This document shows positions 1 to 64,000 of a stretch of DNA of 64,000 nt, piece by piece (positions within the stretch are counted from its first letter, which is position 1; each line of letters opens with the position of its first letter). The stretch is from positions 1 to 64,000 of the forward strand of contig MPNE01000006.1 in the NCBI GenBank assembly GCA_002238865.1. The letters are read 5' to 3'. The translations under genes were made by a program, and so were the position numbers. The stretch comes from Gemmatimonadetes bacterium bin94. GTDB taxonomy: Bacteria; Gemmatimonadota; Gemmatimonadetes; Longimicrobiales; Gaopeijiaceae. The notes beneath the pieces were generated by a model. That model had not been told where the DNA came from, did not search any database, and saw only the letters and a list, made by a program, of their open reading frames with translations.

Positions 1-1
1 G

Positions 2-568
2 GCGCGGCGGGCGAGGAAGCCGCGCCGCGAGGATCAAGTCCACATGGAGGCTTGGCGGCATGCCGAGGCGGAGGCTTGGGAGACGGTCGCGGACGGGCGC
101 GAGTCGGGCTTCCGGCACCTGGAGACCCGGGCGAGGAAGGAATGGGCCGAGCTGCACAGGCGGCAAGAAGAAATGCGGCAGAAGCTCGACCGGGAGAGCC
201 GCACCGTGCTCGGGCGGCTCCGGATCTGGCGGACCGAGCGCTCGTTGCGGGAACTGGTCGGTGCGGTCCGGGGCCGGGAGGATCTGGTCGAGGGCTGGCG
301 CGAGGATCTCACCCGGAATCACAGGGACGAGCGGGCCGAGTTGGGCAAGGCACACGGCGAGAGAGCCCGGGAGATCGAGCGCGGTTGGCACAAGTTCTAT
401 CGAAGTAGGCTGGTGGAAGGGGAGCGGCGCGCATGGGCAGTGCGGGAGACGATGAGGGAGCGCCAAGAGACGAGGGAGCGGGAGAGCGGCCCGAGCATCG
501 TCATCCCCGTTCCCCGGCCTCGCCCGCCCAGAGGCCCCGAACGTGGCGGGGGAGGGTTCGAGCGATGA
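2..568 (+). CDS. C-terminal fragment of a charged coiled-coil protein, possibly a relaxase tail (5' end outside window)
   Basis: The frame is open from the first bases of the window, so the gene probably begins upstream; an internal ATG at 44 is the first Met. The visible 189 residues are almost entirely Arg/Glu/Ala-rich helix with no hydrophobic segment, and end in a Pro/Gly/Arg-rich tail. Repeated Glu-Trp and Ala-Trp helices followed by a short loop and more charged helix resemble the C-terminal part of MobA-type relaxases of mobilisable elements, but the catalytic Tyr/His domain would lie outside the window. Function is therefore not assigned; a generic coiled-coil protein is equally possible. 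If it is a relaxase tail, an integrative or mobilisable element borders this window on the left. Confidence 0.45.
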   Translation, partial: ARRARKPRREDQVHMEAWRHAEAEAWETVADGRESGFRHLETRARKEWAELHRRQEEMRQKLDRESRTVLGRLRIWRTERSLRELVGAVRGREDLVEGWREDLTRNHRDERAELGKAHGERAREIERGWHKFYRSRLVEGERRAWAVRETMRERQETRERESGPSIVIPVPRPRPPRGPERGGGGFER

Positions 569-789
569 GCCCTGGACAAGTCACGTCCGGGCCGTCCAGG
601 GTTCCGGCTCCTGCGCCCATGGCCGATCCGTCCCCGGTATCGCCGCAGGCAATCAAAGGCCCGGGAGGCAGGAGCAGAGGAAGGCATCGCGACCGCTAGA
701 GCGTCGTCTTGCGTACGCTCATCTTCCTCAGCGATGATAGGTGGATTCCGTCGTGCCGGGACCTGAGCCAACCGGAGGTGTGAACTGCG

Positions 790-2034
790 ATGCAACCGAA
801 AGCGCGAATACGGGCCATTGTTGGAATACGGGTCGCCACCGCGTTTGCTGGGTGCTTGGGAGGCACCGACGTCGGTGCCCAAGAGGTTGTCAGTTTGCCT
901 GCCGAGGACCTTCGGCTGCCAGCGGACTTCGAGTTGGTGTACGGCATCGGGTCGATCGAGGCGTCGGCCGAATGGGAGCAATTCTCCAGCATTCTGGGCC
1001 TCGGCTTCGACGCCTCCGGGAGGTTGTACCTGCTGGACGGGCCGGGTGGGCAACAGGCCGCAAGGCGAGTCGTCGTCGTGGACGGTTCCGGCCGCCATGT
1101 GCGGAACTTCGGTCGCCCCGGCGAGGGGCCCGGCGAATTCCGGAGGGGAACGGAACTGATCGTGTGGGAGGACGGACGCAGTGTGGTAGCGGATATCACG
1201 GGATACCACGTCTTCGGCCCCGGTGGGGAATTCGAACGCATGGTTCGGCCGAGAGGTGAATTCGGAGTCGTGACCCGTGTGGGTTTTCGACCGGAGCGGA
1301 CGGGATCTCAAACGGCATTGGTCCGGGAGGATCGCTCCATACTTCGCGTTGATATGTCCTCGGAGGAGGTAGAGGAACGGATCCTTGTATGGACTCCGGG
1401 AGAGCAGCCGTGGGTGCTCCCTCCCGGTGCAGACTTCGAGGATGTTCTCGAAACGGTTGGTGATGAGTGGGGGTTCAAATCGGAGGTCTTGTTCGACGCG
1501 TTGCCGGCCGGTGGAGTCGCGTTCTCGGATTCTTCGGCCTACGCCATCAAGGTCACGGATCCGTCCGGAGCTATTTCGCGCATCCTTCGTCGACCCATGC
1601 GACCGCTGCCCGTGACGGAGCGGATAAAGCGCGAGGAGCGCGAGCGCCGCCTCGAAGAGTTGAGCAACCAGCAGGTCACGGCGCTCGAGGGCGATCCGCC
1701 CCCACAGATCGCGTCGATGATCAACCGTTACATGGAGGCTCGACGGGGGGCGATCGAAAACATGCAATTCCACCCCTACGTCCCGGTGATCTCCGCCGTG
1801 CGCGTCACGTGGGAAGGAAGCCTGTGGATCGAGCGAAGCACGGAGCCGGGCGCAAGTGAGCCCGGTCCTATCGACGTCCTCGCACTGGACGGTCGCTACA
1901 TCGGGACCTTCCCCGCCGGACGGCTCGCAATGCCAGACGCCTTCGGTCCCGATGGTCTGGCTGCCTTCCTCGAGACGGACGAGTTCGAAGTTCCGGTCAT
2001 CACCGTCAGGCGATTGCCGCAGAATGTCCGCTAG
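790..2034 (+). CDS. Six-bladed beta-propeller protein, exported
   Basis: The 414-residue product has a short N-terminal export signal ending in a Cys-containing stretch (AGCLGG, near residue 20), so it may be a lipoprotein. It then shows NHL/6-bladed-propeller style repeats: [29 protein letters not shown] with GEGPGEF, and similar strands later. The [10 protein letters not shown] signature is typical of the 6-bladed beta-propeller family that is greatly expanded in Gemmatimonadota. These proteins are extracytoplasmic and their ligands are mostly unknown. The ATG at 790 follows GGAGGTG with an 8-nt gap. No operon partner is visible: the next plus-strand gene is 1 kb away. The family call is firm and the specific role unknown. 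Confidence 0.8.
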
Positions 2035-2277
2035 GGGTATCGAAGGCATTGTGAAAAGGTCTAAGGCGCGACGCCGACAGCGCCCGGCAAATCGAGCGTC
2101 GGGGTGCGGCACGCGACCGGTGGAGAACCCGGTTCCCGTCAAGCGGACGGCAACCATGGTCGTGCGGGTGGCTACCCGATCGGGATGGGCCGCCACGGGG
2201 GGACGGGAGCGACGCCCCCGCCCGCGCAATCCACTGCAGCGCGGGGCTTCCAGGGTTCGAAGGGGCGGAGTCCCTCG

Positions 2278-2583
2278 TCAGTTTTGGCCAAGAACCCCCA
2301 AGCCGCGGTCCACCCGGCTGCGGAGGTGCCTCGAAGGCTGGAAGACCGGCACATCGCGGGACGGCACCTCGACCGGCTCGCCGGTTCTGGGATTGCGTGC
2401 CGTCAGGGCCTTGCGGTGGCGTACCTTGAAGACGCCGAATCCCCGGAGCTCGATGCGGTCGCCCTGCGCGAGCGCGTCCTTCACGGCGTCGAGGAACGCA
2501 TCAACCATCAGCCCGCATTCCTTCTTGGTGACTCCGGGTCCAACCGCCTCGGCGACCTTCTCAACGAGGTCCGCCTTGGTCAT
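2278..2583 (-). CDS. hup: HU/IHF-family DNA-binding protein
   Basis: A 101-residue histone-like protein. The N-terminus (MTKADLVEKVAEAV) and the dimer helices are followed by the core GDRIELRGFGVFKV (about residues 41-54) and the DNA-binding arm NPRTGEPVEVPSRDVPVFQPS (about 64-85). These are the family hallmarks, although the arm carries VP where most HUs have IP. The protein bends DNA and compacts the nucleoid as a dimer. The start is the ATG at 2583 after a GGAGAAGAG ribosome-binding site; the frame stays open further upstream but that part has no HU character. A short extension (LGVLGQN) follows the usual C-terminus. The gene stands alone, transcribed away from the 2584-3040 spacer. Confidence 0.93.
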   Translation of the reverse strand: MTKADLVEKVAEAVGPGVTKKECGLMVDAFLDAVKDALAQGDRIELRGFGVFKVRHRKALTARNPRTGEPVEVPSRDVPVFQPSRHLRSRVDRGLGVLGQN

Positions 2584-3040
2584 TCTCTTCTCCAGGCCGG
2601 AAGTGTGGCCGAGTTCCTCCGCTCCGTGTATGATAACCCGTGGGGCCGACCTCTGGCCGTCTAGTCGCCCTCTGCCTTTGGCTGAGCCCGCACCATCCGG
2701 AGACGAATTGGGACGAGAGTGAATCCCACCGGACACTGGTCGGGGAACGGGGGACCGGCGGCGGTCCATGGATTCCGCTACCCGGCGCGGAAAGGGTGAG
2801 TGCAGGGGTGACCACCGGGTACGGTCACATGTCGTAACCCGTTGCATGACAGCGGGTTATGTTTCTCATCCTCGCGGACTGGGCGGCGTTCCTCGGCGGC
2901 TGCCGCCCCCCTCTCCGGCGGCCTCGGGGTCCATTGTTGCGGGCCTCGGGGCCGCTGCCGTTGTGGCCTCCCTTGACGCCGCAGGGGGCAGCGCGCAATA
3001 GGTGAGGCCGCACCTCCCCCGCGAACGGAAGGACCGGGCC
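2584..3040. other. Spacer between divergent hup and a membrane-protein gene, with a palindrome
   Basis: No convincing gene lies in these 457 bases. The only marked structure is an inverted repeat with 7-bp arms, TAACCCG at 2835-2841 and CGGGTTA at 2853-2859, separated by 11 bases. It lies between divergently transcribed genes and could be a regulator site or a stem-loop. Promoters for both flanking genes should lie here, but no strong -35/-10 pair is evident. Confidence 0.4.
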
Positions 3041-3454
3041 ATGACCGACAGACTGGAAGCCGCCACCCAAGCCCTCGACGAAACAGCAACCGGGCTGATA
3101 AGAAAAGGGTGCGGCGTACTATTCGGCGTGCCCTTGTTCCTCCTGTGCGCCCTTTTCGTCGTCAGCTTCGTCGTTGCTGTCCCATGGCTGGGCGTCCCGT
3201 TTCTCCTCGTCGTCGGCTGGATCGCCTACACCAAGTACCAAGAGAAGCTGGGGAACCTGACCTCGACGATCCCCCCCGGCGCAAACCCGACCCCTCCGCA
3301 ACCGTCGCTCGAAGTCCAGCGACTCGAACGCGTGCGCCAGCTACTACGGGAGTCCATCGAAGCGCGGGAGGAGGGCGACCGGGCGGACCTCGAAGCGGCC
3401 CTGTCACGGAACGAAGTCGCCCTCGCACGACTGAGAGCCGAACGGGAGGAGTGA
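3041..3454 (+). CDS. Small membrane protein with cytoplasmic coiled coil, unknown function
   Basis: A 137-residue protein starting at the ATG at 3041, which has GGAAGGA seven bases upstream; an in-frame codon at 3002 lacks such a site. A short amphipathic helix is followed by two hydrophobic stretches (about residues 25-62, CGVLFGVPLFLLCALFVV and VPFLLVVGWIAYT) separated by a Pro/Gly turn, which suggests a membrane hairpin. A Pro-rich linker (TPPQPS) leads to a charged C-terminal helix rich in Arg and Glu. No family is recognised. It stands alone between spacers and could be a small accessory membrane protein of the surrounding variable region. Confidence 0.6.
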   Translation: MTDRLEAATQALDETATGLIRKGCGVLFGVPLFLLCALFVVSFVVAVPWLGVPFLLVVGWIAYTKYQEKLGNLTSTIPPGANPTPPQPSLEVQRLERVRQLLRESIEAREEGDRADLEAALSRNEVALARLRAEREE

Positions 3455-4020
3455 ACCAGGACCGGCAACCCGCGACCCCAAGGCCGTTCTGGTCGTGAAG
3501 GTGAACGAACGGAGTGGTCGAGATCTCGTCGGCCGGTGAGCAGGCACCGAACCCGGCATGACGTGCCGCAGCACTCCCCGGATGGGCTCGGAGGCCATTT
3601 TCTTGGGGCTCTCTCGAAGCGTTTCGGGTATTCTACGGTCGTCGGGTCGCTTAGGATCGAAGATCTCGGGTCTCCGAGGGGTTACAGGTGGGGCAGGGAC
3701 CGGGCCACGCGGCAGCGAGCGTGGCCATCGCGCAATAAAGGGACATGGACGGGTCGCCCGTCGCCCTCGTCGTCCGCGAGGCTGGCGACCGAGAGGCCGA
3801 GGAGCTTGCCCGCGACGACCCGGTCGAGGCTGTTCCGGGCTGTGCCCGGAGCAGCGTTGCGGAGGCGCCTGCGGGCACGTAGCCCGGCCGAGCAATCCCT
3901 GGAGACCGACGACGCGGTAGGCCGGGCACCGTCACTGGGGTAAGCCCGCGATCCGACGCAGCGCGCAAGGAACCGGGACCGAGAGCGCGAATCGGGTCGG
4001 TGGCGGGGTCAGCCGCCTGC
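3455..4020. other. 566-bp spacer with gene debris
   Basis: The stretch between the small membrane protein and the nuclease gene holds no intact gene. The only coding-like segment is a 45-codon frame at 3745-3882, listed separately. Base composition matches the surroundings. It reads as degraded DNA at the edge of the defence island. Confidence 0.4.
3745..3882 (+). pseudogene. Short YciI-like fragment
   Basis: This 45-codon frame begins at an ATG preceded by AAAGGG and follows an in-frame TAA at 3736. The segment SPVALVVREAGDREAEELA plus RDDPVEA resembles the second half of YciI-family proteins, in which a strand (value-loaded VVEA-type) is followed by a helix and a DP motif. The first half and the catalytic His are missing. 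It is probably a remnant and not a functional gene. The similarity is by eye over about 30 residues only. Confidence 0.25.
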
Positions 4021-5742
4021 TCACGAGTCCTTCGAACTGAAGGACCCTTTGTTCTCCAGCTCAACTTCGTCAATGGCGGGGATTGCCTTCTCGGCGATTC
4101 TCAGTAGGCCGTTGACGTAGTGGTCGGTGATCTTGCCGCCGCCATCGGCGAGTTCCTGGGCAAGTTGAGGGACGATGACGCTCCAGTTCTGGTAACGTGG
4201 CCTCTCGTGGTGGGGCCAATGATGGGCGTCCGGGCGAGATAGACCGTTCCGATTCAGCCCGGCCTCGACTTCCTGCCGGTGTTTCTTCTCGGCATCGGTC
4301 ATGTTTCGCTGGCTCTTTGCGGCACGCACACCCCAGCCCCAACTCGTCGGACCTCCCTTGCCACATTCCAGCATCACGGCGGTTCGCCCGTCCGATCTGG
4401 GATCCCTTACGCCCTCGTCCTGCACCCACCCGTATCGGTAAACGCGGAGGTAGTTTGACCAGTTCTTGTCCCCGCCATAGTGGCACCCGATGTTCAGATC
4501 GTCGACTATCTTCGGGAACTCGTTCCGAGCCCGCTCCTCGACCCGGTCCCTCAGGTGCTCAAGGAACCGTCGGCACACATCGTGCTTGACGGCAGGCCAC
4601 GCACGGCGCACTGCAAACGCGGCGTGCAGATGTCGCGGGTTCTCTTCAAGGTATTCGCGGATGTAGCGGGCCTCGGTGTCGGTCATGGTCGAATCTCCGA
4701 AATGGTGTTGACAGAAGAGTTGCGCCTCTCGCAGGAACCAGCGTAGCCGCTCGGCATCGCTGAGCTTGCAGCAGGTCCCGAACCAGTCCGCGAGCGAGGC
4801 ACCGTCACCGACTGCCGCATCAGCGTGGCCAGCCGTGGCGTTGTGATCCGTGGCGGCGTCCTCCGCAAACCCAACATCCTCAGCAGAGGCAGCCTGCCCC
4901 AGCGCGGCGCCTTCCCCGCCGGAAGAATCGTCCAGGACTAGCGGCGCATCGTCCGCAACATAGGGAAGCACGCGGAAATGATTCTTCCAGGGTTCGAGAT
5001 CCGGAAGGCTTGATTTGTCGGGCATTCGGTAGCGGGGCGGCAGGTAGACCAGGAGGAAGCGTCCTCGATACTCCTGGTCGAGAAACTTCAGATAGTCCCT
5101 GCATTGCCTGGGCTGGTCGTCGGCGTAGGGTTTGTTCTCGAACGCGAGGCAGAAGCGTCCGTCGTCGGTCGCAATGTCCACCGTGATGTCGATGCGTCGG
5201 CGCCCAGGGAGTCCGCGCTCCAGCACGACGCGGATCTTGTCGGGGGCGGTGGACCGAAGCCGACCCGCAAGCCGCTCAAGAGTCGCCGGCCTGCTTCCTC
5301 GGCCAGAAGCCGAGTGGCGGGTCCGGCCTGAATCAGGTGCCTCCGGGGCAACCTCCAACAGTTCCAGCATCGATTCCAGAAAGGTCGTGCCCTGACAGTG
5401 TTCACCGTCTGGATCGAGAAGGTCGGCGATGATCTCCGAGAGGCCGAGTTCGTCGCTGCGGAGGTAGCGGAAGGTGTTGAAGCGGCGTGCGAGATGGCGG
5501 TCCAGTTCGCGCTCGACTAAACGGGCCGCCTGCAGGTGCGGCGTCAACTCCTGAAGGAGACGAACGCACTCGCGCTGACGAGGCCATCGCCAGCCATCCA
5601 CATCGTCCAGGAGGCGAACGCAATCCTCAACTCGGGCCTGCCGAACCTCGTCCAGATGGTGCAGCAGTCGGGATACTGAGTCCGGTGCTGCCGCCTCAGA
5701 GGTGTGTCGCGGTGATGTCGGTCGGGCAGACCCCTGTCTCAA
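4021..5742 (-). CDS. PD-(D/E)XK nuclease family protein (PDDEXK_4-like)
   Basis: A 573-residue protein with a helical N-terminus (about 20-90), a segment SEIIADLLDP then GTTFLESML (about 102-126), and a nuclease core: RRRIDITVDI with Asp185, then CLAFENKPYADDQPRQ with Glu202-x-Lys204 and Gln213, then LLVYLPPRY. This D...ExK...Q arrangement matches the PD-(D/E)XK superfamily group that Pfam calls PDDEXK_4. Such proteins are common in defence islands and are presumed to cut DNA. The C-terminal half (330-573) is probably a target or sensor region. Start is TTG at 5742, supported by GGAAGGAGG four bases upstream; no in-frame ATG fits as well. Its neighbours (GmrSD, Mod, Rpn) support a defensive role. 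Confidence 0.78.
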   Translation of the reverse strand: MRQGSARPTSPRHTSEAAAPDSVSRLLHHLDEVRQARVEDCVRLLDDVDGWRWPRQRECVRLLQELTPHLQAARLVERELDRHLARRFNTFRYLRSDELGLSEIIADLLDPDGEHCQGTTFLESMLELLEVAPEAPDSGRTRHSASGRGSRPATLERLAGRLRSTAPDKIRVVLERGLPGRRRIDITVDIATDDGRFCLAFENKPYADDQPRQCRDYLKFLDQEYRGRFLLVYLPPRYRMPDKSSLPDLEPWKNHFRVLPYVADDAPLVLDDSSGGEGAALGQAASAEDVGFAEDAATDHNATAGHADAAVGDGASLADWFGTCCKLSDAERLRWFLREAQLFCQHHFGDSTMTDTEARYIREYLEENPRHLHAAFAVRRAWPAVKHDVCRRFLEHLRDRVEERARNEFPKIVDDLNIGCHYGGDKNWSNYLRVYRYGWVQDEGVRDPRSDGRTAVMLECGKGGPTSWGWGVRAAKSQRNMTDAEKKHRQEVEAGLNRNGLSRPDAHHWPHHERPRYQNWSVIVPQLAQELADGGGKITDHYVNGLLRIAEKAIPAIDEVELENKGSFSSKDS

Positions 5743-6162
5743 TGTGCCTCCTTCCGGCGGACGCTCCCGTCGAGCCGCCGTTGCCTCCGTGAGAAACCGC
5801 GTTCAAATCAGGACGGCCTGACATGGATCCAGCGAGGCCCTGAACCTCGTGAGGTGCACCGTGGCTACCACGACCACGTTCCGAGGATGTAATGACGAAG
5901 ATAATGGTCGTCGGTTGTGTTCTGTAGTGTTGGCGCGCCAAGCGCGCCAAGGCTGGGGGTCTAAGGGGGCCAAGAGAGCCCCCTTGCCAGACCGCGAATG
6001 TTCAACATCGCGTGTGCTGGCTCTCTCACCGTAGGGAGCCAGAGCATACGGACGGCCTCCGTCACGCCTCTCTGCGATCCGCTCGGAGCGGTGTCCGCTT
6101 GGGGGCCGTCGTGCCCGAGCTCCTCGGCCTCTCGGCCCGCCAGCCTCACGGACGGCGCTGAC
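5743..6162. other. Spacer with three consecutive stem-loops
   Basis: No gene is visible in these 420 bases. Three perfect or near-perfect inverted repeats follow one another. Arms TTGGCGCG and CGCGCCAA lie at 5930-5937 and 5943-5950. Arms AAGGGGGC and GCCCCCTT lie at 5963-5970 and 5978-5985. Arms CTGGCTC and GAGCCAG lie at 6017-6023 and 6036-6042. None has a T-run, so simple Rho-independent terminators are unlikely. They sit downstream of the minus-strand lipoprotein gene that ends at 6163. Confidence 0.5.
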
Positions 6163-7311
6163 TCAGCCTTTCTCGACTACCGAGATCGTCCCGCCGTCGC
6201 CGTCCGTAAACGATAGGGTATGCTTCACCGCTCCTTGCACATCCTCCAGGACCTCGAACGTCGTCCGTTCTCCCGGAGCTAGATCGGCGTCGTCAAGATA
6301 CGACCAGTCCATCCCGAGATAGACACCGTTGGCATCGTAGAAGCGGATCGTAACCCTTCCATACGAAATGGGTTGATAGGAGAAGTTGCGGACTGTGCCA
6401 TCAACCTGCCAGTACCTGCCCGAACGGTGCCGGACACTCTTTTCCTCAATGAAGATGGCTGGCGTGGAAAGAACATCCTCCAACACCCCGCCGCTCATCG
6501 TGCCAACGGTCTCCCACACCGAGAAGGCCAAGGGCTCTCCCGCATAGTGTCTCACCGAATCGGCTAGCAGGCGCGCTTCGCCCGCCAGATCATTCACAGC
6601 CGAAAGAAGCTGTTGTCGGGGCTCTGCAAAATCCGAAAGCGCCCGCTCGGATCCACGGAGCATCATTGCAAGGGCAAGCAGGGAATCGGCCTCTCTTTGC
6701 ACTGCCCCATACACCGCCGCCTTTTCGTGCAACGACGCGATCGCGTCGTTGAACAGCCCCGCCATGAACCGATTGCGCTCCTCGTGCGCCTCGTCCCTTG
6801 CGTACACGGTTCCCCCACGCTTCCTAAGCGGTTCAAGCGATCTCAGATTCTCCGACGCGCCATGATTCTCAATCAACTCGGCAATCACGGCGTCAACCGA
6901 ACGTCCTACCTCACTGATCAGGACATCAAGGGAGTCGATCTTGGCTTTGACGAACTGACGCCCCACGCTTCCCTCCTCCCATCGGCCAAGTATCTCATCC
7001 CAGCCGGCTGCCTCGAGAATCAAGTCTCCTTCGCGGCGACGAGCGACATCAAGCTGCTCGAAGATGGCGTTGACCGTATCCGGCAACTGCATGGCGAGGT
7101 CCACGGAACTCTTGAATGTGCGAGCAAGGGACGTGTCGCCGGACTGTTCCGCCCTTTCCAAGGCAGCAAGCTGACCCGCGATATACGGGAACTTCACTGC
7201 TTCGGCCCTTGCTTCCTGCCACCATTCAGCCTCCGGCTCCTCCGAACAGCCCCCAATCCACGCCGTTAGCGCCGCCAGAATGACAGTTGTCGTGGCGTTC
7301 ATCCTCTTCAT
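6163..7311 (-). CDS. Lipoprotein with C-terminal FxLYD-type domain
   Basis: A 382-residue predicted lipoprotein: basic start (MKRMN), hydrophobic stretch and lipobox IGGC with Cys22. The middle (about 30-280) is largely alpha-helical with many Glu/Arg heptads and no recognised domain. The C-terminal 90 residues look like an FxLYD domain: WQVDGTVRNFS, YGRVTIRFYDANG, then APGERTTFEV. This small beta-sandwich is frequent at the ends of bacterial lipoproteins and its role is unknown. ATG at 7311 has AAAAGGG upstream at good spacing. The gene stands alone and lies between two defence genes, but nothing links it to them functionally. Confidence 0.65.
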   Translation of the reverse strand: MKRMNATTTVILAALTAWIGGCSEEPEAEWWQEARAEAVKFPYIAGQLAALERAEQSGDTSLARTFKSSVDLAMQLPDTVNAIFEQLDVARRREGDLILEAAGWDEILGRWEEGSVGRQFVKAKIDSLDVLISEVGRSVDAVIAELIENHGASENLRSLEPLRKRGGTVYARDEAHEERNRFMAGLFNDAIASLHEKAAVYGAVQREADSLLALAMMLRGSERALSDFAEPRQQLLSAVNDLAGEARLLADSVRHYAGEPLAFSVWETVGTMSGGVLEDVLSTPAIFIEEKSVRHRSGRYWQVDGTVRNFSYQPISYGRVTIRFYDANGVYLGMDWSYLDDADLAPGERTTFEVLEDVQGAVKHTLSFTDGDGGTISVVEKG

Positions 7312-7553
7312 GGTGGACCCTTTTCACGCCGGTTGTTGGTCAGTCATGCCCGCAAAGGTAGGTGCCCATTAGCCTCACCAGCAAATCAAGTTGGACGCGG
7401 AGCCGTCCGGAGAAACTCGGTCCACTCGTGCACCGAGACGCGCCCCCGGTGGGGCTAGGGACCTCAGAGGCTCTTGCGCGAATACCTCTCTCCTCACCAG
7501 CCTACGTGCGAATAAGCGTTCCTGTCGTGAGGGCCAATTCCATGAGGAGGAAC

Positions 7554-7691
7554 ATGAGAAAATGGATCGGGCGGACGGCGGTTGCGTCGGCGGCGTTGGT
7601 CAGCGTGCAGGGGGCACTGCACAAGACCCCGACCACCAGGAGAGCGGTTAGGGGTATGTCACGAATGGCGCGGAAGTCTACCGGATGGTGA
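7554..7691 (+). CDS. Possible small secreted peptide or gene remnant
   Basis: A 45-codon frame whose ATG is preceded by AGGAGGAAC, the strongest ribosome-binding site in this spacer. The first 23 residues (MRKWIGRTAVASAALVSVQG then ALH) look like a signal peptide: a basic start, a hydrophobic core and small residues at the end. The remaining 22 residues are basic and low in complexity. It may be the 5' end of a former exported protein whose body has been lost, or a real short peptide. No homologue is recognised. Confidence 0.3.
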   Translation: MRKWIGRTAVASAALVSVQGALHKTPTTRRAVRGMSRMARKSTGW

Positions 7692-8141
7692 GTTTCTAGG
7701 CCGAGGCTGATGTACGATGCCTGACGGATTCTATACTTGTCAGGATGGCGACCGGAAGGGAGGGGCCGAAATAGCCCGGTGAAGCTTGAGTATGCCGGCA
7801 TGGGCGGCGTAGAGGACGGAACGGCGGGGCACGGTGGGACGGGAAGCGAACGCGATTGCAGAAGCACCTCGACCGTATGTCCTATCTCCGAGCTAATCCG
7901 CACAGGCTCGCGCACTTTGTGGGTATTCCCGCGGACCGTTGCAATTGCCGATTCGGCGTTGGTAACGGAGCAGATGATGCCAAATGCAGTGTTCTGGAAG
8001 AGCGCGAGAACTGCGGGATCTCGCGACAGACCAAGGGGCTGCCCGGAACAGCGCTTCGCAGTTGAGGCGGGCGCGGGAGTCCCGCCATTCAACTCAGGTT
8101 TTCCCGCTTTCGCGGCACGGTCCAGCAAGGTCCAGCAAGAC

Positions 8142-8193
8142 GGCAGGAAACGCAGATCGTGCAGCCCTGTATGTAGTTAGACGATTCCCTGCC
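8142..8193 (+). repeat. Left copy of 52-bp inverted repeat
   Basis: This copy matches the reverse complement of 10039-10090 at 49 of 52 positions. Its ends are themselves complementary (GGCAGGAAA and TTCCCTGCC), so each copy can fold. Weaker similarity continues outward to about 8069 and, in the partner, to about 10160. The well-conserved side ends 12 bp from the stop codon of the truncated GmrSD gene at 8206. Confidence 0.85.
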
Positions 8194-8205
8194 GTGATTC
8201 TGGCA

Positions 8206-9624
8206 TCAGGCGATCCGCCTGCGCGGCATCACATGCTCGACGGTGAGTTCATCAGGCATGATCGTCTCTTTGCCATGCTCGTGTCTCATCAGCTCGCACA
8301 GCACCGCGCGGGTGGATCGCGTGGCGCTGCCGCCGTAGGCCTTGCGGGTGCGGATCCCCTCCCTTACGGCCTCGTCTCCGGGGACGCCGACGCGCGTGTT
8401 CCACCGGCGGTTGATCCTGTCGACCCAGTGATCCACATAGCCCTCGTGGGAATCTGGTCCGCGTTCGTGTGCAAGCTCCGCGAAAGCCTTGTTGAGTCCG
8501 CCCAGCTGGCGATCCGCGAGCCACATGCGGGTCAGCCACGAGGAGACAGCCGCGAGCGTCGCTACAAGGGCCGCCGAGCCAGCACTGTTGCAATTGTCCT
8601 GCGTCGCGTCGTTCAACAGTCGCAGGGAGAACGGGCGATGGACATGGAATCCCAACGCACGCAGATGGCACAGCTCGCGCTCCGTGCTGGCGTCGTGGGC
8701 GCCCGCAGTGCCCGTGAGGATCCCGTAGAGCTTCGCGAGTCGGCTAAGCTCGCGGCATAGCGCCCGCCTGTCGTCCTTGCCGTTCCGGACGGCCCACCGC
8801 CGCAGTCCTTCGTAGACTTGGCTAATGCCTGGTGTGTCGCCTGTCCACCACCGCAGAACGTCTCGAAGGAAGATGTCGATCAGTTCGCTTGAATGCCGGG
8901 CATCGAGCGCGCTCTCCATCTCGAGCCAATGCTTGTTGTGGAGCTCCTGCTGCTCGGCGTCCGGTAGCCCCATGAGCAGCCAGTTCTTGACCTTCTCGCT
9001 CTCGGTGAGAGGTCGGCCGGTCGCGTTGAGGCTCTGGAAGATCTGCTGCGGATCGTCGGTGTGATCGAGCCCGATGCTGACCACCCGCAACCGTCCCAGG
9101 CCGTCGAGCAGGGTGGCCGTGTCGTGCTTCGCAACCAGCCGACGCGCAATCCTCCACGCTTGGGATACCGCTCCAGCCCCTCCGGACTTCCCTGTCAGGC
9201 CGTCGCCGTACTCGCGCTCGTCCCCGTCTTGGAGCCTGAGTTTACGTCGCTGGCTCGGCACCGCACCCGGGTTCGTGATCCGAAGGTCGAAAATGCTCTG
9301 TCCGGTCCAAGCCCCGCACACGCCATCGGGTCCCAGCTTGGCGGCGATGCTGGCCAGCAAGATGCTCACCGTGGTCAGTCTCTGCTGGCCGTCCACGACG
9401 CGGAACACCTGAACCGGCATTCCGGCAGGGCCGGGTTCCGGGAAGGTGAGCAGCGTGCCGCCGTAGTGGGTTGCGCCCTCGCCCGCGGCCGCAACAGCCA
9501 AGAGATCCTCCACCAACCGTTCGATGTCTTCGAGGCCCCAGCAGTACCGGCGCTGCCAACGCGGTACGACGTATTGGACCTGCCCGTTCAGCAGATTCAG
9601 AAAGTCGACCGGATTGGAGTTCAT
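8206..9624 (-). pseudogene. GmrSD-type (DUF262/DUF1524) restriction protein, truncated inside its HNH domain
   Basis: The 472-residue product starts at the ATG at 9624. The N-terminal DUF262 domain has YVVPRWQRRYCWG (18-30) and the nucleotide-binding motif RVVDGQQRLTT (76-86). The rest follows the family layout through a helical middle to the C-terminal DUF1524 region. In intact members this region begins with an EH(I/V)MP motif and continues with the other HNH residues. Here the protein reads VEHVMPRRRIA and stops, so only the first HNH His is present. GmrSD-like enzymes cleave modified or invading DNA, and the nuclease step should be dead in this version. The loss coincides with the repeat at 8142-8193. 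The frame is open upstream to 9843, but that extension lacks family character. Confidence 0.8.
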
Positions 9625-10655
9625 TTGGCGATCCCATCTTGGGAACAAGTGGAGTCGGCAAAGCCGTCTCAACCAACCTAACCCACACCCATCCTCCCAC
9701 CATCGCCCACACCGCTTGGACGGCTTGCCCTCCCCGCGTTTCGCATGCTCGGGTCCTGATCTCCACGAGCTCAAGCGGGAAATCCTAGCAATGCGACAGG
9801 ACGTGGTCGCGACTCGATTGCGTATCCAGTCCACCAGCCCCAAGTAACTCCCTCCTGCCCGGGGCTGAACTCCCCTCGGGAAGAACTTCCGGTACTCCAG
9901 CGAGCGCTCCGGTACCGCTCATCCTCCGTCGGTTCCGTGTCCGGCACGCCATCACGGGCGATCCCGCCCACCCCCGACCGGTCAGCAACCCTTGTCCGCG
10001 GTCTTCCGGGCCGACAGGTTGAGAATGGTGCGAATCCAGGCAGGGAATCGTCTAACTACTTACAGGGCTGCACGATCTGCGCTTTCTGCCCTTGAATCGC
10101 ATCTGCTTCCGTCGTCCAGAAACAGCGGGCAAATCGCCTCAAACTGCGGGAATCCCTTTCCTCATTTGGACCTGTCGGTTCAGGTGTCCGCCAGACCCAC
10201 AGAGACGAAATGCCCCCCAACCCCCGCGGCGCGGCGTCCGGGCCGTCCGTCCGTTAGGAGTTAGGGTTAGGCGCCCGATCGTCGGCAGCCCGCACGGGAC
10301 CGAGTGGGCGCCCCAAAGACGTGACCAGCGCCGACAGCTTCGGCGAACCGCCGCTCCCTTGGGAGGAAGATCGCCGGGTGGTGCCCCATTTTCTCCTCTC
10401 CCAAGCGCTTCACGATCACCGCGGGTTACGGATCGGATCCCACCGGCGTCGCCGGTCTGGTGGGTGTTCCCACTGTGCGTTGACGGCGGCGGGCATCAGA
10501 CCAAGCCTTCGCTCTCAGCCTTCGTGAATCTGCCGGCGAGCCTGGCTGCGGTCCTTGATGGCTCGCCCTGAACCACCGAAACTTGGTATGGTTCTTCAAG
10601 GCTTCCTGCGAAGCATCGGCCATCCAAGTCGGTGCCCTGCACCCGAAAGGGGATC
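9625..10655. other. Long spacer upstream of the methyltransferase gene, with right repeat copy
   Basis: No gene is supported here. It contains the right inverted-repeat copy (10039-10090), a GTTAGGAGTTAGGGTTAGGC stretch at 10253-10272, and a tight hairpin with arms ACCGGCG and CGCCGGT at 10442-10456. The last 60 bases before 10656 should carry the methyltransferase promoter and leader, which ends in AAAGGGG. Confidence 0.4.
10039..10090 (-). repeat. Right copy of 52-bp inverted repeat
   Basis: Inverted partner of 8142-8193 with three mismatches. Similarity fades outward (to about 10160) and stops abruptly inward near 10031-10038. The homology therefore extends away from the GmrSD gene and not into it. 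This suggests two oppositely oriented copies of a roughly 125-bp repeat element, not the terminal repeats of one transposon enclosing the gene. Confidence 0.85.
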
Positions 10656-13280
10656 ATGGCGCGTCGAAAAGGCAAGGCGGGGCGGACCATCGCCACGTAC
10701 GAGCATCCAGACAAGGAGCGGGTGAACAACCCGCCCGTGGGATTGGTCACGCCCGAGACTGACAGGGATGCGGGCGACAAGTCGTACGCTCATGATCCGC
10801 ATCTCGATCCTCACCTCTCCTGGGCGGGTAAGGCAGAGCACACGTCGTTCGAGGTGCCTACGGTGTCGCTGCATGTCCACGAGCGGATCGACCCACACAC
10901 GATCATCGACACTGTACGGAAGCCGAGAGACACTGCAGAGCAGGGATCGCTGTTTGCCACACCGGAGGAAAACCCGCCCCTGCGACAAGCCATCGAGTTC
11001 TACCGGCACCGGCACAACTGGACCAACCGTCTGATCGCGGGCGACAGCCTTCTCGTCATGAACAGCCTGATCGAGAAGGAGGGTCTCGGCGGGCAAGTCC
11101 AGATGGTCTACCTCGACCCGCCCTATGGCATCGAATACAAGAGCAACTTCCAGCCATTCGTGAATCACCGCCGTGTCAGGGACGGGCGGGACGAGGATCT
11201 GACCCAGGAACCCGAGCAGATTCGGGCCTTCCGGGACACGTGGGAACTCGGCATTCACTCCTATCTGTCGTATCTGCGGGACCGGCTGCTGCTGTGCCGC
11301 GAGCTTCTCGCGGACACGGGCTCCATCTTCATGCAGATCAACGACGAGAATCTGTCGCTCGTCCACCTGATCATGTCGGAGGTCTTCGGCGCCGACAACT
11401 TCGTCGTACACATACCCTTCAAGAAGAAAGGCAACCAGAAAGGGGGTCTCCTCGATCCCGTAAACGACTTCCTGATCTGGTTCGCCAAGGACAAAGCCCG
11501 TGTACGGGAGGCGTACAACCAGCTCTTCGAGCCGATGTCTCTCGATACCGATCTCGTCGAGACGTTCCGGTATGTCGAACTGCCGGATGGCGACGTTACG
11601 ACGCTCGCCAAGCTCGAGAAGAGTGAGAATCGGCCTGACAGGTATTATCGTGACCACCCTGATCGGGTACTCTCCGAACACCCAGGTGCTCGGGTCTTTA
11701 CGTCCGGCGACCTCACCGCCGGTGGCTTTCGGAAGAACCAGAGCGTCCCCTTTACATACCGAGGAGAGACTTTCGATCCCGGCGTCTCAAGAGGAAACTG
11801 TTGGAAACACACCGCCATTGCAGAGGAAGGTTCGCCATCCGGAATGGATCGGCTGGCTGCCGCGAACCGCCTCTACGTCGGTCGTGGTCAACTCCGGTTC
11901 AAGCGTTATCTCGACGACTTCGGGTATAGGGCGCTTAGTAACTGGTGGGGTGACGTAGGCGGAGCGGCCAACCGGATCTACGTTGTTCAGACCAACACCG
12001 AAGTCGTCAAGCGCTGCATTCTCATGACCACCCAGCCCGGAGATCTGGTTCTTGACCCCACGTGCGGCGGCGGGACGACGGCTTATGTCGCCGAGGAGAG
12101 GGGCCGCCGCTGGATCACCTGTGATTCATCTCGTGTCTCTCTGACCCTCGCCAAGCGGCGCATCATGAGCGCCATCTTCGAGTACTTCCAACTCGCGCAG
12201 TCCGACGAAGGGGTGGGAGGTGGCTTCTGTTACGAGACGGCCCCGCATATCACATCGACCGATATCGCAAACGACCAGCCGTCCGCCGTCGAGATCCTTT
12301 ACGACCAGCCTCTTGTCGACCGCTCAAAGGCCCGCGTCACCGGTCCCTTCACGGTCGAAGCAGTCCCGGCCCCATCCGTGACTCCGCTCGACGACGTAGC
12401 CGAGCGGGATGCGCTACCGGCCGATGCCTCGGTGGCGCGCACAGGGCCGACGATTCGGCAGGGAGACTGGCGCGACGAGCTTCTGAAGACCGGCATTCGG
12501 GGCAAGGGTGGCCAGCACATTGGGTTCGTGCGGCTGGAGCCGCTGCCCGGCCAGAGGCACCTTCACGCCGAGGGCGAGACGAGACCCGACGAGGGATCGT
12601 CGCCGGGAACGCAAGACACGGCGCTGGGGGTTCGTGCAGTGGTGTCGTTCGGCCCGGATCACGCGCCGATGGAGCAGCGGCAAGTAGAGCAGGCCATCGA
12701 AGAAGCATGGCGTTTGGTGCCGCGACCCGAAGTTGTCGTCTTCGCGGCCTTCCAGTTCGACCCCGAGGCGTCGAAGGACATCGACGAGACGAGCTGGCCC
12801 GGCGTGACGTTGCTCAAGGCGCAGATGAACGCGGACCTGCTGACCGGCGACCTTAAGAAGAAGCGGGCGAGCAACGAGAGCTTCTGGCTCGTCGGCCAGC
12901 CGGACGTGGCGGTCGAACGCCTGTCCGAGGGGGAGGACGAAGGCAAGTTCCGCGTCTCGGTGCAAGGCTTCGACTACTACAACACCAAGACCGGCAACGT
13001 CGAGTCCGGCAACGCCGACCGGATCGCGGTCTGGATGCTGGATCCCGACTACGACGGGCGCAGCCTGTTCCCGCGCCAGGTGTTCTTCCCGATGGCGGGT
13101 GCCAAGGACGGCTGGACCAAGCTGGCGAAGACCCTCAGGGCGGAGATCGACACGACCCGGATGGCGGCCTACCGGGGGACCGTGTCGCTCCCCTTCGAGC
13201 CGGGCAAGCACGGGCGCGCGGCCGTCAAGATCGTGGACGACCGGGGCGTCGAGAGCCTCAAGATCGTGGAATTGGCGTGA
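10656..13280 (+). CDS. Type III-like site-specific DNA-methyltransferase (Mod), adenine-specific
   Basis: An 874-residue methyltransferase. The catalytic motif DPPY lies at 154-157 (VYLDPPYGIEY) and the AdoMet-binding motif DLVLDPTCGGGTT at about 463-475. DPPY before the FxGxG-type motif, with a long recognition region between, is the beta-class N6-adenine arrangement seen in type III Mod proteins. The C-terminal 400 residues are a family-specific extension. ATG at 10656 has AAAGGGG upstream. It is followed without a gap by an MNT antitoxin, a HEPN toxin and a 20-codon stump of the restriction helicase. The enzyme would now act as an orphan methylase. Whether the missing restriction subunit exists elsewhere in the genome cannot be seen here. 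Confidence 0.88.
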   Translation: MARRKGKAGRTIATYEHPDKERVNNPPVGLVTPETDRDAGDKSYAHDPHLDPHLSWAGKAEHTSFEVPTVSLHVHERIDPHTIIDTVRKPRDTAEQGSLFATPEENPPLRQAIEFYRHRHNWTNRLIAGDSLLVMNSLIEKEGLGGQVQMVYLDPPYGIEYKSNFQPFVNHRRVRDGRDEDLTQEPEQIRAFRDTWELGIHSYLSYLRDRLLLCRELLADTGSIFMQINDENLSLVHLIMSEVFGADNFVVHIPFKKKGNQKGGLLDPVNDFLIWFAKDKARVREAYNQLFEPMSLDTDLVETFRYVELPDGDVTTLAKLEKSENRPDRYYRDHPDRVLSEHPGARVFTSGDLTAGGFRKNQSVPFTYRGETFDPGVSRGNCWKHTAIAEEGSPSGMDRLAAANRLYVGRGQLRFKRYLDDFGYRALSNWWGDVGGAANRIYVVQTNTEVVKRCILMTTQPGDLVLDPTCGGGTTAYVAEERGRRWITCDSSRVSLTLAKRRIMSAIFEYFQLAQSDEGVGGGFCYETAPHITSTDIANDQPSAVEILYDQPLVDRSKARVTGPFTVEAVPAPSVTPLDDVAERDALPADASVARTGPTIRQGDWRDELLKTGIRGKGGQHIGFVRLEPLPGQRHLHAEGETRPDEGSSPGTQDTALGVRAVVSFGPDHAPMEQRQVEQAIEEAWRLVPRPEVVVFAAFQFDPEASKDIDETSWPGVTLLKAQMNADLLTGDLKKKRASNESFWLVGQPDVAVERLSEGEDEGKFRVSVQGFDYYNTKTGNVESGNADRIAVWMLDPDYDGRSLFPRQVFFPMAGAKDGWTKLAKTLRAEIDTTRMAAYRGTVSLPFEPGKHGRAAVKIVDDRGVESLKIVELA

Positions 13281-13642
13281 TGGAAGCCTCCGTGCGGGCG
13301 GCGACCGGAGCCGCCCAGGACCGCGAGCGGCTGGCGGCCCGGATCGGCGTGTCCATGAACGCCATCGAGGCTTTCTGCGACCGTTGGCAGGTGGGGGAAC
13401 TGGCGCTGTTCGGTTCCGTGCTTCGCGACGACTTCGGGCCGGACAGCGACATCGACGTGTTGATCCAGTTCAGGTCGGAACGGTCGCCCGGCCTGTTCGG
13501 CATGGCCGGGATGCAGCGGGAACTGGCCGATCTGTTCGCCCGCAGGGTCGATCTGGTGAGCCGGGCCGCCATCGAGGGGAGCCGGAACTACATTCGCAGG
13601 AAGGCGATCCTGGAATCCGCGCGGGTGGTCTATGCCCCGTGA
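13280..13642 (+). CDS. mntA: MNT-family nucleotidyltransferase antitoxin
   Basis: A 120-residue minimal nucleotidyltransferase. The motif ALFGSVLRDDFGPDSDIDVL (about 42-61) contains the GSxxR element and the metal-binding Asp pair of DSDID. In MntA/HepT modules this enzyme neutralises the HEPN RNase, in characterised cases by adding AMP groups to it. The ATG at 13280 overlaps the methyltransferase stop (TGATG); a GTG three bases earlier is an alternative. It overlaps the next gene by 11 bases, as expected for a toxin-antitoxin pair. Its position between mod and the lost res gene suggests that the pair belonged to the restriction locus as a built-in control or second effector. Confidence 0.88.
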   Translation: MEASVRAATGAAQDRERLAARIGVSMNAIEAFCDRWQVGELALFGSVLRDDFGPDSDIDVLIQFRSERSPGLFGMAGMQRELADLFARRVDLVSRAAIEGSRNYIRRKAILESARVVYAP

Positions 13643-13976
13643 CGACTCCGCGTATCTGCTCGACATGCTGCTCGCCGCGCGCGATGCGTTGTCCTTTACC
13701 GAAGACACGTCGTTCGACGACTTCGTGCGGGATCGGCGGACGCAGCTGTCGGTTCTCAAGGCGGTGGAGATCGTCGGCGAGGCCGCCGCGCAGGTGAGCG
13801 AAGACGCGAGGCGGGCGAGCCCGGACATCCCGTGGCGGGAGATCGTCGGCATGCGCAATCGGCTCGTGCATGTCTACTTCGACATCGACCTTCCGCTCGT
13901 CTGGGATACGGTTCGCCACGACCTGCCAGATCTCATCGCCCGATTGGAGCCGCTGGTTCCGCCGGAGACCGGATAG
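13632..13976 (+). CDS. hepT: HEPN-domain toxin (HepT / DUF86)
   Basis: A 114-residue all-helical HEPN protein. The catalytic RNase motif RxxxxHxY is intact: Arg75, His80 and Tyr82 within MRNRLVHVYFDID. Members of this family cut tRNA or mRNA when freed from their MNT partner. The start overlaps mntA by 11 bases and the stop codon overlaps the GTG of the res stump by one base, so the four genes formed one translationally coupled operon. The intact active site suggests the toxin could still be functional although the restriction gene is gone. Confidence 0.88.
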   Translation: MPRDDSAYLLDMLLAARDALSFTEDTSFDDFVRDRRTQLSVLKAVEIVGEAAAQVSEDARRASPDIPWREIVGMRNRLVHVYFDIDLPLVWDTVRHDLPDLIARLEPLVPPETG

Positions 13977-14038
13977 TGCCCAGCGAGACCATCGACCGCT
14001 TGATCGTCAATTCGCCCTACGAAGAGCCTACACGTTAG
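13976..14038 (+). pseudogene. N-terminal stump of a type III-like restriction helicase (Res)
   Basis: Twenty codons from a GTG that shares its first base with the hepT stop. They encode VPSETIDRLIVNSPYEEPTR. The INSPYEEP signature is, from memory of the family, the start of the large DEAD/DEAH restriction subunits that partner this kind of Mod. The frame then hits TAG at 14036 and the roughly 900 remaining codons are absent. The break coincides with the 3' end of the Rpn nuclease gene at 14035. It is a decapitated res gene. The identification rests on a short match and on position in the operon. Confidence 0.6.
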
Positions 14039-15117
14039 GGTTGCGCCTCCGGGACTCCAGGTGGAAGACCACCGCCTTGTCGCACGCTTGCGAGGAACTC
14101 CTCGGCGGAGGCGCAGTCGAGGATCGCGTCCGCAGCGCGGGCCACGAGATCCGGGTCCGTACGGTGGGTCAGCAACCGGGCCAGCTCCCCGGCGGTTTCG
14201 GGGCCGAATCGGCGGGTGACTTGTCGATGCAAGAGCCGTGCCCGCCCTTCCTCTCGCCCTTCTCTTCGCCCACGGCGGAATCCCTGCTGGTCAATGTCCT
14301 CCAGGCCGCGTTGGAATGCCGTCTTGACCGTTCCCATCGTCATCGCCTCCTCCAATTGCCGGCTTGAATAGCCCTCCGAAATTAACACTTCCTTCAAGGT
14401 CTCGGCCATGAATTGGTCGAAGTGCTCGTCCCCCAGTTCTTCGATCACGCGCCACAGTCTCGGAAGCTCCAAGCTCAGCACCTCCGGCGTCCAGTTGTGC
14501 CCCAGGCGCAGCACCATCTCCGGCAGGTCGAGCGGCACCGGCGGCGACCCGGCGGCGGATTTGCGCGAGACCACCTTGTAGGTGTCCGGGGCCGACTCCA
14601 CGAACAAGTCGGCCAGGCGAGTCGGCGCGTTCCAGGGGCCGCCTCCATGGTGAAGCACCAGCGATCGTATGGCCAGCTTGCGTCTGGCGCGACCGTGCTT
14701 CCTGTCGTCGTCGAGGAGAGTCTGGGCCACGAGCAGGTTATACATCGTCGTCCGGAACGCCATGTTCCGCTCCGGCCGATCCTGAAACTCGATCGATAGC
14801 ACGAGAGCCCCATCTTCGTCGCTCAAGTCGGCCCGCAACAGCATGTCGGCGTAGCGCTTCACAAAGCCCTTTCCGATGAGTTCGGTGTTGAGCGTTTCCA
14901 GCGACGTGAAATCGATCCGGTCGGCGAATTCGGGGATATGGCGACGGACCAGCAGCTCGATCATGAGGCGATGGGAGAAAATCTTCTTCAGCGCGGCGTC
15001 GTACAACGGGATTCCGGCCTGGGGAGCGGACGTGTCCTCTGGAGAGAAGAGCGACAGTAAGCTGGGCTGGATCGAGGGGCAGGCACATGGCTGCATGGGC
15101 CGCGGCTCGCGGGTCAC
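14035..15117 (-). CDS. Rpn/YhgA-like PD-(D/E)XK nuclease with DUF4351 tail
   Basis: A 360-residue protein. The PD-(D/E)XK core is visible as YADMLLRADLSDEDGALVLS followed by IEFQDRPERNMAFR, giving a D...ExQ active-site pattern. The C-terminus (GRREGREEGRARLLHRQ then RRFGPETAGELARLL) matches DUF4351, which often ends Rpn-type proteins. Rpn proteins are nucleases linked to recombination and, in E. coli, to phage defence. Start is taken as GTG at 15117 because AAGGAG lies seven bases upstream; ATG at 15096 lacks a site. It converges on the operon whose res gene is broken exactly here, and diverges from the K+ channel gene. Confidence 0.8.
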   Translation of the reverse strand: MTREPRPMQPCACPSIQPSLLSLFSPEDTSAPQAGIPLYDAALKKIFSHRLMIELLVRRHIPEFADRIDFTSLETLNTELIGKGFVKRYADMLLRADLSDEDGALVLSIEFQDRPERNMAFRTTMYNLLVAQTLLDDDRKHGRARRKLAIRSLVLHHGGGPWNAPTRLADLFVESAPDTYKVVSRKSAAGSPPVPLDLPEMVLRLGHNWTPEVLSLELPRLWRVIEELGDEHFDQFMAETLKEVLISEGYSSRQLEEAMTMGTVKTAFQRGLEDIDQQGFRRGRREGREEGRARLLHRQVTRRFGPETAGELARLLTHRTDPDLVARAADAILDCASAEEFLASVRQGGGLPPGVPEAQP

Positions 15118-15226
15118 GACGACGCTCCTTGCTCGTCGGGGTTCTTGTGCCCGACGCCAGCCCACCGGCAAGCTCCATCCCGAACCCGCGACCCCGCAGC
15201 CCGACCCGCAACCCAGGAAGGACACA

Positions 15227-15910
15227 ATGAGGCAGAACTCTCCATTCTCGGAACGAATCGAACGCGGGGTGATTGCCGTCATCTGCCTGGATCTGGTGCT
15301 CCAGACCACCGAGACCGTGGACGCCATGTCCGGGGCGGCGTCGCTCTTTTATTGGGCTGGTGTGGGCGTCTGGTTGCTCTACACGGTCGAGTGGTGCATC
15401 CGCATCCGCCAGGCGGAGGACTGGAAGAAATACGCGTTCAGCTTCATCGGGATCGTGGACTTGCTGGCCATCCTGCCGCTGTGGGCGTTCACGGGATTCG
15501 ATCTGAAGGCACTTCGGGCCTTTCGCCTCTTCCGCCTGTTTGTCACGACGGCGAAGCTTGCCACCCGCACCAGCGCGGTAGCCAAGCTCGCAAGGGCGTT
15601 CCGGTTCGCCATGGACGAGGCCGGTGCGCTGTTCGCCGGCACATGCATCCTTGTGATCACGGCCGGGTTCGGCATGTACCACCTCGAACACGGGGTGCAA
15701 CCGGAGATCTTCGCCTCTGTTTACGATGGACTATGGTGGGCGGTGGTCACGCTGACGACGGTGGGGTACGGAGACATCCAGCCCGTGACGGCCGGCGGGA
15801 GGATCCTGGCCACCGTGGCGATGTTCGCCGGAATCGGTGTCATCGGGGCGGCGTGCGGGATCATGGCGGACGCGCTGAGGGAGGCGAGCGACGGGGAGAG
15901 GGCGGGGTAG
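15227..15910 (+). CDS. Voltage-gated potassium channel-like protein
   Basis: A 227-residue channel. Hydrophobic segments S1-S3 are followed by an Arg-rich S4 (LKALRAFRLFRLF, Arg97/100/103), a pore helix and the K+ selectivity filter TVGYGD at 178-183, then S6. The length and layout fit single-subunit bacterial Kv channels that assemble as tetramers in the inner membrane. S4 has fewer charges than animal channels, so voltage dependence is uncertain. ATG at 15227 follows AGGAAGGA. It is divergent from the Rpn nuclease gene and converges with the stator-like operon, separated by a terminator-like stem at 15901-15930. Confidence 0.9.
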   Translation: MRQNSPFSERIERGVIAVICLDLVLQTTETVDAMSGAASLFYWAGVGVWLLYTVEWCIRIRQAEDWKKYAFSFIGIVDLLAILPLWAFTGFDLKALRAFRLFRLFVTTAKLATRTSAVAKLARAFRFAMDEAGALFAGTCILVITAGFGMYHLEHGVQPEIFASVYDGLWWAVVTLTTVGYGDIQPVTAGGRILATVAMFAGIGVIGAACGIMADALREASDGERAG

Positions 15911-15930
15911 TGGGTCGACCTTCCCCCGCC
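15901..15930. terminator. Stem-loop between convergent genes
   Basis: Arms GGCGGGG (15901-15907) and CCCCGCC (15924-15930) can pair across a 16-base loop. The stem overlaps the end of the channel gene and the stop codon of the last stator-operon gene. No T-run is present on either strand, so termination efficiency is uncertain. Confidence 0.45.
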
Positions 15931-17144
15931 TACCACCGGAACCAGAACCTCCGCCACAGCTGGTCCTGCCGCTCCTGGAACACCACTTTCCGGTCCCCCG
16001 TCCGGTCAACCGGCCGGATCCAGAAGCGGCACCCCATCGGCCCGAAGGCCTCAGTCCTCGACACGCCCTCCGCATGGAAGGGCTGGGTAACGCGCAGGAA
16101 TTCCGCCGGGCCGTACACCCGCCCTTCCTCGATCGCCGCCGCGGACCTCGTCGCCTCGGGGTCGCTGCCGATCCTGTGCGGGGGCGCGGTCTTGAACAGT
16201 CGCATGCCCTGGTCGGTCAGCTCGATCCGAAAGATGTACTCGGGATTGCCCTCGGCATCCATCCAGCACGGTGGGGGATCGATTCCGCTGCCACGGCGGA
16301 GTTGCTGCAGCTGCGTTTCCCGGTACTCGGCCCGTCCAACCGCATCGTCCCGCTGACGCTGGGCGTCCCAGATGCGGCTCCGCAGCGTGTCTTCCCGGAA
16401 GCGGCTCGCGCTGAGGTCGGTGGCAAGCGAGTCGAGCAAGGAGTCGCGGTTCGCGAGCATCTGCCGCCTGGCAGCCGTGAGTTCCCGGTCCAGGGTCCCG
16501 ATCGCGCTCCTGGCAGTTTCCAGCGAATCGCGCAGCCCGACCGCCTGCGCCGCCTGCTCGACAATCTCCTCGGCCTCGTCCGCAGTCAGGCCGTCACTGC
16601 CGGCAATACCGTCGCGCAACTGCTCGGCCACCTGCTCGGCCTCCGCAAGGCGCTTCGCGAGCGAGTCCTGCAAGGCCGTTGCGTCTTGAAGAAGTCGTTC
16701 GCCGTCGGCCGCCGCCTGCCTTAGCGAATCGCGCTCGGCCGCGAGGCGGACCGCTCGATCGACCACGCCGCCTTCCACACCGCTGCCGGCCAGCATCGAG
16801 TCCGCTTCCGCGGCGCGCACTCTCGCCCGGTCACGCTCCCTCTCGGCATCCTGGGCCCGGGCCTGGAGCGCCTCCACCGTGTCGCGAAGCTGCCGTGCGT
16901 ACTCGTACCACGCATCCGCGTTGCTCCAGGACACGGTCTCCGTGTTCATCATCTCCTGCGTCATTCTCAGGTCGACCCTGGCTGTGTCGAGTTCCGCCTG
17001 GGCCGTGTCGCGCTGGTGCTGCTCGAAGCGGATCAGCACCGCGCAGGCGAGCAGCAGAATGAACACGACGATGCTGAAGGTCTCGGCCAGGGTGAGGCCC
17101 AGCGCCAGTCCCTTGCGGTAGTGCTTCTTCTCGGCGGGGAGCAT
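15930..17144 (-). CDS. MotB/ZorB-like one-TM protein with long coiled coil
   Basis: A 404-residue protein and last gene of the four-gene operon. After a short cytoplasmic start comes one TM helix (about 13-38, GLALGLTLAETFSIVVFILL) that begins with a potentially protonatable Glu21. MotB, TolR and ZorB have a single N-terminal TM with a critical acidic residue in a comparable place, though usually Asp. Residues 40-290 are coiled coil. The C-terminal 100 residues form a globular domain starting with PPCWMDAEGNPEYIF and ending with GCRFWIRPVD; no OmpA peptidoglycan-binding motif is seen. The ATG at 17144 has GGAGGACC upstream and lies 16 bases after the previous stop. It is inferred to be the anchor subunit of an ion-driven motor. 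Confidence 0.6.
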   Translation of the reverse strand: MLPAEKKHYRKGLALGLTLAETFSIVVFILLLACAVLIRFEQHQRDTAQAELDTARVDLRMTQEMMNTETVSWSNADAWYEYARQLRDTVEALQARAQDAERERDRARVRAAEADSMLAGSGVEGGVVDRAVRLAAERDSLRQAAADGERLLQDATALQDSLAKRLAEAEQVAEQLRDGIAGSDGLTADEAEEIVEQAAQAVGLRDSLETARSAIGTLDRELTAARRQMLANRDSLLDSLATDLSASRFREDTLRSRIWDAQRQRDDAVGRAEYRETQLQQLRRGSGIDPPPCWMDAEGNPEYIFRIELTDQGMRLFKTAPPHRIGSDPEATRSAAAIEEGRVYGPAEFLRVTQPFHAEGVSRTEAFGPMGCRFWIRPVDRTGDRKVVFQERQDQLWRRFWFRW

Positions 17145-17160
17145 GCGGCCGGTCCTCCGC

Positions 17161-18528
17161 TCAGGATCGGCGCCGGAATCGTGCCAGCCGCGCCATCCCG
17201 CGCCGCACGCCGGCCGCCGCACGTCGGATTCCGCCGGCCAGCGCCGCAGCCGGCCCGACCGGCACGTCCACGGCCGCGATCTCTTCCATGCCCTCGGTCA
17301 ACTCCCGGGCCTGCCTCCTCCCGGCTTCGGCCAGTTGATCCCTGATATCGCGAGCCGTGCCGGGGACACCGGCAAGCCCGTCCCGGGCATCCCTCAGTGA
17401 TTCCCTCAGTCCTTCAAACTCGGCATTCATGGCGGCGGCGTGCCTTCCGATCCCTCGAATGCCACGAGTCCCCGCATGCAGCTGGTCCACGGCCTCCTTC
17501 CAGAGGGGCAGGACCCGATGTTCGTCCACGGCATCGGCGATGCCTGCGAGCGCTCCCTCGGCCCGCTTGGCGCTTTCCCGTACGCCGGATAGAGTCTGGC
17601 CCAGCGCGGCCACCGCCGCGTCGGTATTCTCCACTCCACGCAAGGTGACGTCGACCCGTTCCGCCGCGCTTCCCGCAACCTCGTTGACCCTGTCGAAGGC
17701 GGCTCCCGCCGTGTCGAGCCGGGCCCGCACCCCGCCGAGCTGGTCGTCGAGCCTGGCCTGTACATCGTCGAAGCGCACCCCGAGCCCCTCCGCATGACCC
17801 TGCAGCGTGGTCAGGGCCCCGGAGCATGCGCCGCACTCGCCGCGAAGCCGATCCATCGCACCGGTCAGCGACGCGGTGGCGTTGGCGACGTAACCCGCAT
17901 ATGCGTCCAGCGATTCGTAGGTTGCGGCCGTCTTTCCGGCCCCCTCCGCAATGGTCTCGGCCATCGCTCCCAGACCGGCGGCCGAGTCGCGGAACTTGTG
18001 CGCCATGATATCGAGGTCGTCGCGCGCCCGGTCGAGGCTTTCCTTCATGCGCGACACCGTCTCTTCGAGCTCGGACCGGGTGGTATCCACGATGTCCCCG
18101 GGCGACTCGTGCGACATGGTGAACCAGACGCGCCCCGCGAGCCCGACGATGGTCGTCAGCAGCGCGATCCCGAAGTTCCGGATGGACCCCGTTGTGCCGC
18201 TCGCGTCACCGCCGGGCGCTCCCCAGTCGAAGGTGATCAACGCGGCGACAAGGGCCACAAAGGTGAAGAGAAGGCCCAGGTAGTAGATCGAGTCGCCCTT
18301 GGTGTCGCCGGGGACTTCGATGTCGTCGACGTGGCGCTCGATGTAGAGCGCATAGCCGATCATGACCGCGGCCACGACGAAAGCGACCAACCACGGCCCC
18401 GTGCCGAGGAGGTTCCCGAACAGGATGACAAGACAGCCGATTCCCAGCACGATCAGCCAGGCGTCGCGGTGCTGCTTGCGTGCCGTTTCGGATTGTAGGG
18501 CGGGTCGCTGTCCGGAAACGAGCGTCAT
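17161..18528 (-). CDS. MotA/TolQ/ZorA-like proton-channel protein with coiled-coil tail
   Basis: A 455-residue protein with four TM helices (about 24-41, 45-63, 82-100, 118-137) and then more than 300 residues of mostly coiled coil. TM3-TM4 read YYLGLLFTFVALVAALITF, then a Gly-rich turn, then NFGIALLTTIVGLAGRV. This closely parallels the GLxGTVxGxxxxF ... GIxxALxTTxxGL pattern of TolQ/ExbB/MotA pore helices. Four TMs plus a long cytoplasmic tail is the ZorA layout. ATG at 18528 overlaps the previous stop (ATGA). The family link is by eye and no search was run. Inferred role: the ion-conducting stator subunit partnering the 404-residue protein downstream. Confidence 0.6.
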   Translation of the reverse strand: MTLVSGQRPALQSETARKQHRDAWLIVLGIGCLVILFGNLLGTGPWLVAFVVAAVMIGYALYIERHVDDIEVPGDTKGDSIYYLGLLFTFVALVAALITFDWGAPGGDASGTTGSIRNFGIALLTTIVGLAGRVWFTMSHESPGDIVDTTRSELEETVSRMKESLDRARDDLDIMAHKFRDSAAGLGAMAETIAEGAGKTAATYESLDAYAGYVANATASLTGAMDRLRGECGACSGALTTLQGHAEGLGVRFDDVQARLDDQLGGVRARLDTAGAAFDRVNEVAGSAAERVDVTLRGVENTDAAVAALGQTLSGVRESAKRAEGALAGIADAVDEHRVLPLWKEAVDQLHAGTRGIRGIGRHAAAMNAEFEGLRESLRDARDGLAGVPGTARDIRDQLAEAGRRQARELTEGMEEIAAVDVPVGPAAALAGGIRRAAAGVRRGMARLARFRRRS

Positions 18529-19361
18529 CCTTCCACCATGATCCACCTGGGCCGCGCGAGCGGGGATGCTCCCTGATCGAGGAAATAGTCTTCCCAGAAG
18601 CTGCGCAGCGTTCCGCCCTGGATGACCCCGGCCCCGCCTCGCCGCGCCAGCAGAAACACCGACACCTCGACGCCGGAGAGGTCCACCCGCAGCGTCCCGT
18701 AGTCCGGGTTGCGAGAGAGCGGGCCGAAGTCCACGGGCTCACGGTAGAAGGAGAGGTTCCTGGAGTTCTGGATCATGTCGGACACGACAAGCAACTGGCG
18801 CGGGATATCGGCCGCGCGGGGCTGGAACGCGCTCACCGCGGCAACCTGTACTCCTTCCACGATCGGCGAGATCGAGTCGCCTTCGACATTGAGCAGTGCG
18901 GCAAGCGTCTGCTGCAGCGGCGCCAGGAACTCGTCCCGGTAACGCCGCTCCGCAAGCTGGGGGTTGCCTGTAAGCGACGATACGCCGTCCGGGTGGGCGG
19001 GCTTGCACAACCTCAATACGGCGGCCGTGTTGCCTCTGCCCGCCTGCCCGACCGTGTAGACGCGGATCTCGGTCGTCGCGGGCGCGTCTTCGATGCCCTG
19101 CAGGACGCGCGGCGCGCCCGACCCCTCCTGCACGGCGGTCAACGTGTCCGAGGGATCCACCAGGATCGCGATCTGTCCGGCGTATTCTTCGTCTTCCGGG
19201 CAGTTCACGGCGTCGAAGACGCGCCCCTGGCGCTGGCCACGGACGAACAGCGCGACCAGGATTGCCGCCGCCAGCGCCCCGATGACGACTCCGCCCAGGT
19301 TCTTGCGCCTCGCCGCCCGCCTCCGCTGCTCCCTCGTTTGCCTGCGCGCGTGGCGCCTCAT
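18525..19361 (-). CDS. Membrane-anchored vWA-like protein
   Basis: A 278-residue protein with a very basic N-terminus (MRRHARRQTREQRRRAARRK), one TM helix (about 21-41) and an extracytoplasmic domain with vWA features. These are a central strand ending in a MIDAS-like motif ILVDPSDTLTAVQ (Asp69), a later SPIVEGV segment, and the strand LLVVSDMIQNS. The domain keeps the DxSD metal-site flavour of vWA folds but is divergent. It overlaps the genes on both sides by ATGA. Such domains usually mediate metal-dependent protein contacts, so in this operon it may couple the 4-TM protein to the stator pair. That coupling is inference. Confidence 0.55.
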   Translation of the reverse strand: MRRHARRQTREQRRRAARRKNLGGVVIGALAAAILVALFVRGQRQGRVFDAVNCPEDEEYAGQIAILVDPSDTLTAVQEGSGAPRVLQGIEDAPATTEIRVYTVGQAGRGNTAAVLRLCKPAHPDGVSSLTGNPQLAERRYRDEFLAPLQQTLAALLNVEGDSISPIVEGVQVAAVSAFQPRAADIPRQLLVVSDMIQNSRNLSFYREPVDFGPLSRNPDYGTLRVDLSGVEVSVFLLARRGGAGVIQGGTLRSFWEDYFLDQGASPLARPRWIMVEG

Positions 19362-20869
19362 GTCGGCAGGGCCTTGTCGTGCGGGTCAAGCCTTGTGATT
19401 TCGTTCACAATCTCGCGGCACTCGTCGTGGCAGTCCCTCAGCTTCTGCTCGCGCTGCTCGAGCGCCGCGTGCATGTGACGGCTGCGCTGCTCCGCCTCGG
19501 CTTCGCTGATCAGACCCGACCTGTCCGGCGCTTCCGGCAGATCCCAGTCGGCCGCCCAGGGTGTCTGCCAGATGTGCGGCGGATCGGTGGAACGCGCTTC
19601 CCTGTTTGCGTTCCTGTACATGTCGAGTGCGCCGATGCAGCTCTTCTCCAGGTCGCGCGCGTAGCCGCAAAGATCGGTGTGCCGCGCATGAAGCTTGCCG
19701 TAGGCGGCCAGCGCGAGCTGCCGTGCCTCGACCGGATCGCGGAAATCGGTGCGCAACTTGCGCGCCGCCTCGTCGTGGAGCTCGTTGAGGTGCGCCAGCA
19801 CTTCACGGCGATCGGCCAGGAGTGTTCCCTCGGTCCTCCGTCGGTGCCGCTCCCGCTTCCCGTATCCGGGATAGGGGTCGTCGAACTTGAACCAGTCCAT
19901 GGCGGCCGCGGCGCACATGGCAAGCCCGATAAGGAGCAGCATGTAGGAGTAGAAACCGTTCAATCCGAAGGGGCTGGCGCGGAAGAGACAGAGGGCCTCC
20001 TGGTCCGCGTGAGACTCGTCGGGGCCGCGCCAGCAGGTCGGGGGTACGGAGTCCGCTTGCGGGGATTGGGCGTCCGGAGACTGGCCCACCGGCGTCTGGC
20101 CCACCGCAGACTGCATTGCAGGCGTCTGCGCGTCCGCCAACTGCGCCACCTGCGTCGTGTCGGGGGGCAGGGGATAGTCCGGCGGCAGTGCCTCCCGGTA
20201 GTGGGCCACGAAGAGATTCCAGAACACCGCGACTACTGCGACCGAGGCGAGCACAGCCAGCCCGCCGACCTTCCGGCGGGGATCGCGGTGGTGGAGCTGG
20301 CGCACCATTGCCGCAAGCACCCAGCCGAGCACACCCACGTTGACGACGCTGATCAGGACCGCGTACGTCGTGCCGGCCAGCAGTCCGCCCTCGACGTTGG
20401 TACCGAAGAAGAGGCCGTTGACGAGGGTCTCCCCGAGCACCAGAGCAACCAGAATACCCCAGTGCCAGCCGCGGCTCTCCGGATAGTCGGCGTCGGCACT
20501 CCGCCCCTCGTCACGCTTGAAACGATTGACTTCGCCGATCGCGTGCTGCGCTTCCCGCGCCAGCCCCGCCAGATCCGGACGCTCCTCCGCGACCGCGTCC
20601 CTCATCTCCTTGCAGGTGTTCTGCACCAGGGGATCGGCGCCGCCGTCGCTCGGGGACGGCTGCATGCGCTCCTCGAGCGCGGATCGGTGCCGATGGTATT
20701 CGTTGCGCCGCTTCGCGTACCGGTCGTCGCAGTGGCCCACAACCTCCATTTCCACGTTGTCGAGCGTAGGCTGGCTGGTGTGGGGCTGGCCGTCCTGGCC
20801 GCGCTCGCGGCCGCGTTCCTTGAGCCTGAATCGCTCAACCAGGGATGAGGCGGTCGGGGTTGGATCCAT
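19358..20869 (-). CDS. Four-TM protein with flanking coiled coils, first gene of the stator-like operon
   Basis: A 503-residue protein of unrecognised family. A cytoplasmic helical N-terminus (1-135) precedes TM1-TM3 (about 137-230: WGILVALVLGETLVNGLFFG, a Gly-rich hairpin, then AVLASVAVVAVFW). Next comes an external loop with Gln/Pro/Ser-rich imperfect repeats (QTPAMQSAVGQTPVGQSPD), then TM4 (about 310-330) and a second cytoplasmic coiled-coil region to the end. TM1 contains a buried Glu. The ATG at 20869 has GAGAGGA upstream. It is the promoter-proximal gene and overlaps the vWA-like gene by ATGA. No enzymatic motif is visible; it could be a membrane scaffold or sensor for the system. Confidence 0.5.
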   Translation of the reverse strand: MDPTPTASSLVERFRLKERGRERGQDGQPHTSQPTLDNVEMEVVGHCDDRYAKRRNEYHRHRSALEERMQPSPSDGGADPLVQNTCKEMRDAVAEERPDLAGLAREAQHAIGEVNRFKRDEGRSADADYPESRGWHWGILVALVLGETLVNGLFFGTNVEGGLLAGTTYAVLISVVNVGVLGWVLAAMVRQLHHRDPRRKVGGLAVLASVAVVAVFWNLFVAHYREALPPDYPLPPDTTQVAQLADAQTPAMQSAVGQTPVGQSPDAQSPQADSVPPTCWRGPDESHADQEALCLFRASPFGLNGFYSYMLLLIGLAMCAAAAMDWFKFDDPYPGYGKRERHRRRTEGTLLADRREVLAHLNELHDEAARKLRTDFRDPVEARQLALAAYGKLHARHTDLCGYARDLEKSCIGALDMYRNANREARSTDPPHIWQTPWAADWDLPEAPDRSGLISEAEAEQRSRHMHAALEQREQKLRDCHDECREIVNEITRLDPHDKALPT

Positions 20870-21082
20870 TGTGTCCTCTCGGGAATTGCCAGCCCATACG
20901 CAGATCGGACAAGTCTTGTTTAGCCACCGTGCAAGGTGGCCGCGTGCTCCGAGGGCGCGGCACTCACCACGCGGACTCTTTCCGACCGGGGGCGGCTACC
21001 GAGTCTACAACGGAAGGGCGATTCGCGCGACGTGGGCGCGAAGGACCGCACGGGCGCCTGCGCGCGGCCGTTACGCAAACGG

Positions 21083-21916
21083 CTAGCCCTCCCCCTCAGC
21101 CGCAGCCAGCCTCCCCGAGATCTCGCGCAGACGCAACCATTCCTGGTAGAAGAACGGCAGCATCAGCATCGATTCGACGAACTGGAAGACGTACATGACT
21201 ACGGCGAAGACCGTGCCGTACTCCGCCGTCTCCGTCGTGGCCGCGCTTACCGCGAAGACCAGCAGGGCGATCATGAAGACCCAGTTGATCCCGAAGTTCG
21301 CGGCTTCGAGGTCCGAGAGCCGGATGTTCCAGCGCATCATGGCGCGAAGGTGGTTGCCGAGGCGGGCGGGATCGCCGCTGTCGACGGCGTCGACCTGCCG
21401 TTCGTGCTCGTCGTTGAGCCCCTGGTTGTAGCGCATCGTAAGCCCTCCGGTCAGGGCGTAGAGCACCACTGTGCCGACGGCGACCACAAGACACCCGAGG
21501 AAGACCGGCAGGTTCAGCGCCGCCAGGATCAGCACCGTGCCGCCGAGGCCGATCACGCTGTTGATGAGTTGGGGAAGGGAGTTCTCGAAGAACTCGACGA
21601 TCTCCTTGAGCATCCCTAGCCGCGCGGTGCGGGTCGACGTGCTGCTCCCGGCGGCCGATGCCGCCATCTCCTGGCCAAGGGTGACGTAGATCCGCCCATA
21701 TGCCCGGCTGTCCAGCAGCCTGCGCGCGACGGCGATCCCCATCGTGACGATGCCGAGCACGGCGAACTCGTAGAGGCCGCGGGTCGAAGCCGCGAGGACG
21801 CTGTCGATGGCGCGCCCGATGACCAGGGGAAACAGTACCCACCCCGCGGCCTCCAGCACGACAAGCGAAACCGTGAAGGCGAGGCGACCTGCGAATCGTT
21901 TCAGCAGTGTGTGCAT
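21083..21916 (-). CDS. ABC transporter six-TM domain protein without ATPase
   Basis: A 277-residue membrane protein. Its helices and the loops between them (ESLP-type FFENSLPQLINSVIG, LTGGLTMRYNQGLNDEHERQ) follow the ABC exporter transmembrane fold of the ABC_membrane_3 group. The protein ends after the sixth TM with no Walker A or signature motif, and no ATPase gene is adjacent. Stand-alone members of this family exist and their role is unknown. The ATG at 21916 is the first Met with a plausible membrane start; the ribosome-binding site is weak and the frame extends upstream to 22054. It lies upstream of the stator-like operon on the same strand but 213 bases away. Confidence 0.7.
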   Translation of the reverse strand: MHTLLKRFAGRLAFTVSLVVLEAAGWVLFPLVIGRAIDSVLAASTRGLYEFAVLGIVTMGIAVARRLLDSRAYGRIYVTLGQEMAASAAGSSTSTRTARLGMLKEIVEFFENSLPQLINSVIGLGGTVLILAALNLPVFLGCLVVAVGTVVLYALTGGLTMRYNQGLNDEHERQVDAVDSGDPARLGNHLRAMMRWNIRLSDLEAANFGINWVFMIALLVFAVSAATTETAEYGTVFAVVMYVFQFVESMLMLPFFYQEWLRLREISGRLAAAEGEG

Positions 21917-22062
21917 TGGGTGTTCGGCGCGTGGGCCGGCTGGTTGAGGTTGGCGACCGGGGATGCTATCCGAGCACTCAGGCTTGAGCTTATGCACGAT
22001 CGCTCCACGGGTCCACGGTCGCTCAGGCACCGTTGGCCGGGGCCCGCTTCCCAACCATCGCT

Positions 22063-22092
22063 TGCGACATCATATGAGATATCACATCATAT
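22063..22092 (+). promoter_or_regulatory. AT-rich promoter/operator of the PIN-CopG module
   Basis: A conspicuous AT-rich patch in GC-rich DNA carries the direct repeat ACATCATAT at 22067-22075 and again at 22084-22092, a 17-bp spacing that places both on nearly the same DNA face. TTGCGA at 22063 could be a -35. The repeat ends four bases before the toxin ATG and no ribosome-binding site intervenes, so the mRNA may be leaderless. Autoregulation by the antitoxin is likely. Confidence 0.45.
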
Positions 22093-22095
22093 ACG

Positions 22096-22521
22096 ATGCG
22101 TCTTGTTCTCGACACCAACGTTGTCGTCGCGGCCTTGAGAAGCCCGTCCGGGGCCTCGGCCGCGTTGGTCGAGCAGGCGTTGGACCGCCGATTCACCCTG
22201 CTGCTCACTGTGCCACTCGTGCTCGAATACGAAGGAACCTGTAGGCATCCGACCCAGCGAATCGCCTCCGGACTCAGCGAGTCCGAGGTCCGCACGGTCG
22301 TTTCTGCGCTGTGCGCGGTCGGCAAGCCGGTTCAGGTGTGGTTCCTCTGGCGACCGCAACTGCGAGACCCGGCGGACGAGATGGTCCTCGAAGCGGCAGC
22401 CAACGGAAGGGCCGACGCTCTGATCACATTCAACAGCGGGGACTTCGGCGACATTCCCGAGACCTTCGGAATCGAGATGCTGTCGCCCCAACAAGCACTG
22501 AGGAGGCTGACCAAATCATGA
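22096..22521 (+). CDS. PIN-domain toxin
   Basis: A 141-residue PIN protein of the type annotated as putative toxin-antitoxin toxin component. The first acidic residue is in LVLDTNVVVAAL (Asp6), the second cluster in LRDPADEMVLEAA, and the last in LITFNSGDFGD. Together these form the Mg2+ site of an RNase. Unusually the toxin gene is first; the antitoxin follows with an ATGA overlap. No ribosome-binding site precedes the ATG, which lies just after an AT-rich repeated sequence that probably includes the promoter. Confidence 0.85.
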   Translation: MRLVLDTNVVVAALRSPSGASAALVEQALDRRFTLLLTVPLVLEYEGTCRHPTQRIASGLSESEVRTVVSALCAVGKPVQVWFLWRPQLRDPADEMVLEAAANGRADALITFNSGDFGDIPETFGIEMLSPQQALRRLTKS

Positions 22522-22796
22522 AGAGAAAGAAGCAGACCAGCACCTATCCCCTGCGTCTGCCGTCATCCTTGAAGGCGGCGGTCCGGGAGGTTAGTCGCAA
22601 GGACGGAACCAGCATCAACCAGTTCGTGACCACCGCCGTCGCCGAGAAGCTCTCAGCCATGAAAACCGAGGACTTCTTCCGAGAGCGTGGATCACAGGCC
22701 GACATCGAGGTCGCGCGACGCATCCTTCGCCGGAAAGGGGGCCGGGCACCGGAGCCGGAGGACCGACACCACCCGGCCTCCCCCCGAGCCGTCTGA
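22518..22796 (+). CDS. CopG/HicB-type antitoxin
   Basis: A 92-residue protein. The N-terminal TYPLRLPSSLKAAVREVS and GTSINQFVTTAVAEKL segments form a ribbon-helix-helix fold: a strand for DNA contact followed by two helices. The C-terminal tail (about 50-92) is charged and would bind the PIN toxin. ATG at 22518 overlaps the toxin stop by four bases. The RHH domain probably represses its own promoter at 22063-22092. Confidence 0.85.
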   Translation: MKRKKQTSTYPLRLPSSLKAAVREVSRKDGTSINQFVTTAVAEKLSAMKTEDFFRERGSQADIEVARRILRRKGGRAPEPEDRHHPASPRAV

Positions 22797-22808
22797 GGCA
22801 CTGTCCCC

Positions 22809-24089
22809 ATGGAAGAAGCCATCCCCTATAACTGGTGGCACCTGGGCATCGGACTTGGAGCCCTGGTGGTCCTGGCGGTCCTTGCGGACTGGCTGAAGTC
22901 CCGGGTCATCGCCAAGACCTTCGGCAAGGTGGCCTCCGAAGCGCGAATCTCGCTGGACGAGAGCCCCTTCGACACGACGGTGCTGCGGCGGCTCGCCCCC
23001 ATCGTGCCCGCGCTTGTGGTGTACTACGGGATTGTTCCCGCCCTGGGCCTCATGCGGACGGGAATCGAGGCGGTAGCGGAGGCACAGCTCCTGATGCTCG
23101 CTTCGACGGCGGTCCGCCGTCTGGCCGCAGCGTACATCGTCCTGACCATCGCACGGACCATTGCGTCGTTGTTCGATGTCTTCAGCTCCGTCTATCACCG
23201 GACCTCTCCGGCGTCGATGGCCAAGCCGATCAAGAGCTACGTGCAGGTTGTCACCCTGGTGATCTATTCGATTGCCGGTGTCGTCATTGTTGCCATTCTG
23301 CTGGGCCGCTCGCCCGTCGGCTTCCTGTCGGGGGTCGGCGCATTGGCCGCGGTCTTGATGCTGGTCTTCCGCAACACGCTGCTTTCGCTCGCCGCGAGCA
23401 TCCAGATCACCTCCAACGACATCATCCGGATCGGCGACTGGGTGGAGTTGCCGCACGCCAACGCGGACGGGACGGTGATCGACATCGATCTGCACATGGT
23501 GAGGGTGCAGAACTGGGACAAGACGATCTCGACGATTCCGACCCACAAGTTTGTCGGCGACTCCTTCAAGAACTGGCGAGGCATGTCGGAATCGGGAGGG
23601 CGGCGGATCAAGCGGGCGATTCTGATCGATGTGAATTCGGTGCGATTCCTGGCGGAGGAAGAGGTCGAGGAGCTTTCCCGGCGGGAAGAACTGAGCGACC
23701 GCCTGGCCAACACGCTCGATGAACCGACTGGCCAGGAAGATCCCGAAGCCGGCGGCGAAGGGACGGCCGCTGGCCGGCCTCGAGAGCTTACCAACCTGGA
23801 GGTGTTCCGGTCCTATGTGGAGGGATACCTGCGCGGGCATCCGAAGACCCACCAGGAGATGATCTTGATGGTGCGCCAGCTCGCCCCCGGTCCCCACGGC
23901 GCCCCGATCGAGGTCTACTGCTTCTCGAACGACACGGATTGGTTGAGTTACGAGGCCTTCCAGTCGGAGATCTTCAACCACCTCTTCGCGATCCTGCCCC
24001 AATTCGGCCTGAGGGCGTTCCAGGAACGCTCGGGGAGTGACCTGCCACGCAGGCAGGACCGCCTCACTGCTCAGCAGCCCGTGGAATAA
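22809..24089 (+). CDS. MscS-family mechanosensitive channel, YbdG-like
   Basis: A 426-residue channel. About five TM helices (10-190) are followed by the MscS beta domain with ITSNDIIRIGDWVELP, GTVIDIDLHMVRVQNWD and ISTIPTHKFVGDSFKNW. These are the diagnostic motifs of MscS; the FKNWRGM continuation and the long C-terminal half are typical of YbdG (MscM) relatives. It releases solutes upon hypo-osmotic shock from the inner membrane. A low-complexity acidic insertion (about 310-335) interrupts the C-terminal domain. It follows the PIN/CopG pair by 12 bases but is probably independent. Confidence 0.9.
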   Translation: MEEAIPYNWWHLGIGLGALVVLAVLADWLKSRVIAKTFGKVASEARISLDESPFDTTVLRRLAPIVPALVVYYGIVPALGLMRTGIEAVAEAQLLMLASTAVRRLAAAYIVLTIARTIASLFDVFSSVYHRTSPASMAKPIKSYVQVVTLVIYSIAGVVIVAILLGRSPVGFLSGVGALAAVLMLVFRNTLLSLAASIQITSNDIIRIGDWVELPHANADGTVIDIDLHMVRVQNWDKTISTIPTHKFVGDSFKNWRGMSESGGRRIKRAILIDVNSVRFLAEEEVEELSRREELSDRLANTLDEPTGQEDPEAGGEGTAAGRPRELTNLEVFRSYVEGYLRGHPKTHQEMILMVRQLAPGPHGAPIEVYCFSNDTDWLSYEAFQSEIFNHLFAILPQFGLRAFQERSGSDLPRRQDRLTAQQPVE

Positions 24090-24101
24090 GGCCCCGGCTG
24101 C

Positions 24102-25451
24102 CTAGGCCGCCCCATCGTTGCAGTTGGTCAGATCGTAGTTCGGGTTGTTCGCCTCGTTCCCCGGAATCACCAGCGACAGGTCCGTGCCCCGCGTCAGATT
24201 GTCCTTGTGGTACTCGCCCCACGGGTAGACCGTGTTCGCCGCGCGCCCGTATTGCCGCACCAGGCGCCTCATGTCGCCCAGGCGGTGACCCGTGTTGAAC
24301 AGCCAGAACGCCCGCTCCCGGAACATCAGGTCCACGCGCGCATCGGCGGTCCCCGGATCATCCAGCGGACCCATTCCGACGGTGGCGCGGGTGCTGTTGA
24401 GCGTAACGAGCCACCCCGCGACATCGCCCGCGTTCAACTGCGCCTCGGCCTCGATCATCCGCGCCTCGTTCCCGCTCGCCGTCTCCACCGGCGCCGCGCG
24501 GCTGGTGAGCTTGAGATACCGGTACATCGGCGTCTCCGAATCGAACCTTGACACGCCGACGAACTCCGTCGGCACCCGGGGATCGCCCGCCGTGGCGAAG
24601 TCCAGGCCGTTGCCGCCCTCCATGCTCGACACCGAGTACCGGTCCAGCTCCCAGTTGTCCACGTACATGAAATTCTCTTCGCGCGCGGAGTTGGTGGAGT
24701 GGACGGTCTGGTACAGGAAGTCCGTCGGCACGCCGGCGACCGCCGCGGCCGCGGCCGAGTAGTTCCCCTGGTTCAGCAGGGCCCGGCCCCTCAGCACCTT
24801 CGAGAAGTTGGCGATGGACGAACTCCCCCCGGTGAACTGGTCGGCCATGCCCAGGCGCTCGATCGCCCGGTCCATGATCTGGTCGGTGCTCAGAGGCTGA
24901 CCGTACTCGATCTCGGGCTCCGTCGTGCTGAACGGCAATCCCGCGCAGTACGCCTCGCCCATCAGGATGTGCACGGCGGCCGAGACGGCGTACAGCTCGC
25001 CGATCCGGGGTTCGGCACCGGAATTGGCGACCACCTCCTGGAAGAGCGCGGCGGCGTTCTCCGCGGAGACCCGGGCCACGTGCAGGTTCTGGTACATCTG
25101 GTCCCACGAGGCGTTCTGCGGATCCATCTCACGCAGGTCCATGGCCCGGATCAGGGGCGGCGTGCCCCCGAACTTGAACTCGTCGCTGAACCATCCCACG
25201 GCCTGCACCAGGCCGAGGGCGGACCCGGGACCGCCGGAGGCCCCGTCCTTGGCGAGGGCGAACTCGCCGATGGCTCCGTTGTACAGCGCCGACGCACCCT
25301 GGAGGGTCTGAAGCTGGTCGGGTTCGATGATGTCCGGATCCTGCACGTCCAGAATCGTGTCGCAGGCCGGAAGGGTCGTGATCAGGGCCAGCGCCGGGAC
25401 GATCCGTCCGACTCGGCTCCAGCCACCCCGTGTTGGTCTATTCGCGCTCAT
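24102..25451 (-). CDS. SusD/RagB-family outer-membrane lipoprotein
   Basis: A 449-residue surface lipoprotein with lipobox LPAC after a hydrophobic signal. The helical TPR-like SusD fold is suggested by ILDVQDPDIIEPDQL near the start and by C-terminal RERAFWLFNTGHRLGDMRRLVRQYG, the family's most conserved stretch. With its SusC partner it captures substrate above the outer-membrane channel. ATG at 25451 has GAGGGGA upstream. It lies 36 bases downstream of susC. The C-terminal sequence TNCND is unusual in having a Cys. The substrate cannot be deduced; no glycosidase or sensor is adjacent. Confidence 0.9.
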   Translation of the reverse strand: MSANRPTRGGWSRVGRIVPALALITTLPACDTILDVQDPDIIEPDQLQTLQGASALYNGAIGEFALAKDGASGGPGSALGLVQAVGWFSDEFKFGGTPPLIRAMDLREMDPQNASWDQMYQNLHVARVSAENAAALFQEVVANSGAEPRIGELYAVSAAVHILMGEAYCAGLPFSTTEPEIEYGQPLSTDQIMDRAIERLGMADQFTGGSSSIANFSKVLRGRALLNQGNYSAAAAAVAGVPTDFLYQTVHSTNSAREENFMYVDNWELDRYSVSSMEGGNGLDFATAGDPRVPTEFVGVSRFDSETPMYRYLKLTSRAAPVETASGNEARMIEAEAQLNAGDVAGWLVTLNSTRATVGMGPLDDPGTADARVDLMFRERAFWLFNTGHRLGDMRRLVRQYGRAANTVYPWGEYHKDNLTRGTDLSLVIPGNEANNPNYDLTNCNDGAA

Positions 25452-25487
25452 GTCGATTCCCCTCGTCGATGTCGTGTTTGGCATGGG

Positions 25488-28400
25488 TCAATAACCGAGG
25501 TTGACTCGGAAGAGGAACGTTCGCAGCTGGCCCGCCTGAACGAAGTTGTAGTTGGGTCCGTCCGTGCTGGCGCCGGATGTGTTCACCTCCGGGTCCCAGC
25601 TGGTGAAGTTGGTCAGGGTGTAGAGGTTGCGGCCGCTGAAAATGAAGGCTGCCGTCCGGGCACCGACCATCCGGGCCCACTCTGCCGGGGCGTTGAGCCG
25701 GATGTGCGCCTCACGCACCTTCATGAACGAGGCGTCCTCGGCGTACGCGCCGAATGCCCTCGCGCCGGCGACCGCCCTCGCCTGCGCCTCGAGCGACACC
25801 GTGGGATCATTGATGTCGCGGCAGTTCTGTACGAAGGCGCACTGGAACAGGGTGTTCACGTTGTGGGAGACGAAGCCCCCCTGGTAGTCGAGGAGTCCGC
25901 CGATCTCGAGGCGGTTGTTCCAGACCGTCAGGTTGGTGTTCAGCTGCAGGCTCTTTGTGGGGATCGTACTGCCGTTGAACACGGCGGTGTCCGAGACGAC
26001 GACCTCGGTCCCGTCGATGACCCCGTCGCCGTTCGCGTCGCTCCACGACTCGAGCCTCGGCCACCAGAGGCCGTATAGCGGGAAGCCTTCGGCCTGTTTG
26101 AAGCCGAAACCCTGGATGGGCGTGACGCCCTCGCCCAGCGCCACCAGCTCGTTCCAGTTCCTGGAACCGGTCAGGCTGACGGTCAGGCTCAGGTCTTCGC
26201 GCTCGATCACGCGGGCGCTCAGGTTGACTTCAATGCCCTGGTTCGTCACCTCGCCCAGATTCTCGACCCGGGTCTGCGTCGCGCCCAGCGAGCCGGGGAG
26301 TTCCCGGTTCACCAGAGCGTCGATGGTGCTCTTGTAGTAGGCGGTGGCCTCGATGTCGAGCCGGTTGCCCAGGACGGTCGCGTCGAAGCCCCCCTCGAAC
26401 TCGCTGGAGCGTTCGGGCTTCAGTTCGACGTTCCCGAGACCGCCGATGGTCACCGACGGCACCGAGACGCCCTGGTCGTTCTGCAGGATCGAACTCGTGA
26501 CCGGGAGCAGGAAGCGCAGGGCGGCGTTGGCGTCGGGCTGAAGCCCGGACTGGCCGAAGGCGCCCCGCAGCCGAAGCGAGTTGACCCAGGTTGCGCCCGG
26601 ATCATCCATCGCGATGAACGAAACGGACGCCTTGGGATACCACGCCGCCTCGAAGCCCTGGCCGAACGCACTGTTCTGGTCGACGCGCATGGCGCCGGTC
26701 ACGTAGATCCGGTCGTCCCAGCTCAGCTGCTGCTCGAGGTAGGTGCCCACGGTCTTGGTCTCGATCGTGAGCTCGCCCGAGTTCTTCGTCGCCCCCGCGT
26801 CGATGGACTGGCCGCCCGGAGGGAAGACGAAGGCGGAGTTGAGCGTGCCCTCGAGCAGGTCTTCGTTGTACTGGGCGCCGGCCGATGTCCGTGATCCGAT
26901 CCGGTCGGTGATGTCGAAGTTCGCGCTGCCGCCGAGGTCCACGGAGTACTTGTACTGCCTGAAGGAGTCGATCGCCCGCAGTCCCTGACGCTGCTGACCG
27001 CAGATCGCGCAGCCCTGGCCGGGCGCGTTGAACGACTCGTCGCTGTAGCCCGTGTAGTCGAGCCCCACGGTGGCGTGCGTCGTGATGTAGTCCTTGGGCC
27101 TCCAGTTGAGCCGTCCGCTGTTGATGAAGCGGTCGGTCTCCCGCCACACGAGGTGCGCGAAGTTCTGGTCCGGCGGAGCGAAGCCGAAGGGGTTCGGCGC
27201 GTCGGGATTGGCGGTGCCGAAGATCGCCGTGCCGTAGATGCCCTCCAGGTTGTCCCCGGTCTGGGGGAGACGGACTCTGCTCTTCACGAAGCCGATCGAG
27301 ATGTTCAGATCCATGTTGTCGCGAAGGTCCGCGGTCAGGTTGGACCGGAGATTCACCTTGCTCAGTTCGTTCGGGTTGATCTGGTCGTCCGGGATGTTCG
27401 TGGTGCCGCGTTCTTCGTACAGGAACTCGCGGCTGATCATCGGCATCTCGACGGTGCCCGTCTCGTTCTCGAATTCGGCCGACACGAAGTACCGCACGGT
27501 GTTCCCGCCGCTGACCTGGACGCCATACTGCTGCCGGTGCCCGTCCTTGATCGGCGAGTACTCGGGCTCGGTGAGCAGGTTGCGGGTGAACAACTGATCG
27601 ATCGTGCACTGGCCGGCGGCCTGCTGGAGCGGCAGGCAGCGCCGGACGGTTCCGTCGGGCGCGCGCCCCTGCGAATAGTAGATCCCGGGGTACTCGGCCG
27701 GATCCTGGCTGATCCCCTGTTCGGCCCAGACGCTCCAGCGGGCCGGCCCGGCGTTGCCGCGCTTCGTGGTGATCCAGATCACGCCGTTGGCCGCCTGCGT
27801 CCCGTAGAGGGTTGACGCGGAAGGGCCCTTCACGACCTCGACGCTCTCGATCTCTTCCGGGTTCAGGTCGTTGAAGAACGATGGTTCGCCGCCCCCGATG
27901 TACTGGTCGCCGCCAAGGGCGGGGGAGCCGGAGTTGACCCTGATCCCGTCCACGTAGACGAGCGGGTCGGCCGAAAGGGTCGCGCTGGAGATCCCGCGGA
28001 TGCGGATGCGGGCCCCGGTGCCGACGGTTCCGTCCGACGGAATCACCCACACGCCGGAAGCCCGGCCCTGCAGGAGTTCCTGAAACGAGGTGACCGGAGC
28101 CACCTCCGTCAGCACCGATGTCTCGATCTTGGTGACCACGTTGCCGATCTCGCGGCGCCGCTGCTCGCCGGTGGCGGTGACCACGATCTCGTCCATCGAC
28201 AGCGCGGTGAGCTGGAGGACGAAGTCCCGAACCGCGGTACCGCCGGCTTCGACCGTCACGGACTGGGTCGTGGTGGCGTAGCCCAGGAGGACCACGGTGA
28301 TGACCTGATCACCGGCCGGAACGTTGTTGAGCAGGTAGCGGCCGGCCTCGGTGGACAGACCGCCGATCGTTGTCCCCTCGATGGCGACCTGGGCACCCGG

Positions 28401-28520
28401 CAGGGGCTCGCCCGCGGCGTTCTGCACCGTGCCGGTCACCGTACCCGTCTGGGCGAGCGCCGGCGCGGCGGCCAGCGCCAGGGCCAGGAGGGAGAGAGAG
28501 AGCTGACGCAGGTACTTCAT
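25488..28520 (-). CDS. SusC/RagA-family TonB-linked outer-membrane transporter
   Basis: A 1010-residue protein. It has a signal peptide (MKYLRQLSLSLLALALAAAP, cut near residue 24) and a carboxypeptidase-regulatory-like domain (about 27-105, VTGTVQNAAGEPLPGAQV). A plug domain (about 115-230) has ATGEQRRREIG, LQGRASGV and RIRGISS. The long beta-barrel ends in FRVNLGY with the C-terminal aromatic. It imports oligomers too large for porins, powered through TonB. ATG at 28520 has GGAGGA five bases upstream; the Met at 28532 does not. It pairs with the SusD gene behind it. Internal Cys residues (CAICG) are unusual for an outer-membrane barrel. Confidence 0.92.
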   Translation of the reverse strand: MKYLRQLSLSLLALALAAAPALAQTGTVTGTVQNAAGEPLPGAQVAIEGTTIGGLSTEAGRYLLNNVPAGDQVITVVLLGYATTTQSVTVEAGGTAVRDFVLQLTALSMDEIVVTATGEQRRREIGNVVTKIETSVLTEVAPVTSFQELLQGRASGVWVIPSDGTVGTGARIRIRGISSATLSADPLVYVDGIRVNSGSPALGGDQYIGGGEPSFFNDLNPEEIESVEVVKGPSASTLYGTQAANGVIWITTKRGNAGPARWSVWAEQGISQDPAEYPGIYYSQGRAPDGTVRRCLPLQQAAGQCTIDQLFTRNLLTEPEYSPIKDGHRQQYGVQVSGGNTVRYFVSAEFENETGTVEMPMISREFLYEERGTTNIPDDQINPNELSKVNLRSNLTADLRDNMDLNISIGFVKSRVRLPQTGDNLEGIYGTAIFGTANPDAPNPFGFAPPDQNFAHLVWRETDRFINSGRLNWRPKDYITTHATVGLDYTGYSDESFNAPGQGCAICGQQRQGLRAIDSFRQYKYSVDLGGSANFDITDRIGSRTSAGAQYNEDLLEGTLNSAFVFPPGGQSIDAGATKNSGELTIETKTVGTYLEQQLSWDDRIYVTGAMRVDQNSAFGQGFEAAWYPKASVSFIAMDDPGATWVNSLRLRGAFGQSGLQPDANAALRFLLPVTSSILQNDQGVSVPSVTIGGLGNVELKPERSSEFEGGFDATVLGNRLDIEATAYYKSTIDALVNRELPGSLGATQTRVENLGEVTNQGIEVNLSARVIEREDLSLTVSLTGSRNWNELVALGEGVTPIQGFGFKQAEGFPLYGLWWPRLESWSDANGDGVIDGTEVVVSDTAVFNGSTIPTKSLQLNTNLTVWNNRLEIGGLLDYQGGFVSHNVNTLFQCAFVQNCRDINDPTVSLEAQARAVAGARAFGAYAEDASFMKVREAHIRLNAPAEWARMVGARTAAFIFSGRNLYTLTNFTSWDPEVNTSGASTDGPNYNFVQAGQLRTFLFRVNLGY

Positions 28521-28861
28521 GGCTTCCTCCATGTGTTGCCGAGGAAAAGGCGCCCGCTACCCTGTGTGCCGGACGCCGGATGTCCCATCCACCCCATCCC
28601 TATCCACTATCCGGGCAAACATATCGCGGGTGGGGGTGGGCCCGCCACTTCGGTGACGAGCGTGCGGGATGGTGCCGGGGGTCGGAAGTCGTTACAGCCC
28701 CGGCACACGGGGCGGGTCACCGCCGAGGAGGCCCCAACTGACCTGTGACCCGCCCACCTTCTCCTCGACGGTGCCCGCTCTTGCAAGCAACCCCCTCGAC
28801 GGCCCGATGGTCGAGGGCGAAGATCCTGCCGTATCTCGCCGGCATCCGCTCATCCCCTGCT
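28521..28861. other. Spacer upstream of susC, with long inverted repeat
   Basis: These 341 bases between the PIN toxin gene and susC (both minus strand) contain no gene. They carry a perfect 11-bp inverted repeat, GGGCGGGTCAC at 28710-28720 and GTGACCCGCCC at 28745-28755, with a 24-base loop. It could terminate the toxin transcript or be an operator or leader structure for susC. There is no T-run on the minus strand after it. Confidence 0.45.
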
Positions 28862-29242
28862 TCAGCTCTTGAAGTTCAAGGCCGCCGCAACCTCCGCCTG
28901 TTTCTCGTTGAGAGTGATGAACGCGATCGCGCCCGGCGTCGGCGCGGCGTACAGTGCGGTGGCGACGTGCCAGAGATCGGAGCCCCGGAGGTAGCCGGCC
29001 TTGAGTATGGCCCGGATCTCGGCGCTCAGCGGCCGGTCCGTCAGGATCCATGCGATGCGCGAGAGCATTTCCCTGGGGACGGGCCGCCCCTCGCGGGCAC
29101 ACGCGGCGCACAGCTCCGCTTCGAGCAGGTTGGACGAGACCAGGCGGGAGAAGCTGCTCAGGCGCCGGGCGAGCTCGTCAGCGCCGGCTTCACCGAACGC
29201 GATTGCAACCAGGGCGGACGTGTCGACGTACGCGACGCTCAT
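28862..29242 (-). CDS. vapC: VapC-type PIN-domain toxin
   Basis: A 126-residue PIN RNase. AYVDTSALVAIAFGE holds the first catalytic Asp, NLLEAEL the Glu, and GSDLWHVATALY the third acidic residue, followed by FITLNEKQ. Length and motif order match VapC toxins that cut tRNA or rRNA. It overlaps the upstream antitoxin by ATGA and so is made after its inhibitor. Confidence 0.88.
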   Translation of the reverse strand: MSVAYVDTSALVAIAFGEAGADELARRLSSFSRLVSSNLLEAELCAACAREGRPVPREMLSRIAWILTDRPLSAEIRAILKAGYLRGSDLWHVATALYAAPTPGAIAFITLNEKQAEVAAALNFKS

Positions 29243-29514
29243 TCGCCGCGCTCCGCAAGGAAGCGGGCGAGGCTTCCGGGTTTCGGCAAGCCCGCCCTCA
29301 GCGGACTGTGCGGATCCTTGGCTGGCACCACAATCCCCCGTTTCTCAAGCCCCGCGAAGTGCTCTTCAACGCTATTGGCTTCGCGTTTGATCGGGCGGAT
29401 TTCCGCTACCGGGTCGCCCCGGTACGTGACGGTCACCGTCCCCCCCTCCCGAACCAGCCGCATGACTTCCGAGAACCTCGCTTTAGCTTCATAAGTGGAA
29501 TACAGGATGTTCAT
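29239..29514 (-). CDS. Phd/YefM-family antitoxin
   Basis: A 91-residue antitoxin. The N-terminus (YSTYEAKARFSEVMRLV then GGTVTVTYRGDPVAEI) is the Phd/YefM DNA-binding and dimer fold. The Pro/Lys/Glu-rich C-terminus would wrap the PIN toxin. It is encoded first in the pair. A near-consensus promoter with a palindrome in its spacer lies directly upstream (29524-29551), which fits autorepression. Confidence 0.88.
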   Translation of the reverse strand: MNILYSTYEAKARFSEVMRLVREGGTVTVTYRGDPVAEIRPIKREANSVEEHFAGLEKRGIVVPAKDPHSPLRAGLPKPGSLARFLAERGE

Positions 29515-29523
29515 CTTCGAACC

Positions 29524-29551
29524 AATCTAACCAGTCTGACTAGTGTGTCAA
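29524..29551 (-). promoter_or_regulatory. Promoter with internal operator for the Phd/VapC pair
   Basis: Reading the minus strand, TTGACA (29551-29546) and TAGATT (29529-29524) are separated by 16 bases. The spacer is an imperfect palindrome on the plus strand, ACCAGTC-T-GACTAGT (29530-29544), six of seven arm bases matching. A dimeric antitoxin bound there would block RNA polymerase. The predicted start site falls a few bases before the ATG, so the leader is very short. Confidence 0.55.
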
Positions 29552-29580
29552 TGATTCAGCGGGAATCACTGTGTAGGCGT

Positions 29581-29609
29581 TTGGGTCGCGCGCGGCGGCA
29601 CCATAGTAT
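29581..29609 (+). promoter_or_regulatory. Candidate promoter of the acetamidase-like gene
   Basis: TTGGGT at 29581-29586 and TAGTAT at 29604-29609 are 17 bases apart, followed by GGAGAAAC and, 28 bases on, the coding start. The -35 is weak. It is the only AT-containing hexamer pair at correct spacing before this gene. Confidence 0.35.
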
Positions 29610-29637
29610 AGGAGAAACAACCAGGGGAGAGCTGTCC

Positions 29638-30867
29638 ATGCGTCAGATCGAAGAGTGCCTGCGGGATCAACCAGACCAGGGGAATGATACAGCCCGCGCC
29701 GGGAGCTGCGTCGCCCTTCTCGGATTCCTGCTTGCGGCCGCTTGCGCCGGCCCCGCGGACCGGTCCGATGGCGACGGCGAGGCCTCCGGGCACGCGGGGG
29801 ACGCCGGACAGACGATCGAGGCCGATCACTTCGTCCCCTCGACGCCCGAGAACGTGAGCTGGGGCTGGTACCCCATCGACAAGGAGCCCGTGCTACGGAT
29901 GCAGTCGGGCCAGACCGTGCGCGTGAACACGCTGACACACGCGGGCGCCACCCAGCGTGACGAGCCTGTGGGCTACCTGAGGGCGCTCGGCATCCGTCGT
30001 CCGGAGATCCCCCAGGACGTGCTGGATTTCTGGGCGACGAGGGGAGACCGGCCACGCGAGGGGAGGAGCGGCCACGTCATCACCGGCCCCATCCACGTCG
30101 AAGGCGCGGAGCCGGGGGACGTGCTCGAGATCCAGATCCTGTCCGTGGAGACGCGGGTCCCCTGGGGCATCAACAACACGAGTCCCCGCGGCGGAGTTTT
30201 CTCGACGACGTATCCCGGCTATGCGGACGGTGACCCCGCCATGGAAATCGGAACGGGCAGCCGCCACATGATACGCACGGGCGAGGTCGACGGCCGGGAA
30301 GTCGCTTTCCTGGCGGACGACATCCAGGTGCCGCTCGCTCCGTTCATGGGCATCCTCGCCGTGGCGCCCGACCCGGTCGTGGGTCAGCCCGGTGTGACCG
30401 TGCCCGGCGTACAGGGGTCGAGGCCGCCCGGAGCCTTCGGGGGCAATCTGGACGTGAAGGACCTGAAGGCCGGCGCGACGCTCTACCTGCCCGTGTTCCA
30501 CCCGGGTGCCCTCTTCTATGTGGGCGACCCGCACGGGGCTCAGGGGGACGGGGAGGTGAGCGGAACGGCCATCGAGCAGTCGCTGACGGGCACCTTCCGC
30601 CTCGTCGTGCACAAGGATCGGTCCATCGACGGACCGAGGGCCGAGAACGACGAGCACTACATCCTGATGGGCATCGACCTCGATCTGGACCGGGCGGTCC
30701 GGCACGCCACCTGGGAGGTGGTGCACTTCCTGGTGGAGGAGAAGGGACTCACGCCGGCAAAGTCGCTGTCCCTGGCGAGCATCGCGGTGGACTTCCGGAT
30801 CAGCGAGGTCGTGGACCTGACGCAGGTGGTGTCGGGCTTCATCCCGAAGAACGTGTTTCTGCGGTAG
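29638..30867 (+). CDS. Acetamidase/formamidase family lipoprotein
   Basis: A 409-residue protein. The lipobox LAAAC (about residue 36) puts it outside the cytoplasmic membrane, which is unusual because typical acetamidase/formamidase enzymes are cytoplasmic. Family features include GHVITGPIHVEGAEPGDVL, TSPRGGVFSTTYPG, PFMGILAVAP and DVKDLKAGATLYLPVF near the conserved GDPHGAQGDGE that helps form the active site. The fold hydrolyses short amides to acid and ammonia, but the exported form may act on another amide. ATG at 29638 has GGGGAGA upstream. It is divergent from the Phd/VapC pair and converges with the sugar operon. Confidence 0.85.
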   Translation: MRQIEECLRDQPDQGNDTARAGSCVALLGFLLAAACAGPADRSDGDGEASGHAGDAGQTIEADHFVPSTPENVSWGWYPIDKEPVLRMQSGQTVRVNTLTHAGATQRDEPVGYLRALGIRRPEIPQDVLDFWATRGDRPREGRSGHVITGPIHVEGAEPGDVLEIQILSVETRVPWGINNTSPRGGVFSTTYPGYADGDPAMEIGTGSRHMIRTGEVDGREVAFLADDIQVPLAPFMGILAVAPDPVVGQPGVTVPGVQGSRPPGAFGGNLDVKDLKAGATLYLPVFHPGALFYVGDPHGAQGDGEVSGTAIEQSLTGTFRLVVHKDRSIDGPRAENDEHYILMGIDLDLDRAVRHATWEVVHFLVEEKGLTPAKSLSLASIAVDFRISEVVDLTQVVSGFIPKNVFLR

Positions 30868-30873
30868 GGGCTG

Positions 30874-31680
30874 CTAGCGAATCCCCTCCAGCTGAATTCC
30901 CCGCACGAAGTAGCGCTGGGTGAAAAGGAAGAGGAGCGCGATGGGCAGCACCGCCACCACGCCCGCGGCCATCTGGTACGGCCAGTTGATCTCGTAGGTG
31001 GAGTGGAAGGCGGCGATTCCCACCTCGACGACGCGCATCTCCATGGATCGCGTGACCAGCAGCGGCCAGAGGAGATTCTTCCACGCATCGATGAAGGCGA
31101 AGAGCGCGAGGGTGGCCACGGCGGGCTTCGCGAGGGGCAGCGCGACGCTCCAGAAGACGCGGAAGGGGCCGGCGCCGTCGACCCGGGCGGCGTCTTCCAG
31201 ATCGCGGGGCACGGTGCGGAAGTACTGGCGCATGAGAAAGATGCCCCAGACCGAGACGAGTTCGGTGGAGACGAGGCCCTGATAGCTGTCGATCCAGCCG
31301 ATGGCGTCGATCATGAGGAAGCGGGGGATGAGGACGATGACGACCGGCACCATCATGGTGGACAGGAAAAGCATGAAGACCCGGTCGCGCCCGGGGAAGT
31401 CGATGCGCGCGAAGGCGTACCCGGCGGCGGTGGCGGTGGCGACCTGGCCGGTAACCACCGCGGTGGCGAACACGAGCGAGTTGAGGAAGTAGCGCGCGAA
31501 GGGCTGCGCGGTCAGCGCTTCGGGGTAGTTCGACCAGAGCGGGACTGCCGGGAGGACGCGGCCGGACGAGAAGACCTCGAGCTGTCCCATGAGACTGGTG
31601 GCCGCCATCCAGAGGAAGGGGGCGGCCATGGCGGCGCAGGCCAGGGTGAGGAGGGCGGCACGGCCGGCGCGGTCAAGCAT
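30874..31680 (-). CDS. Carbohydrate ABC transporter permease, MalG-like
   Basis: A 268-residue inner-membrane permease with six predicted TM helices. The EAA loop that contacts the ATPase reads EDAARVDGAGPFRVFW followed by LPLAKP. It overlaps the MalF-like gene by eight bases and is the last gene of the five-gene sugar operon. It forms the translocation pore together with the MalF-like partner. The C-terminus FTQRYFVRGIQLEGIR is typical of MalG-group proteins. Confidence 0.92.
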   Translation of the reverse strand: MLDRAGRAALLTLACAAMAAPFLWMAATSLMGQLEVFSSGRVLPAVPLWSNYPEALTAQPFARYFLNSLVFATAVVTGQVATATAAGYAFARIDFPGRDRVFMLFLSTMMVPVVIVLIPRFLMIDAIGWIDSYQGLVSTELVSVWGIFLMRQYFRTVPRDLEDAARVDGAGPFRVFWSVALPLAKPAVATLALFAFIDAWKNLLWPLLVTRSMEMRVVEVGIAAFHSTYEINWPYQMAAGVVAVLPIALLFLFTQRYFVRGIQLEGIR

Positions 31681-33469
31681 GGACCCGCCCCTCCCGCCGT
31701 CCCTCGAGGAACCGGAAGTGGAGCCATGTCGCCACGAACACGATGGCGAACAGCATCCAGCTCATCGCGGCTGCACTGCCGAAACGCAGGAACTCCCAGG
31801 CTTCGCGGTAGATGTGGTAGACGGCGACATCGGTGGCGCCGAGCGGCCCGCCCTCGGTCATGACGTAGACGAGGCCGAAGACCTGGAATGAGCCGATCAC
31901 CGAAGTGACGAGAACGAAGAAGAGCGTGTGCCGGAGTCCCGGCAGGGTGATGTGGCGAAGGCGCTGAAGCGGACCCGCGCCGTCCACCCGCGCCGCGTCG
32001 TACCAGTCGCGCGGGATCGCTGCAAGCCCGGCCTGGAAGACGACCATCTGGTAGCCGACGACCATCCACACGCTGATCAACATCAGGCTGCCGAGCGCGG
32101 TATCCGGGGAGGTCAGCCACGGCACCGACCCGAGCCCCGCCCCTTCCAGCAACCGGTTCACGAGGCCGTAGCCGTCGTTGAGCAACCACTTCCACACCAC
32201 CGCGATGGCGACCACGCTGGTGATGCCGGGGAGGAAAAGCGCGAGCCGGGCCCAGCGCGCGGCTCGTCGCGATCCCCGTGTGAGGAGCGCCAATGCGAGT
32301 GCGACGGCCATGGCAAGGGGGACGTGCAGGGTGAAGATCGCGGTGTTGCGTATGGCCGACCACCAGTCACCATCTACAAGAAGTGATCGGTAGTTGTCAA
32401 GTCCGGTAAAGGGGTGGGCGGGATCGACGAGATGCCATTCGTGCAGTGAGATCCAGAGGGAGAAGAGCAGGGGCCCGAAGGTGAAGACGAGGAGCAGGGT
32501 CGCGGCGGGAGCGAGGAAGCCCCACGCCGAGAGGGTCCTGCGCAGGGTGCGGGGACGTGCCGAGAGGGGGAGGAGGAAGAGGACCAAGGCGACGAGCAAC
32601 GTGGAGCCGGCCGCAGAGGCTGCCAGGGCCACGTCGGGCGAAGCGGTTTCCTCGTAGCCGAGAAAGACCAGGTGGAGGGCGTCCTGTGCGGGTGGGGACG
32701 GGATCAGGCGCGCGCCGTGGTAGGTGGCGCCCCTGGCTTCGACGGTGTACGGGGCGGTGTCCCCGGACTGCGGCGAGGAGACGATCGCTTCGCCGACCTC
32801 GCGGGGCATCGTCCAGAGCTGGTCGGGACGTTCCAGTGCTGCCGACGTGGCCCAGGGGAGACCGGCGACCCGGGCGGCGCGATCGGGAGCGGCGCCTGCC
32901 CTGATGGCGATCTCGACCGCGCCGATCCCCTGGGCGACGCGGGCCGCGCTGAGGTCGGTCAGCTCGCGCTCGGCCCACCGCTGCGCAGCGGCGGCGACCA
33001 TGACGAGGAGACCGGTCGCCACGAGCGCGATCGCCGCCGGGTAGCGGCGCGGTGGCGGGGATCGGAGCCGCGTGGCCGCCCACGCAGCCATGAACAGTGC
33101 GCCCAGCAGTGCCAGGGCGGTGGCGGAGGCGGGCCAACCCGCGCCCTGCCGAGGCGCCACCCCGATCCAGACCCCGGGCTCGAGCGCACCGGTCTCGTAC
33201 GCGTATGCTCCCGGCCCGGCTCCTCCATCCTCCACGGCTTCGACCGTGATGCCCCCGGGGCGGAGTCGCGCAACCACGTCGGCGCTGCCGCCCGTAAGCT
33301 CCCACAGGGACGCCGCCACGCGCGCATCGTCCATTGTTGCGGCTTCCCGCGCGCCGCCCACGGTGCCCACGGCCACGGCAAGGATCACCGCGACCCCGGC
33401 GACGAACATCACGGCGGCGATGCCGGGGAGCCACGCGGCGAGGGAGCGCCGCCGCCCTCCTTCCTTCAC
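31673..33469 (-). CDS. Carbohydrate ABC transporter permease, MalF-like, with long N-terminal extension
   Basis: A 598-residue permease. The C-terminal 290 residues are a normal MalF-type permease (six TM; EAA loop YDAARVDGAGPLQRLR then LPGLRH). The N-terminal 300 residues are extra. A TM helix near residue 15-35 is followed by an external domain, a second and third TM, another external domain (about 155-265) and a fourth TM before the permease proper. Paired extracytoplasmic domains between TMs recall sensor architectures, yet no kinase follows. Start is GTG at 33469, overlapping the binding-protein stop (GTGA), with GAGGTGG upstream. The extension could bind sugar or dock the binding protein; this is inference. 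Confidence 0.82.
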   Translation of the reverse strand: MKEGGRRRSLAAWLPGIAAVMFVAGVAVILAVAVGTVGGAREAATMDDARVAASLWELTGGSADVVARLRPGGITVEAVEDGGAGPGAYAYETGALEPGVWIGVAPRQGAGWPASATALALLGALFMAAWAATRLRSPPPRRYPAAIALVATGLLVMVAAAAQRWAERELTDLSAARVAQGIGAVEIAIRAGAAPDRAARVAGLPWATSAALERPDQLWTMPREVGEAIVSSPQSGDTAPYTVEARGATYHGARLIPSPPAQDALHLVFLGYEETASPDVALAASAAGSTLLVALVLFLLPLSARPRTLRRTLSAWGFLAPAATLLLVFTFGPLLFSLWISLHEWHLVDPAHPFTGLDNYRSLLVDGDWWSAIRNTAIFTLHVPLAMAVALALALLTRGSRRAARWARLALFLPGITSVVAIAVVWKWLLNDGYGLVNRLLEGAGLGSVPWLTSPDTALGSLMLISVWMVVGYQMVVFQAGLAAIPRDWYDAARVDGAGPLQRLRHITLPGLRHTLFFVLVTSVIGSFQVFGLVYVMTEGGPLGATDVAVYHIYREAWEFLRFGSAAAMSWMLFAIVFVATWLHFRFLEGRREGRVHA

Positions 33470-34818
33470 CGGCCCACCACCTCGTCCACCCGGCGAGCCA
33501 CGTCTCCGGCGCTCAGCGCGAGGTCCTCCCCGTTCAGGAGCCGCCGGTCCATGATCTCCACCGCCAGCGCCTCGACGCGGGAAAAGTCCCGCACGTAGGC
33601 GCCCCACGTCACCCTCGACCCCTCCACGAGCGCGATGAACGCTGCCTCCACGCCCGTGGGGTCGGCAGCGGCCATCTCGGCTGCCACGTCGATCCGGGAC
33701 GGAATGGCCAGCCCCGAGCGAGCCCGGATCCGCTGCGCCTCCGGCGACGCGAGGAACCCCGCCAGATCGATCGCGCGGCGAAGGTTGGCCGCGTTCGGCG
33801 GCACGGCCCACCCCGACGCGTAGAGCACGCTCGTCGCTGCCGGTTGCGACGGGTGATGCGGGATCGGCAGGATCGCCAGATCGAGCCCGCCCGCGTCCAC
33901 CAGATCGCGAAAGACAGGCAGCGTCCAGTGACCCGACAGCAGGAATGCCTGACCGCCGGACGCGAAACGCGCCTCCCGCGCCGGGTCTCCCTGTTGCACG
34001 AACTGGGCGCCGGGCGTCAGGCCGTCCTCGGCCAAACCCGTCAGGAAGGCATACGCGGCCACCGCCGGCTGGCCATCCATGAATCCCGTCGCCGTGCCGC
34101 CGTCCGGCGCCAGAATGTCGCCACCCGCCGACCACACGAAGGGCACCCACTGGTAGAGGTTGCGCGGGAAGTCGAACCCGTAGACGTCCGGTTGGCCGTC
34201 ACCGTCGGTGTCCCGGGTGACCGCCCGCGCGGCACGGCGGAAGTCATTCCACGTCCAGCCATTCGGTGTCCCGGTATTGGAGCGTGCGTCGGCGAGCAGG
34301 TCGAAGCCCGCGGCCGCCAGCGTCCCCCGGTTCGCGTACAGGACCATCGGCGTGAAGTCCTTGGGGAGCGCGAAGAGCGATTCGCCGCGCCGAAAGGCGT
34401 CCAGCACCTGCGGAAACAGGCTGTCCGCCCGAAAGCCCAGGGCGTCGCGAAACGGCGCAAGGTCCACCGCCAGCCCCCTGTCCACGAAGGTGGGGATGTC
34501 GGGTGAATCGAGGAGATACACATCGGGCGGCCGGCCCGCGGCGATGGAGGTGAGAAGCCGTTCCTCGTACCCGTTCGGGGCCGATTCGAGAAGAACACGC
34601 GTTCCGGGGCGGAGCGCCTCGTAGCGCTCCACCACCTGTTGTTCGATTTCGAGTTCGTGTCCGCCGGCCCACAGCGCGACGCGCAGTGCGTCAGGATCGG
34701 GTGGCGTGGGGGAGCACGCGACTGCGCTCACCAGGAGTCCCGCCAGCAGGGAACGGTGCGGTAGCGACGAGCGTGCTCTGCGCGCAGGGCGGGGCCGTGC
34801 CGACGAAAATGGCAACAT
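33466..34818 (-). CDS. Extracellular solute-binding lipoprotein (sugar)
   Basis: A 450-residue family 1 solute-binding protein. It has a basic signal sequence with lipobox SAVAC, then DALRVALWAGG, a periplasmic fold with DVYLLDSPDIPTFVD, PKDFTPMVLYANRG, GWTWNDFRRAARAVT, and DTDGDGQPDVYGF, which looks like a Ca2+-binding loop. The ATG at 34818 lies 11 bases after the ATPase gene and has no clear ribosome-binding site, so translation may depend on coupling. It delivers sugar to the MalF/MalG-like pair. The ligand is unknown; the GH63-like enzyme in the same operon suggests a glucoside or mannosyl compound. Confidence 0.9.
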   Translation of the reverse strand: MLPFSSARPRPARRARSSLPHRSLLAGLLVSAVACSPTPPDPDALRVALWAGGHELEIEQQVVERYEALRPGTRVLLESAPNGYEERLLTSIAAGRPPDVYLLDSPDIPTFVDRGLAVDLAPFRDALGFRADSLFPQVLDAFRRGESLFALPKDFTPMVLYANRGTLAAAGFDLLADARSNTGTPNGWTWNDFRRAARAVTRDTDGDGQPDVYGFDFPRNLYQWVPFVWSAGGDILAPDGGTATGFMDGQPAVAAYAFLTGLAEDGLTPGAQFVQQGDPAREARFASGGQAFLLSGHWTLPVFRDLVDAGGLDLAILPIPHHPSQPAATSVLYASGWAVPPNAANLRRAIDLAGFLASPEAQRIRARSGLAIPSRIDVAAEMAAADPTGVEAAFIALVEGSRVTWGAYVRDFSRVEALAVEIMDRRLLNGEDLALSAGDVARRVDEVVGR

Positions 34819-34829
34819 ATAGTAGTGTA

Positions 34830-35993
34830 TCACGATGCGCGCAATGGCCGAATGGGACTCGGTGCCGCACCCAATCGGCCTCCATCCGGACCGAACAGGT
34901 GGGTTCTCTCCCAGGCGACCGAGACGCCCACGGCGTCGCCGGATGTCACGCGCATGGCCGGGGGCGCCCGCGCCACCCAGGCCGCGTCCGCGGGTCCGTC
35001 CAGGTGAAGGCGCTGCTCGCTCCCCAGCGCCTCGACGCGAACGATGGTTGCCTCGAAGTCGGCTCGAGACGCGCCGGGCACCGCCACCGCAAGGTCCTCC
35101 GGCCGCACCCCGAGGGTGGCCTCGTCGAACGGCCACTTCCCCGCGAACCGGAACGGCCCCCCCGCCAGGCGCCCCTGCCCGCCGTGCCCGGAAGCACCCG
35201 CGTCGCGGGCTGCGCGCAGACGGCCGCCGCGCTCGTCGCGGTCGCGCGCCAGCCGGAGTCGATTGATCGGGGGCGATCCCACGAATCCCGCGACGAACAG
35301 GTTGGCGGGGATGCGGTAGATCTCGTGAGGCGTCCCCACCTGCTGCAGCCGTCCCCTGTCCATCACGGCGACGCGCTGCCCCAGCGACAGCGCCTCGACC
35401 TGGTCATGCGTAACGAAGACCATGGTCGTCCCGAGACGCTGGTGGAGCGCGGCGATTTCGTCCCGCGTCCGCAGGCGCAACCCCGCGTCGAGGTTCGAGA
35501 GGGGTTCGTCGAAGAGGAAGACACCCGGATCACGCACCATCGCCCGTCCCAGCGCGACCCGCTGCCGTTGCCCCCCGGAGAGCTGGCCGGGACGCCGCGA
35601 CAGCAACTCGGTGAGTCCCAGGACCGTGGCCACCTCGCCCACCCGGGCTGTGATCTCGTCACGGCCGGCACCCCGCACCCGCAGGCCGAAACCCAGATTC
35701 CGCGCGACGGTCATGTGCGGGTAGAGCGCGTAGCTCTGGAAGACCATCGCAACGTCGCGGTCACCCGGCGCGACATCGTCGACGTGCCGCCCCCCGATCC
35801 ACACCTCCCCCGCGCTCGCCTCCTCCAGCCCGGCGATGAGGCGCAGCAGCGTGCTCTTCCCGCACCCCGACGGCCCCACCAGCACCATGAGCTCGCCGGG
35901 CCGGACGTCGAGATCGACGGCGGCCACCGCGGTGACGTTACCGAAGCGTTTCTCGACGCCCCGCAGGGAAACGCCTTGCGGTGCGGGACTCAT
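34830..35993 (-). CDS. Sugar ABC transporter ATP-binding protein (MsmX/UgpC-like)
   Basis: A 387-residue ATPase. Walker A GPSGCGKST, Q-loop in FQSYALYPHMT, signature LSGGQRQRVALGRA, Walker B VFLFDEPLSNLD and the H-loop VTHDQ are all intact. The C-terminal OB-fold region (about 240-387, FDEATLGVRPEDLAV) marks the sugar-importer class. The ATG overlaps the glycosidase stop by ATGA. It is encoded inside the operon and so is likely dedicated to this transporter. Confidence 0.93.
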   Translation of the reverse strand: MSPAPQGVSLRGVEKRFGNVTAVAAVDLDVRPGELMVLVGPSGCGKSTLLRLIAGLEEASAGEVWIGGRHVDDVAPGDRDVAMVFQSYALYPHMTVARNLGFGLRVRGAGRDEITARVGEVATVLGLTELLSRRPGQLSGGQRQRVALGRAMVRDPGVFLFDEPLSNLDAGLRLRTRDEIAALHQRLGTTMVFVTHDQVEALSLGQRVAVMDRGRLQQVGTPHEIYRIPANLFVAGFVGSPPINRLRLARDRDERGGRLRAARDAGASGHGGQGRLAGGPFRFAGKWPFDEATLGVRPEDLAVAVPGASRADFEATIVRVEALGSEQRLHLDGPADAAWVARAPPAMRVTSGDAVGVSVAWERTHLFGPDGGRLGAAPSPIRPLRAS

Positions 35994-38398
35994 GGTCGGC
36001 CGCCCGCGGTGGGATTGGTCCCCGCGCGCCCGCCCCGGGGCCCCATCGGTCCCGTCTTCTCCCAGGCCACGCGCAGCGGCACTCCTCGTGGCCCGCTCCA
36101 GCGCTCGCCGTCCACCGTGACGGACGCGCGATCCTCGTCCAGCTCGACGGTCACCGCCCGCCCACGCACGGCAACGGGTCCCATCGAGACATGCTCGAGC
36201 CGGTGGGGCAACGGCAACACCTCCACGCCCTCTCCATCCGCGTGCAGGCCGGCGATCCCGCGAGCCAGCAGGTCGAGCACCCAGGAGTGCTGATAGTCGT
36301 CGATCCCCCGGAAGTGGCAGGCACGGCCGGTGTACGGGTTGTAGTGCTCGAAGCAGTTGGGGCGTCCAGGATCCCCGTCGGTGAACATCATGCGGACGAA
36401 ACGGGAGAGCAGGTCGGCGGCCAGCGCGCCCGACCGGCCGTGTCCGCGGCGCCAGCACCGGAGCAGGGCTTCGATCACGTGGCTGGTGGTCATCGGCCAC
36501 GCGCGACCGTTCCAGGGGCAGTTCCGTCGCTTCCCTCGCCAGATTCCCTCCGCGGAGAAGCGGGGGTCGTCCACGCTGGACGAGGGCAGCGGGAACGGGG
36601 TGCCGAAGGTGGAAGGGTCTTCCAGGTGGTCCAGCATGGAATCGAGCCGGGCACCGTCGACCAGCCCCGTGAGCATGGGATAGAACCCGACAGCGGCCTT
36701 GACCCCGGTGCGCTCGAAGGTGCGGCCGTCCACGTCGGTGTAGAGTCGGGCTTCCGGACACCACATCCGCTCGGTGATGGCGCTCCCGCATCGGGTCTGA
36801 AGCGCATGCCACCCGGTCGCGTCCTCCATCCGGCCAAGGCGTCGCGCGATGGTGGCGAGCGCGCGGAACAGCTGGTGGGCGTACACGGTTGCGTCGATGC
36901 CCTTGAGGTTCAGCCGGGGACGCCATCCCGCGACGTCCGCCTCGTCGTCAACGACCATGTAGCGGGACATGTACTCCTGCCCGGTCTCGAAGTGGTTCAA
37001 CACGGTGAACATCCCGGACTGCTCGGCGTCGCGGGCCTCGGTCAGCCAGCGCGCGTATGCCGAGAGACCTTCGTAGCACCGAACCAGCCTGCGGGGATTG
37101 GGGTGCAGCTCGTCAGCCGCGAGCAGCGCGTCCCCCCAGTTCGCGTGATAGAAGTCGGTGCGCTCCAGGTGGTCGGGGTAGAGGCGTCCGTGGAATGATC
37201 CGTCCGGCTTCTGGTTGTCGATGAAGTTGAGGAGCGAACCCCATGCCTCGTGTCCGCCCGCGCGCCAGCGCATCTCCATCATGTGGCACTGTGCGCTGTA
37301 GGTGATGGGGACGTGAAAATACTCCGGACCTTCCGCGATGGCGGGTCGCCGCACGTTGCCCCAGCGGCCCTCCATGCGGTTCAGGCCGAGGCCGTAGACG
37401 CGGTAGTCGAAGTAGCGGTCGAAGTACGGGTCGCCGGAGGAAAAGGCGGGGAAGCCGGCGAAGAAGGACTCCCAGGCTGGATCATCGGGCCGTTGCGGCG
37501 ACCGGGCCGCCGGCGCGGAGGGGAACGTTGGCGAGAGTCGCAGCTGGACAGGGACGGCCCTCGCCGTGTCGGCGCGGAATGCCACCGCCAACCAGATCCA
37601 GCCGAAGCGGTCGGTGTCCGCGGGCATCGTCTCGGGAGTCGGCTCCCCGGGGGAGTCGTTTCCGGCCGGCTGCTCGCAGAAGGGCGAATTGCTCCATTCG
37701 GGCGCGGCCCGCCCCTCGGAAGGAATGACGCGGCGCCACGAAGGCACGGTCGGTCCCGTCAGCTCCATCCGCACCGTGATTTCGCGCCCGCTCCGATCCG
37801 ACACGGATCGTAGCCAGCCAAGGCCCCGTTCGGTGGTTTGGAGGCCGGAGACGGCATCGGCGGGCTGGGCGGTGTATGCCACGAGATGGTGCGCACCCGA
37901 CTCGGGGTTAATGCGCCAGGACGAATCGAGAACCCCGCCTGGCAGGATCCGTCGAGTCTCCGTCGAGGCGGCGATCAACTCTGCCGCGATGGCGAGTCCG
38001 CGTCCTTCACGCTGGCGGGACGGGCTTCGGCGCCTGTGCGCCGCGCCACGCTCGAGACCCTCGGCAGACCATCGGGCCGTGAGCCGTCCGGGGCGCCATG
38101 TCCAGTTGTCGGCCGACCCTTCCGGCCCGCTCACGTTCTTCGGCCCACCCCGCAGCCGGATCCGGTCACCCCTGCGATTGAGAAGCGCGACCGAAAACCC
38201 GGGCCCCACCTCGTGCTGAAACAGGTGGACGGGATCCCAGAATCCGGGGCGGTGCAGCCACCTCGGAAACGGGGGTGCCCATACGACGCCGTCGAGGCCG
38301 CCCAGATACCACTTGTCACACCGGGCCAGGGCGTCGATGCGGTCGCGGGGTGACCCGGGCATCGGGTCGGCGGCGGTGGGTCGGGGGTTCCTGGTCAC
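35990..38398 (-). CDS. GH63/MGH1-like glycoside hydrolase
   Basis: An 802-residue cytoplasmic protein without signal peptide. An N-terminal beta-rich domain (about 30-310) is followed by an (alpha/alpha)6 region (about 330-745) with DPYFDRYFDYRVYGLGLNRM, NFIDNQKPDGSFHGR, ANWGDALLAADEL and FRGIDDYQHSWVLDLLARG. The last is the acidic-Tyr stretch that resembles the end of GH63, GH37 and mannosylglycerate-hydrolase-like enzymes. It probably hydrolyses the disaccharide or glycoside brought in by the transporter encoded after it. The listed start is GTG at 38398; ATG at 38362 is an alternative and neither has a strong ribosome-binding site. It is the first gene of the operon. Confidence 0.78.
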   Translation of the reverse strand: MTRNPRPTAADPMPGSPRDRIDALARCDKWYLGGLDGVVWAPPFPRWLHRPGFWDPVHLFQHEVGPGFSVALLNRRGDRIRLRGGPKNVSGPEGSADNWTWRPGRLTARWSAEGLERGAAHRRRSPSRQREGRGLAIAAELIAASTETRRILPGGVLDSSWRINPESGAHHLVAYTAQPADAVSGLQTTERGLGWLRSVSDRSGREITVRMELTGPTVPSWRRVIPSEGRAAPEWSNSPFCEQPAGNDSPGEPTPETMPADTDRFGWIWLAVAFRADTARAVPVQLRLSPTFPSAPAARSPQRPDDPAWESFFAGFPAFSSGDPYFDRYFDYRVYGLGLNRMEGRWGNVRRPAIAEGPEYFHVPITYSAQCHMMEMRWRAGGHEAWGSLLNFIDNQKPDGSFHGRLYPDHLERTDFYHANWGDALLAADELHPNPRRLVRCYEGLSAYARWLTEARDAEQSGMFTVLNHFETGQEYMSRYMVVDDEADVAGWRPRLNLKGIDATVYAHQLFRALATIARRLGRMEDATGWHALQTRCGSAITERMWCPEARLYTDVDGRTFERTGVKAAVGFYPMLTGLVDGARLDSMLDHLEDPSTFGTPFPLPSSSVDDPRFSAEGIWRGKRRNCPWNGRAWPMTTSHVIEALLRCWRRGHGRSGALAADLLSRFVRMMFTDGDPGRPNCFEHYNPYTGRACHFRGIDDYQHSWVLDLLARGIAGLHADGEGVEVLPLPHRLEHVSMGPVAVRGRAVTVELDEDRASVTVDGERWSGPRGVPLRVAWEKTGPMGPRGGRAGTNPTAGGRP

Positions 38399-38528
38399 CG
38401 GCCCAAGATACGCGCCACGGGGTCAAATCGCATGCCTGCGCAAGGAGCGCGGGTCTTCCCGGAACATTATCTTGACCGGTGGCCCATCAACCATATAGGC
38501 CGTTGGTTCCTTCACGGTAGATTAAGAG

Positions 38529-40733
38529 ATGGCAACGACGGCGGCGGCCGAACGCGTTCCGACAATCCGTGGCTTCCCGCGGCCCCTGGCCCGGGCCATG
38601 GAGGGGTACGCCAGCCGACTGGATATCGACATGATCAGGCTGGCGTACGAACTCGCCGAGGAAGCCCACTCCGGGCAGCGGCGCGCATCGGGCGAGCCCT
38701 TCATCACCCACGCGGTGGAAGTCGCGACCCTGGTCGCCGAGCTGCGCCTCGACACCGCGTCGGTGGCGTCGGCTCTCGTCCACGATGTGCCGGAGGACAC
38801 GGTCGTCTCCATCCAGGGGATCCGCGAACTCTTTGGCGACGAGGTGGGCGCGATCGTCGACGGTGTCACCAAGATCGGCCGGGTTCGCTTCCGGTCCAGC
38901 ACGGAGCGGCAGGTCGAGAACTACCGCAAGCTGCTCCTTTCGATGGCGCAGGACGCGAGGGTCATCCTGGTGAAGCTGGCCGACCGGCTCCACAACATGC
39001 GAACGCTGGAATACCTGCCTCCGAGCAAGCAGCGGCCGATCGCCCGCGAGACCCGCGAGATCTATGCGCCGATCGCGCACCGTCTCGGGATGGCGGCGAT
39101 CAAGTGGGAGCTGGAGGATCTGGCCTTCAAGTTCCTGGATCCCGAGGTCTACGCCGGTTTGCGCAAGCTGGTGCGCCAGCGCCGCCGGGCCCGCGAGCGC
39201 CACATCCTGGAGATGCAACGGCCACTCGAGGACGCCCTGGCGGCTGCCAACGTCCCGGCGGAGGTGACGGGGCGCCCGAAGCACCTGTGGTCGATCCACC
39301 GCAAGATGAGTACTCAGGACCGCAGCTACGACGACATCTACGACCTGATGGCGCTGCGGGTCATCACCGATTCGGTGCAGCACTGCTACGCGGCGCTGGG
39401 GATCATTCACGGACAGTGGACGCCGATCCAGGAACGCTTCCACGACTACGTAGCCACGCCGAAGTCGAACATGTACCAGTCGATCCACACGACCGTGTAC
39501 GGGCCGGGCGGGCGCCGGTACGAGGTCCAGATCCGCACCGCGGAGATGCACCGCACCGCCGAGTTCGGGATCGCCGCGCACTGGCGGTACAAGACGGAGG
39601 GGAAGGAAAGCGGGGTCGACGACGCCCTGACCTGGTTCCGCCAGGTGCTGGAGTGGCAGAAGGACGCCAGCGAACCGGAAGAGTTCATGGAGTTCCTCCG
39701 CATGGACCTCTTCCAGGGCGAGATCTTCGTCTTCACCCCCAAGGGCGAAGTCAAGCAGCTGCCCGTGGACTCCACGCCGATCGACTTCGCCTTTTCCGTG
39801 CACACCGAGGTCGGGCTTCACTGCGCCGGGGCGAAGGTCAACGGACGGATCGCGCCACTGTCGCGGAAGCTGAACAACGGCGACTCGGTCGAGATCATCA
39901 CCAACCCGCGGCAGTGGCCCAATCGCGACTGGCTCGGCTTCGTGAAGACATCGCGGGCGCGCCAGCGCATCCGCCAGTGGATTCGCCGCGAGGAGTTCGA
40001 CCGCGCCCTGCGGCTCGGCCAGGAACTCTTCCAGCGCGAGCTGCGCAAGGCCCGCCTCGCCAAGCCCGGCGACGACGAGACCCGGCGCGTGGCCCGCGAG
40101 CTCGGCTTCAAGGGCTTCGACGAGACGCTCGCCGCGCTGGCCAGGGGGGACATCGGTCCGTCGGCGGTGATACGCAGTTTCTACCCGGACGAGGACCCGT
40201 CCAAGGTCGTGAAGCGGTCGGCGTCGGCGCTGGAGAGGATCGCCGACAAGATCCGCAGGTCGAACCGCGGCGTGACCATCCAGGGGATGGACAACCTGAT
40301 GATCCGCTACTCCCAGTGCTGCCAGCCCGTCCCCGGGGACAAGGTCATCGGGTACATTACGCGGGGCAGGGGAATATCGATTCACCGGACCGACTGCCCC
40401 AACATCCTCCACCTGGAAGAGGACCCGGGGCGCCGGGTCGAGATCGAATGGAAGGCCGAACGGGGCGACCGCTTCTTCGTGCATCTGCACATGGAGGGCA
40501 CGGACCGGCGGGGGCTGCTGGGAGACGTGGCGCGAACGATCAGTGCGACCGCCACCGACATCCAGCACGCGGACATGCGCGCGACCGACGGGGGCATGTC
40601 GGCCGCCTTCGTCGTCGAGGTCCAGAACCTCACCCACCTCAAGCGCGTCATGCAGGCGGTGCAGAGCGTCAAGGGCGTGGTCTCCGTGGTTCGCCGGGAG
40701 AGTTTCAACGAGAGCGACCTCTTCGATGCCTGA
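38529..40733 (+). CDS. rel: Bifunctional (p)ppGpp synthetase/hydrolase (Rel/SpoT)
   Basis: A 734-residue long RSH protein. The hydrolase HD domain has [11 protein letters not shown] (His85-Asp86) and the synthetase domain [13 protein letters not shown] (about 267-279) and [20 protein letters not shown] (303-322). The TGS domain is at about 398-460 and the C-terminal ACT domain at about 660-734. Both catalytic centres look intact, so it should make and degrade the alarmone. A Cys pair ([10 protein letters not shown]) marks the zinc-finger region. The gene begins a run of translationally coupled core genes and overlaps uvrB by eight bases. Confidence 0.95.
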
Positions 40734-42711
40734 CTTCGAAATCAGGGCGCCCTTCGAGCCTCACGGCGACCAGCCTCCCGCGATCGCCGAGTTGACCGCG
40801 GGGCTCGAGGCCGGCGTCCCGTTCCAGACGCTGCTGGGGGCCACGGGGACGGGCAAGACGCTCACCATGGCCCACGTCATTGCCGATTCGAAGCGGCCGG
40901 CGCTGGTCATGTCGCACAACAAGACGCTGGCGGCGCAACTGTACGGAGAACTCAAGTCGCTGCTTCCCGCCAACGCCGTGGAATATTTCGTCTCGTACTA
41001 CGACTACTACCAGCCTGAGGCCTACGTCCCCGCCACGGACACCTACATCGAGAAGGATGCCTCGATCAACGAGGACATCGAGCGGTTGCGGCTGCGGGCC
41101 ACGTCCTCCCTGATCGAGCGTCGAGACGTGATTGTGGTGGCGTCCGTGTCATGCATCTACGGACTGGGGAATCCCGTCGACTACCGGGGCCTGATGCTCC
41201 ACCTCGAAGTCGGCGAGCAGGTTCCGCGACAGCAGATCCTGCGCGGGTTGGTGGACATCCTGTACAAGCGCAACGACATCGCCTTCGAGCGCGGCACCTT
41301 CCGCGTGCGCGGGGACACGGTGGAGGTGTTTCCGGCGTACGAGGAGCAGGCGATCCGGATCGAACTTTGGGGCGACGAGATCGAGCGGATCACGCGCTTC
41401 GATCCCCTTACCGGCGAGACGATCGCCGCGCTGAGGCGCACCGCGATCTACCCGACCTCGCACTACGTCACCCGGCGCCGCACGATCGAGGAGATGGCGC
41501 CCCTTATCCGCGAGGAGATGGAGGTCCAGGTGGCGAAGTTCCGGGAGGAGGGGAGGCTCCTGGAGGCGCAGCGGATCGAGACGCGCACGAACTTCGACCT
41601 CGAGATGATGCTGGAAATGGGAACCTGTCCCGGGATCGAGAACTACAGCCGCTATACGAGCGGCCGCCGCGAAGGGGAGCGGCCCGCGTGCCTGATCGAC
41701 TACTTCCCGGAGGATTTTCTGCTGATCGTGGATGAGTCCCATGTGACCATTCCCCAGCTCCACGGGATGTACAAGGGTGACCGGTCGCGCAAGCTCACCC
41801 TGGTGGACCACGGCTTCCGGCTCCCGTCGGCGATCGACAACCGGCCGCTCCGCTTCGAGGAGTGGCGGTCGCTGCTGAAACAGGTCGTCTTCGTGTCGGC
41901 CACACCGGGCGACTACGAGCTGGAGCTGTGTGGTGGTGTCGTGACGGAGCAGATCATTCGCCCAACCGGGCTCGTGGACCCGCCGATCGATGTGCGTCCG
42001 GTGCGCGGACAGGTGGACGACCTTCTCGCCGAGATCCGCGAACGCGCCGAGCGCGACGAGAGGGTGCTGGTGACCACGCTGACCAAGCGCATGGCCGAAG
42101 ACCTCTCGGAGTTTTTCCAGTCGGTGGGGGTGCGGGTGCGGTACATGCACGCCGACATCGACACGATCGAGCGCATGGAGATCCTGCGGATGCTGCGTCT
42201 CGGGCGCATCGACGTGCTCGTGGGGATCAACCTCCTGCGCGAGGGCCTCGACCTTCCCGAGGTGTCGCTCGTCGCGATCCTCGACGCGGACAAGGAGGGC
42301 TTCCTGCGCAACGCCCGCTCCCTGATCCAGACGGTGGGGCGCGCGGCCCGCAACGCCAACGGGAAGGCGATCCTGTACGCGGATCGGATCACGGGCTCCA
42401 TGCGCGTGTGCCTCGACGAGACCAGGCGCCGGCGGCGGGTGCAGATCGCGCACAACGAGCGCCACGGGATCACCCCGAAGACAATCCGCAAGAGCGTGGA
42501 ACAGATCGAGCTGTCGACACGCGTCGCCGACGCCCGGGACAGGCCGGTGGTCAAGGTGGCTGAACCGGAGCGGGGCTACGCCGACGAGGTCGACTCGGAG
42601 GCGTACATCAAGATCATCGAGGAAGAGATGGCGAAGGCGGCCGAGGCCCTGGATTTCGAGCGCGCGGCGGCGCTGCGGGACCAGTTGTTCGACCTCAGGG
42701 CGGCGGTGTGA
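40726..42711 (+). CDS. uvrB: Excinuclease ABC subunit B
   Basis: A 661-residue UvrB. Walker A GATGTGKT (38-45), the beta-hairpin signature [10 protein letters not shown] (91-100) that clamps damaged DNA, DEAD-like VDESHVT, helicase motif VSATPGDYE, motif VI region QTVGRAARN, and the C-terminal UVR motif ([14 protein letters not shown]) that binds UvrC are all present. It verifies lesions in nucleotide excision repair. The start overlaps the end of rel by eight bases, so the two are co-translated. Confidence 0.97.
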
Positions 42712-42784
42712 TGAAGCCTGGCCGGACCCCGCAACCGAGGGGCCTTGTTGCGCGCGGGGAGCGGCGATCTCCGGCGGAAGCGAA

Positions 42785-43282
42785 ATGAAGCTGACGGAGA
42801 GCGAACTCACGGCGTGGGGCCGCCGGATCGGGAGTGCCGCCCGGCCCCCCGTGTTCATCGGCTTGAAGGGGCCGCTGGGGGCGGGAAAGTCGGTTTTCGC
42901 GCGGGCGGTGGCCCGTGGCGCCGGGATCGACCAGGCCATGCCGTCGCCGACGTTCAATATCGTCTTTCGGTATCCGGTGGCAGGACGGGAAGGGATGTCG
43001 CAGGAGCCGCCCGCATCCGTGGCGTGGTCGGTGATCCACGCCGACCTCTTTCGCATCGAGTCGGAAGCGGAGCTGGCGGGGATCGGCTGGGACGATCTTC
43101 TCTGGGACGAGGAGGCGATCGTGCTGGTGGAGTGGTCGTCCCGGGCGGGCGACGAGGTGCCTCCGGACCGCTGGGAGATCGAGCTGGGTTTCGTCCCCAA
43201 CGAGGCCGGACGGCGGACCGTCGGCATCGAGCGCTTCGGGGATCCGCTCCCTCTTCCCGGGGTTCGCGCGGCGGTCGAATGA
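42785..43282 (+). CDS. tsaE: tRNA threonylcarbamoyladenosine biosynthesis ATPase TsaE
   Basis: A 165-residue P-loop ATPase. Walker A GPLGAGKS (29-36), switch SPTFNIVFRY and the acidic LVEWSSRAGDEVP match TsaE. It supports the TsaB-TsaD complex that makes t6A37 on tRNAs. It overlaps tsaB by ATGA. An internal insertion (AGREGMSQEPP, about 63-73) lengthens it slightly. It lies 73 bases after uvrB. Confidence 0.94.
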   Translation: MKLTESELTAWGRRIGSAARPPVFIGLKGPLGAGKSVFARAVARGAGIDQAMPSPTFNIVFRYPVAGREGMSQEPPASVAWSVIHADLFRIESEAELAGIGWDDLLWDEEAIVLVEWSSRAGDEVPPDRWEIELGFVPNEAGRRTVGIERFGDPLPLPGVRAAVE

Positions 43283-44046
43283 CCCGGGGAACCGAGCAGC
43301 AAGGACCGCCGGAGGGGTGCGTTGTCGGGATCGAAACGTCGTGGCGGCTTGGTTCGCTGGCGCTCGCGATCGACGGGTCGGTGGTGGCGCGGCGCTTTCT
43401 CACGAAGCCGTCCGCACACGCGGCGGGGCTGATCCCGGCACTTCGCGAGGTGCTCGACGAGGTGAAGGCCGGGGTGGGGGATCTGGCCGGAGTCGTGGTT
43501 GGAGCCGGACCGGGGTCCTTCACGGGTGTGCGGATCGGTGCCGCGGCCGCGAAGGGACTGGCGGCGAGTCTGCGTGTTCCCCTCTACGCTACGTCGAGCC
43601 TGCGGGCCGCGTCGTTCACGGTGGAATCGCTCGGGGCGGAGGCCGCACTGCCGGCTCCGTTCGCGGGCACGGGCCCCGACACGGAAGCGTCCCCGCCGCC
43701 GCTACGCGGTGAGGAGCGGGAAGTCCGCTACGTGGTGCTCGACGCGCGGCAGGGCCGCGTGTACGGCGCCTGCTACGATGTGCGCGCCGACGGGCCGGTC
43801 GAGGTCGTGCAACCCCACGGCGGCACGATCCTGCAGGTGCTCAACCGGCGCCCGCCCCGTGACACGGTCTTCGTAGGCGACGGAGCGGTGGCCCACTCCG
43901 CGCTCATCCGGGCCGCGGGGTACACGGTGTGCCCGTATCCGGCCGGGGTGCCCGTCGCGGATGCTGCTCTGCTGTGCTGTTCGTGGGCAGCCGTGGACGC
44001 CGCGCACTGGGAGCCTGACTACCTGAGGGCCTGGCGGCCCGGATGA
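43279..44046 (+). CDS. tsaB: tRNA threonylcarbamoyladenosine biosynthesis protein TsaB
   Basis: A 255-residue ASKHA-fold protein. GIETSWRLGSLAL near the start, VVVGAGPGSFTGVRIG (about 72-87), and VLDARQGRVYGACY are standard TsaB landmarks. TsaB lacks catalysis and scaffolds TsaD. An Ala/Pro/Asp-rich insertion of about 25 residues (about 125-150) is seen in the middle. It is coupled to tsaE and rimI by ATGA overlaps on both sides. Confidence 0.93.
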   Translation: MTRGTEQQGPPEGCVVGIETSWRLGSLALAIDGSVVARRFLTKPSAHAAGLIPALREVLDEVKAGVGDLAGVVVGAGPGSFTGVRIGAAAAKGLAASLRVPLYATSSLRAASFTVESLGAEAALPAPFAGTGPDTEASPPPLRGEEREVRYVVLDARQGRVYGACYDVRADGPVEVVQPHGGTILQVLNRRPPRDTVFVGDGAVAHSALIRAAGYTVCPYPAGVPVADAALLCCSWAAVDAAHWEPDYLRAWRPG

Positions 44047-44507
44047 CTGCATCCCTTTCCCTTCGCCCCGCGACTGGCGACGACCTCCCTGCGATCATGG
44101 CAATCGAGAACGCGGTCTTCTCGCAGGCCTGGTGGCCGGAAACCTTCGAGGAGATGCTCGACCGCGTCGACACCGACGTTCTGGTCGCGACCGACGGGCC
44201 GGATCTGGTCGGATACCTGGTGCTCACCATCGGGGTGGGCGAGGCCGAACTTGCCAACCTGGCGGTCGACCCGGCCCGACGCCGGGCGGGCATCGCTCAG
44301 GCGCTGCTCCGCGAGTCGCTGGACATCCTGCGCCGCCGCTCGGTGCGATGGGTCTATCTCGCGGTTCGGGCCTCCAACGAGGGCGCGGCCCGACTGTACG
44401 AGCACTTCGGCTTCCGCGAAATCGGCCGCCACGGCTCCTACTATCGGGAGCCGGCGGAAGACGCCCGCATCCTCGGGCTGGAAGTGCCCCCGCGCACCGG
44501 TCACTGA
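44043..44507 (+). CDS. rimI: Ribosomal-protein-alanine N-acetyltransferase RimI-like
   Basis: A 154-residue GNAT enzyme: LRPATGDDLPAIMAIE, ELANLAVDPARRRAGIAQAL (acetyl-CoA-binding R/QxxGxA-type loop), and ASNEGAARLYEHFGFREIG. Location next to tsaB is the usual bacterial arrangement and supports RimI over a generic GNAT. Its stop codon lies within the converging minus-strand gene, so the ends overlap by seven bases. Confidence 0.9.
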   Translation: MTASLSLRPATGDDLPAIMAIENAVFSQAWWPETFEEMLDRVDTDVLVATDGPDLVGYLVLTIGVGEAELANLAVDPARRRAGIAQALLRESLDILRRRSVRWVYLAVRASNEGAARLYEHFGFREIGRHGSYYREPAEDARILGLEVPPRTGH

Positions 44508-45415
44508 CCGGCAGCGTCGTCCTCCTCGAAAAATTCACGCTCCGCCCGGGCGGAGCGGTCGTCCGCCAGCCTGTCGAGGAACGCGGCGTGCAGCTGCTGG
44601 AGCCTTTTCAGCCAGCCGGCCCTTTGCATGGGGGTATCGGCGGCAAGGTCGCGTTGCAACACCAGGACCTCGCCGTCGAGGTCGAAGTGGCTGCGAAACT
44701 CGTTCTCGGTGGCCGCGGCCAGCGCTTCGCACACCTGTCCATTCATGTGATCTCGACCGGGCTTGCCCAGGATGTCCCAGAGGGGGTGGCTCCTGCACAG
44801 ATCCGTCGCCGCGATCCGGGTATCTCCCTTCATTGCCCGGGCGACCACCTCGGGAATCACCGCGTCCGCCACCTCCAGGACACCGGAGTTGCCGTTGAAG
44901 CGGATCCAGCTGCGGGGAATCGTCTCCCAGGCCACCTCGAGGCGCGGGAAGAAGACCTTGCTGAGCGCGGCCTTGCTGAACGAGTTGGCGCCCAGCACGA
45001 TGCCGGCCCGGGTGAGCAGGAGCAGCGGGAATCGGAGACGGGATTCTTCGAGGCCCTTCACCAGGCTCTCCCGGTGCCGGGCAGGGCCGAGCACGGCAAT
45101 GTCGTAGGTCTCCGTCTCCTCACGGGACAGGTTGGTCGCGCCGCGGAGGTACGCCGCCGTCACCGTGGCGTAGCGCGCGAGCTGTCGCGCGTCGACCTTG
45201 GCTCCGCGGCTGAACTCCACGAACACCGTGTGACGCGCCTCGCGGGAAGCCATCGCAAGGACGGGTGGAACGGAATCGGGACCATGGCCGGGGAAGCATC
45301 GCCTCACCCAACGGTCGCGGTAGCCGAGGTCACGGATTACCCGCGGGACCCCGAGCGAACCCCGGCACATCCCGATGAGAAGGTTGGTGGCCAGGAGGTC
45401 AGGATTCGAGTACAT
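44501..45415 (-). CDS. Unknown protein with PD-(D/E)XK-like signature, second gene of a two-gene cassette
   Basis: A 304-residue soluble protein. Residues about 45-90 contain GHGPDS, then a strand VFVEFSRGAKVDARQLARYA. A strand with Glu at its end followed by a basic turn and a Q-x2-RY helix resembles motif III onward of PD-(D/E)XK nucleases, but Ser replaces the usual Lys (E-F-S). Next come YDIAVLGPARH and FPLLLLTRAG. The C-terminal half is helical and acidic, ending EEDDAAG. ATG at 45415 has GAGGAG upstream and overlaps the preceding gene by 17 bases. No family is recognised. A defence or DNA-processing role is possible but unproven. Confidence 0.55.
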   Translation of the reverse strand: MYSNPDLLATNLLIGMCRGSLGVPRVIRDLGYRDRWVRRCFPGHGPDSVPPVLAMASREARHTVFVEFSRGAKVDARQLARYATVTAAYLRGATNLSREETETYDIAVLGPARHRESLVKGLEESRLRFPLLLLTRAGIVLGANSFSKAALSKVFFPRLEVAWETIPRSWIRFNGNSGVLEVADAVIPEVVARAMKGDTRIAATDLCRSHPLWDILGKPGRDHMNGQVCEALAAATENEFRSHFDLDGEVLVLQRDLAADTPMQRAGWLKRLQQLHAAFLDRLADDRSARAEREFFEEDDAAGQ

Positions 45416-46565
45416 CCATCTCCTCCTCGTTGACCAGTCGCACGCAGGCGTCGTGGTGGCGCTGCAGGTTGGCATAGAAGCGCAGCACCGTGCTTCCGGA
45501 GGTCGTCGACGGGAGGTAGATCCGGATGAAGGCGGGTGTGATCTCGAAGTCCAGACGACCGCCGAGTCCCAGATCGGTGGCACGAACCCGAACCAGGCCG
45601 TCGCCCCCCCGGGGGACGCCCCAGAGCTGAAATGGCCTGGCTCCCGAAAACACCTTCCGCGTGAAGGCATCGAGGTCCTCAATCCTCCGGCCGGTGTCGA
45701 TTGCCAGCGCTTTCCCGGTGACGACGTCCCCCGTGGATCCGACCTGGATCGCGTGGTTGGACTCCAGTTGGCCTACCACGCCGGAGAACGCCCCCTTCAG
45801 CGTCCGGACCATGTTCGCGTGTCCCTCGAACCACGTTCCCTTCGCGGTGAGTTTGCCGTCGATCCGGATTTCCTCCACCGAGAAGGCGGTCCCGTCGCCG
45901 CCATCGGGTTGGCACCGGATCTGCAATCGCGAGAGCGTCGTTCTGTCGGCAAAGGACGGCTCGTGGCGCATGTATTCCAGGAGACGCCCTGCCTCGTGGC
46001 CCCACTGCTGCATCTTCAGCGAACCCATGCGCGAACCATCGTTGCCGTCGGCGTGGGTCGAAAACAACCTCCGGTCGAAGTCGAGACCCAGTCCCACGCA
46101 GGTTCCCAGCATGCGGACCCTGTCGAGCAGTTGCACAGGGATGAGGACCCGGTTGATCCGGGTGCTGCCCTCGACGAGCAGGGCGACGATCCGGTCGGCG
46201 GCCTGGCCGGTTGCCGTGGCATGCACGATCCAGAAGCGAGGATCCTCTGCGTCAACATGGAGATACGTGCTTGTCCGATCCCCCATTCGGGCGCAAATCG
46301 TGGCAAGATCGCCTGTCTCCGCAGGATGAACCTCACAGGTGAACCGCGATCCGAGCCCACTCCCGTCCACGATCTCGGCAAGCCGGGACACGAACGGCGA
46401 TTCGTCGGCCTCCCCGGGACTCCACGTCCCGTATGCATCGACCAGGTAGCTCTTGACCACCTCCGGACGACGCCCGGGTTGCCGCTCGTTCGGGTCATCC
46501 CGGTAGTTGCCGTTCATCCGATCATGGAACAGCCGGGCCATTTGACGACGGTTCGTGACGATCAC
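45399..46565 (-). CDS. Unknown protein, first gene of a two-gene cassette
   Basis: A 388-residue soluble protein of mixed alpha/beta character with no recognised domain. Notable stretches are SYLVDAYGTWSPGEADES, ARMGDRTSTYLHVDAEDPRF and LLVEGSTRINRVLIP. The C-terminal third is beta-rich (LGLGGRLDFEITPAFIRIY). Start is chosen as GTG at 46565 because GGAG lies six bases upstream; a TTG at 46658 and ATG at 46541 are alternatives. It overlaps the possible nuclease gene by 17 bases, so the two proteins are probably made together. The pair lies against the direction of the surrounding core genes, which suggests insertion. Confidence 0.5.
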   Translation of the reverse strand: MIVTNRRQMARLFHDRMNGNYRDDPNERQPGRRPEVVKSYLVDAYGTWSPGEADESPFVSRLAEIVDGSGLGSRFTCEVHPAETGDLATICARMGDRTSTYLHVDAEDPRFWIVHATATGQAADRIVALLVEGSTRINRVLIPVQLLDRVRMLGTCVGLGLDFDRRLFSTHADGNDGSRMGSLKMQQWGHEAGRLLEYMRHEPSFADRTTLSRLQIRCQPDGGDGTAFSVEEIRIDGKLTAKGTWFEGHANMVRTLKGAFSGVVGQLESNHAIQVGSTGDVVTGKALAIDTGRRIEDLDAFTRKVFSGARPFQLWGVPRGGDGLVRVRATDLGLGGRLDFEITPAFIRIYLPSTTSGSTVLRFYANLQRHHDACVRLVNEEEMDVLES

Positions 46566-46806
46566 GTGGGACTCCGCAGCGGCAGTGTCGCGTGCTCCAC
46601 GGCGGGAGTACGCGCCCGGAATGTATGCCGGGGCGACTCGGTCGGCCAACGTGACCAACCCGGCGGTCGCGCGGTACCGGAAGCAAGGGACCCGGACCCC
46701 GACCGAGCGTGGGCGGGAGGGTCCGGGGCTTCTCGTTTTCCGATGAGCGGCTACTTTTCAACAGGGTGGACCGCTGGGGACCTCCCCGTCCTGCCGACGG
46801 CGCCAA

Positions 46807-47787
46807 ATGGAGAAGATGCCCGACGAGACCCGAAAGGTTCTGGTGACCGGTGGTGCCGGCTTCATCGGGAGTCATGTCGCCGAGGCCCACCTCAAGCGGG
46901 GCGATCGTGTCTGGATCGTGGACGACCTCTCTTCCGGACGACTCGAGAACGTCCCGCGCGGCGCCGAGTTCCACCATTTGGACATCGCGGACGCACGGGT
47001 GGCCGACCTGATTCGGGATGTCGGCTTCGACCTGGTCAACCACCATGCGGCCCAGATCGACGTGCGGGTCTCCGTCGAGGATCCCGGCCTGGATGCACAG
47101 GTTAACATCGCGGGACTGATCAACGTCCTGGAAGCGGCGCGCCGCAGCTGCGTATCGCGGTTCGTCTTCGTGTCAAGCGGAGGCGTCGTCTACGGCGAAC
47201 CCGAGGTGTTTCCCACCCCCGAGGTTGCGCCGAAGGTGCCCATGTCTCCGTACGGGGTCTCCAAACTGGCGGGCGAGTTGTACCTGAACTACTACAGGGA
47301 AATTCACGGCATGGACCAGGTCGCGCTTCGCTACGGCAACGTCTACGGCCCCCGCCAGGATCCGCACGGCGAAGCAGGGGTCGTGGCCATCTTCTCGAAC
47401 CGCCTCCTGCGGGGCGAGCCGCTGGTGGTCTACGGCGACGGGCACCAGACCCGGGACTACGTCTACGTCGGGGACGTGGCGCGCGCCAACCTGCTGGCAG
47501 CGGAGATGACCCTTCCGGATGCGCCGGGGATCGACGCACGGGCCTACAACGTGGCAACCGGGGCGGCGACGAGCGTCAACGAGCTGGCGGACACGCTGGA
47601 AGACGCGGCCGGAATGCGGACTGGCCGGGAACATCGGGCAGGCCGCCCGGGCGATGTCCGCCGCAGCACCCTCGCGGTGGGGCGCATCCGCGGACGGGGA
47701 TGGGCACCCGCGCTGAGCCTGCGCGACGGCCTCGCCGCGACCTTTCGGCACATCGCGGCCACGAACGGGGCGTTGGCGGTCGGATGA
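46807..47787 (+). CDS. NAD-dependent epimerase/dehydratase (UDP-glucose 4-epimerase-like)
   Basis: A 326-residue extended short-chain dehydrogenase. NAD-binding LVTGGAGFIGSHVAE (12-26), a catalytic SSGGVVYGE segment and the YGVSK active site fit GalE-like epimerases, as does RYGNVYGPRQDPHGEAG. The likely substrate is a UDP-sugar for envelope glycans. Start is ATG at 46807; ATG at 46816 is possible because GGAG lies just before it. Its stop overlaps the tolQ start by ATGA, so it leads the Tol-Pal operon. Confidence 0.85.
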   Translation: MEKMPDETRKVLVTGGAGFIGSHVAEAHLKRGDRVWIVDDLSSGRLENVPRGAEFHHLDIADARVADLIRDVGFDLVNHHAAQIDVRVSVEDPGLDAQVNIAGLINVLEAARRSCVSRFVFVSSGGVVYGEPEVFPTPEVAPKVPMSPYGVSKLAGELYLNYYREIHGMDQVALRYGNVYGPRQDPHGEAGVVAIFSNRLLRGEPLVVYGDGHQTRDYVYVGDVARANLLAAEMTLPDAPGIDARAYNVATGAATSVNELADTLEDAAGMRTGREHRAGRPGDVRRSTLAVGRIRGRGWAPALSLRDGLAATFRHIAATNGALAVG

Positions 47788-48494
47788 TCGCTCTCATGCT
47801 GCAAACCGCTCCGCCGCAGAACATCGCGGACATGATCCTGGGGGCAAGCCCTCCCACGCAGGTGGTCCTCGCGGTGTTGGGGGTCTTCTCGGTCCTGTCC
47901 CTCTGGGTGATCATCGCGAAAGTCCGCCATTTTCGCGCGGTGGGCCGCGACGGCGACGAGTTCCTGGCCCGCATGGAGACGTCCAAGAGTCTCGCCGACG
48001 CGTCCGAAGCCGTGCTCTCCCTGCCCGAGTCTCCGTACACCCGCCTCTTTCGCGGGGGCCTCAACTTCTTCGCCGAGCTCAGTCCGGGGGCGTTGAGCAG
48101 TGTGCGGGATCTCCCCGGGCTGTCGCTGACACAGCTGGAGGCGCTCCGCCTGGTCATGGACAAGGTGGAGGGGGAGGAGATCGACGAACTTCGGCACGGC
48201 CTGAACTGGCTCGCCATCATAGGATCGGTCTCGCCGCTGCTGGGGTTGATGGGCACGGTCATCGGCATCATGAACACCTTCCTGGGGATCACGACGTCGA
48301 GCTCCACCGCCATCAGCGCCGTCGCGCCGGGGGTGGCCGAGGCGCTGATCACCACGGTCGCCGGGCTGGCCGTCGCCATCCCGTCCGTGATTGCGTACAA
48401 CCACTTCGCGTCCCGGCTCAACCTCGTCCACGGCGAGTTCGAGGGCTTCGTCAGTGAGTTCATAGGGACCCTCGCGAAGGAAAGGCACGTATGA
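47784..48494 (+). CDS. tolQ: TolQ/ExbB-type proton channel subunit
   Basis: A 236-residue inner-membrane protein with three TM helices. SVSPLLGLMGTVIGIMNTF (148-166) and AVAPGVAEALITTVAGLAVA (179-198) are the classic TolQ/ExbB pore motifs. With TolR it uses the proton gradient to drive the periplasmic partner. The gene order that follows (tolR, tonB/tolA-like, tolB, pal, cpoB) identifies it as the Tol-Pal version. ATG at 47784 overlaps the epimerase stop. Confidence 0.93.
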   Translation: MIALMLQTAPPQNIADMILGASPPTQVVLAVLGVFSVLSLWVIIAKVRHFRAVGRDGDEFLARMETSKSLADASEAVLSLPESPYTRLFRGGLNFFAELSPGALSSVRDLPGLSLTQLEALRLVMDKVEGEEIDELRHGLNWLAIIGSVSPLLGLMGTVIGIMNTFLGITTSSSTAISAVAPGVAEALITTVAGLAVAIPSVIAYNHFASRLNLVHGEFEGFVSEFIGTLAKERHV

Positions 48495-48907
48495 AGAGGC
48501 GGGGCAGCGAGCGCGGGCGCATGCCTGTCAGCGCGGAGATCAACGTCACCAGCCTGGTCGACGTGGCCTTCACCCTCCTCATCATCTTCATCATCACCGC
48601 GCCGGTGCTGCAGGGCGGCGTCGAGGTAAGCGTTCCCCAGGGACCGGTGCAGGTGGTCGAGGCGACGGACGACCTCGTCATCGTGACCATCACGGCGGAC
48701 GAGGCGATTTTCATCGGGGAGGCGCCGGTGGCACTGGATGATCTGCGCCTTGCGCTCGAGCAGGTGATTCGCACGCGCAACGCGGACATGGTGTATGTGA
48801 AGGGCGACTCGGTGGCGAGTTACGGAAACGTGGCACGCGTCATCAGCGAGGTGGCGGCCCACGAAGGGGTGCGCCTCTCGCTCATACTGGAGGAGATCGG
48901 GCGATGA
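48491..48907 (+). CDS. tolR: TolR/ExbD-type stator subunit
   Basis: A 138-residue protein. After EINVTSLVDVAFTLL comes the single TM, with the proton-carrying Asp24 in LVDVAF. The periplasmic domain has the usual GGVEVSVPQ and ALDDLRLALEQV segments. It is coupled by ATGA overlaps to tolQ and the tonB-like gene. Confidence 0.94.
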   Translation: MKRRGSERGRMPVSAEINVTSLVDVAFTLLIIFIITAPVLQGGVEVSVPQGPVQVVEATDDLVIVTITADEAIFIGEAPVALDDLRLALEQVIRTRNADMVYVKGDSVASYGNVARVISEVAAHEGVRLSLILEEIGR

Positions 48908-49644
48908 CGGGGCACTCTCCGACCGGGGATCAGGCTGCCGGCGCGAGGCGCAGGCCCCTGGGAAGGGGGTCGCTGGGGGTGTCGGCCGGAGCACACGTGA
49001 TCGTGCTCGCGGTGGTCTTCTGGGCGGTCCCGGCGATGCGGCCCGAGCCGGTGTTTTTCCGTGCCGTGGAGATGAACATGGTGGCCGCGGCGCCGGCGGC
49101 GGAGGAGCAACTGGTCGTCGAGACCCCCGATGAGCCCGAGCCCGTGCCGGCGGAAGCCGAGCCTTCCGTCATCGAGGAGGAGCCGGAGCCCGACTCGCTG
49201 GACTCCCCTCCTCCCGCCGAGGAAGAGCCCGCGCCCGCGCCCGCCGCCTCCGTGTCGGACACGGAAGATCCCGGGGACGGGGACGACGAGGTGACCGTGC
49301 GCATCGAGGGCTTCCGGCGAGATTTCCCGGAGTACTACGAGAACATCACGAACCAGATCAGGCGCTGCTTCCGGCCTCCGGCAAGAGCCGGCCGGCGGCC
49401 CGTCGTGGTGCGGTTTCAGATCCATCGCGACGGCAGCATCACCGACATCGATGTCGATGAGACGTCGGGGAGCTTCTCGTTCGACAACGAGGCCATGGGC
49501 GCCGTCGAATGCGCCGGCAGGCCCGGCCGATTGGGACGCCTTCCCGCCGAGTACCGATGGGAGGTGCTCCCGATCGACTTCACAATCAGCCCAAAGGGAG
49601 AATCGATGGACGATACGCAACAAGGACTGGAGGACGCATGTTGA
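48904..49644 (+). CDS. TonB/TolA-like energy-transducing protein
   Basis: A 246-residue protein with a cytoplasmic start, one TM (about 24-44, VSAGAHVIVLAVVFWAV), a long Pro/Glu/Ala-rich spacer (about 70-140) that spans the periplasm, and a C-terminal TonB-type domain (VVVRFQIHRDGSITDIDVDE). By position it replaces TolA in the Tol-Pal system, linking TolQR to TolB or Pal; it could also energise the SusC transporter. It overlaps tolB by seven bases. Confidence 0.85.
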   Translation: MTGHSPTGDQAAGARRRPLGRGSLGVSAGAHVIVLAVVFWAVPAMRPEPVFFRAVEMNMVAAAPAAEEQLVVETPDEPEPVPAEAEPSVIEEEPEPDSLDSPPPAEEEPAPAPAASVSDTEDPGDGDDEVTVRIEGFRRDFPEYYENITNQIRRCFRPPARAGRRPVVVRFQIHRDGSITDIDVDETSGSFSFDNEAMGAVECAGRPGRLGRLPAEYRWEVLPIDFTISPKGESMDDTQQGLEDAC

Positions 49645-51047
49645 CTTACCGCCCCCGGTGGGTTGCCGCGCCGGCGTCGCTGCTGTTGTCGACGGTTGCG
49701 ACCGGCATCTCCGCCCAGGAAGAAGAGACCGCCATCCCCGGCGTCCCTCTCGGCTTCGTCTACGAGAGCGAGCGTGTGCCACCCATCGCGATCCCTCCGA
49801 TCACCGGCCCTGAATGGGCCCCGCAGGTCCAGGGCATCCTGGCCCGTGACCTGGACTACAGCGACCGCTTCTTCGTCATGAAGTCCCTGCCGGACGGGTT
49901 GCAGGGCGAAGGCGTCCAGTACCTCCTGTGGGACGAATTCGGGGCTGATTGGCTTCTTACGGGGAACATCGAGAATTCGGCCGGGGGCGCAGTCCTCGAC
50001 GTCGAACTGCACGACATCGTTTTCGGAAGTGTGCAGGCAAGAGGCCGCTTCCCGCTCCCGCCGCCCGGAGAACCGGGGTTTCGCATGGCGGTTCACCGCG
50101 TATCGGATGCCGTGGTGGAGTGGGCGACGGGCGATCCGGGCATGGCCGCGAGTCGCATCACCTTTGCGATGAAGCCGTTCGGCAATCCGGACAGCCAGGA
50201 ACTCTACATCGTCGACTCCGACGGAGAGGGTCTGCAGCGCCTGACCTGGGACGACGACCTCGCGATTTCTCCTGCCTGGTCTCCCGGCGGCGATCGCATC
50301 GCCTACACATCCTACAAGTCCGACTTGCCGAAGATCTACGAACTCGACCTGGTAACAGGCCAGGAACGGGTGGTTGACGCCGACGGCGCCGGCACGAACT
50401 TCTTTCCCGCCTATCACCCCGACGGTGACCGGATCGCCTTCACCGTGATGGGGACCGAGGCCGACGGCATCTACAGCTACGACCTCGAGCGCGATTGCTG
50501 CAGGAGTCGGTTGCCCGGCGCGCACGACAGGGACTTCACGCCGACCTATTCCCACGACGGCGAGCAGATCGCCTTCCTCTCCAATCGCTTTGGAATCACC
50601 ACGCCCCAGATCCTGACGATGCCGTCCAGCGGCGGAGAGGCCGATCTGGTGTCGCCCTACCGGTTCGGCCAGGGGGGCTATTTTGCCGATCCCGACTGGT
50701 CCCCCGTCTCCAGCAAGATCGCGTTTGTCGGGGGGATCGTGGACAAGCGAGTCTACAACGAGTACGACATCTTCGTCGCGGACACCGAGACCGGTGACAG
50801 CCGCCTGGTGCAGTTGACAAGCGAGGGCAACAACGAGGATCCAAGCTGGGCTCCCGACGGGAGGCACATCGTGTTCAAGTCTGAACGCAGCGTGGGACAC
50901 GGCATCTTCATCATCGACACGGCGACGGGACGCACCCGGACCCTGGTGGCGAACGTGGACGCGAAGGACACGGACTGGTCACCGTTGCTTGCCGGAGACT
51001 GGGTGGCCGGAGGGGTCCGCAGAGGGGCTCCCGCGGGCCGTCGGTGA
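49638..51047 (+). CDS. tolB: Tol-Pal system beta-propeller protein TolB
   Basis: A 469-residue periplasmic protein with signal peptide (cut near SAQ, residue 27). The N-terminal domain (about 35-190) contains the GPEWAPQVQGILARDL segment typical of TolB. The C-terminal six-bladed propeller repeats patterns such as SPAWSPGGDRIAY, FPAYHPDGDRIAF, TPTYSHDGEQIAF, DPDWSPVSSKIAF and DPSWAPDGRHIVF. It binds Pal and helps outer-membrane constriction in division. It is coupled to the tonB-like gene. Confidence 0.94.
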   Translation: MLTYRPRWVAAPASLLLSTVATGISAQEEETAIPGVPLGFVYESERVPPIAIPPITGPEWAPQVQGILARDLDYSDRFFVMKSLPDGLQGEGVQYLLWDEFGADWLLTGNIENSAGGAVLDVELHDIVFGSVQARGRFPLPPPGEPGFRMAVHRVSDAVVEWATGDPGMAASRITFAMKPFGNPDSQELYIVDSDGEGLQRLTWDDDLAISPAWSPGGDRIAYTSYKSDLPKIYELDLVTGQERVVDADGAGTNFFPAYHPDGDRIAFTVMGTEADGIYSYDLERDCCRSRLPGAHDRDFTPTYSHDGEQIAFLSNRFGITTPQILTMPSSGGEADLVSPYRFGQGGYFADPDWSPVSSKIAFVGGIVDKRVYNEYDIFVADTETGDSRLVQLTSEGNNEDPSWAPDGRHIVFKSERSVGHGIFIIDTATGRTRTLVANVDAKDTDWSPLLAGDWVAGGVRRGAPAGRR

Positions 51048-51109
51048 CCCTCGGGTTTCGCGTCCGCGGGGAGTGCGCGGACCCGCACGTATAATTGCGT
51101 GCGCGTCCC

Positions 51110-51138
51110 TTGCAGGATCATCCGAAACGGCCTATATA
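51110..51138 (+). promoter_or_regulatory. Promoter upstream of pal
   Basis: TTGCAG (51110-51115) and TATATA (51133-51138) are spaced by 17 bases, 70 bases before the pal start. This near-consensus sigma-70-type pair gives pal and cpoB their own transcription in addition to read-through from tolB. Just before it, arms CGCACG and CGTGCG (51085-51104) could form a small stem-loop. Confidence 0.6.
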
Positions 51139-51207
51139 TAACGACGATAGGGTCACAGTAACCTGGTCGCCACCGAAGGCTTGACCTCCACTTTATCGGG
51201 AGAAGGG

Positions 51208-51795
51208 ATGTCTAACTCACGGTTGGTCCTCGCCGCGCTTGCAACCGTACTCGTCGTTGGCGCCTGCGCACCGGAGCCGCCGCCGGAGCCGCCGGCACCG
51301 ACGGGTCCGACGGCGGAGGAACTCGAGCGCATGAGGCAGGACTCGATCCGCCGCGCCGAAGAAGCCGCGGCTGCCGAGCGGGATCGGCAGGAAGAGCTGG
51401 CCAGGCAGAGAATGGAGCGCGCTGCGGAAGCTGCTCGCCAGTCCCTTCGGGAAACGGTCTACTTCGACTACGACGAGTCCGCCATCCGATCCGACACGGA
51501 GCAGCGACTCCGGGCCAAGCTGGACATCCTGCGCAACAACCCCGGCGTCCAGCTCCGCCTGGAGGGTCACGCGGATGAACGTGGCACCTCGGAGTACAAC
51601 ATCGCCCTCGGGAACGAACGCGCCGAATCGGTGATGCAGTTCTTTACCGGCTTCGGACTCGACGCAAACCGGTTCTCGTCGGTTTCGTACGGCGAGGAAA
51701 GGCCGGCGGCACAGGGGTCCACCGAGGCTGCCTGGGCGCAAAACAGAAGGGTCGAGTTCGTCGTCACCGCGGGCGGTGACGACATAGGACGCTAG
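51208..51795 (+). CDS. pal: Peptidoglycan-associated lipoprotein Pal
   Basis: A 195-residue outer-membrane lipoprotein. Lipobox VVGAC is followed by a Pro-rich linker, a charged helix (about 35-85) and an OmpA-like domain: TVYFDYDESAIRSD, LRLEGHADERGTSEYNIALG, then SYGEERPAAQG and NRRVEFVVTA. The domain holds the Asp and Arg that bind diaminopimelate. ATG at 51208 has GGGAGAAGGG upstream. Confidence 0.95.
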   Translation: MSNSRLVLAALATVLVVGACAPEPPPEPPAPTGPTAEELERMRQDSIRRAEEAAAAERDRQEELARQRMERAAEAARQSLRETVYFDYDESAIRSDTEQRLRAKLDILRNNPGVQLRLEGHADERGTSEYNIALGNERAESVMQFFTGFGLDANRFSSVSYGEERPAAQGSTEAAWAQNRRVEFVVTAGGDDIGR

Positions 51796-51893
51796 CAGGC
51801 CGGGGTGCCGTCCGGGTGCACCGGTTGTGCCGAATGGGGCAGCCTGCCCGGTGGGGGTTGGGCGGGGGGGCGGCAGGACGAAGCGGAGGACAC

Positions 51894-52715
51894 GTGTCGC
51901 GCGTGACTACACTTGCTGGACGGATCGGGGTGTTGGCAACCGGGCTCTTCCTGGGGGCATGCGCCACCAAGAGGGACCTCGAGTACATCCAGATGGAAGT
52001 GCGGGCACTCGGCGAACGTCAGGATTCGGCGCTGCAGGCGCTGACCCGCTCGGTCCACGAGACCAACAGCGTCGCCATGGACTCGATCGGGGCTCTTTCG
52101 GACGCCCTTTTCGTCCTGCGCGGCGACGTCAGCAATCGGCTTACCGCGATTCAGGAGCAGCAGCTCATCGTTGGCGAGATCCTGGGGCAGAGCCAGCGCA
52201 GTCTGGAGGCCATGCGCGACGAGTGGAGTTCCCAGCAGCAGCTGCTGGCAGAGCAGTTGGCGGCTCGCGTCACGGAAGGGGACTCCGAAGAAGGCGGCGT
52301 CCCGGCGACGGGGCAGGCGTCGCCCACCGACGCCGCCGACCTCGCACAGGAGATCTACGACACCGGTGTGCGGCAGAGCAACCGAACAAACTACGGGGCT
52401 GCCCGCAGGGCGTTCGAGGGATTCCTCGAGGAGTATCCGAACCACGATCTGGCGCCGTCCGCATACCTGCATTTGGGCGCGTTGGTGAGCCAGGACGACG
52501 AGTCGTTGGAGGAAGCGGTCGACCTCTACCTCAAGGTCCCCGAACTGTTTCCGACCGCCGAGGAGGTTCCGGACGCGCTCTACCGGGCCGGCCTGCTCTG
52601 CATCGAACTGAACGACGAAACCCGTGCCCGTCAGTTCCTGGAGCGAGTGGTCAATACCTATCCCGAGCACCGGAACGCGGAGTTGGCGCGGAGTCGGCTC
52701 GAGGATATTCCCTGA
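51894..52715 (+). CDS. cpoB: CpoB/YbgF-type periplasmic coordinator, lipoprotein
   Basis: A 273-residue protein with lipobox LGAC (Cys about 23), a coiled-coil trimerisation region (about 30-125), a linker, and TPR repeats (about 150-270: YDTGVRQSNRTNYGAARRAF, FLEEYPNHDLAPSAYLHLG, and similar). It is the last gene of the Tol-Pal cluster and links outer-membrane constriction with cell-wall synthesis. GTG at 51894 is chosen because GGAGGA lies just upstream. E. coli CpoB is soluble, so the lipobox is a lineage difference. Confidence 0.85.
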   Translation: MSRVTTLAGRIGVLATGLFLGACATKRDLEYIQMEVRALGERQDSALQALTRSVHETNSVAMDSIGALSDALFVLRGDVSNRLTAIQEQQLIVGEILGQSQRSLEAMRDEWSSQQQLLAEQLAARVTEGDSEEGGVPATGQASPTDAADLAQEIYDTGVRQSNRTNYGAARRAFEGFLEEYPNHDLAPSAYLHLGALVSQDDESLEEAVDLYLKVPELFPTAEEVPDALYRAGLLCIELNDETRARQFLERVVNTYPEHRNAELARSRLEDIP

Positions 52716-52768
52716 CAGGCCGGGATCGGCCCACCCGGCCGGCGCTTCGGGATTGCTGACGGCTGCCC

Positions 52769-53296
52769 ATGCGTTGTCCAACCTGTGACTCGGCGACAAT
52801 CAAGGTCGTTGACACCAGAACGGCTCGGGGTGGCCGCGCCGTGCGCAGGCGCCGCGAATGTCTGGAGTGCCGGGGTCGCTTCACGACCTATGAACATGTC
52901 GAGCGGCGTCCCCTGCGGGTCCTGAAGGAGGACGGCAGCGCCGAGGAGTTCCGGCGGGACAAGCTTGGAGACAGCATCTCCATCGCTTGTGCAAAACGTC
53001 CCGTGACCCCGGCCGACATCGAGGCGCTGGTGGACAGCATCGAGGACATGGTGTCGAGCTCCGCGCGCGCCGAGATTCCGTCCCGCGACATCGGCGAGCA
53101 GGTCATGGAGGGGTTGAAGCCGCTGGACCGGGTGGCGTACGTCCGGTTTGCGTCGGTCTATCGGAACTTCCAGCGCATTGACGAGTTTCAGGAAGTCGTT
53201 GACGAGTTGATCGTCAAGGAGCGTCGGGAGGGGCGATCCCGCTTTCAGGGCGTGTTGTCCTTGCCGCTGCACGATTCCGAGAGTGGAGGCGAATGA
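52769..53296 (+). CDS. nrdR: Transcriptional repressor NrdR
   Basis: A 175-residue regulator of ribonucleotide reductase genes. Four zinc-ribbon cysteines (Cys3, 6, 31, 34) bind NrdR-box DNA. The ATP-cone domain (about 49-139, PLRVLKEDGSAEEFRRDKL) senses nucleotides. The stretch after 140 (YRNFQRIDEFQEVV) is typical. No nrd gene is in the window. It overlaps tatC by ATGA. Confidence 0.95.
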   Translation: MRCPTCDSATIKVVDTRTARGGRAVRRRRECLECRGRFTTYEHVERRPLRVLKEDGSAEEFRRDKLGDSISIACAKRPVTPADIEALVDSIEDMVSSSARAEIPSRDIGEQVMEGLKPLDRVAYVRFASVYRNFQRIDEFQEVVDELIVKERREGRSRFQGVLSLPLHDSESGGE

Positions 53297-54384
53297 TGGG
53301 GACGCTGCGCGACGGTCTCCTGGCCCGGGCACGCGGAAACCCGAAGGCCGAGATGCCCTTTCTGGATCACCTGGAAGAACTGCGCTGGCGGATCCTGTGG
53401 ACGCTGGCGGCGGTGATCGTGGGGTGTCTGGCGGGCTTGGCCGTCGTCGTCTACGGGGACGTGGTGGGGTACCTGATGGAGCCCGGGCGGGCGCTCTTCG
53501 GGGAAGACTGGAAGGCGAAAACCCTGGCTCCGGCGGACAACTTCTTCATCCTGATCAAGATCTCTCTGACCATCGGAATCCTCCTCGCGTTTCCGGTCAT
53601 CGTCTACCACATCTGGTCTTTTCTGGCCCCTGCGCTCGAGAAGCACGAGAAGCGGGCGATTGTCCCCGCGCTGTACCTGGGACTGGTCCTCTTCGTCGCC
53701 GGGGTGGTGATGGCCTACGTCATCGCGCTGCCGGTAACGCTCCGTTTCCTGACCGGGCTGCTCAGCGACTTCCTCACCCCGGACTGGACGGCATCCTTTT
53801 ACATAGCATTCATCGTCAGACTACTGCTGGCGTTCGGGGTCGTCTTCGAGTTGCCGATCGTGGTGCTGGTGCTCAGCGCTCTGGGGCTGGTGACGCCTGC
53901 CTTCCTCAGGGCGAAGAGGCGCCACGCGATCGTTGGGATCACCGTCGTCGCCGCCATGGTTTCGCCTGGCGACATCATTTCCCTGACCGCGCTGATGATG
54001 GTGCCCATGTTCCTCCTCTACGAGCTCAGTATCGTGCTCTCGGCGATCATTTGGCGCCGCAGGCAGGCACGCGAACGTGAGATCGAAGCGGCCTCCGCTC
54101 CCGTGGACAGCGTCGCGGTGACCGAGCCCGCGCCGCCACGGCCGACCGGGCCCGCGGCGCAATCCGTGCCGACCGAGGCCGAGCCCGATCGGCCCGAGCC
54201 GACGCCATATGATCACGGCGACCCGGCCCGGCCGCCGCACGATGAACCGGAGCCGCACGATGGGCCCGAGCCGGACGATGGGCCCGAGCCGGATGATGGG
54301 CCCGAGCCGGATGATGGGCCCGAGCCGGACGATGGGCCCGAGCCGGACGATGAGGACGGCCCCACCCCGGACACGGAGGGGTAG
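53293..54384 (+). CDS. tatC: Twin-arginine translocase subunit TatC with acidic repeat tail
   Basis: A 363-residue protein. The conserved N-terminus MPFLDHLEELRWRI (21-34) that recognises twin-arginine signals and six TM helices (to about residue 255) form a normal TatC. The extra cytoplasmic tail of about 100 residues is Pro/Glu/Asp-rich and ends in five tandem PEPDDG units encoded by an 18-bp repeat. The tail is not needed for the TatC fold. It overlaps nrdR by ATGA; tatA lies 7 kb downstream. Confidence 0.93.
   Translation: MMGTLRDGLLARARGNPKAEMPFLDHLEELRWRILWTLAAVIVGCLAGLAVVVYGDVVGYLMEPGRALFGEDWKAKTLAPADNFFILIKISLTIGILLAFPVIVYHIWSFLAPALEKHEKRAIVPALYLGLVLFVAGVVMAYVIALPVTLRFLTGLLSDFLTPDWTASFYIAFIVRLLLAFGVVFELPIVVLVLSALGLVTPAFLRAKRRHAIVGITVVAAMVSPGDIISLTALMMVPMFLLYELSIVLSAIIWRRRQAREREIEAASAPVDSVAVTEPAPPRPTGPAAQSVPTEAEPDRPEPTPYDHGDPARPPHDEPEPHDGPEPDDGPEPDDGPEPDDGPEPDDGPEPDDEDGPTPDTEG
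54256..54354 (+). repeat. 18-bp tandem repeat in the 3' end of tatC
   Basis: Five and a half copies of an 18-bp unit (GAYGATGGGCCCGAGCCG) encode PEPDDG repeats. Copies differ mainly at one wobble base, which suggests recent expansion by slippage. Copy number may vary between strains. Confidence 0.9.
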
Positions 54385-54457
54385 CGCTCTGTCCGTCTTC
54401 CGCTCCAACACCCCATGGACGAAACCGCACGAGCAGCGCAAGCGGCGCGGCGCGGAG

Positions 54458-57361
54458 TTGGCACGCGTCCCCCGGATACGGTCCGGGGTGCTGGCCCTGG
54501 GCCTCGCGGCACTGGCATTCGCGCCGTCCGGGGCAAGTGCCCCGCTGTCAGCCCAGGAGCTGAACGATTCCCTGCGGAACGTCGTCCGCGAGCGCCTGGA
54601 GCGCCTCACCCGGCGGCTGGGCGACTCGACCGACCTGCTGCCCGACACCACCGAGATGGTGCGGTCGATCGCCGAGATGGCGGACGACTCCACGCTCAAG
54701 GAACTGCTGTCCCTGCCGGGGTACCAACTGGTCCAATACCGCAGCCAATCGGCGATTTTCGAGACGGAGTCGAGGGTTCTTACGCTGCTGGGCTCTGAAG
54801 GAAGCAACGCGGTCATGAACCGGGAGGGCCTCGAACTGTCGGCCGATTCGGCGCTGGTTTTCGACGAAAGGACGGGCAGGCTGGTCACGATGGGCCAGGA
54901 AGCATCCTACACGCCTGAAGACGGGGACCAGGTCCTCACCCGGCGGATCATCTACGACCTCAACGAGAACCGGGGTACGGCCCTGGACGCGCGAACGCAA
55001 ATGAACGCCGGGATGGGGGACTGGATCGTGCGGGGGGACTTCCCCTCGGTCAGCCAGGACGAGAACTTCGGCCACGAGATCCAGTTCACGAGCTGCGAGG
55101 AGGACGAGCCCCACTACCATTTCCTCGCGCGCGAAATCAAGATTGTCCCCGGCGGAACCCTGGTCGCCCGGAACGTGCTCCTCTACTTCGGTGACGTGGG
55201 GGTGTTCTGGCTCCCCTTCATCGCTCAGAGCACCGAGACCGGGCGCCGTTCCGGCCTTCTGCCGGTCCGCTTCTCGGTGAACGACATCGTGCGCACCTCC
55301 GGCAGCTATGCCCGGCGCATCTCCAACCTCGGCTTCTACTGGGCGATGAGCGACTACACCGACGCCGAGATGGGGTTCGACTGGTGGAGCGGCAACTATG
55401 TGGCGGCCACCGGAAGGTTCCAGTACAGCTGGCTGCGGCAGTTCCTGCAGGGCCGGGCCGACTTCCGCCAGTTCTGGCGCGCCGAGGGAGGGTCCGAGGT
55501 CGCCTTCAACACCCAGAACAGCTGGGAGATCTCGGAGCGATCCCAGGTGCGTCTTTCCGCCAGCTACGCGTCGAGCTCGTCCTTCGTCCGGCGCAACTCG
55601 TTCGACCCCCGGGAGGTGACGCAGTCGATCGATTCGGACGGTGGCTTCAACCGGCGCTTCGACTGGGGCAACCTGTCGGTGAGCGCGAATCGGCGGCAGT
55701 TCCTCTCGGACGACCGAGTGGAAATGACGATGCCGACCGCAAACCTGTCGCTTTCGACGATCACCCTCCTGTCGGCCCCCTTCAACCGGGCGCGCTTCTA
55801 CAACAACATGACGCTGTCGGCGTCGGGGCGTTTTTCGCGATCCGTGCGAGACCTGCCGGCGCCGGATCTTACGGAGACCGATTTCACCATCGGCCTGGCG
55901 GACAGCGAAGCGTGGCGCGGCGGCATGTCGGCAACGCTCTCCGCCGGGGCCTTCTCCATCGCGCAGAGTTTCGAACAGACCCGGGATATCGCCCGGGACC
56001 TCCCCGTGAACTTCTTCGATCCCCAAACGCCGGTACCCCAGGCGGGGATCGGGAGCGTGGCGGATCTGCAGAGGTCGGTCGTCTTTCCCCAGGCGGCTGA
56101 AGGGATCGATTTCAACGCCGAGGCGCGTACCTGGTCGACAGGTATCAACTACCAGCAAAACCTGGTAGGCTCCACTTCCATCACTCCCCAGCTCTCGATT
56201 TCGGGGCGGTCCATCCGTTCCGACACGGCCTCGGTGGGTGGTGGCGGCTTCATCTCCGCGCCGGGACGGTTGTCCTTCGGCGCACAACTCAAGCTCGACG
56301 CCTACGGCTTCTACCGGGGCGACACCTTTCGCCACAAGTTCTCGCCGACCTTCGACTACGCGTACTCGCCCGAGACCAAGCCCACCCAGATTCAGCAAAC
56401 GACGTTCGGGACCAGGGCGATTCAGCCCAAGAACGAGATCCGCATCGGCCTGACGCAGACCTTCGAGGCGCGGGTCGACGAGCAGACCGATTCCACCGAG
56501 GTGGCGGACTCGACGGCGATGGACGCCGCACCGGACACCTCGACGGGGCCGCGCCGCCTCCCCCGGTCCCGCAAGGTCACCGTGTTGGCCTGGCGAACGA
56601 GCGCCGTCACCTTCGATTTCGAGCAGGCCAGCGAGCTGGGAAGCGTGAACCGGGGCTTCGCGGACAATCTCCGGATATCCAACCAGTTCAGTTCCGACTT
56701 CCTGCGCGGCCTTTCGGTCTCGGTCGAGCACGACATGTTCGACGACTCCGGCCTCTCGGGCGAGGGGGGTCAGCGCAAGCTGTCTCCGCTCCTGGCGAAC
56801 CTGAATCTGTCCTTCTCGCTGAGCAATCAGTCCGCGCCCTTCCGCTGGTTGCGGCGCCTGACCGCAGGCGGTGAGGAGGATACTCCCGCGGCGCCCCCGC
56901 CGAACCAGGACGACGAGGGTTCCGTGAATGATCCGACGGGCCTCGAGACCGCCGATATGGGAGAAGCGACGATCGTGCCGGGGGGGAGTGGGCGCGACCG
57001 CGATCGTGAACGGCAAAGGTCGCGTGATGGCAACACAGGGGAATGGAACGCCTCCTTGTCCTATTCGCTGGCGCGGAGCCGGGGCGCGGACGTGAGTGCC
57101 AACAAGATGCTGCAGGGGAACCTCAGCTTTCAGCCGACCGAGAAGTGGTCGGTCAGCTGGCGCACCTCCTACGACGCGGCGGCGGGCGTTTTCAACGACC
57201 ACGTGATCAGCCTCCAGCGCGATCTGCACCGCTGGGAGGCCGACTTCTCATTCCAGCAGACCGCCACGGGAAACTGGAGCTTCGTCTTCGAGGTGGCGCT
57301 GTCGGACAACCGCGATCTCCACTTCGACTACGAGCAGCGGACCGGAGGCGAACGCCGCTGA
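54458..57361 (+). CDS. lptD: LPS-assembly protein LptD
   Basis: A 967-residue outer-membrane protein. A signal peptide (RIRSGVLALGLAALAFAPSG) is followed by an OstA-like jellyroll region (about 70-220: LELSADSALVFDERTGRL and following strands). Then a large beta-barrel has IVPGGTLVARNVLLYFGDV, FWLPFIAQSTETGRRSGLLP and repeated aromatic strands. This layout matches the LptD_2 group. With LptE it inserts lipopolysaccharide. The start is uncertain: TTG at 54458 gives a clean signal peptide but a poor ribosome-binding site, while in-frame ATGs up to 54209 lie within tatC. A low-complexity charged loop (about 810-855) sits in the barrel. The gene implies an LPS-bearing outer membrane. Confidence 0.88.
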   Translation: MARVPRIRSGVLALGLAALAFAPSGASAPLSAQELNDSLRNVVRERLERLTRRLGDSTDLLPDTTEMVRSIAEMADDSTLKELLSLPGYQLVQYRSQSAIFETESRVLTLLGSEGSNAVMNREGLELSADSALVFDERTGRLVTMGQEASYTPEDGDQVLTRRIIYDLNENRGTALDARTQMNAGMGDWIVRGDFPSVSQDENFGHEIQFTSCEEDEPHYHFLAREIKIVPGGTLVARNVLLYFGDVGVFWLPFIAQSTETGRRSGLLPVRFSVNDIVRTSGSYARRISNLGFYWAMSDYTDAEMGFDWWSGNYVAATGRFQYSWLRQFLQGRADFRQFWRAEGGSEVAFNTQNSWEISERSQVRLSASYASSSSFVRRNSFDPREVTQSIDSDGGFNRRFDWGNLSVSANRRQFLSDDRVEMTMPTANLSLSTITLLSAPFNRARFYNNMTLSASGRFSRSVRDLPAPDLTETDFTIGLADSEAWRGGMSATLSAGAFSIAQSFEQTRDIARDLPVNFFDPQTPVPQAGIGSVADLQRSVVFPQAAEGIDFNAEARTWSTGINYQQNLVGSTSITPQLSISGRSIRSDTASVGGGGFISAPGRLSFGAQLKLDAYGFYRGDTFRHKFSPTFDYAYSPETKPTQIQQTTFGTRAIQPKNEIRIGLTQTFEARVDEQTDSTEVADSTAMDAAPDTSTGPRRLPRSRKVTVLAWRTSAVTFDFEQASELGSVNRGFADNLRISNQFSSDFLRGLSVSVEHDMFDDSGLSGEGGQRKLSPLLANLNLSFSLSNQSAPFRWLRRLTAGGEEDTPAAPPPNQDDEGSVNDPTGLETADMGEATIVPGGSGRDRDRERQRSRDGNTGEWNASLSYSLARSRGADVSANKMLQGNLSFQPTEKWSVSWRTSYDAAAGVFNDHVISLQRDLHRWEADFSFQQTATGNWSFVFEVALSDNRDLHFDYEQRTGGERR

Positions 57362-57429
57362 CCGGACGGGGGCGCCCGGTCGTCCCCGGAAGAGGACAAC
57401 AGTCCCGCGTGTACCGAGCGTAAGTCGTT

Positions 57430-57471
57430 ATCCACAAAGTGGATGAAGGTTTGGTACGGCAGATGCATCTG
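57430..57471 (+). promoter_or_regulatory. Two palindromes upstream of the FN3 lipoprotein gene
   Basis: ATCCAC/GTGGAT arms (57430-57435 and 57439-57444, three-base loop) are followed by the perfect 12-bp palindrome CAGATGCATCTG at 57460-57471. They lie 90 bases before the next gene and after lptD. Either may be a regulator site; the first may be a small terminator stem without T-run. Confidence 0.35.
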
Positions 57472-57560
57472 TTTGTGGGTCCATGGCGGGATCCTCCTGG
57501 TACGCACCGCCGGTCGAGTGCAGCGGGTTCCGACTTCCTCATAGAAGAGAGAGATGGCTT

Positions 57561-58694
57561 ATGCGACGCTGGATGTTGGGTGTGACCGTGGTGAGCGTTA
57601 CCCTTGCCGCATGCGACGGCGACTGGCTGGTCGTGTCCGATGAGCCCGATGCGCCCCGAGACCTCGAGGGGTACTACTACGACGGTGCGGTGAATCTGTC
57701 GTGGCGGCTCGGCGCGCGCTGGAACGGCGAGTTTTTCCGCGTCTACAGCAAGCGCGAGAGCGATCCGGAGTACTTCTTCATCGCCGAGGTCACAAGCTGC
57801 ACCGATGGCGTTTGTGTCTACCGCGACGTCAACGTGAGCCCGGGGGTCACGTACGAGTACTACGTGGCGGCTGTCGACATCGATCTGGCGCTCGAGACCG
57901 CCAGCGACTACTCGATCGAGGTCTTTGTGCCCAGGCCCGTGCCGCCGCCGGTGCCCGAGAGCGTCGACGCGGTGGCGCTGGACCATGCCTCATACGTTCA
58001 CTGGAGCAACGAGCCGGCGCTGGAAGAGGACTTCGCGGCCTATCGGGTGTACCTGTCGGATTCGGAGGGCGACTATCTCCTGGGTGAGACCGATTCCCCG
58101 GGTTTCATCGACCTTCTGGCCGACAATGGACGAACCTGGACCTACTTTGTAACGTCGGTCGACGATCAGGGCCACGAGAGCGATGGAAGCGAGGTGGTGT
58201 CGTGCACCCCAAGACCGGACTACACGGGCGAGGTCCTGTACACATTCCAGGACGTGCCGGCCAGCGCGGGCTTTCGCTTCCAGGAATCCGACGATCTGCA
58301 AGCGGTGATTGCCGGCGACAGCCAGGACCGCCACTTCCGGCTCGAAGCCGACGACGCCGGGCTGTGGCTCGTGCCGGGTCCGGGCGCGCGCATCCACCCC
58401 GAGACGCGATGGACGACTGCACTCAAGTGCGGCGCCGGGGCGGACCCGGACTGCGTGTCGTGGGAGCTGGCGCCAATGTCGGGGTACTCGTCGAAACCCG
58501 CCCCGCTCGACCCGGGCCTGACCTTGATGCTCCGCGTCCCGGGCGACGATGGCGACACGCGCTTCGGCGCCGTGCGTGCCAGCCTGGCCGGGGTGGATCA
58601 GGAAGGATACGAACTCATCGTCTTCGACTGGGCCTACCAGACCCAGGCGGGGAACCCCAGCCTCGACAGGGGGGTCGGTTCCGGCGGGTGGTAG
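57561..58694 (+). CDS. Fibronectin type III-like lipoprotein, unknown function
   Basis: A 377-residue lipoprotein with lipobox LAAC (Cys19). Two FN3-like domains follow (about 30-120 and 130-215): PRDLEGYYYDGAVNLSWRLG and VTYEYYVAAVD are the first domain's characteristic strands, and VHWSNEPALEEDFAAYRVY marks the second. The C-terminal 150 residues are beta-rich and end in a Gly-rich tail. Surface or periplasmic location is likely. No partner gene is evident; ATG at 57561 follows GAGAGAG. Confidence 0.7.
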   Translation: MRRWMLGVTVVSVTLAACDGDWLVVSDEPDAPRDLEGYYYDGAVNLSWRLGARWNGEFFRVYSKRESDPEYFFIAEVTSCTDGVCVYRDVNVSPGVTYEYYVAAVDIDLALETASDYSIEVFVPRPVPPPVPESVDAVALDHASYVHWSNEPALEEDFAAYRVYLSDSEGDYLLGETDSPGFIDLLADNGRTWTYFVTSVDDQGHESDGSEVVSCTPRPDYTGEVLYTFQDVPASAGFRFQESDDLQAVIAGDSQDRHFRLEADDAGLWLVPGPGARIHPETRWTTALKCGAGADPDCVSWELAPMSGYSSKPAPLDPGLTLMLRVPGDDGDTRFGAVRASLAGVDQEGYELIVFDWAYQTQAGNPSLDRGVGSGGW

Positions 58695-58724
58695 CGGGCG
58701 CCCCCCGCGCCCGGGGGGTGTGAC

Positions 58725-59669
58725 ATGATCCCTGTCCTGGAAGCGGTCCCGAATTTCAGCGAGGGCAGGGACCCGGACTTTGTCGCCGCAGCGGCCGAGG
58801 CGTTCGGACGTGCGGGCTGCGACGTGCTGCACACCACCCTGGATCCCGACCACCACCGCTCGGTGATTACCGCGATCGGGTCGCCGGATGCGGTGGAAGA
58901 GGGCGCGGTCGCGGCTGCCGCGCTCGCGCTGGAGCGCATCGACATGCGTGGTCACCACGGCGTCCATCCCCGGGTGGGCGCCCTGGACGTTCTCCCCTTC
59001 GTGCCGCTGCACGGAATGGAGATGGCGGACGCGGTGCGGGTTGCGCGCCGGGCGGGTGCGCGTATTGCTCGGCTGGGAATCCCGGTTTTCTGGTACGGTC
59101 AGGCGTCCGTCCCGTCCGGCCGGCGCCTCGCCACCATCCGGCGTGGCGGCTTCGAGGCGCTGGCGCGGGGCGGGGTGGGCGCAGACGCGGCTGCCGATCT
59201 GCCCGGAAACGGCGCGACGGGCGAGTCGGTGCGCCTCTTCGCCCATCCGCGGGCCGGGGCGGCGTGCGTGGGGGCCCGGGAAATCCTCCTCGCGTGGAAC
59301 GTGGACGTCGAGGGAGTCTCCCCGGAGGCTGCCCGCGGGGTCGCGGCCGCCATTCGGGAAGCGGGCGGGGGGTTCAACGGCTTGCGAGCGCTCGCGTTCC
59401 ACCTGCCCGAACAGGGGCGCCTGCAGATCTCCATGAACCTCGAGAATCCTGCGGCGACGAACCCGACGGACGTGTTCGGGGAGATCGAGCGGCGCGTGCG
59501 CGCGCTGAAGGGGCGGGTCACGGGTACCGAGGTCATCGGCATGCTCCCGGACGCGATCCCGCGCTCCGTGGCGCGCAGGATGGCCATCGTGGACTGGTCG
59601 CCGGAGCGCATGCTCAGTGACCGTCTGGCCGTCCATCTGGCGGGAAGGCGCTACGGCCGGACCGCGTGA
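58725..59669 (+). CDS. Glutamate formimidoyltransferase
   Basis: A 314-residue single-domain formiminotransferase: VPNFSEGRDPDFVAA near the start, the catalytic-loop HHGVHPRVGALDVLPFVPL (about 77-95), QISMNLENPAATNP and GTEVIGMLPDAIP. It moves the formimino group from formiminoglutamate to tetrahydrofolate in histidine breakdown. The cyclodeaminase domain found in bifunctional FtcD is absent and no hut gene is nearby. Confidence 0.9.
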   Translation: MIPVLEAVPNFSEGRDPDFVAAAAEAFGRAGCDVLHTTLDPDHHRSVITAIGSPDAVEEGAVAAAALALERIDMRGHHGVHPRVGALDVLPFVPLHGMEMADAVRVARRAGARIARLGIPVFWYGQASVPSGRRLATIRRGGFEALARGGVGADAAADLPGNGATGESVRLFAHPRAGAACVGAREILLAWNVDVEGVSPEAARGVAAAIREAGGGFNGLRALAFHLPEQGRLQISMNLENPAATNPTDVFGEIERRVRALKGRVTGTEVIGMLPDAIPRSVARRMAIVDWSPERMLSDRLAVHLAGRRYGRTA

Positions 59670-59832
59670 CAAGCCGCGGTTACCGCCCCATGGCGGGACG
59701 TCAAGGCCACGACCCGGCGACGGAGCGCACAGTCGGAATCCGAAGCCCGGGTTCACCACGGGCTCAAGGTGTGGCCTTTCGGGCGTCAGCCGCTACCTTA
59801 TCTTGCATTAGTCCGACTCCAAACCCTGGCAC

Positions 59833-60837
59833 ATGACGAATCCTCCTTCCGCTCTGCAGAGAACGACAACAGGGCTTCACACGATTCGGGCTCCCGTCCG
59901 AGATCGGCTGGAGCAGGTCGTCGACGAGTTGCGCGGCATCGCCGCGTCGGACTTCTCGATGATCGAAGAGGTGAACGCCTACATCCTCAACGTCCCCGGC
60001 AAGCTGTTGCGGCCGACCCTGGTTCTTCTTGCGAGCGAGGTCGGCGGGGAGCCTTCCGACGACGCCGTCACGCTGGCGGCCGTCGTGGAACTCGTTCACA
60101 TGGCGACGCTTGTGCACGACGACGCCGTGGATCACTCGGTTCTGCGGCGCGGGATGCCGACGGTCAACGCCCTGTGGACGCACCAGATCGCCATCATCAT
60201 GGGCGACTACCTCTACAGCCGTTCCGTGACCGAGTTGGCGGGCATCGGCGACCTCGAGGCGGTACGTGTTCTGGCTTCGGCCGCGAACGAAATGAGCGTC
60301 GGGGAGATGCGCCAGCTCCTGTCGTACGACGACATCGGCTACTCCGAGGCCGACTACTACCAGCTGATCTCGGCCAAGACGGCCTCGCTGATGTCGGCGG
60401 CGTGCGAGATGGGCGCCCTGGCCGGTGTCGCGTCCAACCGGGCACCGCTCAAGCGCTTCGGCCACTGTCTGGGAATGGCCTTCCAGATCGCCGACGACAT
60501 GCTCGACTACGAGGGCAGCGCGGATGTCACGGGGAAACCGACGGGGCTGGATCTGCGCGGCCGCAAGGTGACGCTGCCTCTGGTCGGCGCGCTTCGTGAG
60601 ATGTCGCCGACCGAGGTGGATCAGGTGCGACACGTCTTCACTCTGGTGGAGCCGAGCGACCGGGACGTAGAGGATACGATCGCATTGGTCCGTCGCAACG
60701 GCGGTCTGGAGTACGCCAGGCGCAAGGCGTTCGAGTACGCGGATGCCGCGGAGGCGGCAATCGCGGGTCTCGCTCCCGGCCCGGCCCTCGACGCCTTGAG
60801 AGACTCCGTATTTTATGTGGTTGACCGCTCTCGGTAG
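59833..60837 (+). CDS. Polyprenyl diphosphate synthase (trans-type)
   Basis: A 334-residue isoprenoid chain elongase. The first Asp-rich motif is in LVHDDAVDHS and the second in FQIADDMLDYEG; both bind Mg-diphosphate. GKLLRPTLVLLA is the substrate-binding Lys/Arg region. The residues before the first motif are small, consistent with long products such as the quinone side chain (octaprenyl or similar). Product length is inferred only. Confidence 0.92.
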   Translation: MTNPPSALQRTTTGLHTIRAPVRDRLEQVVDELRGIAASDFSMIEEVNAYILNVPGKLLRPTLVLLASEVGGEPSDDAVTLAAVVELVHMATLVHDDAVDHSVLRRGMPTVNALWTHQIAIIMGDYLYSRSVTELAGIGDLEAVRVLASAANEMSVGEMRQLLSYDDIGYSEADYYQLISAKTASLMSAACEMGALAGVASNRAPLKRFGHCLGMAFQIADDMLDYEGSADVTGKPTGLDLRGRKVTLPLVGALREMSPTEVDQVRHVFTLVEPSDRDVEDTIALVRRNGGLEYARRKAFEYADAAEAAIAGLAPGPALDALRDSVFYVVDRSR

Positions 60838-60903
60838 CCGCGCCGCGCGGCCGGCGCGTCACCGGGTGCGGTTTCCGTGGAAGGCCGCCGACCGGAAGGG
60901 GCC

Positions 60904-61182
60904 ATGACCGCACCCAATTACAAACGAAACATCATTCGGGGGCTGTGGACGCTGGCCCTGGGGCTGTTCCTTGGGGGCCTCCTGACCCGGCTTGCGGAGT
61001 CGTTCCTTCCGGAGAGCGCCGCCCGTTCGTTCCTGACGACGGCCGTGGTATCGTCGATCGGGCCGTTTTCCATCGATCTGGTTGCGGTGGCGATCACCAT
61101 CGGGCCGGTGTCCTTCGTCCTGAATGTGCTGACCGTGGTCGGGATCGCGATCGTGGCCCTGGTGGTCCGATCCTGGATGTAG
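60904..61182 (+). CDS. DUF4321 membrane protein
   Basis: A 92-residue protein with two hydrophobic segments (about 13-30 and 58-88). NIIRGLWTLALGLFLGG and the later SIDLVAVAITIGPVSFVLN fit DUF4321, whose function is unknown. ATG at 60904 has GGAAGGGG upstream. Location between polyprenyl synthase and tatA suggests membrane-related housekeeping. Confidence 0.75.
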   Translation: MTAPNYKRNIIRGLWTLALGLFLGGLLTRLAESFLPESAARSFLTTAVVSSIGPFSIDLVAVAITIGPVSFVLNVLTVVGIAIVALVVRSWM

Positions 61183-61303
61183 GCCCGTCCGCACCCCGTT
61201 CTTTCGCGTCGCTGGCCGAAACAGTTAGCTTACCCATCCAACCGGGACGCACGGTTCAGGGAACTCCCGTCCGGACAGTCTCGGGCACAAGGAGGTAACG
61301 GAT

Positions 61304-61558
61304 ATGCCTTTCGGTCTCGGCATGGGGGAAGCGATCATGATCTTCCTCGTCGTGCTGCTATTGTTTGGAGCGAAGCGGCTTCCGGAGATCGGGACCTCCC
61401 TGGGGAAGGGCATCAGGGAGTTCAAGTCCTCGGTCCGGGAAATCGAATCCAGTGTCCGGGTCGAGGGCGAACTGAAGCCGCCCGGCAGTGACGCGACGAC
61501 TTCTCAGAGCACGGACAGCCAGGAAGAGGGCGCGCCGCGCCGCCTCACCACCAACTGA
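61304..61558 (+). CDS. tatA: Twin-arginine translocase subunit TatA
   Basis: An 84-residue TatA. TM helix (about 8-21, EAIMIFLVVLLLFG) is followed by the hinge AKRLPEIG and the amphipathic helix TSLGKGIREFK, then an unstructured tail. It oligomerises to form the folded-protein pore with TatC. AGGAGGT precedes the ATG. No tatB is visible, so this may be a TatA/E protein serving both roles. Confidence 0.93.
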   Translation: MPFGLGMGEAIMIFLVVLLLFGAKRLPEIGTSLGKGIREFKSSVREIESSVRVEGELKPPGSDATTSQSTDSQEEGAPRRLTTN

Positions 61559-61564
61559 TCGCCT

Positions 61565-61591
61565 GAGGGTCCGAAGTTCTAGAAGACCCTC
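61565..61591. terminator. Bidirectional stem-loop between tatA and the foldase gene
   Basis: Arms GAGGGTC (61565-61571) and GACCCTC (61585-61591) pair across a 13-base loop between two convergent genes, overlapping the stop of the minus-strand gene. Placement suggests a shared terminator. No strong T-run follows on either side. Confidence 0.5.
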
Positions 61592-63417
61592 GGCAACTGC
61601 GGCAGGTCTTCCTCGTCCACCGGGGTCAGCACTTCCTCGCGCCGGTCGACGATACTGGCAACTTCCCGGAGGGCGTCGATCCACTGGTTGAGACGCTGCT
61701 GGCGGATTGCATTCACCGACTGCGTCCGCTGCGCGTCGATCTGCTCGGTCCACGCCAGGCTGTCCGCCGCCTCCGAGCCGGTCCGCTCGATCACGAAGGC
61801 GTTTTGATTCGCCTCCACGGGATCCGAAACCTCTCCGATATCGAGACCGAACGCTGTCCCGACCGCGGCGTTGAAACGGCCAAGACCGGGTACGAACGCG
61901 TCCCGGGCAAAGGGGCCGGCATCGCGTACCTCCAGCCCGATCTCGCGCGCGGCGTCCGGGAGTGAGCGACCGAGCCGTACCTCGGCCACCATGGCCGCAG
62001 CCTCTTCCATCGCCGCCTCCACCTTCTTCGCAACCCCGATGTTGCCCCGGATCGCGGGCTCCGCTTCTTCTTGCGAGAGGTAGCGTGCGGGGTCGACCGA
62101 CACCAGCTCGATCGCGTAGAACGCCGTGCTGTTCTCGAAGACCGGGCTCACGTCCCCGGGGGAGGTCTCGGGATCGAACACCCATTCGCCGCCCTCGGCC
62201 ACGTCGCCGGCTCCGGGGATGATCGCAAGCGTCTCGATGAGGTCCAGGGTGTCGGTCTCGAGGCCGAGAATCGCCGCCGCATCGGTGAGCGCCATGGCTT
62301 CGCCGAGCTCTTCCAGGGAGTCGGCCATCGCCAGGAGACCGATTTCCGACTCGTCGGTGCGTTCGAAGGGGAGGAGGATGTGGCGGGCCTGGGCAGAGTC
62401 CTGGCCCCAGCGCTCGGTGACCTCGATGAGGTGCAGACCGAAGGGACTCTTGACGGGCTCCGTGATCCGGTTCAGGGGCGCGGCGAAGACCGTCGAATCG
62501 AATACCGGCGTCATGCGCCCCTTGGCAAAGACGCCAAGATCGCCGCCCTCCTCCGCCGAAATCTCATCGTCGGACTCGGCGCGGGCGATCTCCGCGAAGT
62601 CTTCGCCGTCCAGGATGGACTGGCGAAGTTCGTTGGCCATGGCCTCGACGGCGGTCGTGTCGGCCAGCGTGGGGGCCTTGGTGAAGGAGACCGAGATCAC
62701 GGCGGCACTGGCCGGGACCGAGAACTCTTCGAGGTTGTCACGGTAGTAGTCCGAGATCTCGTCCGACGTGATGTCGATCTGATCGTCCGACACGCGCACA
62801 ATGGGATCGAAGGACACGTACTGGACGGTCGCCCGCTCGTTCGAGTCCCTGTACGCATGCCACAGCTCGTTGTCCGAGACGTAGATCCCGGAGGCGACCT
62901 GGCGAAGAAGTTTGCCCCTGGGGATGATGTCGCGGTAGTACGCTTCCAGCTGGAGCAGCACCACGGGTTCGGCCACCGCGACGAACTGCTGGTACTTCGT
63001 CATGTCGAACTGGCCGTCGGTCTGGAATGCGGGGCTCGACACCAGATCGGGAGGGGGGCTGAACCGGGCCGCGTCGACGACCTCCTGGTCGGTGACGCGG
63101 ATTCCTCTCCGCTCCAGCTCCTGCTGGATCAGGATCCTGTTGACGAGCTCGTCCCAGGCCTGGTCCTCCAGCTCCGAATTCTGGGCATTGGTGACCGGGT
63201 CCTCCTGAAAGCCCTGAAGCTGATCGTACAGGTTGCGGTACGTCGCCATGTACTCCTCGTACGCGACGGGCGTCCCGTTGACACGGCCGATCTCACCGAA
63301 GGACCCGGACGTCTGTCCCGTGATGTCCATGCCCCATTCGAAGAACATGAGTCCGCCGAAGGCCAGGGCCACGAGAATCATGATCCACTTCGTGCTCTTG
63401 CGCAGTTGCTGCATCAT
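61579..63417 (-). CDS. SurA/PpiD-type periplasmic peptidyl-prolyl isomerase
   Basis: A 612-residue protein anchored by one TM (about 11-28, STKWIMILVALAFGGLMFF). A SurA_N-like chaperone domain (about 40-185: VAYEEYMATYRNLYDQLQG, LVNRILIQQELERRG) is followed by a parvulin domain (about 235-345: EEGGDLGVFAKGRMTPVFD and SPFGLHLIEVTE). A degenerate second half resembles PpiD. It assists folding of proteins for the outer membrane. ATG at 63417 has GGAGGTGG upstream. It is on the strand opposite its neighbours. Confidence 0.88.
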   Translation of the reverse strand: MMQQLRKSTKWIMILVALAFGGLMFFEWGMDITGQTSGSFGEIGRVNGTPVAYEEYMATYRNLYDQLQGFQEDPVTNAQNSELEDQAWDELVNRILIQQELERRGIRVTDQEVVDAARFSPPPDLVSSPAFQTDGQFDMTKYQQFVAVAEPVVLLQLEAYYRDIIPRGKLLRQVASGIYVSDNELWHAYRDSNERATVQYVSFDPIVRVSDDQIDITSDEISDYYRDNLEEFSVPASAAVISVSFTKAPTLADTTAVEAMANELRQSILDGEDFAEIARAESDDEISAEEGGDLGVFAKGRMTPVFDSTVFAAPLNRITEPVKSPFGLHLIEVTERWGQDSAQARHILLPFERTDESEIGLLAMADSLEELGEAMALTDAAAILGLETDTLDLIETLAIIPGAGDVAEGGEWVFDPETSPGDVSPVFENSTAFYAIELVSVDPARYLSQEEAEPAIRGNIGVAKKVEAAMEEAAAMVAEVRLGRSLPDAAREIGLEVRDAGPFARDAFVPGLGRFNAAVGTAFGLDIGEVSDPVEANQNAFVIERTGSEAADSLAWTEQIDAQRTQSVNAIRQQRLNQWIDALREVASIVDRREEVLTPVDEEDLPQLPRVF

Positions 63418-63624
63418 TGCGGGTACCACCTCCTTGAACGTCCAGCTAATGTAGTGCCGCAGCGGGCTTCAAGGAACGGATCGCCCGGTGCGGGCAGCAC
63501 GGTGTTCATGCGCCCGCCGCCGGCCGCGTTGACACTTTCAACGCGCGAAACCTAACTTTTGGCCCGGACTGGCGGACGCGAGGTCCGAAACGAACGCCTC
63601 GGCAGCAGAGGGAAAGGACCGACC

Positions 63625-64000
63625 GTGAGGATCGCCGTTGTCCACGGCCCCAACCTGAATCTCCTCGGAACGCGAGAGCCCGAGGTGTACGGGACATCGA
63701 CACTCGACGACATCAACCGGGCGCTGGCCGCGCTGGCCGCGGATCTGGGGGTGGAGGCCGAGCCGTTCCAATCCAACTCCGAGGGCAGGATCCTCGACTT
63801 CCTTGCCGACGTCCGCGATCGGGCGGATGGAGTGCTGATCAACCCCGCCGGATTGGGTCACACGTCCGTGGCCCTTCTCGACGGCCTTCTTGCGATCTCA
63901 AGGCCCTTCGTGGAGGTCCACCTGAGCAACCCGGCAAGCCGCGAGCCCTTTCGGAGACATTCAATGATCACGCCGGCTGCGCTCGGGGTGGTCGCCGGTT
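63625..64000 (+). CDS. aroQ: 3-dehydroquinate dehydratase, type II (3' end outside window)
   Basis: The first 125 codons of AroQ, starting at GTG with GGAAAGGA upstream. HGPNLNLLGTREPEVYG contains the catalytic Arg and Tyr22; FQSNSEG, INPAGLGHTSVAL and VEVHLSNPASREPFR with RHSMITP complete the substrate pocket and catalytic His. It dehydrates 3-dehydroquinate in the shikimate pathway as a dodecamer. Only about 20 codons appear to be missing at the right edge. Confidence 0.95.
   Translation, partial: MRIAVVHGPNLNLLGTREPEVYGTSTLDDINRALAALAADLGVEAEPFQSNSEGRILDFLADVRDRADGVLINPAGLGHTSVALLDGLLAISRPFVEVHLSNPASREPFRRHSMITPAALGVVAG

What the first reader, a model, noticed from the sequence alone, without database searches (positions are those of the whole stretch)
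15930..20869. Four-gene operon that looks like an ion-driven motor (stator) without Zorya effectors
Seen: four minus-strand genes, the first three junctions being ATGA overlaps or nearly so. They encode a 4-TM coiled-coil protein, a one-TM vWA-like protein (MIDAS-like DPSDTLT), a four-TM protein whose TM3-TM4 carry the TolQ/ExbB/MotA pore pattern (LGLLFTF... and GIALLTTIVGL) with a 300-residue coiled-coil tail, and a one-TM protein with a Glu in the TM and a long coiled coil. Known: Zorya uses ZorA (MotA-like with tail) and ZorB as an anchored motor that activates cytosolic effectors. Here no ZorC/D/E-type gene or nuclease is present, and the ZorB-like protein lacks an OmpA domain. Inference: an undescribed motor-type complex, perhaps for defence or envelope work.
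Basis: partly seen in the sequence, partly recalled or inferred. Interest (0 to 1): 0.82.

Follow-up and report, generated by a model that had tools for sequence, protein, structure and literature searches.

The report
Zorya-like four-gene membrane motor operon
Sponge-associated Gemmatimonadota and plasmids of soil and nodule bacteria share an undescribed set of four neighbouring genes that look like an ion-driven membrane motor related to the Zorya phage-defence motor, but with two unfamiliar membrane partners instead of Zorya's DNA-cutting partners.

Summary
Four minus-strand genes (A 4-TM coiled coil, B tethered vWA, C stator-like, D one-TM with Glu21) form one unit. A-B-C-D keeps its order in 12 further loci of the genus, in three other Gemmatimonadota genera and in every alphaproteobacterial plasmid lineage inspected. 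C matches TolQ/ExbB and ZorA by profile-profile comparison nearly as well as they match each other; controls fail. B's model finds vWA folds. D keeps Glu at the ion site. Alphaproteobacterial D carries a ZorB-like OmpA domain, replaced in Gemmatimonadota by an unknown PPCW domain. No Zorya effector gene occurs in the units. Flanks often hold known defence systems: GmrSD and a methyltransferase here; BREX, Gabija, Bunzi elsewhere. An exported SNase-type nuclease adjoins the unit in 7 of 11 plasmid lineages and is the only SNase in G202, 1.4 kb away. Most likely: an undescribed Zorya-like, wall-anchored ion motor coupled to an A-B membrane module, probably anti-phage. The motor reading is supported; 'no nuclease' and 'no OmpA' are true here but not across the family. 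Function is untested, and Zorya membership fails on several features: a new variant of a known kind.

The parts
19358..20869 (-). Gene A, 503 aa: about 130-aa cytosolic N-terminus with a conserved RGxxRG...P motif, four TM, a periplasmic loop with conserved Cys279 and Cys294 (within Gemmatimonadota), cytosolic coiled-coil C-terminus; no known family
   Evidence: no match above cut-off in Pfam, PADLOC, NCBIfam
18525..19361 (-). Gene B, 278 aa: one TM and a periplasmic von Willebrand A-like domain with a partly degenerate MIDAS (D69-x-S71-D72, S165, S194-D195)
   Evidence: AlphaFold2 model pTM 0.67 whose best Foldseek hits are vWA domains (Rpn10, TFIIH p44, BatB, integrin I; best E 2.3e-5)
17161..18528 (-). 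Gene C, 455 aa: stator-like protein, four TM; TM3 (YYLGLLFTF) and TM4 (FGIALLTTIVGL) carry the TolQ/ExbB/ZorA pore motifs; TM2-TM3 loop of only about 15-20 residues; cytosolic coiled-coil tail of about 315 residues
   Evidence: hhalign vs TolQ/ExbB E 3.5e-5, vs ZorA E 2.6e-5, controls P <= 4%; alignments
15930..17144 (-). Gene D, 404 aa: axle-like protein, one TM with Glu21 (GLTLAETFSIVVF), about 250-residue periplasmic coiled coil, C-terminal PPCW...RFWFRW domain of about 115 residues in place of OmpA
   Evidence: orthologues at the same operon position have ZorB-like OmpA domains; own model poor, mean pLDDT 53
8206..9624 (-). Neighbouring GmrSD/Orf5-like restriction protein, the only GmrSD_N match in the genome
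10656..13280 (+). Neighbouring DNA methyltransferase (PADLOC MTase_III 1.6e-135; Pfam N6_N4_Mtase)
13280..13976 (+). Neighbouring nucleotidyltransferase / HepT-like pair (MNT-HEPN type toxin-antitoxin)
14035..15006 (-). Neighbouring Rpn/YhgA-like gene (Pfam Transposase_31)

Best explanation
The operon encodes an undescribed Zorya-like ion-driven motor complex, most likely for anti-phage defence. C forms the ring of pore helices and the cytosolic tail; D is the axle, whose Glu21 takes the ion-binding place of the Asp of ZorB/MotB and whose long periplasmic part is anchored at the cell wall, by an OmpA domain in Alphaproteobacteria and by the PPCW domain here. A, a four-TM coiled-coil protein, and B, a membrane-tethered periplasmic vWA protein, form a partner module that also occurs without C and D. 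Proposed action: envelope disturbance at phage entry alters the anchored D; ion flow turns or switches the C-D motor; the change passes through the C tail to the cytosolic coiled coils of A, or through D to periplasmic B, and triggers the response. Where an exported SNase-type nuclease adjoins the operon it is the candidate effector, attacking DNA in the periplasm; elsewhere A-B itself or a protein in trans must act. Shown: gene unit, C's relationship, vWA fold, conserved Glu, OmpA in relatives, frequent defence-gene flanks. Inferred: assembly, ion flow, sensing, coupling, defence, wall binding by PPCW, SNase as effector.
For: C vs TolQ/ExbB hhalign P 72%, E 3.5e-5; vs ZorA P 75%, E 2.6e-5; TolQ vs ZorA P 85%, E 6.4e-6; reversed and A-family controls P <= 4%. 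Paracoccus C matches PADLOC ZorA2 at 1.3e-6 over residues 110-276 (partly coiled coil); Paracoccus D matches ZorB2 at 5.7e-25, NCBIfam ZorB2 at 1.7e-17, best PDB hit ZorB of type II ZorAB, 8VVI. Glu in the GLTxAE motif in all 21 D proteins examined. Gene order kept; A and B are each found on 24 plasmids, in the same genera. B vWA fold. Defence flanks: window, BREX in L024, Gabija in L025, Bunzi and Vsr in L026, GmrSD in L031, DrmD/BrxHI-like helicase in L077; 68 PADLOC families at E <= 1e-30 among 69 flanking genes against 9 among 63 control genes. SNase adjacency in varying orientation.
Against: No functional data. D's TM segment alone does not match ZorB or ExbD better than reversed controls, so its axle role rests on gene position, the Glu and the OmpA domain of relatives. 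C lies below every curated cut-off and has no match to Pfam MotA_ExbB. Several loci (L021, L030, L069, L074, L075, L076) have no known defence neighbour that I saw. The locus-level excess over control windows is not significant (7/13 vs 3/11, p 0.18; gene level p 0.012, genes not independent). SNase is absent from G000 altogether, and close SNase relatives occur on plasmids without the operon.
Confidence: 0.55

Rival explanations
1. An envelope-maintenance or force-transducing system like Tol-Pal or Ton: the C-D motor uses ion flow to move the tethered vWA protein B and wall-bound D across the periplasm, protecting or remodelling the envelope; defence neighbours reflect shared mobility.
For: Inner-membrane-tethered vWA proteins driven by TolQR-like motors have been proposed (PMC12204202); B is such a protein in outline; four genomes share one syntenic site without recognised defence genes (L019, L020, L022, L023); flanks on Paracoccus plasmids are metabolic.
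Against: No SHLS motif or Pro-rich linker seen in B; patchy presence in the genus (13 of 23 genomes), plasmid carriage, and defence systems beside several copies are unlike housekeeping envelope genes.
Confidence: 0.25
2. A divergent Zorya subtype that uses ordinary Zorya effectors (ZorC/D/E) or other nucleases encoded elsewhere in the genome.
For: ZorAB-like core; a genuine Zorya with SNF2 helicase exists in the same genus (G006, L136); a SNF2 helicase lies near the unit in L077.
Against: G000 has no ZorA or ZorB match by the models used; effector genes are not linked; C lacks the cytosolic domain between TM2 and TM3; Glu replaces Asp.
Confidence: 0.08
3. A membrane-depolarising abortive-infection device: sensing opens the C-D ion path, or A makes the pore, and the cell dies or stalls; no nuclease is needed.
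For: All four proteins are membrane proteins and most Gemmatimonadota with the operon have no SNase in the genome.
Against: No pore-forming family found in A; ZorAB alone is reported not to suffice for defence (PMC8565338).
Confidence: 0.08
4. C is just a coiled-coil membrane protein whose TM helices resemble TolQ by convergence.
For: No Pfam MotA_ExbB hit; many of C's weak hits in PADLOC and PDB are coiled-coil matches.
Against: TM-only profile alignment to TolQ and ZorA in register over both pore helices, far above reversed controls; partner D with OmpA/ZorB similarity in relatives.
Confidence: 0.04

Closest known systems
Zorya anti-phage system, ZorAB core (type II ZorAB, PDB 8VVI; types I-III)
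   Same: Two adjacent genes for a MotA/TolQ/ExbB-related multi-TM protein with a long cytosolic coiled-coil tail and a one-TM protein with an acidic residue at the start of the TM; OmpA domain of ZorB type in the alphaproteobacterial orthologues; defence-island neighbours.
   Different: Glu instead of Asp; C has a TM2-TM3 loop of only 15-20 residues where ZorA has about 100; D in Gemmatimonadota has a coiled coil and PPCW domain instead of OmpA; no ZorC/D/E/F/G; two extra constant genes A and B.
TolQR / ExbBD / MotAB 5:2 ion-driven motors
   Same: Pore motifs of C's TM3 and TM4 align with those of TolQ/ExbB.
   Different: C is below the Pfam MotA_ExbB threshold, has a long tail and no large cytosolic domain; D's TM does not align significantly with ExbD/TolR.
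Proposed IM-tethered vWA force transducers beside TolQR-like motors (PMC12204202)
   Same: A single-TM protein with a periplasmic vWA fold encoded next to a stator pair.
   Different: B has no SHLS TM motif or proline-rich linker by inspection, belongs to a four-gene unit with A, and C/D are Zorya-like rather than TolQR-like.
GldLM gliding / type 9 secretion motor
   Same: Minimal stator without a large cytosolic domain, and a Glu in the membrane (from general knowledge, not tested).
   Different: In GldLM the Glu lies in the L subunit; here it lies in the axle-like subunit.

Membership tests
MotA/TolQ/ExbB stator family (gene C) | Pore-helix signature in two consecutive TM helices | tested here: met
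   hhalign C vs TolQ/ExbB E 3.5e-5, in register over LGLLFTF and GIALLTTIVGL; controls P <= 4%
MotA/TolQ/ExbB stator family (gene C) | Pfam PF01618 match above gathering score | tested here: not met
   No PF01618 match for C at E <= 1; four canonical members elsewhere in the genome do match
MotA/TolQ/ExbB stator family (gene C) | Large cytosolic domain before the pore helices | tested here: not met
   TM2-TM3 loop about 15-20 residues against about 100 in ZorA of the same phylum
Zorya | ZorA recognised by curated models | tested here: not met
   Window C: PADLOC ZorA1 0.0025 over the coiled coil only, NCBIfam 9.3 of 190 bits; Paracoccus C: ZorA2 1.3e-6
Zorya | ZorB with OmpA-like peptidoglycan-binding domain | tested here: inconclusive
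   Absent from window D; present in alphaproteobacterial orthologues, ZorB2 5.7e-25
Zorya | Asp in the ZorB TM (D24 type I, D21 type II; PMC11890865) | tested here: not met
   Glu in all 21 D proteins examined
Zorya | Effector genes ZorC/D, ZorE or ZorF/G beside zorAB | tested here: not met
   None within the units seen; A and B match no Zor model
Zorya | Long cytosolic ZorA tail | tested here: met
   Coiled-coil tail of roughly 200-490 residues after TM4 in C orthologues
Zorya | 5:2 assembly, ion-driven, protects from phage | not testable with these tools
   No complex modelling or assay available
von Willebrand A domain (gene B) | vWA Rossmann-like fold | tested here: met
   Foldseek top hits nearly all vWA, prob 1.00, E 2.3e-5, TM-score to target about 0.5; model mean pLDDT 67
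von Willebrand A domain (gene B) | Intact MIDAS (DxSxS...T...D) | tested here: inconclusive
   D69, S/T71 and D195 kept, fifth position of DxSxS variable

The most novel reading that the evidence does not exclude
A distinct class of motor-driven phage defence: a Glu-type, wall-anchored ion motor lacking the usual cytosolic stator domain signals to a dedicated vWA / 4-TM membrane module and, in some lineages, to an exported SNase-type nuclease, so that DNA would be attacked in the periplasm during entry rather than in the cytosol as in Zorya.
Probability: 0.25. Interest if true: 0.88.

Novelty: new variant of a known kind. Interest (0 to 1): 0.72.

Why it matters
Ion-driven 5:2 motors are known in a handful of tasks; Zorya is the phage defence known to use one, and how its motor signals to its effectors is still being worked out. 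A second, differently accessorised motor unit, spread across two phyla and on conjugative plasmids, would show that such motors were recruited more than once, would make the Asp-to-Glu change and the missing cytosolic domain directly testable, and offers a vWA protein and a four-TM protein as new coupling parts. It also shows wall anchoring by OmpA being exchanged for another domain.

Tried and rejected
Single-family searches of Pfam, PADLOC and NCBIfam gave mostly coiled-coil noise for C and D, so only TM-region profile comparisons with reversed controls were trusted. PDB sequence search with C (whole or TM only) found coiled-coil or chance matches. The D model was too poor to use. D's TM against ExbD/ZorB by hhalign was no better than reversed controls: not counted as evidence. 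Viral contigs and phage records: no relatives of B. A wider B alignment was too diverse to scan viral contigs. Other phyla could not be sampled by the genome search because a plasmid locus cannot be a centre, and genome contigs allowed one narrow scan. The PPCW-type D was not found on plasmids. ZorA from L136 found nothing on plasmids by tblastn. SNase as an obligatory fifth gene was rejected: G000 and most sister genomes have no SNase.
Full report
WHAT IS THERE. Four minus-strand genes fill 15930-20869. I call them A (19358-20869, 503 aa), B (18525-19361, 278 aa), C (17161-18528, 455 aa) and D (15930-17144, 404 aa). A/B and B/C overlap by ATGA; C/D are 16 nt apart with D starting at the ATG of MLPAEKKHYRKG, the start that orthologues keep. 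The host is a Gemmatimonadota genome whose nearest named relatives are titled Gemmatimonadota or Longimicrobiales MAGs; the sponge origin suggested by their bin names is my inference.

THE UNIT IS CONSERVED. C was found in 13 of 23 genomes of the genus (own genome included) and in none of 36 other genomes of the order in that search. In 12 further loci A, B, C and D stand together in order; a thirteenth (L031) is a decaying copy with a truncated C and no D. A profile of B over 395 genomes of the phylum added three full units in other genera (L075, L076, L077) and several loci with only an A-B pair (L078-L082). On plasmids, B and A each match 24 records, by genus the same ones: Rhizobium, Sinorhizobium, Microvirga, Paracoccus, Tistrella. 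In every plasmid lineage inspected the order is A-B-C-D. dN/dS is low for A, B and D and higher for C, whose tail diverges.

WHAT THE PROTEINS ARE. C: profile-profile comparison of the TM region gives P 72%, E 3.5e-5 against TolQ/ExbB and P 75%, E 2.6e-5 against ZorA of the same phylum; TolQ against ZorA, known relatives, gives P 85%, E 6.4e-6. Reversed profiles and the A family give P of 4% or less. The alignment puts LGLLFTF and GIALLTTIVGL on the two pore helices. C lacks the large cytosolic segment before the pore helices that ZorA has and ends in a long coiled-coil tail. D: the motif GLTxAE, with Glu at the start of the TM, is kept in all 21 proteins examined (L077 has FTLTE, L163 LTQAE). 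In Alphaproteobacteria D ends in an OmpA domain that matches ZorB2 at 5.7e-25 (Paracoccus) and, in the PDB, ZorB of type II ZorAB, 8VVI. In Gemmatimonadota this end is replaced by a PPCW...RFWFRW domain without a Pfam match, also recognisable in the divergent L077. The TM segment alone does not align significantly with ZorB or ExbD. B: the model (pTM 0.67) finds vWA folds first; its metal site is only partly kept. A: four TM, no known family.

SURROUNDINGS. Left of the operon in the window lie a GmrSD/Orf5-like protein (the only GmrSD_N in the genome, 6.3 kb away), a methyltransferase, an MNT-HepT pair and nuclease-like genes. Elsewhere the unit lies next to BREX (L024; the single BrxC of G015), Gabija (L025; the only strong GajA of G021, about 1.3 kb away), Bunzi and Vsr (L026), two GmrSD genes (L031), a DrmD/BrxHI-like helicase (L077) and PD-Lambda-1 (L073). 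As a control I scanned 69 genes flanking 13 Gemmatimonadota units and 63 genes of 11 control windows chosen by fixed coordinates: 68 against 9 PADLOC families at E <= 1e-30. My count of distinct defence-like proteins, at least 13 against about 3, gives p 0.012; by locus 7/13 against at most 3/11 gives p 0.18. So the link is suggestive, not proven; the families in the single-copy examples were chosen after seeing them.

A RECURRENT NUCLEASE. An SNase gene adjoins the unit in seven of eleven plasmid lineages: downstream same strand (L070, L163), downstream opposite strand (L072/L160, L073) or upstream same strand (L161, L164, L165). Three of the proteins tested begin with a signal-like hydrophobic segment; the one tested against NCBIfam carries a C-terminal 'sunset' domain. 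In L077 an SNase with an N-terminal hydrophobic segment lies 1.4 kb away and is the only SNase of that 5.4-Mb genome. It is absent beside the unit in Sinorhizobium B11, Tistrella and Paracoccus, and from G000 and most sister genomes altogether, and its relatives also occur away from the operon. I treat it as an optional candidate effector.

HOW IT PROBABLY WORKS. See best explanation. By analogy with Zorya, whose tail, peptidoglycan-binding domain and TM Asp are needed for defence (PMC11890865), an anchored C-D motor would respond to envelope disturbance; A and B would couple it to the response. The steps after assembly are inference.

MEMBERSHIP AND NOVELTY. It may work like ZorAB, but it fails curated ZorA models, the Asp, the effector genes and, in this phylum, OmpA; I do not file it as Zorya. 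Searches of the held literature found no description, though the library is incomplete and the Nature paper on Zorya is not held. New variant of a known kind.

Noticed in passing
L078, L079, L080, L082 (and L081 in rearranged form): A-B pairs without C and D in the same genus and family; L082 lies beside conjugation (T4SS-like) genes. Suggests that A-B is a module of its own.
   Followed up: partly
L031:4948-8088: Decaying copy of the operon (C truncated, D lost) between an integrase-like gene and two GmrSD genes, an SspD-like and an HSP90-like ATPase gene.
   Followed up: partly
L136 (G006:C2:12000-22000): A genuine Zorya locus (ZorA, ZorB with SYSDL Asp, a ZorC-like gene, SNF2 helicase) in the same genus; no ZorA or ZorB match in the window's own genome.
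   Followed up: partly
L166 and L167, about 8930-9064: Only the C-terminal end of the SNase remains next to the operon in two Rhizobium plasmids: probable decay of the nuclease gene.
   Followed up: no
window 47700-48494: A canonical TolQ/ExbB gene of the same genome, useful as internal reference.
   Followed up: partly
window 15227-15910; also L021, L027, L029: A small voltage-gated-like potassium channel gene lies near the operon in several genomes of the genus.
   Followed up: no

Follow-up and report, generated by a model that had tools for sequence, protein, structure and literature searches.

A two-gene module between rimI and an epimerase gene in a genus of Gemmatimonadota, predicted to descend from a nuclease and to have lost its catalytic residues

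Results

A gene pair between rimI and a sugar epimerase gene

The window, by which we mean the whole 64,000-nucleotide stretch analyzed here (contig MPNE01000006.1 of Gemmatimonadetes bacterium bin94, positions 1 to 64,000), contains two overlapping genes on the minus strand, referred to as A and B (Table 1). A first-pass annotation, made from the letters of this DNA alone, had placed two such genes between rimI and an epimerase gene, and their open frames were confirmed there; the flanking genes, which we take to be rimI and a sugar epimerase gene, bear the names given in that annotation. The overlap between A and B suggests translational coupling, and rimI and B also overlap, tail to tail at their stop codons, by 7 nt. 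A and B are real genes, since their homologues lie side by side in other genomes and dN/dS between close pairs is low (0.13–0.26). We considered whether the window species had received the pair by recent horizontal transfer and set the idea aside in view of the shared site in other carriers and the resident-like GC3 of the pair (0.79 and 0.84, similar to that of the neighbors).

Table 1. Position of the gene pair and its predicted features in the window
Feature	Position	Strand	Description
Gene A	45399..46565	-	388 aa; start GTG at 46565; predicted TBP-like/helix-grip tandem protein, matches phrog_22469
Gene B	44501..45415	-	304 aa; start ATG at 45415; predicted PD-(D/E)XK and winged helix, triad degenerate
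A/B overlap	45399..45415	-	17 nt
A C-terminal TBP-like half (predicted), residues 279-388	45402..45731	-	D331 kept; His replaced by G333, Cys by S356
B PD-(D/E)XK-like domain, residues 3-157	44945..45409	-	Structural matches
B winged-helix-like domain, residues 178-288	44552..44884	-	Structural matches to winged helices
B V52	45260..45262	-	Column of catalytic Asp (B alignment)
B E67-S69	45209..45217	-	(D/E)xK column, with Ser instead of Lys (B alignment)
B Q78-Y82	45170..45184	-	QxxxY, retained in the window copy (B alignment)

Profile searches of the window pair against Pfam, PADLOC and NCBIfam returned nothing useful. PADLOC-DB 2.0.0 (2023) gave no family for the pair at E up to 5 and none for seven proteins of relatives at E up to 1, and PDB sequence searches with the A and B profiles gave chance matches only. 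The single family assigned was phrog_22469 of PHROGs, an unlabelled cluster that matches A (window A, E = 6.5e-34; 32 of 32 A proteins, best E = 1.6e-150) and contains nothing on B. The earlier description of the two genes as being of unknown family stands. Two candidate assignments were discarded: the NCBIfam matches MotC (0.093) and NucS (0.18) are at chance level, and Pfam matches of 31 B proteins were scattered and weak (among them McrBC, best E = 0.012, and HSDR_N_2, best E = 0.058; two members each) and were left unused. A literature search, mostly outside subscription papers, found no publication on the pair, its locus tags or phrog_22469, and no mention of the pair was found in the accessible part of PMC4158269. 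None of the libraries searched has a name for the module, and the nuclease fold predicted for it is a known one.

Predicted fold and degenerate nuclease site of B

For the AF2 models, the A alignment had 30 rows and the B alignment 29, the Methanocaldococcus jannaschii and Lysinibacillus rows being omitted. The B model (pLDDT 88.1, pTM 0.84) consists of an N-terminal nuclease-like and a C-terminal winged-helix-like domain. Structural comparison of the N-terminal half retrieved AF2093 (Z 8.2), PaqCI (6.1), EndoMS (5.8), Upx (5.7), XisH (5.7), FokI (5.4) and BstEII, all of them solved proteins of the PD-(D/E)XK kind; matches of this kind have Z of 5.1–8.2 and cover residues 1–173 at most. All structural Z scores in this study, except those of AF2093 and of CENP-L (see below), are under 8, where the comparison tool warns of common arrangements. 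The scores are modest and many different members match at one place, and on this basis B is predicted to have the PD-(D/E)XK core fold, a nuclease-like fold rather than one unrelated to nucleases. Foldseek with the B model gave no match at E up to 0.001.

We scored the catalytic triad at the columns of the PD...ECK motif of M. jannaschii, in 22 B proteins from outside the genus of the window and in nine rows from within it. Outside the genus, the triad (D/E, D/E, K) is intact in 19 of 22 proteins, 17 of which have a strict D at the first place, and the only exceptions (L120, L125 and L126) form one archaeal clade. QxxxY, a motif of RecB-type nucleases, is present in 17 of the same 22. Within the genus, none of the nine rows has an intact triad, and neither the D nor the K is present in three further genus rows (L020, L031 and L034) that were omitted from that alignment. 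Window B reads V52, E67 and S69 at the positions of the catalytic D, (D/E) and K.

The first-pass annotation had singled out a motif in B that resembled a divergent PD-(D/E)XK core with Ser in place of Lys. This motif (residues 64–83) is real: S69 falls exactly at the position of the catalytic Lys of the relatives, and fold model, structural matches and alignment agree on a divergent core. The second loss, of the Asp at V52, was absent from that annotation.

Predicted fold and conserved site of A

The A model (pLDDT 89.2, pTM 0.90) is most similar to CENP-L (Z 8.8; residues 4–266, rmsd 5.1 over 199 residues). Further likenesses are to Iml3, CENP-N and the N-terminus of RnlA (Z 6.7), and the C-terminal half resembles TBP (Z 5.9) and AdoMetDC. 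From these model-based comparisons, A appears to be a tandem of TBP-like/helix-grip domains. In a Foldseek search of viral models, the matches to A were TBP-like proteins plus one RNase LS-like protein, all of them above E = 0.001.

Two short motifs of A, D-x-H and C-x-N, are invariant in all 22 sequences from outside the genus, and these residues may be catalytic. All ten genus rows keep the D, and none has the H or the C. The conserved sites of A and B are both missing in the genus, so both proteins lost their sites in the same lineage. A similar linkage is hinted at by the sequences of the haloarchaeal loci L120, L125 and L126, in which a B without the Lys pairs with an A having V for the T of C-x-N-T, a replacement found in only these three among the outside A rows.

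Distribution, insertion site and selection within the lineage

Of 59 genomes searched, 13 contain B: the window genome, 11 of its 22 genus mates and G056, which belongs to another family of the same order. A search of 24 genomes for A retrieved these 13 as well and no others. The pair is thus carried by 12 of 23 genomes of the genus and missing from 11. Within the family, B is confined to this genus (12 of 121 genomes), and a draw of 298 genomes from the phylum contained A in 10 genomes and in one of 119 genera, with G056 not among the matches.

The epimerase gene adjoins the pair in 11 of the 12 carriers, and in G016 the contig ends first. rimI adjoins it in 10, other sequence intervening in G022 and G009. 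Eight of the 11 non-carriers have a direct rimI–epimerase junction, where the ends of the two matches are separated by about 70 to 380 nt. Two others (L050 and L055) gave no rimI match, and there the epimerase gene comes after tsaB; in the last (G011) the region is different. Presence at the site is patchy rather than universal in the lineage.

In an A+B tree all genus members fall into a single clade, supported at 100/100, in which the window branches first. A six-gene species tree (24 rows, several of them sparsely filled; L006 was too short to be included) requires three presence/absence changes and places the window beside pair-less species. A single old gain with subsequent losses is the best-fitting history, although the three changes in the species tree could also reflect repeated gain at the same site.

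Nine close pairs (dS below 0.7) gave dN/dS of 0.13–0.26 for A and 0.14–0.26 for B, and farther pairs gave 0.26–0.55 at high dS. The frames are open throughout in all 12 carriers, the single TAG in G022 being the stop codon that ends B. Judged by these sequences, the pair is not decaying. Within the genus, identity to the window is 32–37% for A and 38–45% for B, compared with 41–65% for rimI, 66–76% for the epimerase and 87–90% for UvrB of the carriers, and the pair evolves faster than its neighbors. This fast divergence would also fit an arms race, i.e. continuing defense by another route.

Relatives in archaea and bacteria

The family occurs in haloarchaea, on a plasmid of M. jannaschii, on plasmids of Bacillota, in Chloroflexota and in the window genus, and most of its live members are distant from that genus. 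A tblastn search of plasmids located A on those of Halobacterium hubeiense, M. jannaschii and Lysinibacillus irui, and each of these three A genes is followed by an overlapping gene, which is B. Further pairs were found in a metagenome-assembled genome (MAG) labelled Tindallia, in a Chloroflexi MAG and in Haladaptatus; in the two MAGs B precedes A, and both gene orders occur in the family. Among 391 genomes of Halobacteria, 23 contain A (two by short partial matches), as do five of 400 from the phylum of the Chloroflexi MAG, the query genome included. A and B lie side by side in all 26 loci scanned in Halobacteria and Chloroflexota, with two B matches weak (E about 0.015). A search with B retrieved 22 of the 391 halobacterial genomes, 20 of which are also on the A list; of the other two, G486 is a weak partial match and the haloarchaeon G706 (L150, 3993–4871) has a full solitary B. 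This B shares about 80% identity with a live one, and the 9 kb fetched around it gave no match to A. In G582 a shortened A accompanies a whole B. The coupling of the two genes, already proposed for the window, is seen across relatives as adjacency of A and B.

L147 (5338–7550, a Metabacillus plasmid), L129 and L130 belong to a branch of the pair that has diverged further; its B retains a P(E/D)...ECK-like motif, and the A match of L130 is split over two frames. Scans of genome contigs with A alone and of viral contigs detected no relative, tblastn of phage records gave none for window A, window B, the M. jannaschii A or two haloarchaeal A proteins, and tblastn of plasmids with window B gave none.

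To describe the surroundings of live copies, we compared 145 genes from 15 haloarchaeal loci, which are partly related, with 150 genes drawn from 15 stretches elsewhere in these genomes, using a home-made gene caller. At E up to 1e-8, PADLOC matched 160 families near the pair and 38 in the controls, which themselves include a CARF protein (1.7e-98) and Cas12f-type matches. Ten selected large neighbors were scanned singly, and seven gave restriction, methylase or helicase matches (E up to 1e-50); large restriction/BREX/DISARM-like neighbors are present in at least four of the 15 loci (L110, L115, L117 and L124). This association with defense genes is support rather than proof, since the loci are partly related, many PADLOC models overlap and each locus has one control stretch.

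Other neighbors of the relatives are varied and include integrases. On the M. jannaschii plasmid (L045, 3479–12156), neighboring genes are annotated as an ATP-dependent endonuclease, an EVE protein and a VapC-family toxin. Upstream of the Chloroflexi pair (L073, 2894–6260) lie what we take to be an ATPase and another protein, both resembling conjugation and plasmid-replication functions.

Comparison with known systems

By its predicted architecture, a nuclease domain followed by a winged helix in one protein, B resembles the DpnI-like PD-(D/E)XK–winged-helix endonucleases, which are described as mostly stand-alone (PMC11037411). B differs from them in nearly always traveling with A, and its window copy lacks the triad. 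A resembles RnlA of RNase LS at residues 40–138, which match the N-terminus of RnlA (81 residues aligned); however, this is a one-domain match, longer alignments have rmsd above 10, and the partner of A is a nuclease-fold protein. For CENP-L, CENP-N, Iml3 and TBP, the likeness is one of fold and concerns A only, with 10–11% identity, and A is prokaryotic.

Discussion

We lean towards the view that the pair in the window derives from an undescribed two-gene nuclease module, that it has been kept by vertical inheritance with its catalysis lost but a function preserved, and that it probably now serves as a DNA-binding sensor or regulator. The live module, mobile-looking and spread over archaea and bacteria, would work through B, probably a DNA endonuclease whose PD-(D/E)XK domain cuts and whose winged helix reads the target. 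A, its regular partner, would recognize the target or gate B, and the target choice of the complex would come from the winged helix of B together with the grips of A. Reading of 6mA, by analogy with DpnI-like enzymes, is one possibility for the live complex, and its likely task would be restriction of foreign DNA. An ancestor in this genus would have acquired the pair at the rimI–epimerase junction, both sites would have been lost before the genus radiated, and vertical inheritance with losses in some species would have followed. In this genus, the remaining complex would most likely be a sensor or regulator that binds DNA but does not cut it; a sensor role has been suggested for inactive REase domains in immunity (PMC12839542).

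The first-pass annotation had read the pair as a possible defense system with a nuclease-like member. For the live relatives of the family this part of the proposal is plausible, because several of them lie on plasmids and beside restriction/BREX/DISARM-like genes. A working nuclease-based defense system in the window is not supported: the Asp and the Lys of B are missing in all genus members and A lacks its invariant His and Cys, and by these residues defense through cutting is unlikely for the window pair.

The pair in the window might still be active in defense, cutting by relocated catalytic residues or sensing without cutting. Fast divergence, patchy presence and the defense genes beside live relatives are in keeping with this, as is the proposal that REase domains without activity serve as sensors within immunity proteins (PMC12839542). 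Against it, no genus member has an acid at the Asp column or a Lys at the Lys column, and A and B degenerate together; we regard active defense as unlikely, if deserving of attention. We give a similarly low chance to a role in the excision, replication or maintenance of a mobile element instead of defense. Such a role would suit the plasmid locations, the integrase neighbors and the likeness of B to XisH, an element-excision factor, but agrees poorly with chromosomal and apparently vertical inheritance in the genus, with varied neighbors and with the occurrence of both gene orders.

A toxin–antitoxin pair with B as the toxin and A as the antidote is improbable: the genes do overlap, their distribution is mobile and part of RnlA resembles A in fold, but G706 retains B while A gave no match within the 9 kb fetched, G582 has a whole B beside a shortened A, and the window B is degenerate. 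A decaying remnant without function, as the loss of both putative active sites and the 11 of 23 genomes that lack the pair might indicate, is very improbable given the close-pair dN/dS and the open frames of all 12 carriers.

Returning to the retained but catalytically dead descendant, we can extend it, tentatively and with clearly less confidence, to the family as a whole. The live module may be an undescribed two-subunit nuclease immune system of archaea and bacteria, composed of a TBP-like D-x-H/C-x-N partner and a PD-(D/E)XK–winged-helix nuclease, which one genus would have exapted by inactivating both sites together, with purifying selection still acting on the complex.

At the level of method, reading of raw sequence can detect a degenerate nuclease core that profile libraries overlook. 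If our reading is right, the family would be a new cross-domain module on a known nuclease fold, and its live copies in haloarchaea and M. jannaschii would be open to restriction assays. The window genus, as a natural nuclease-dead lineage, could then reveal what role the complex has besides cutting.
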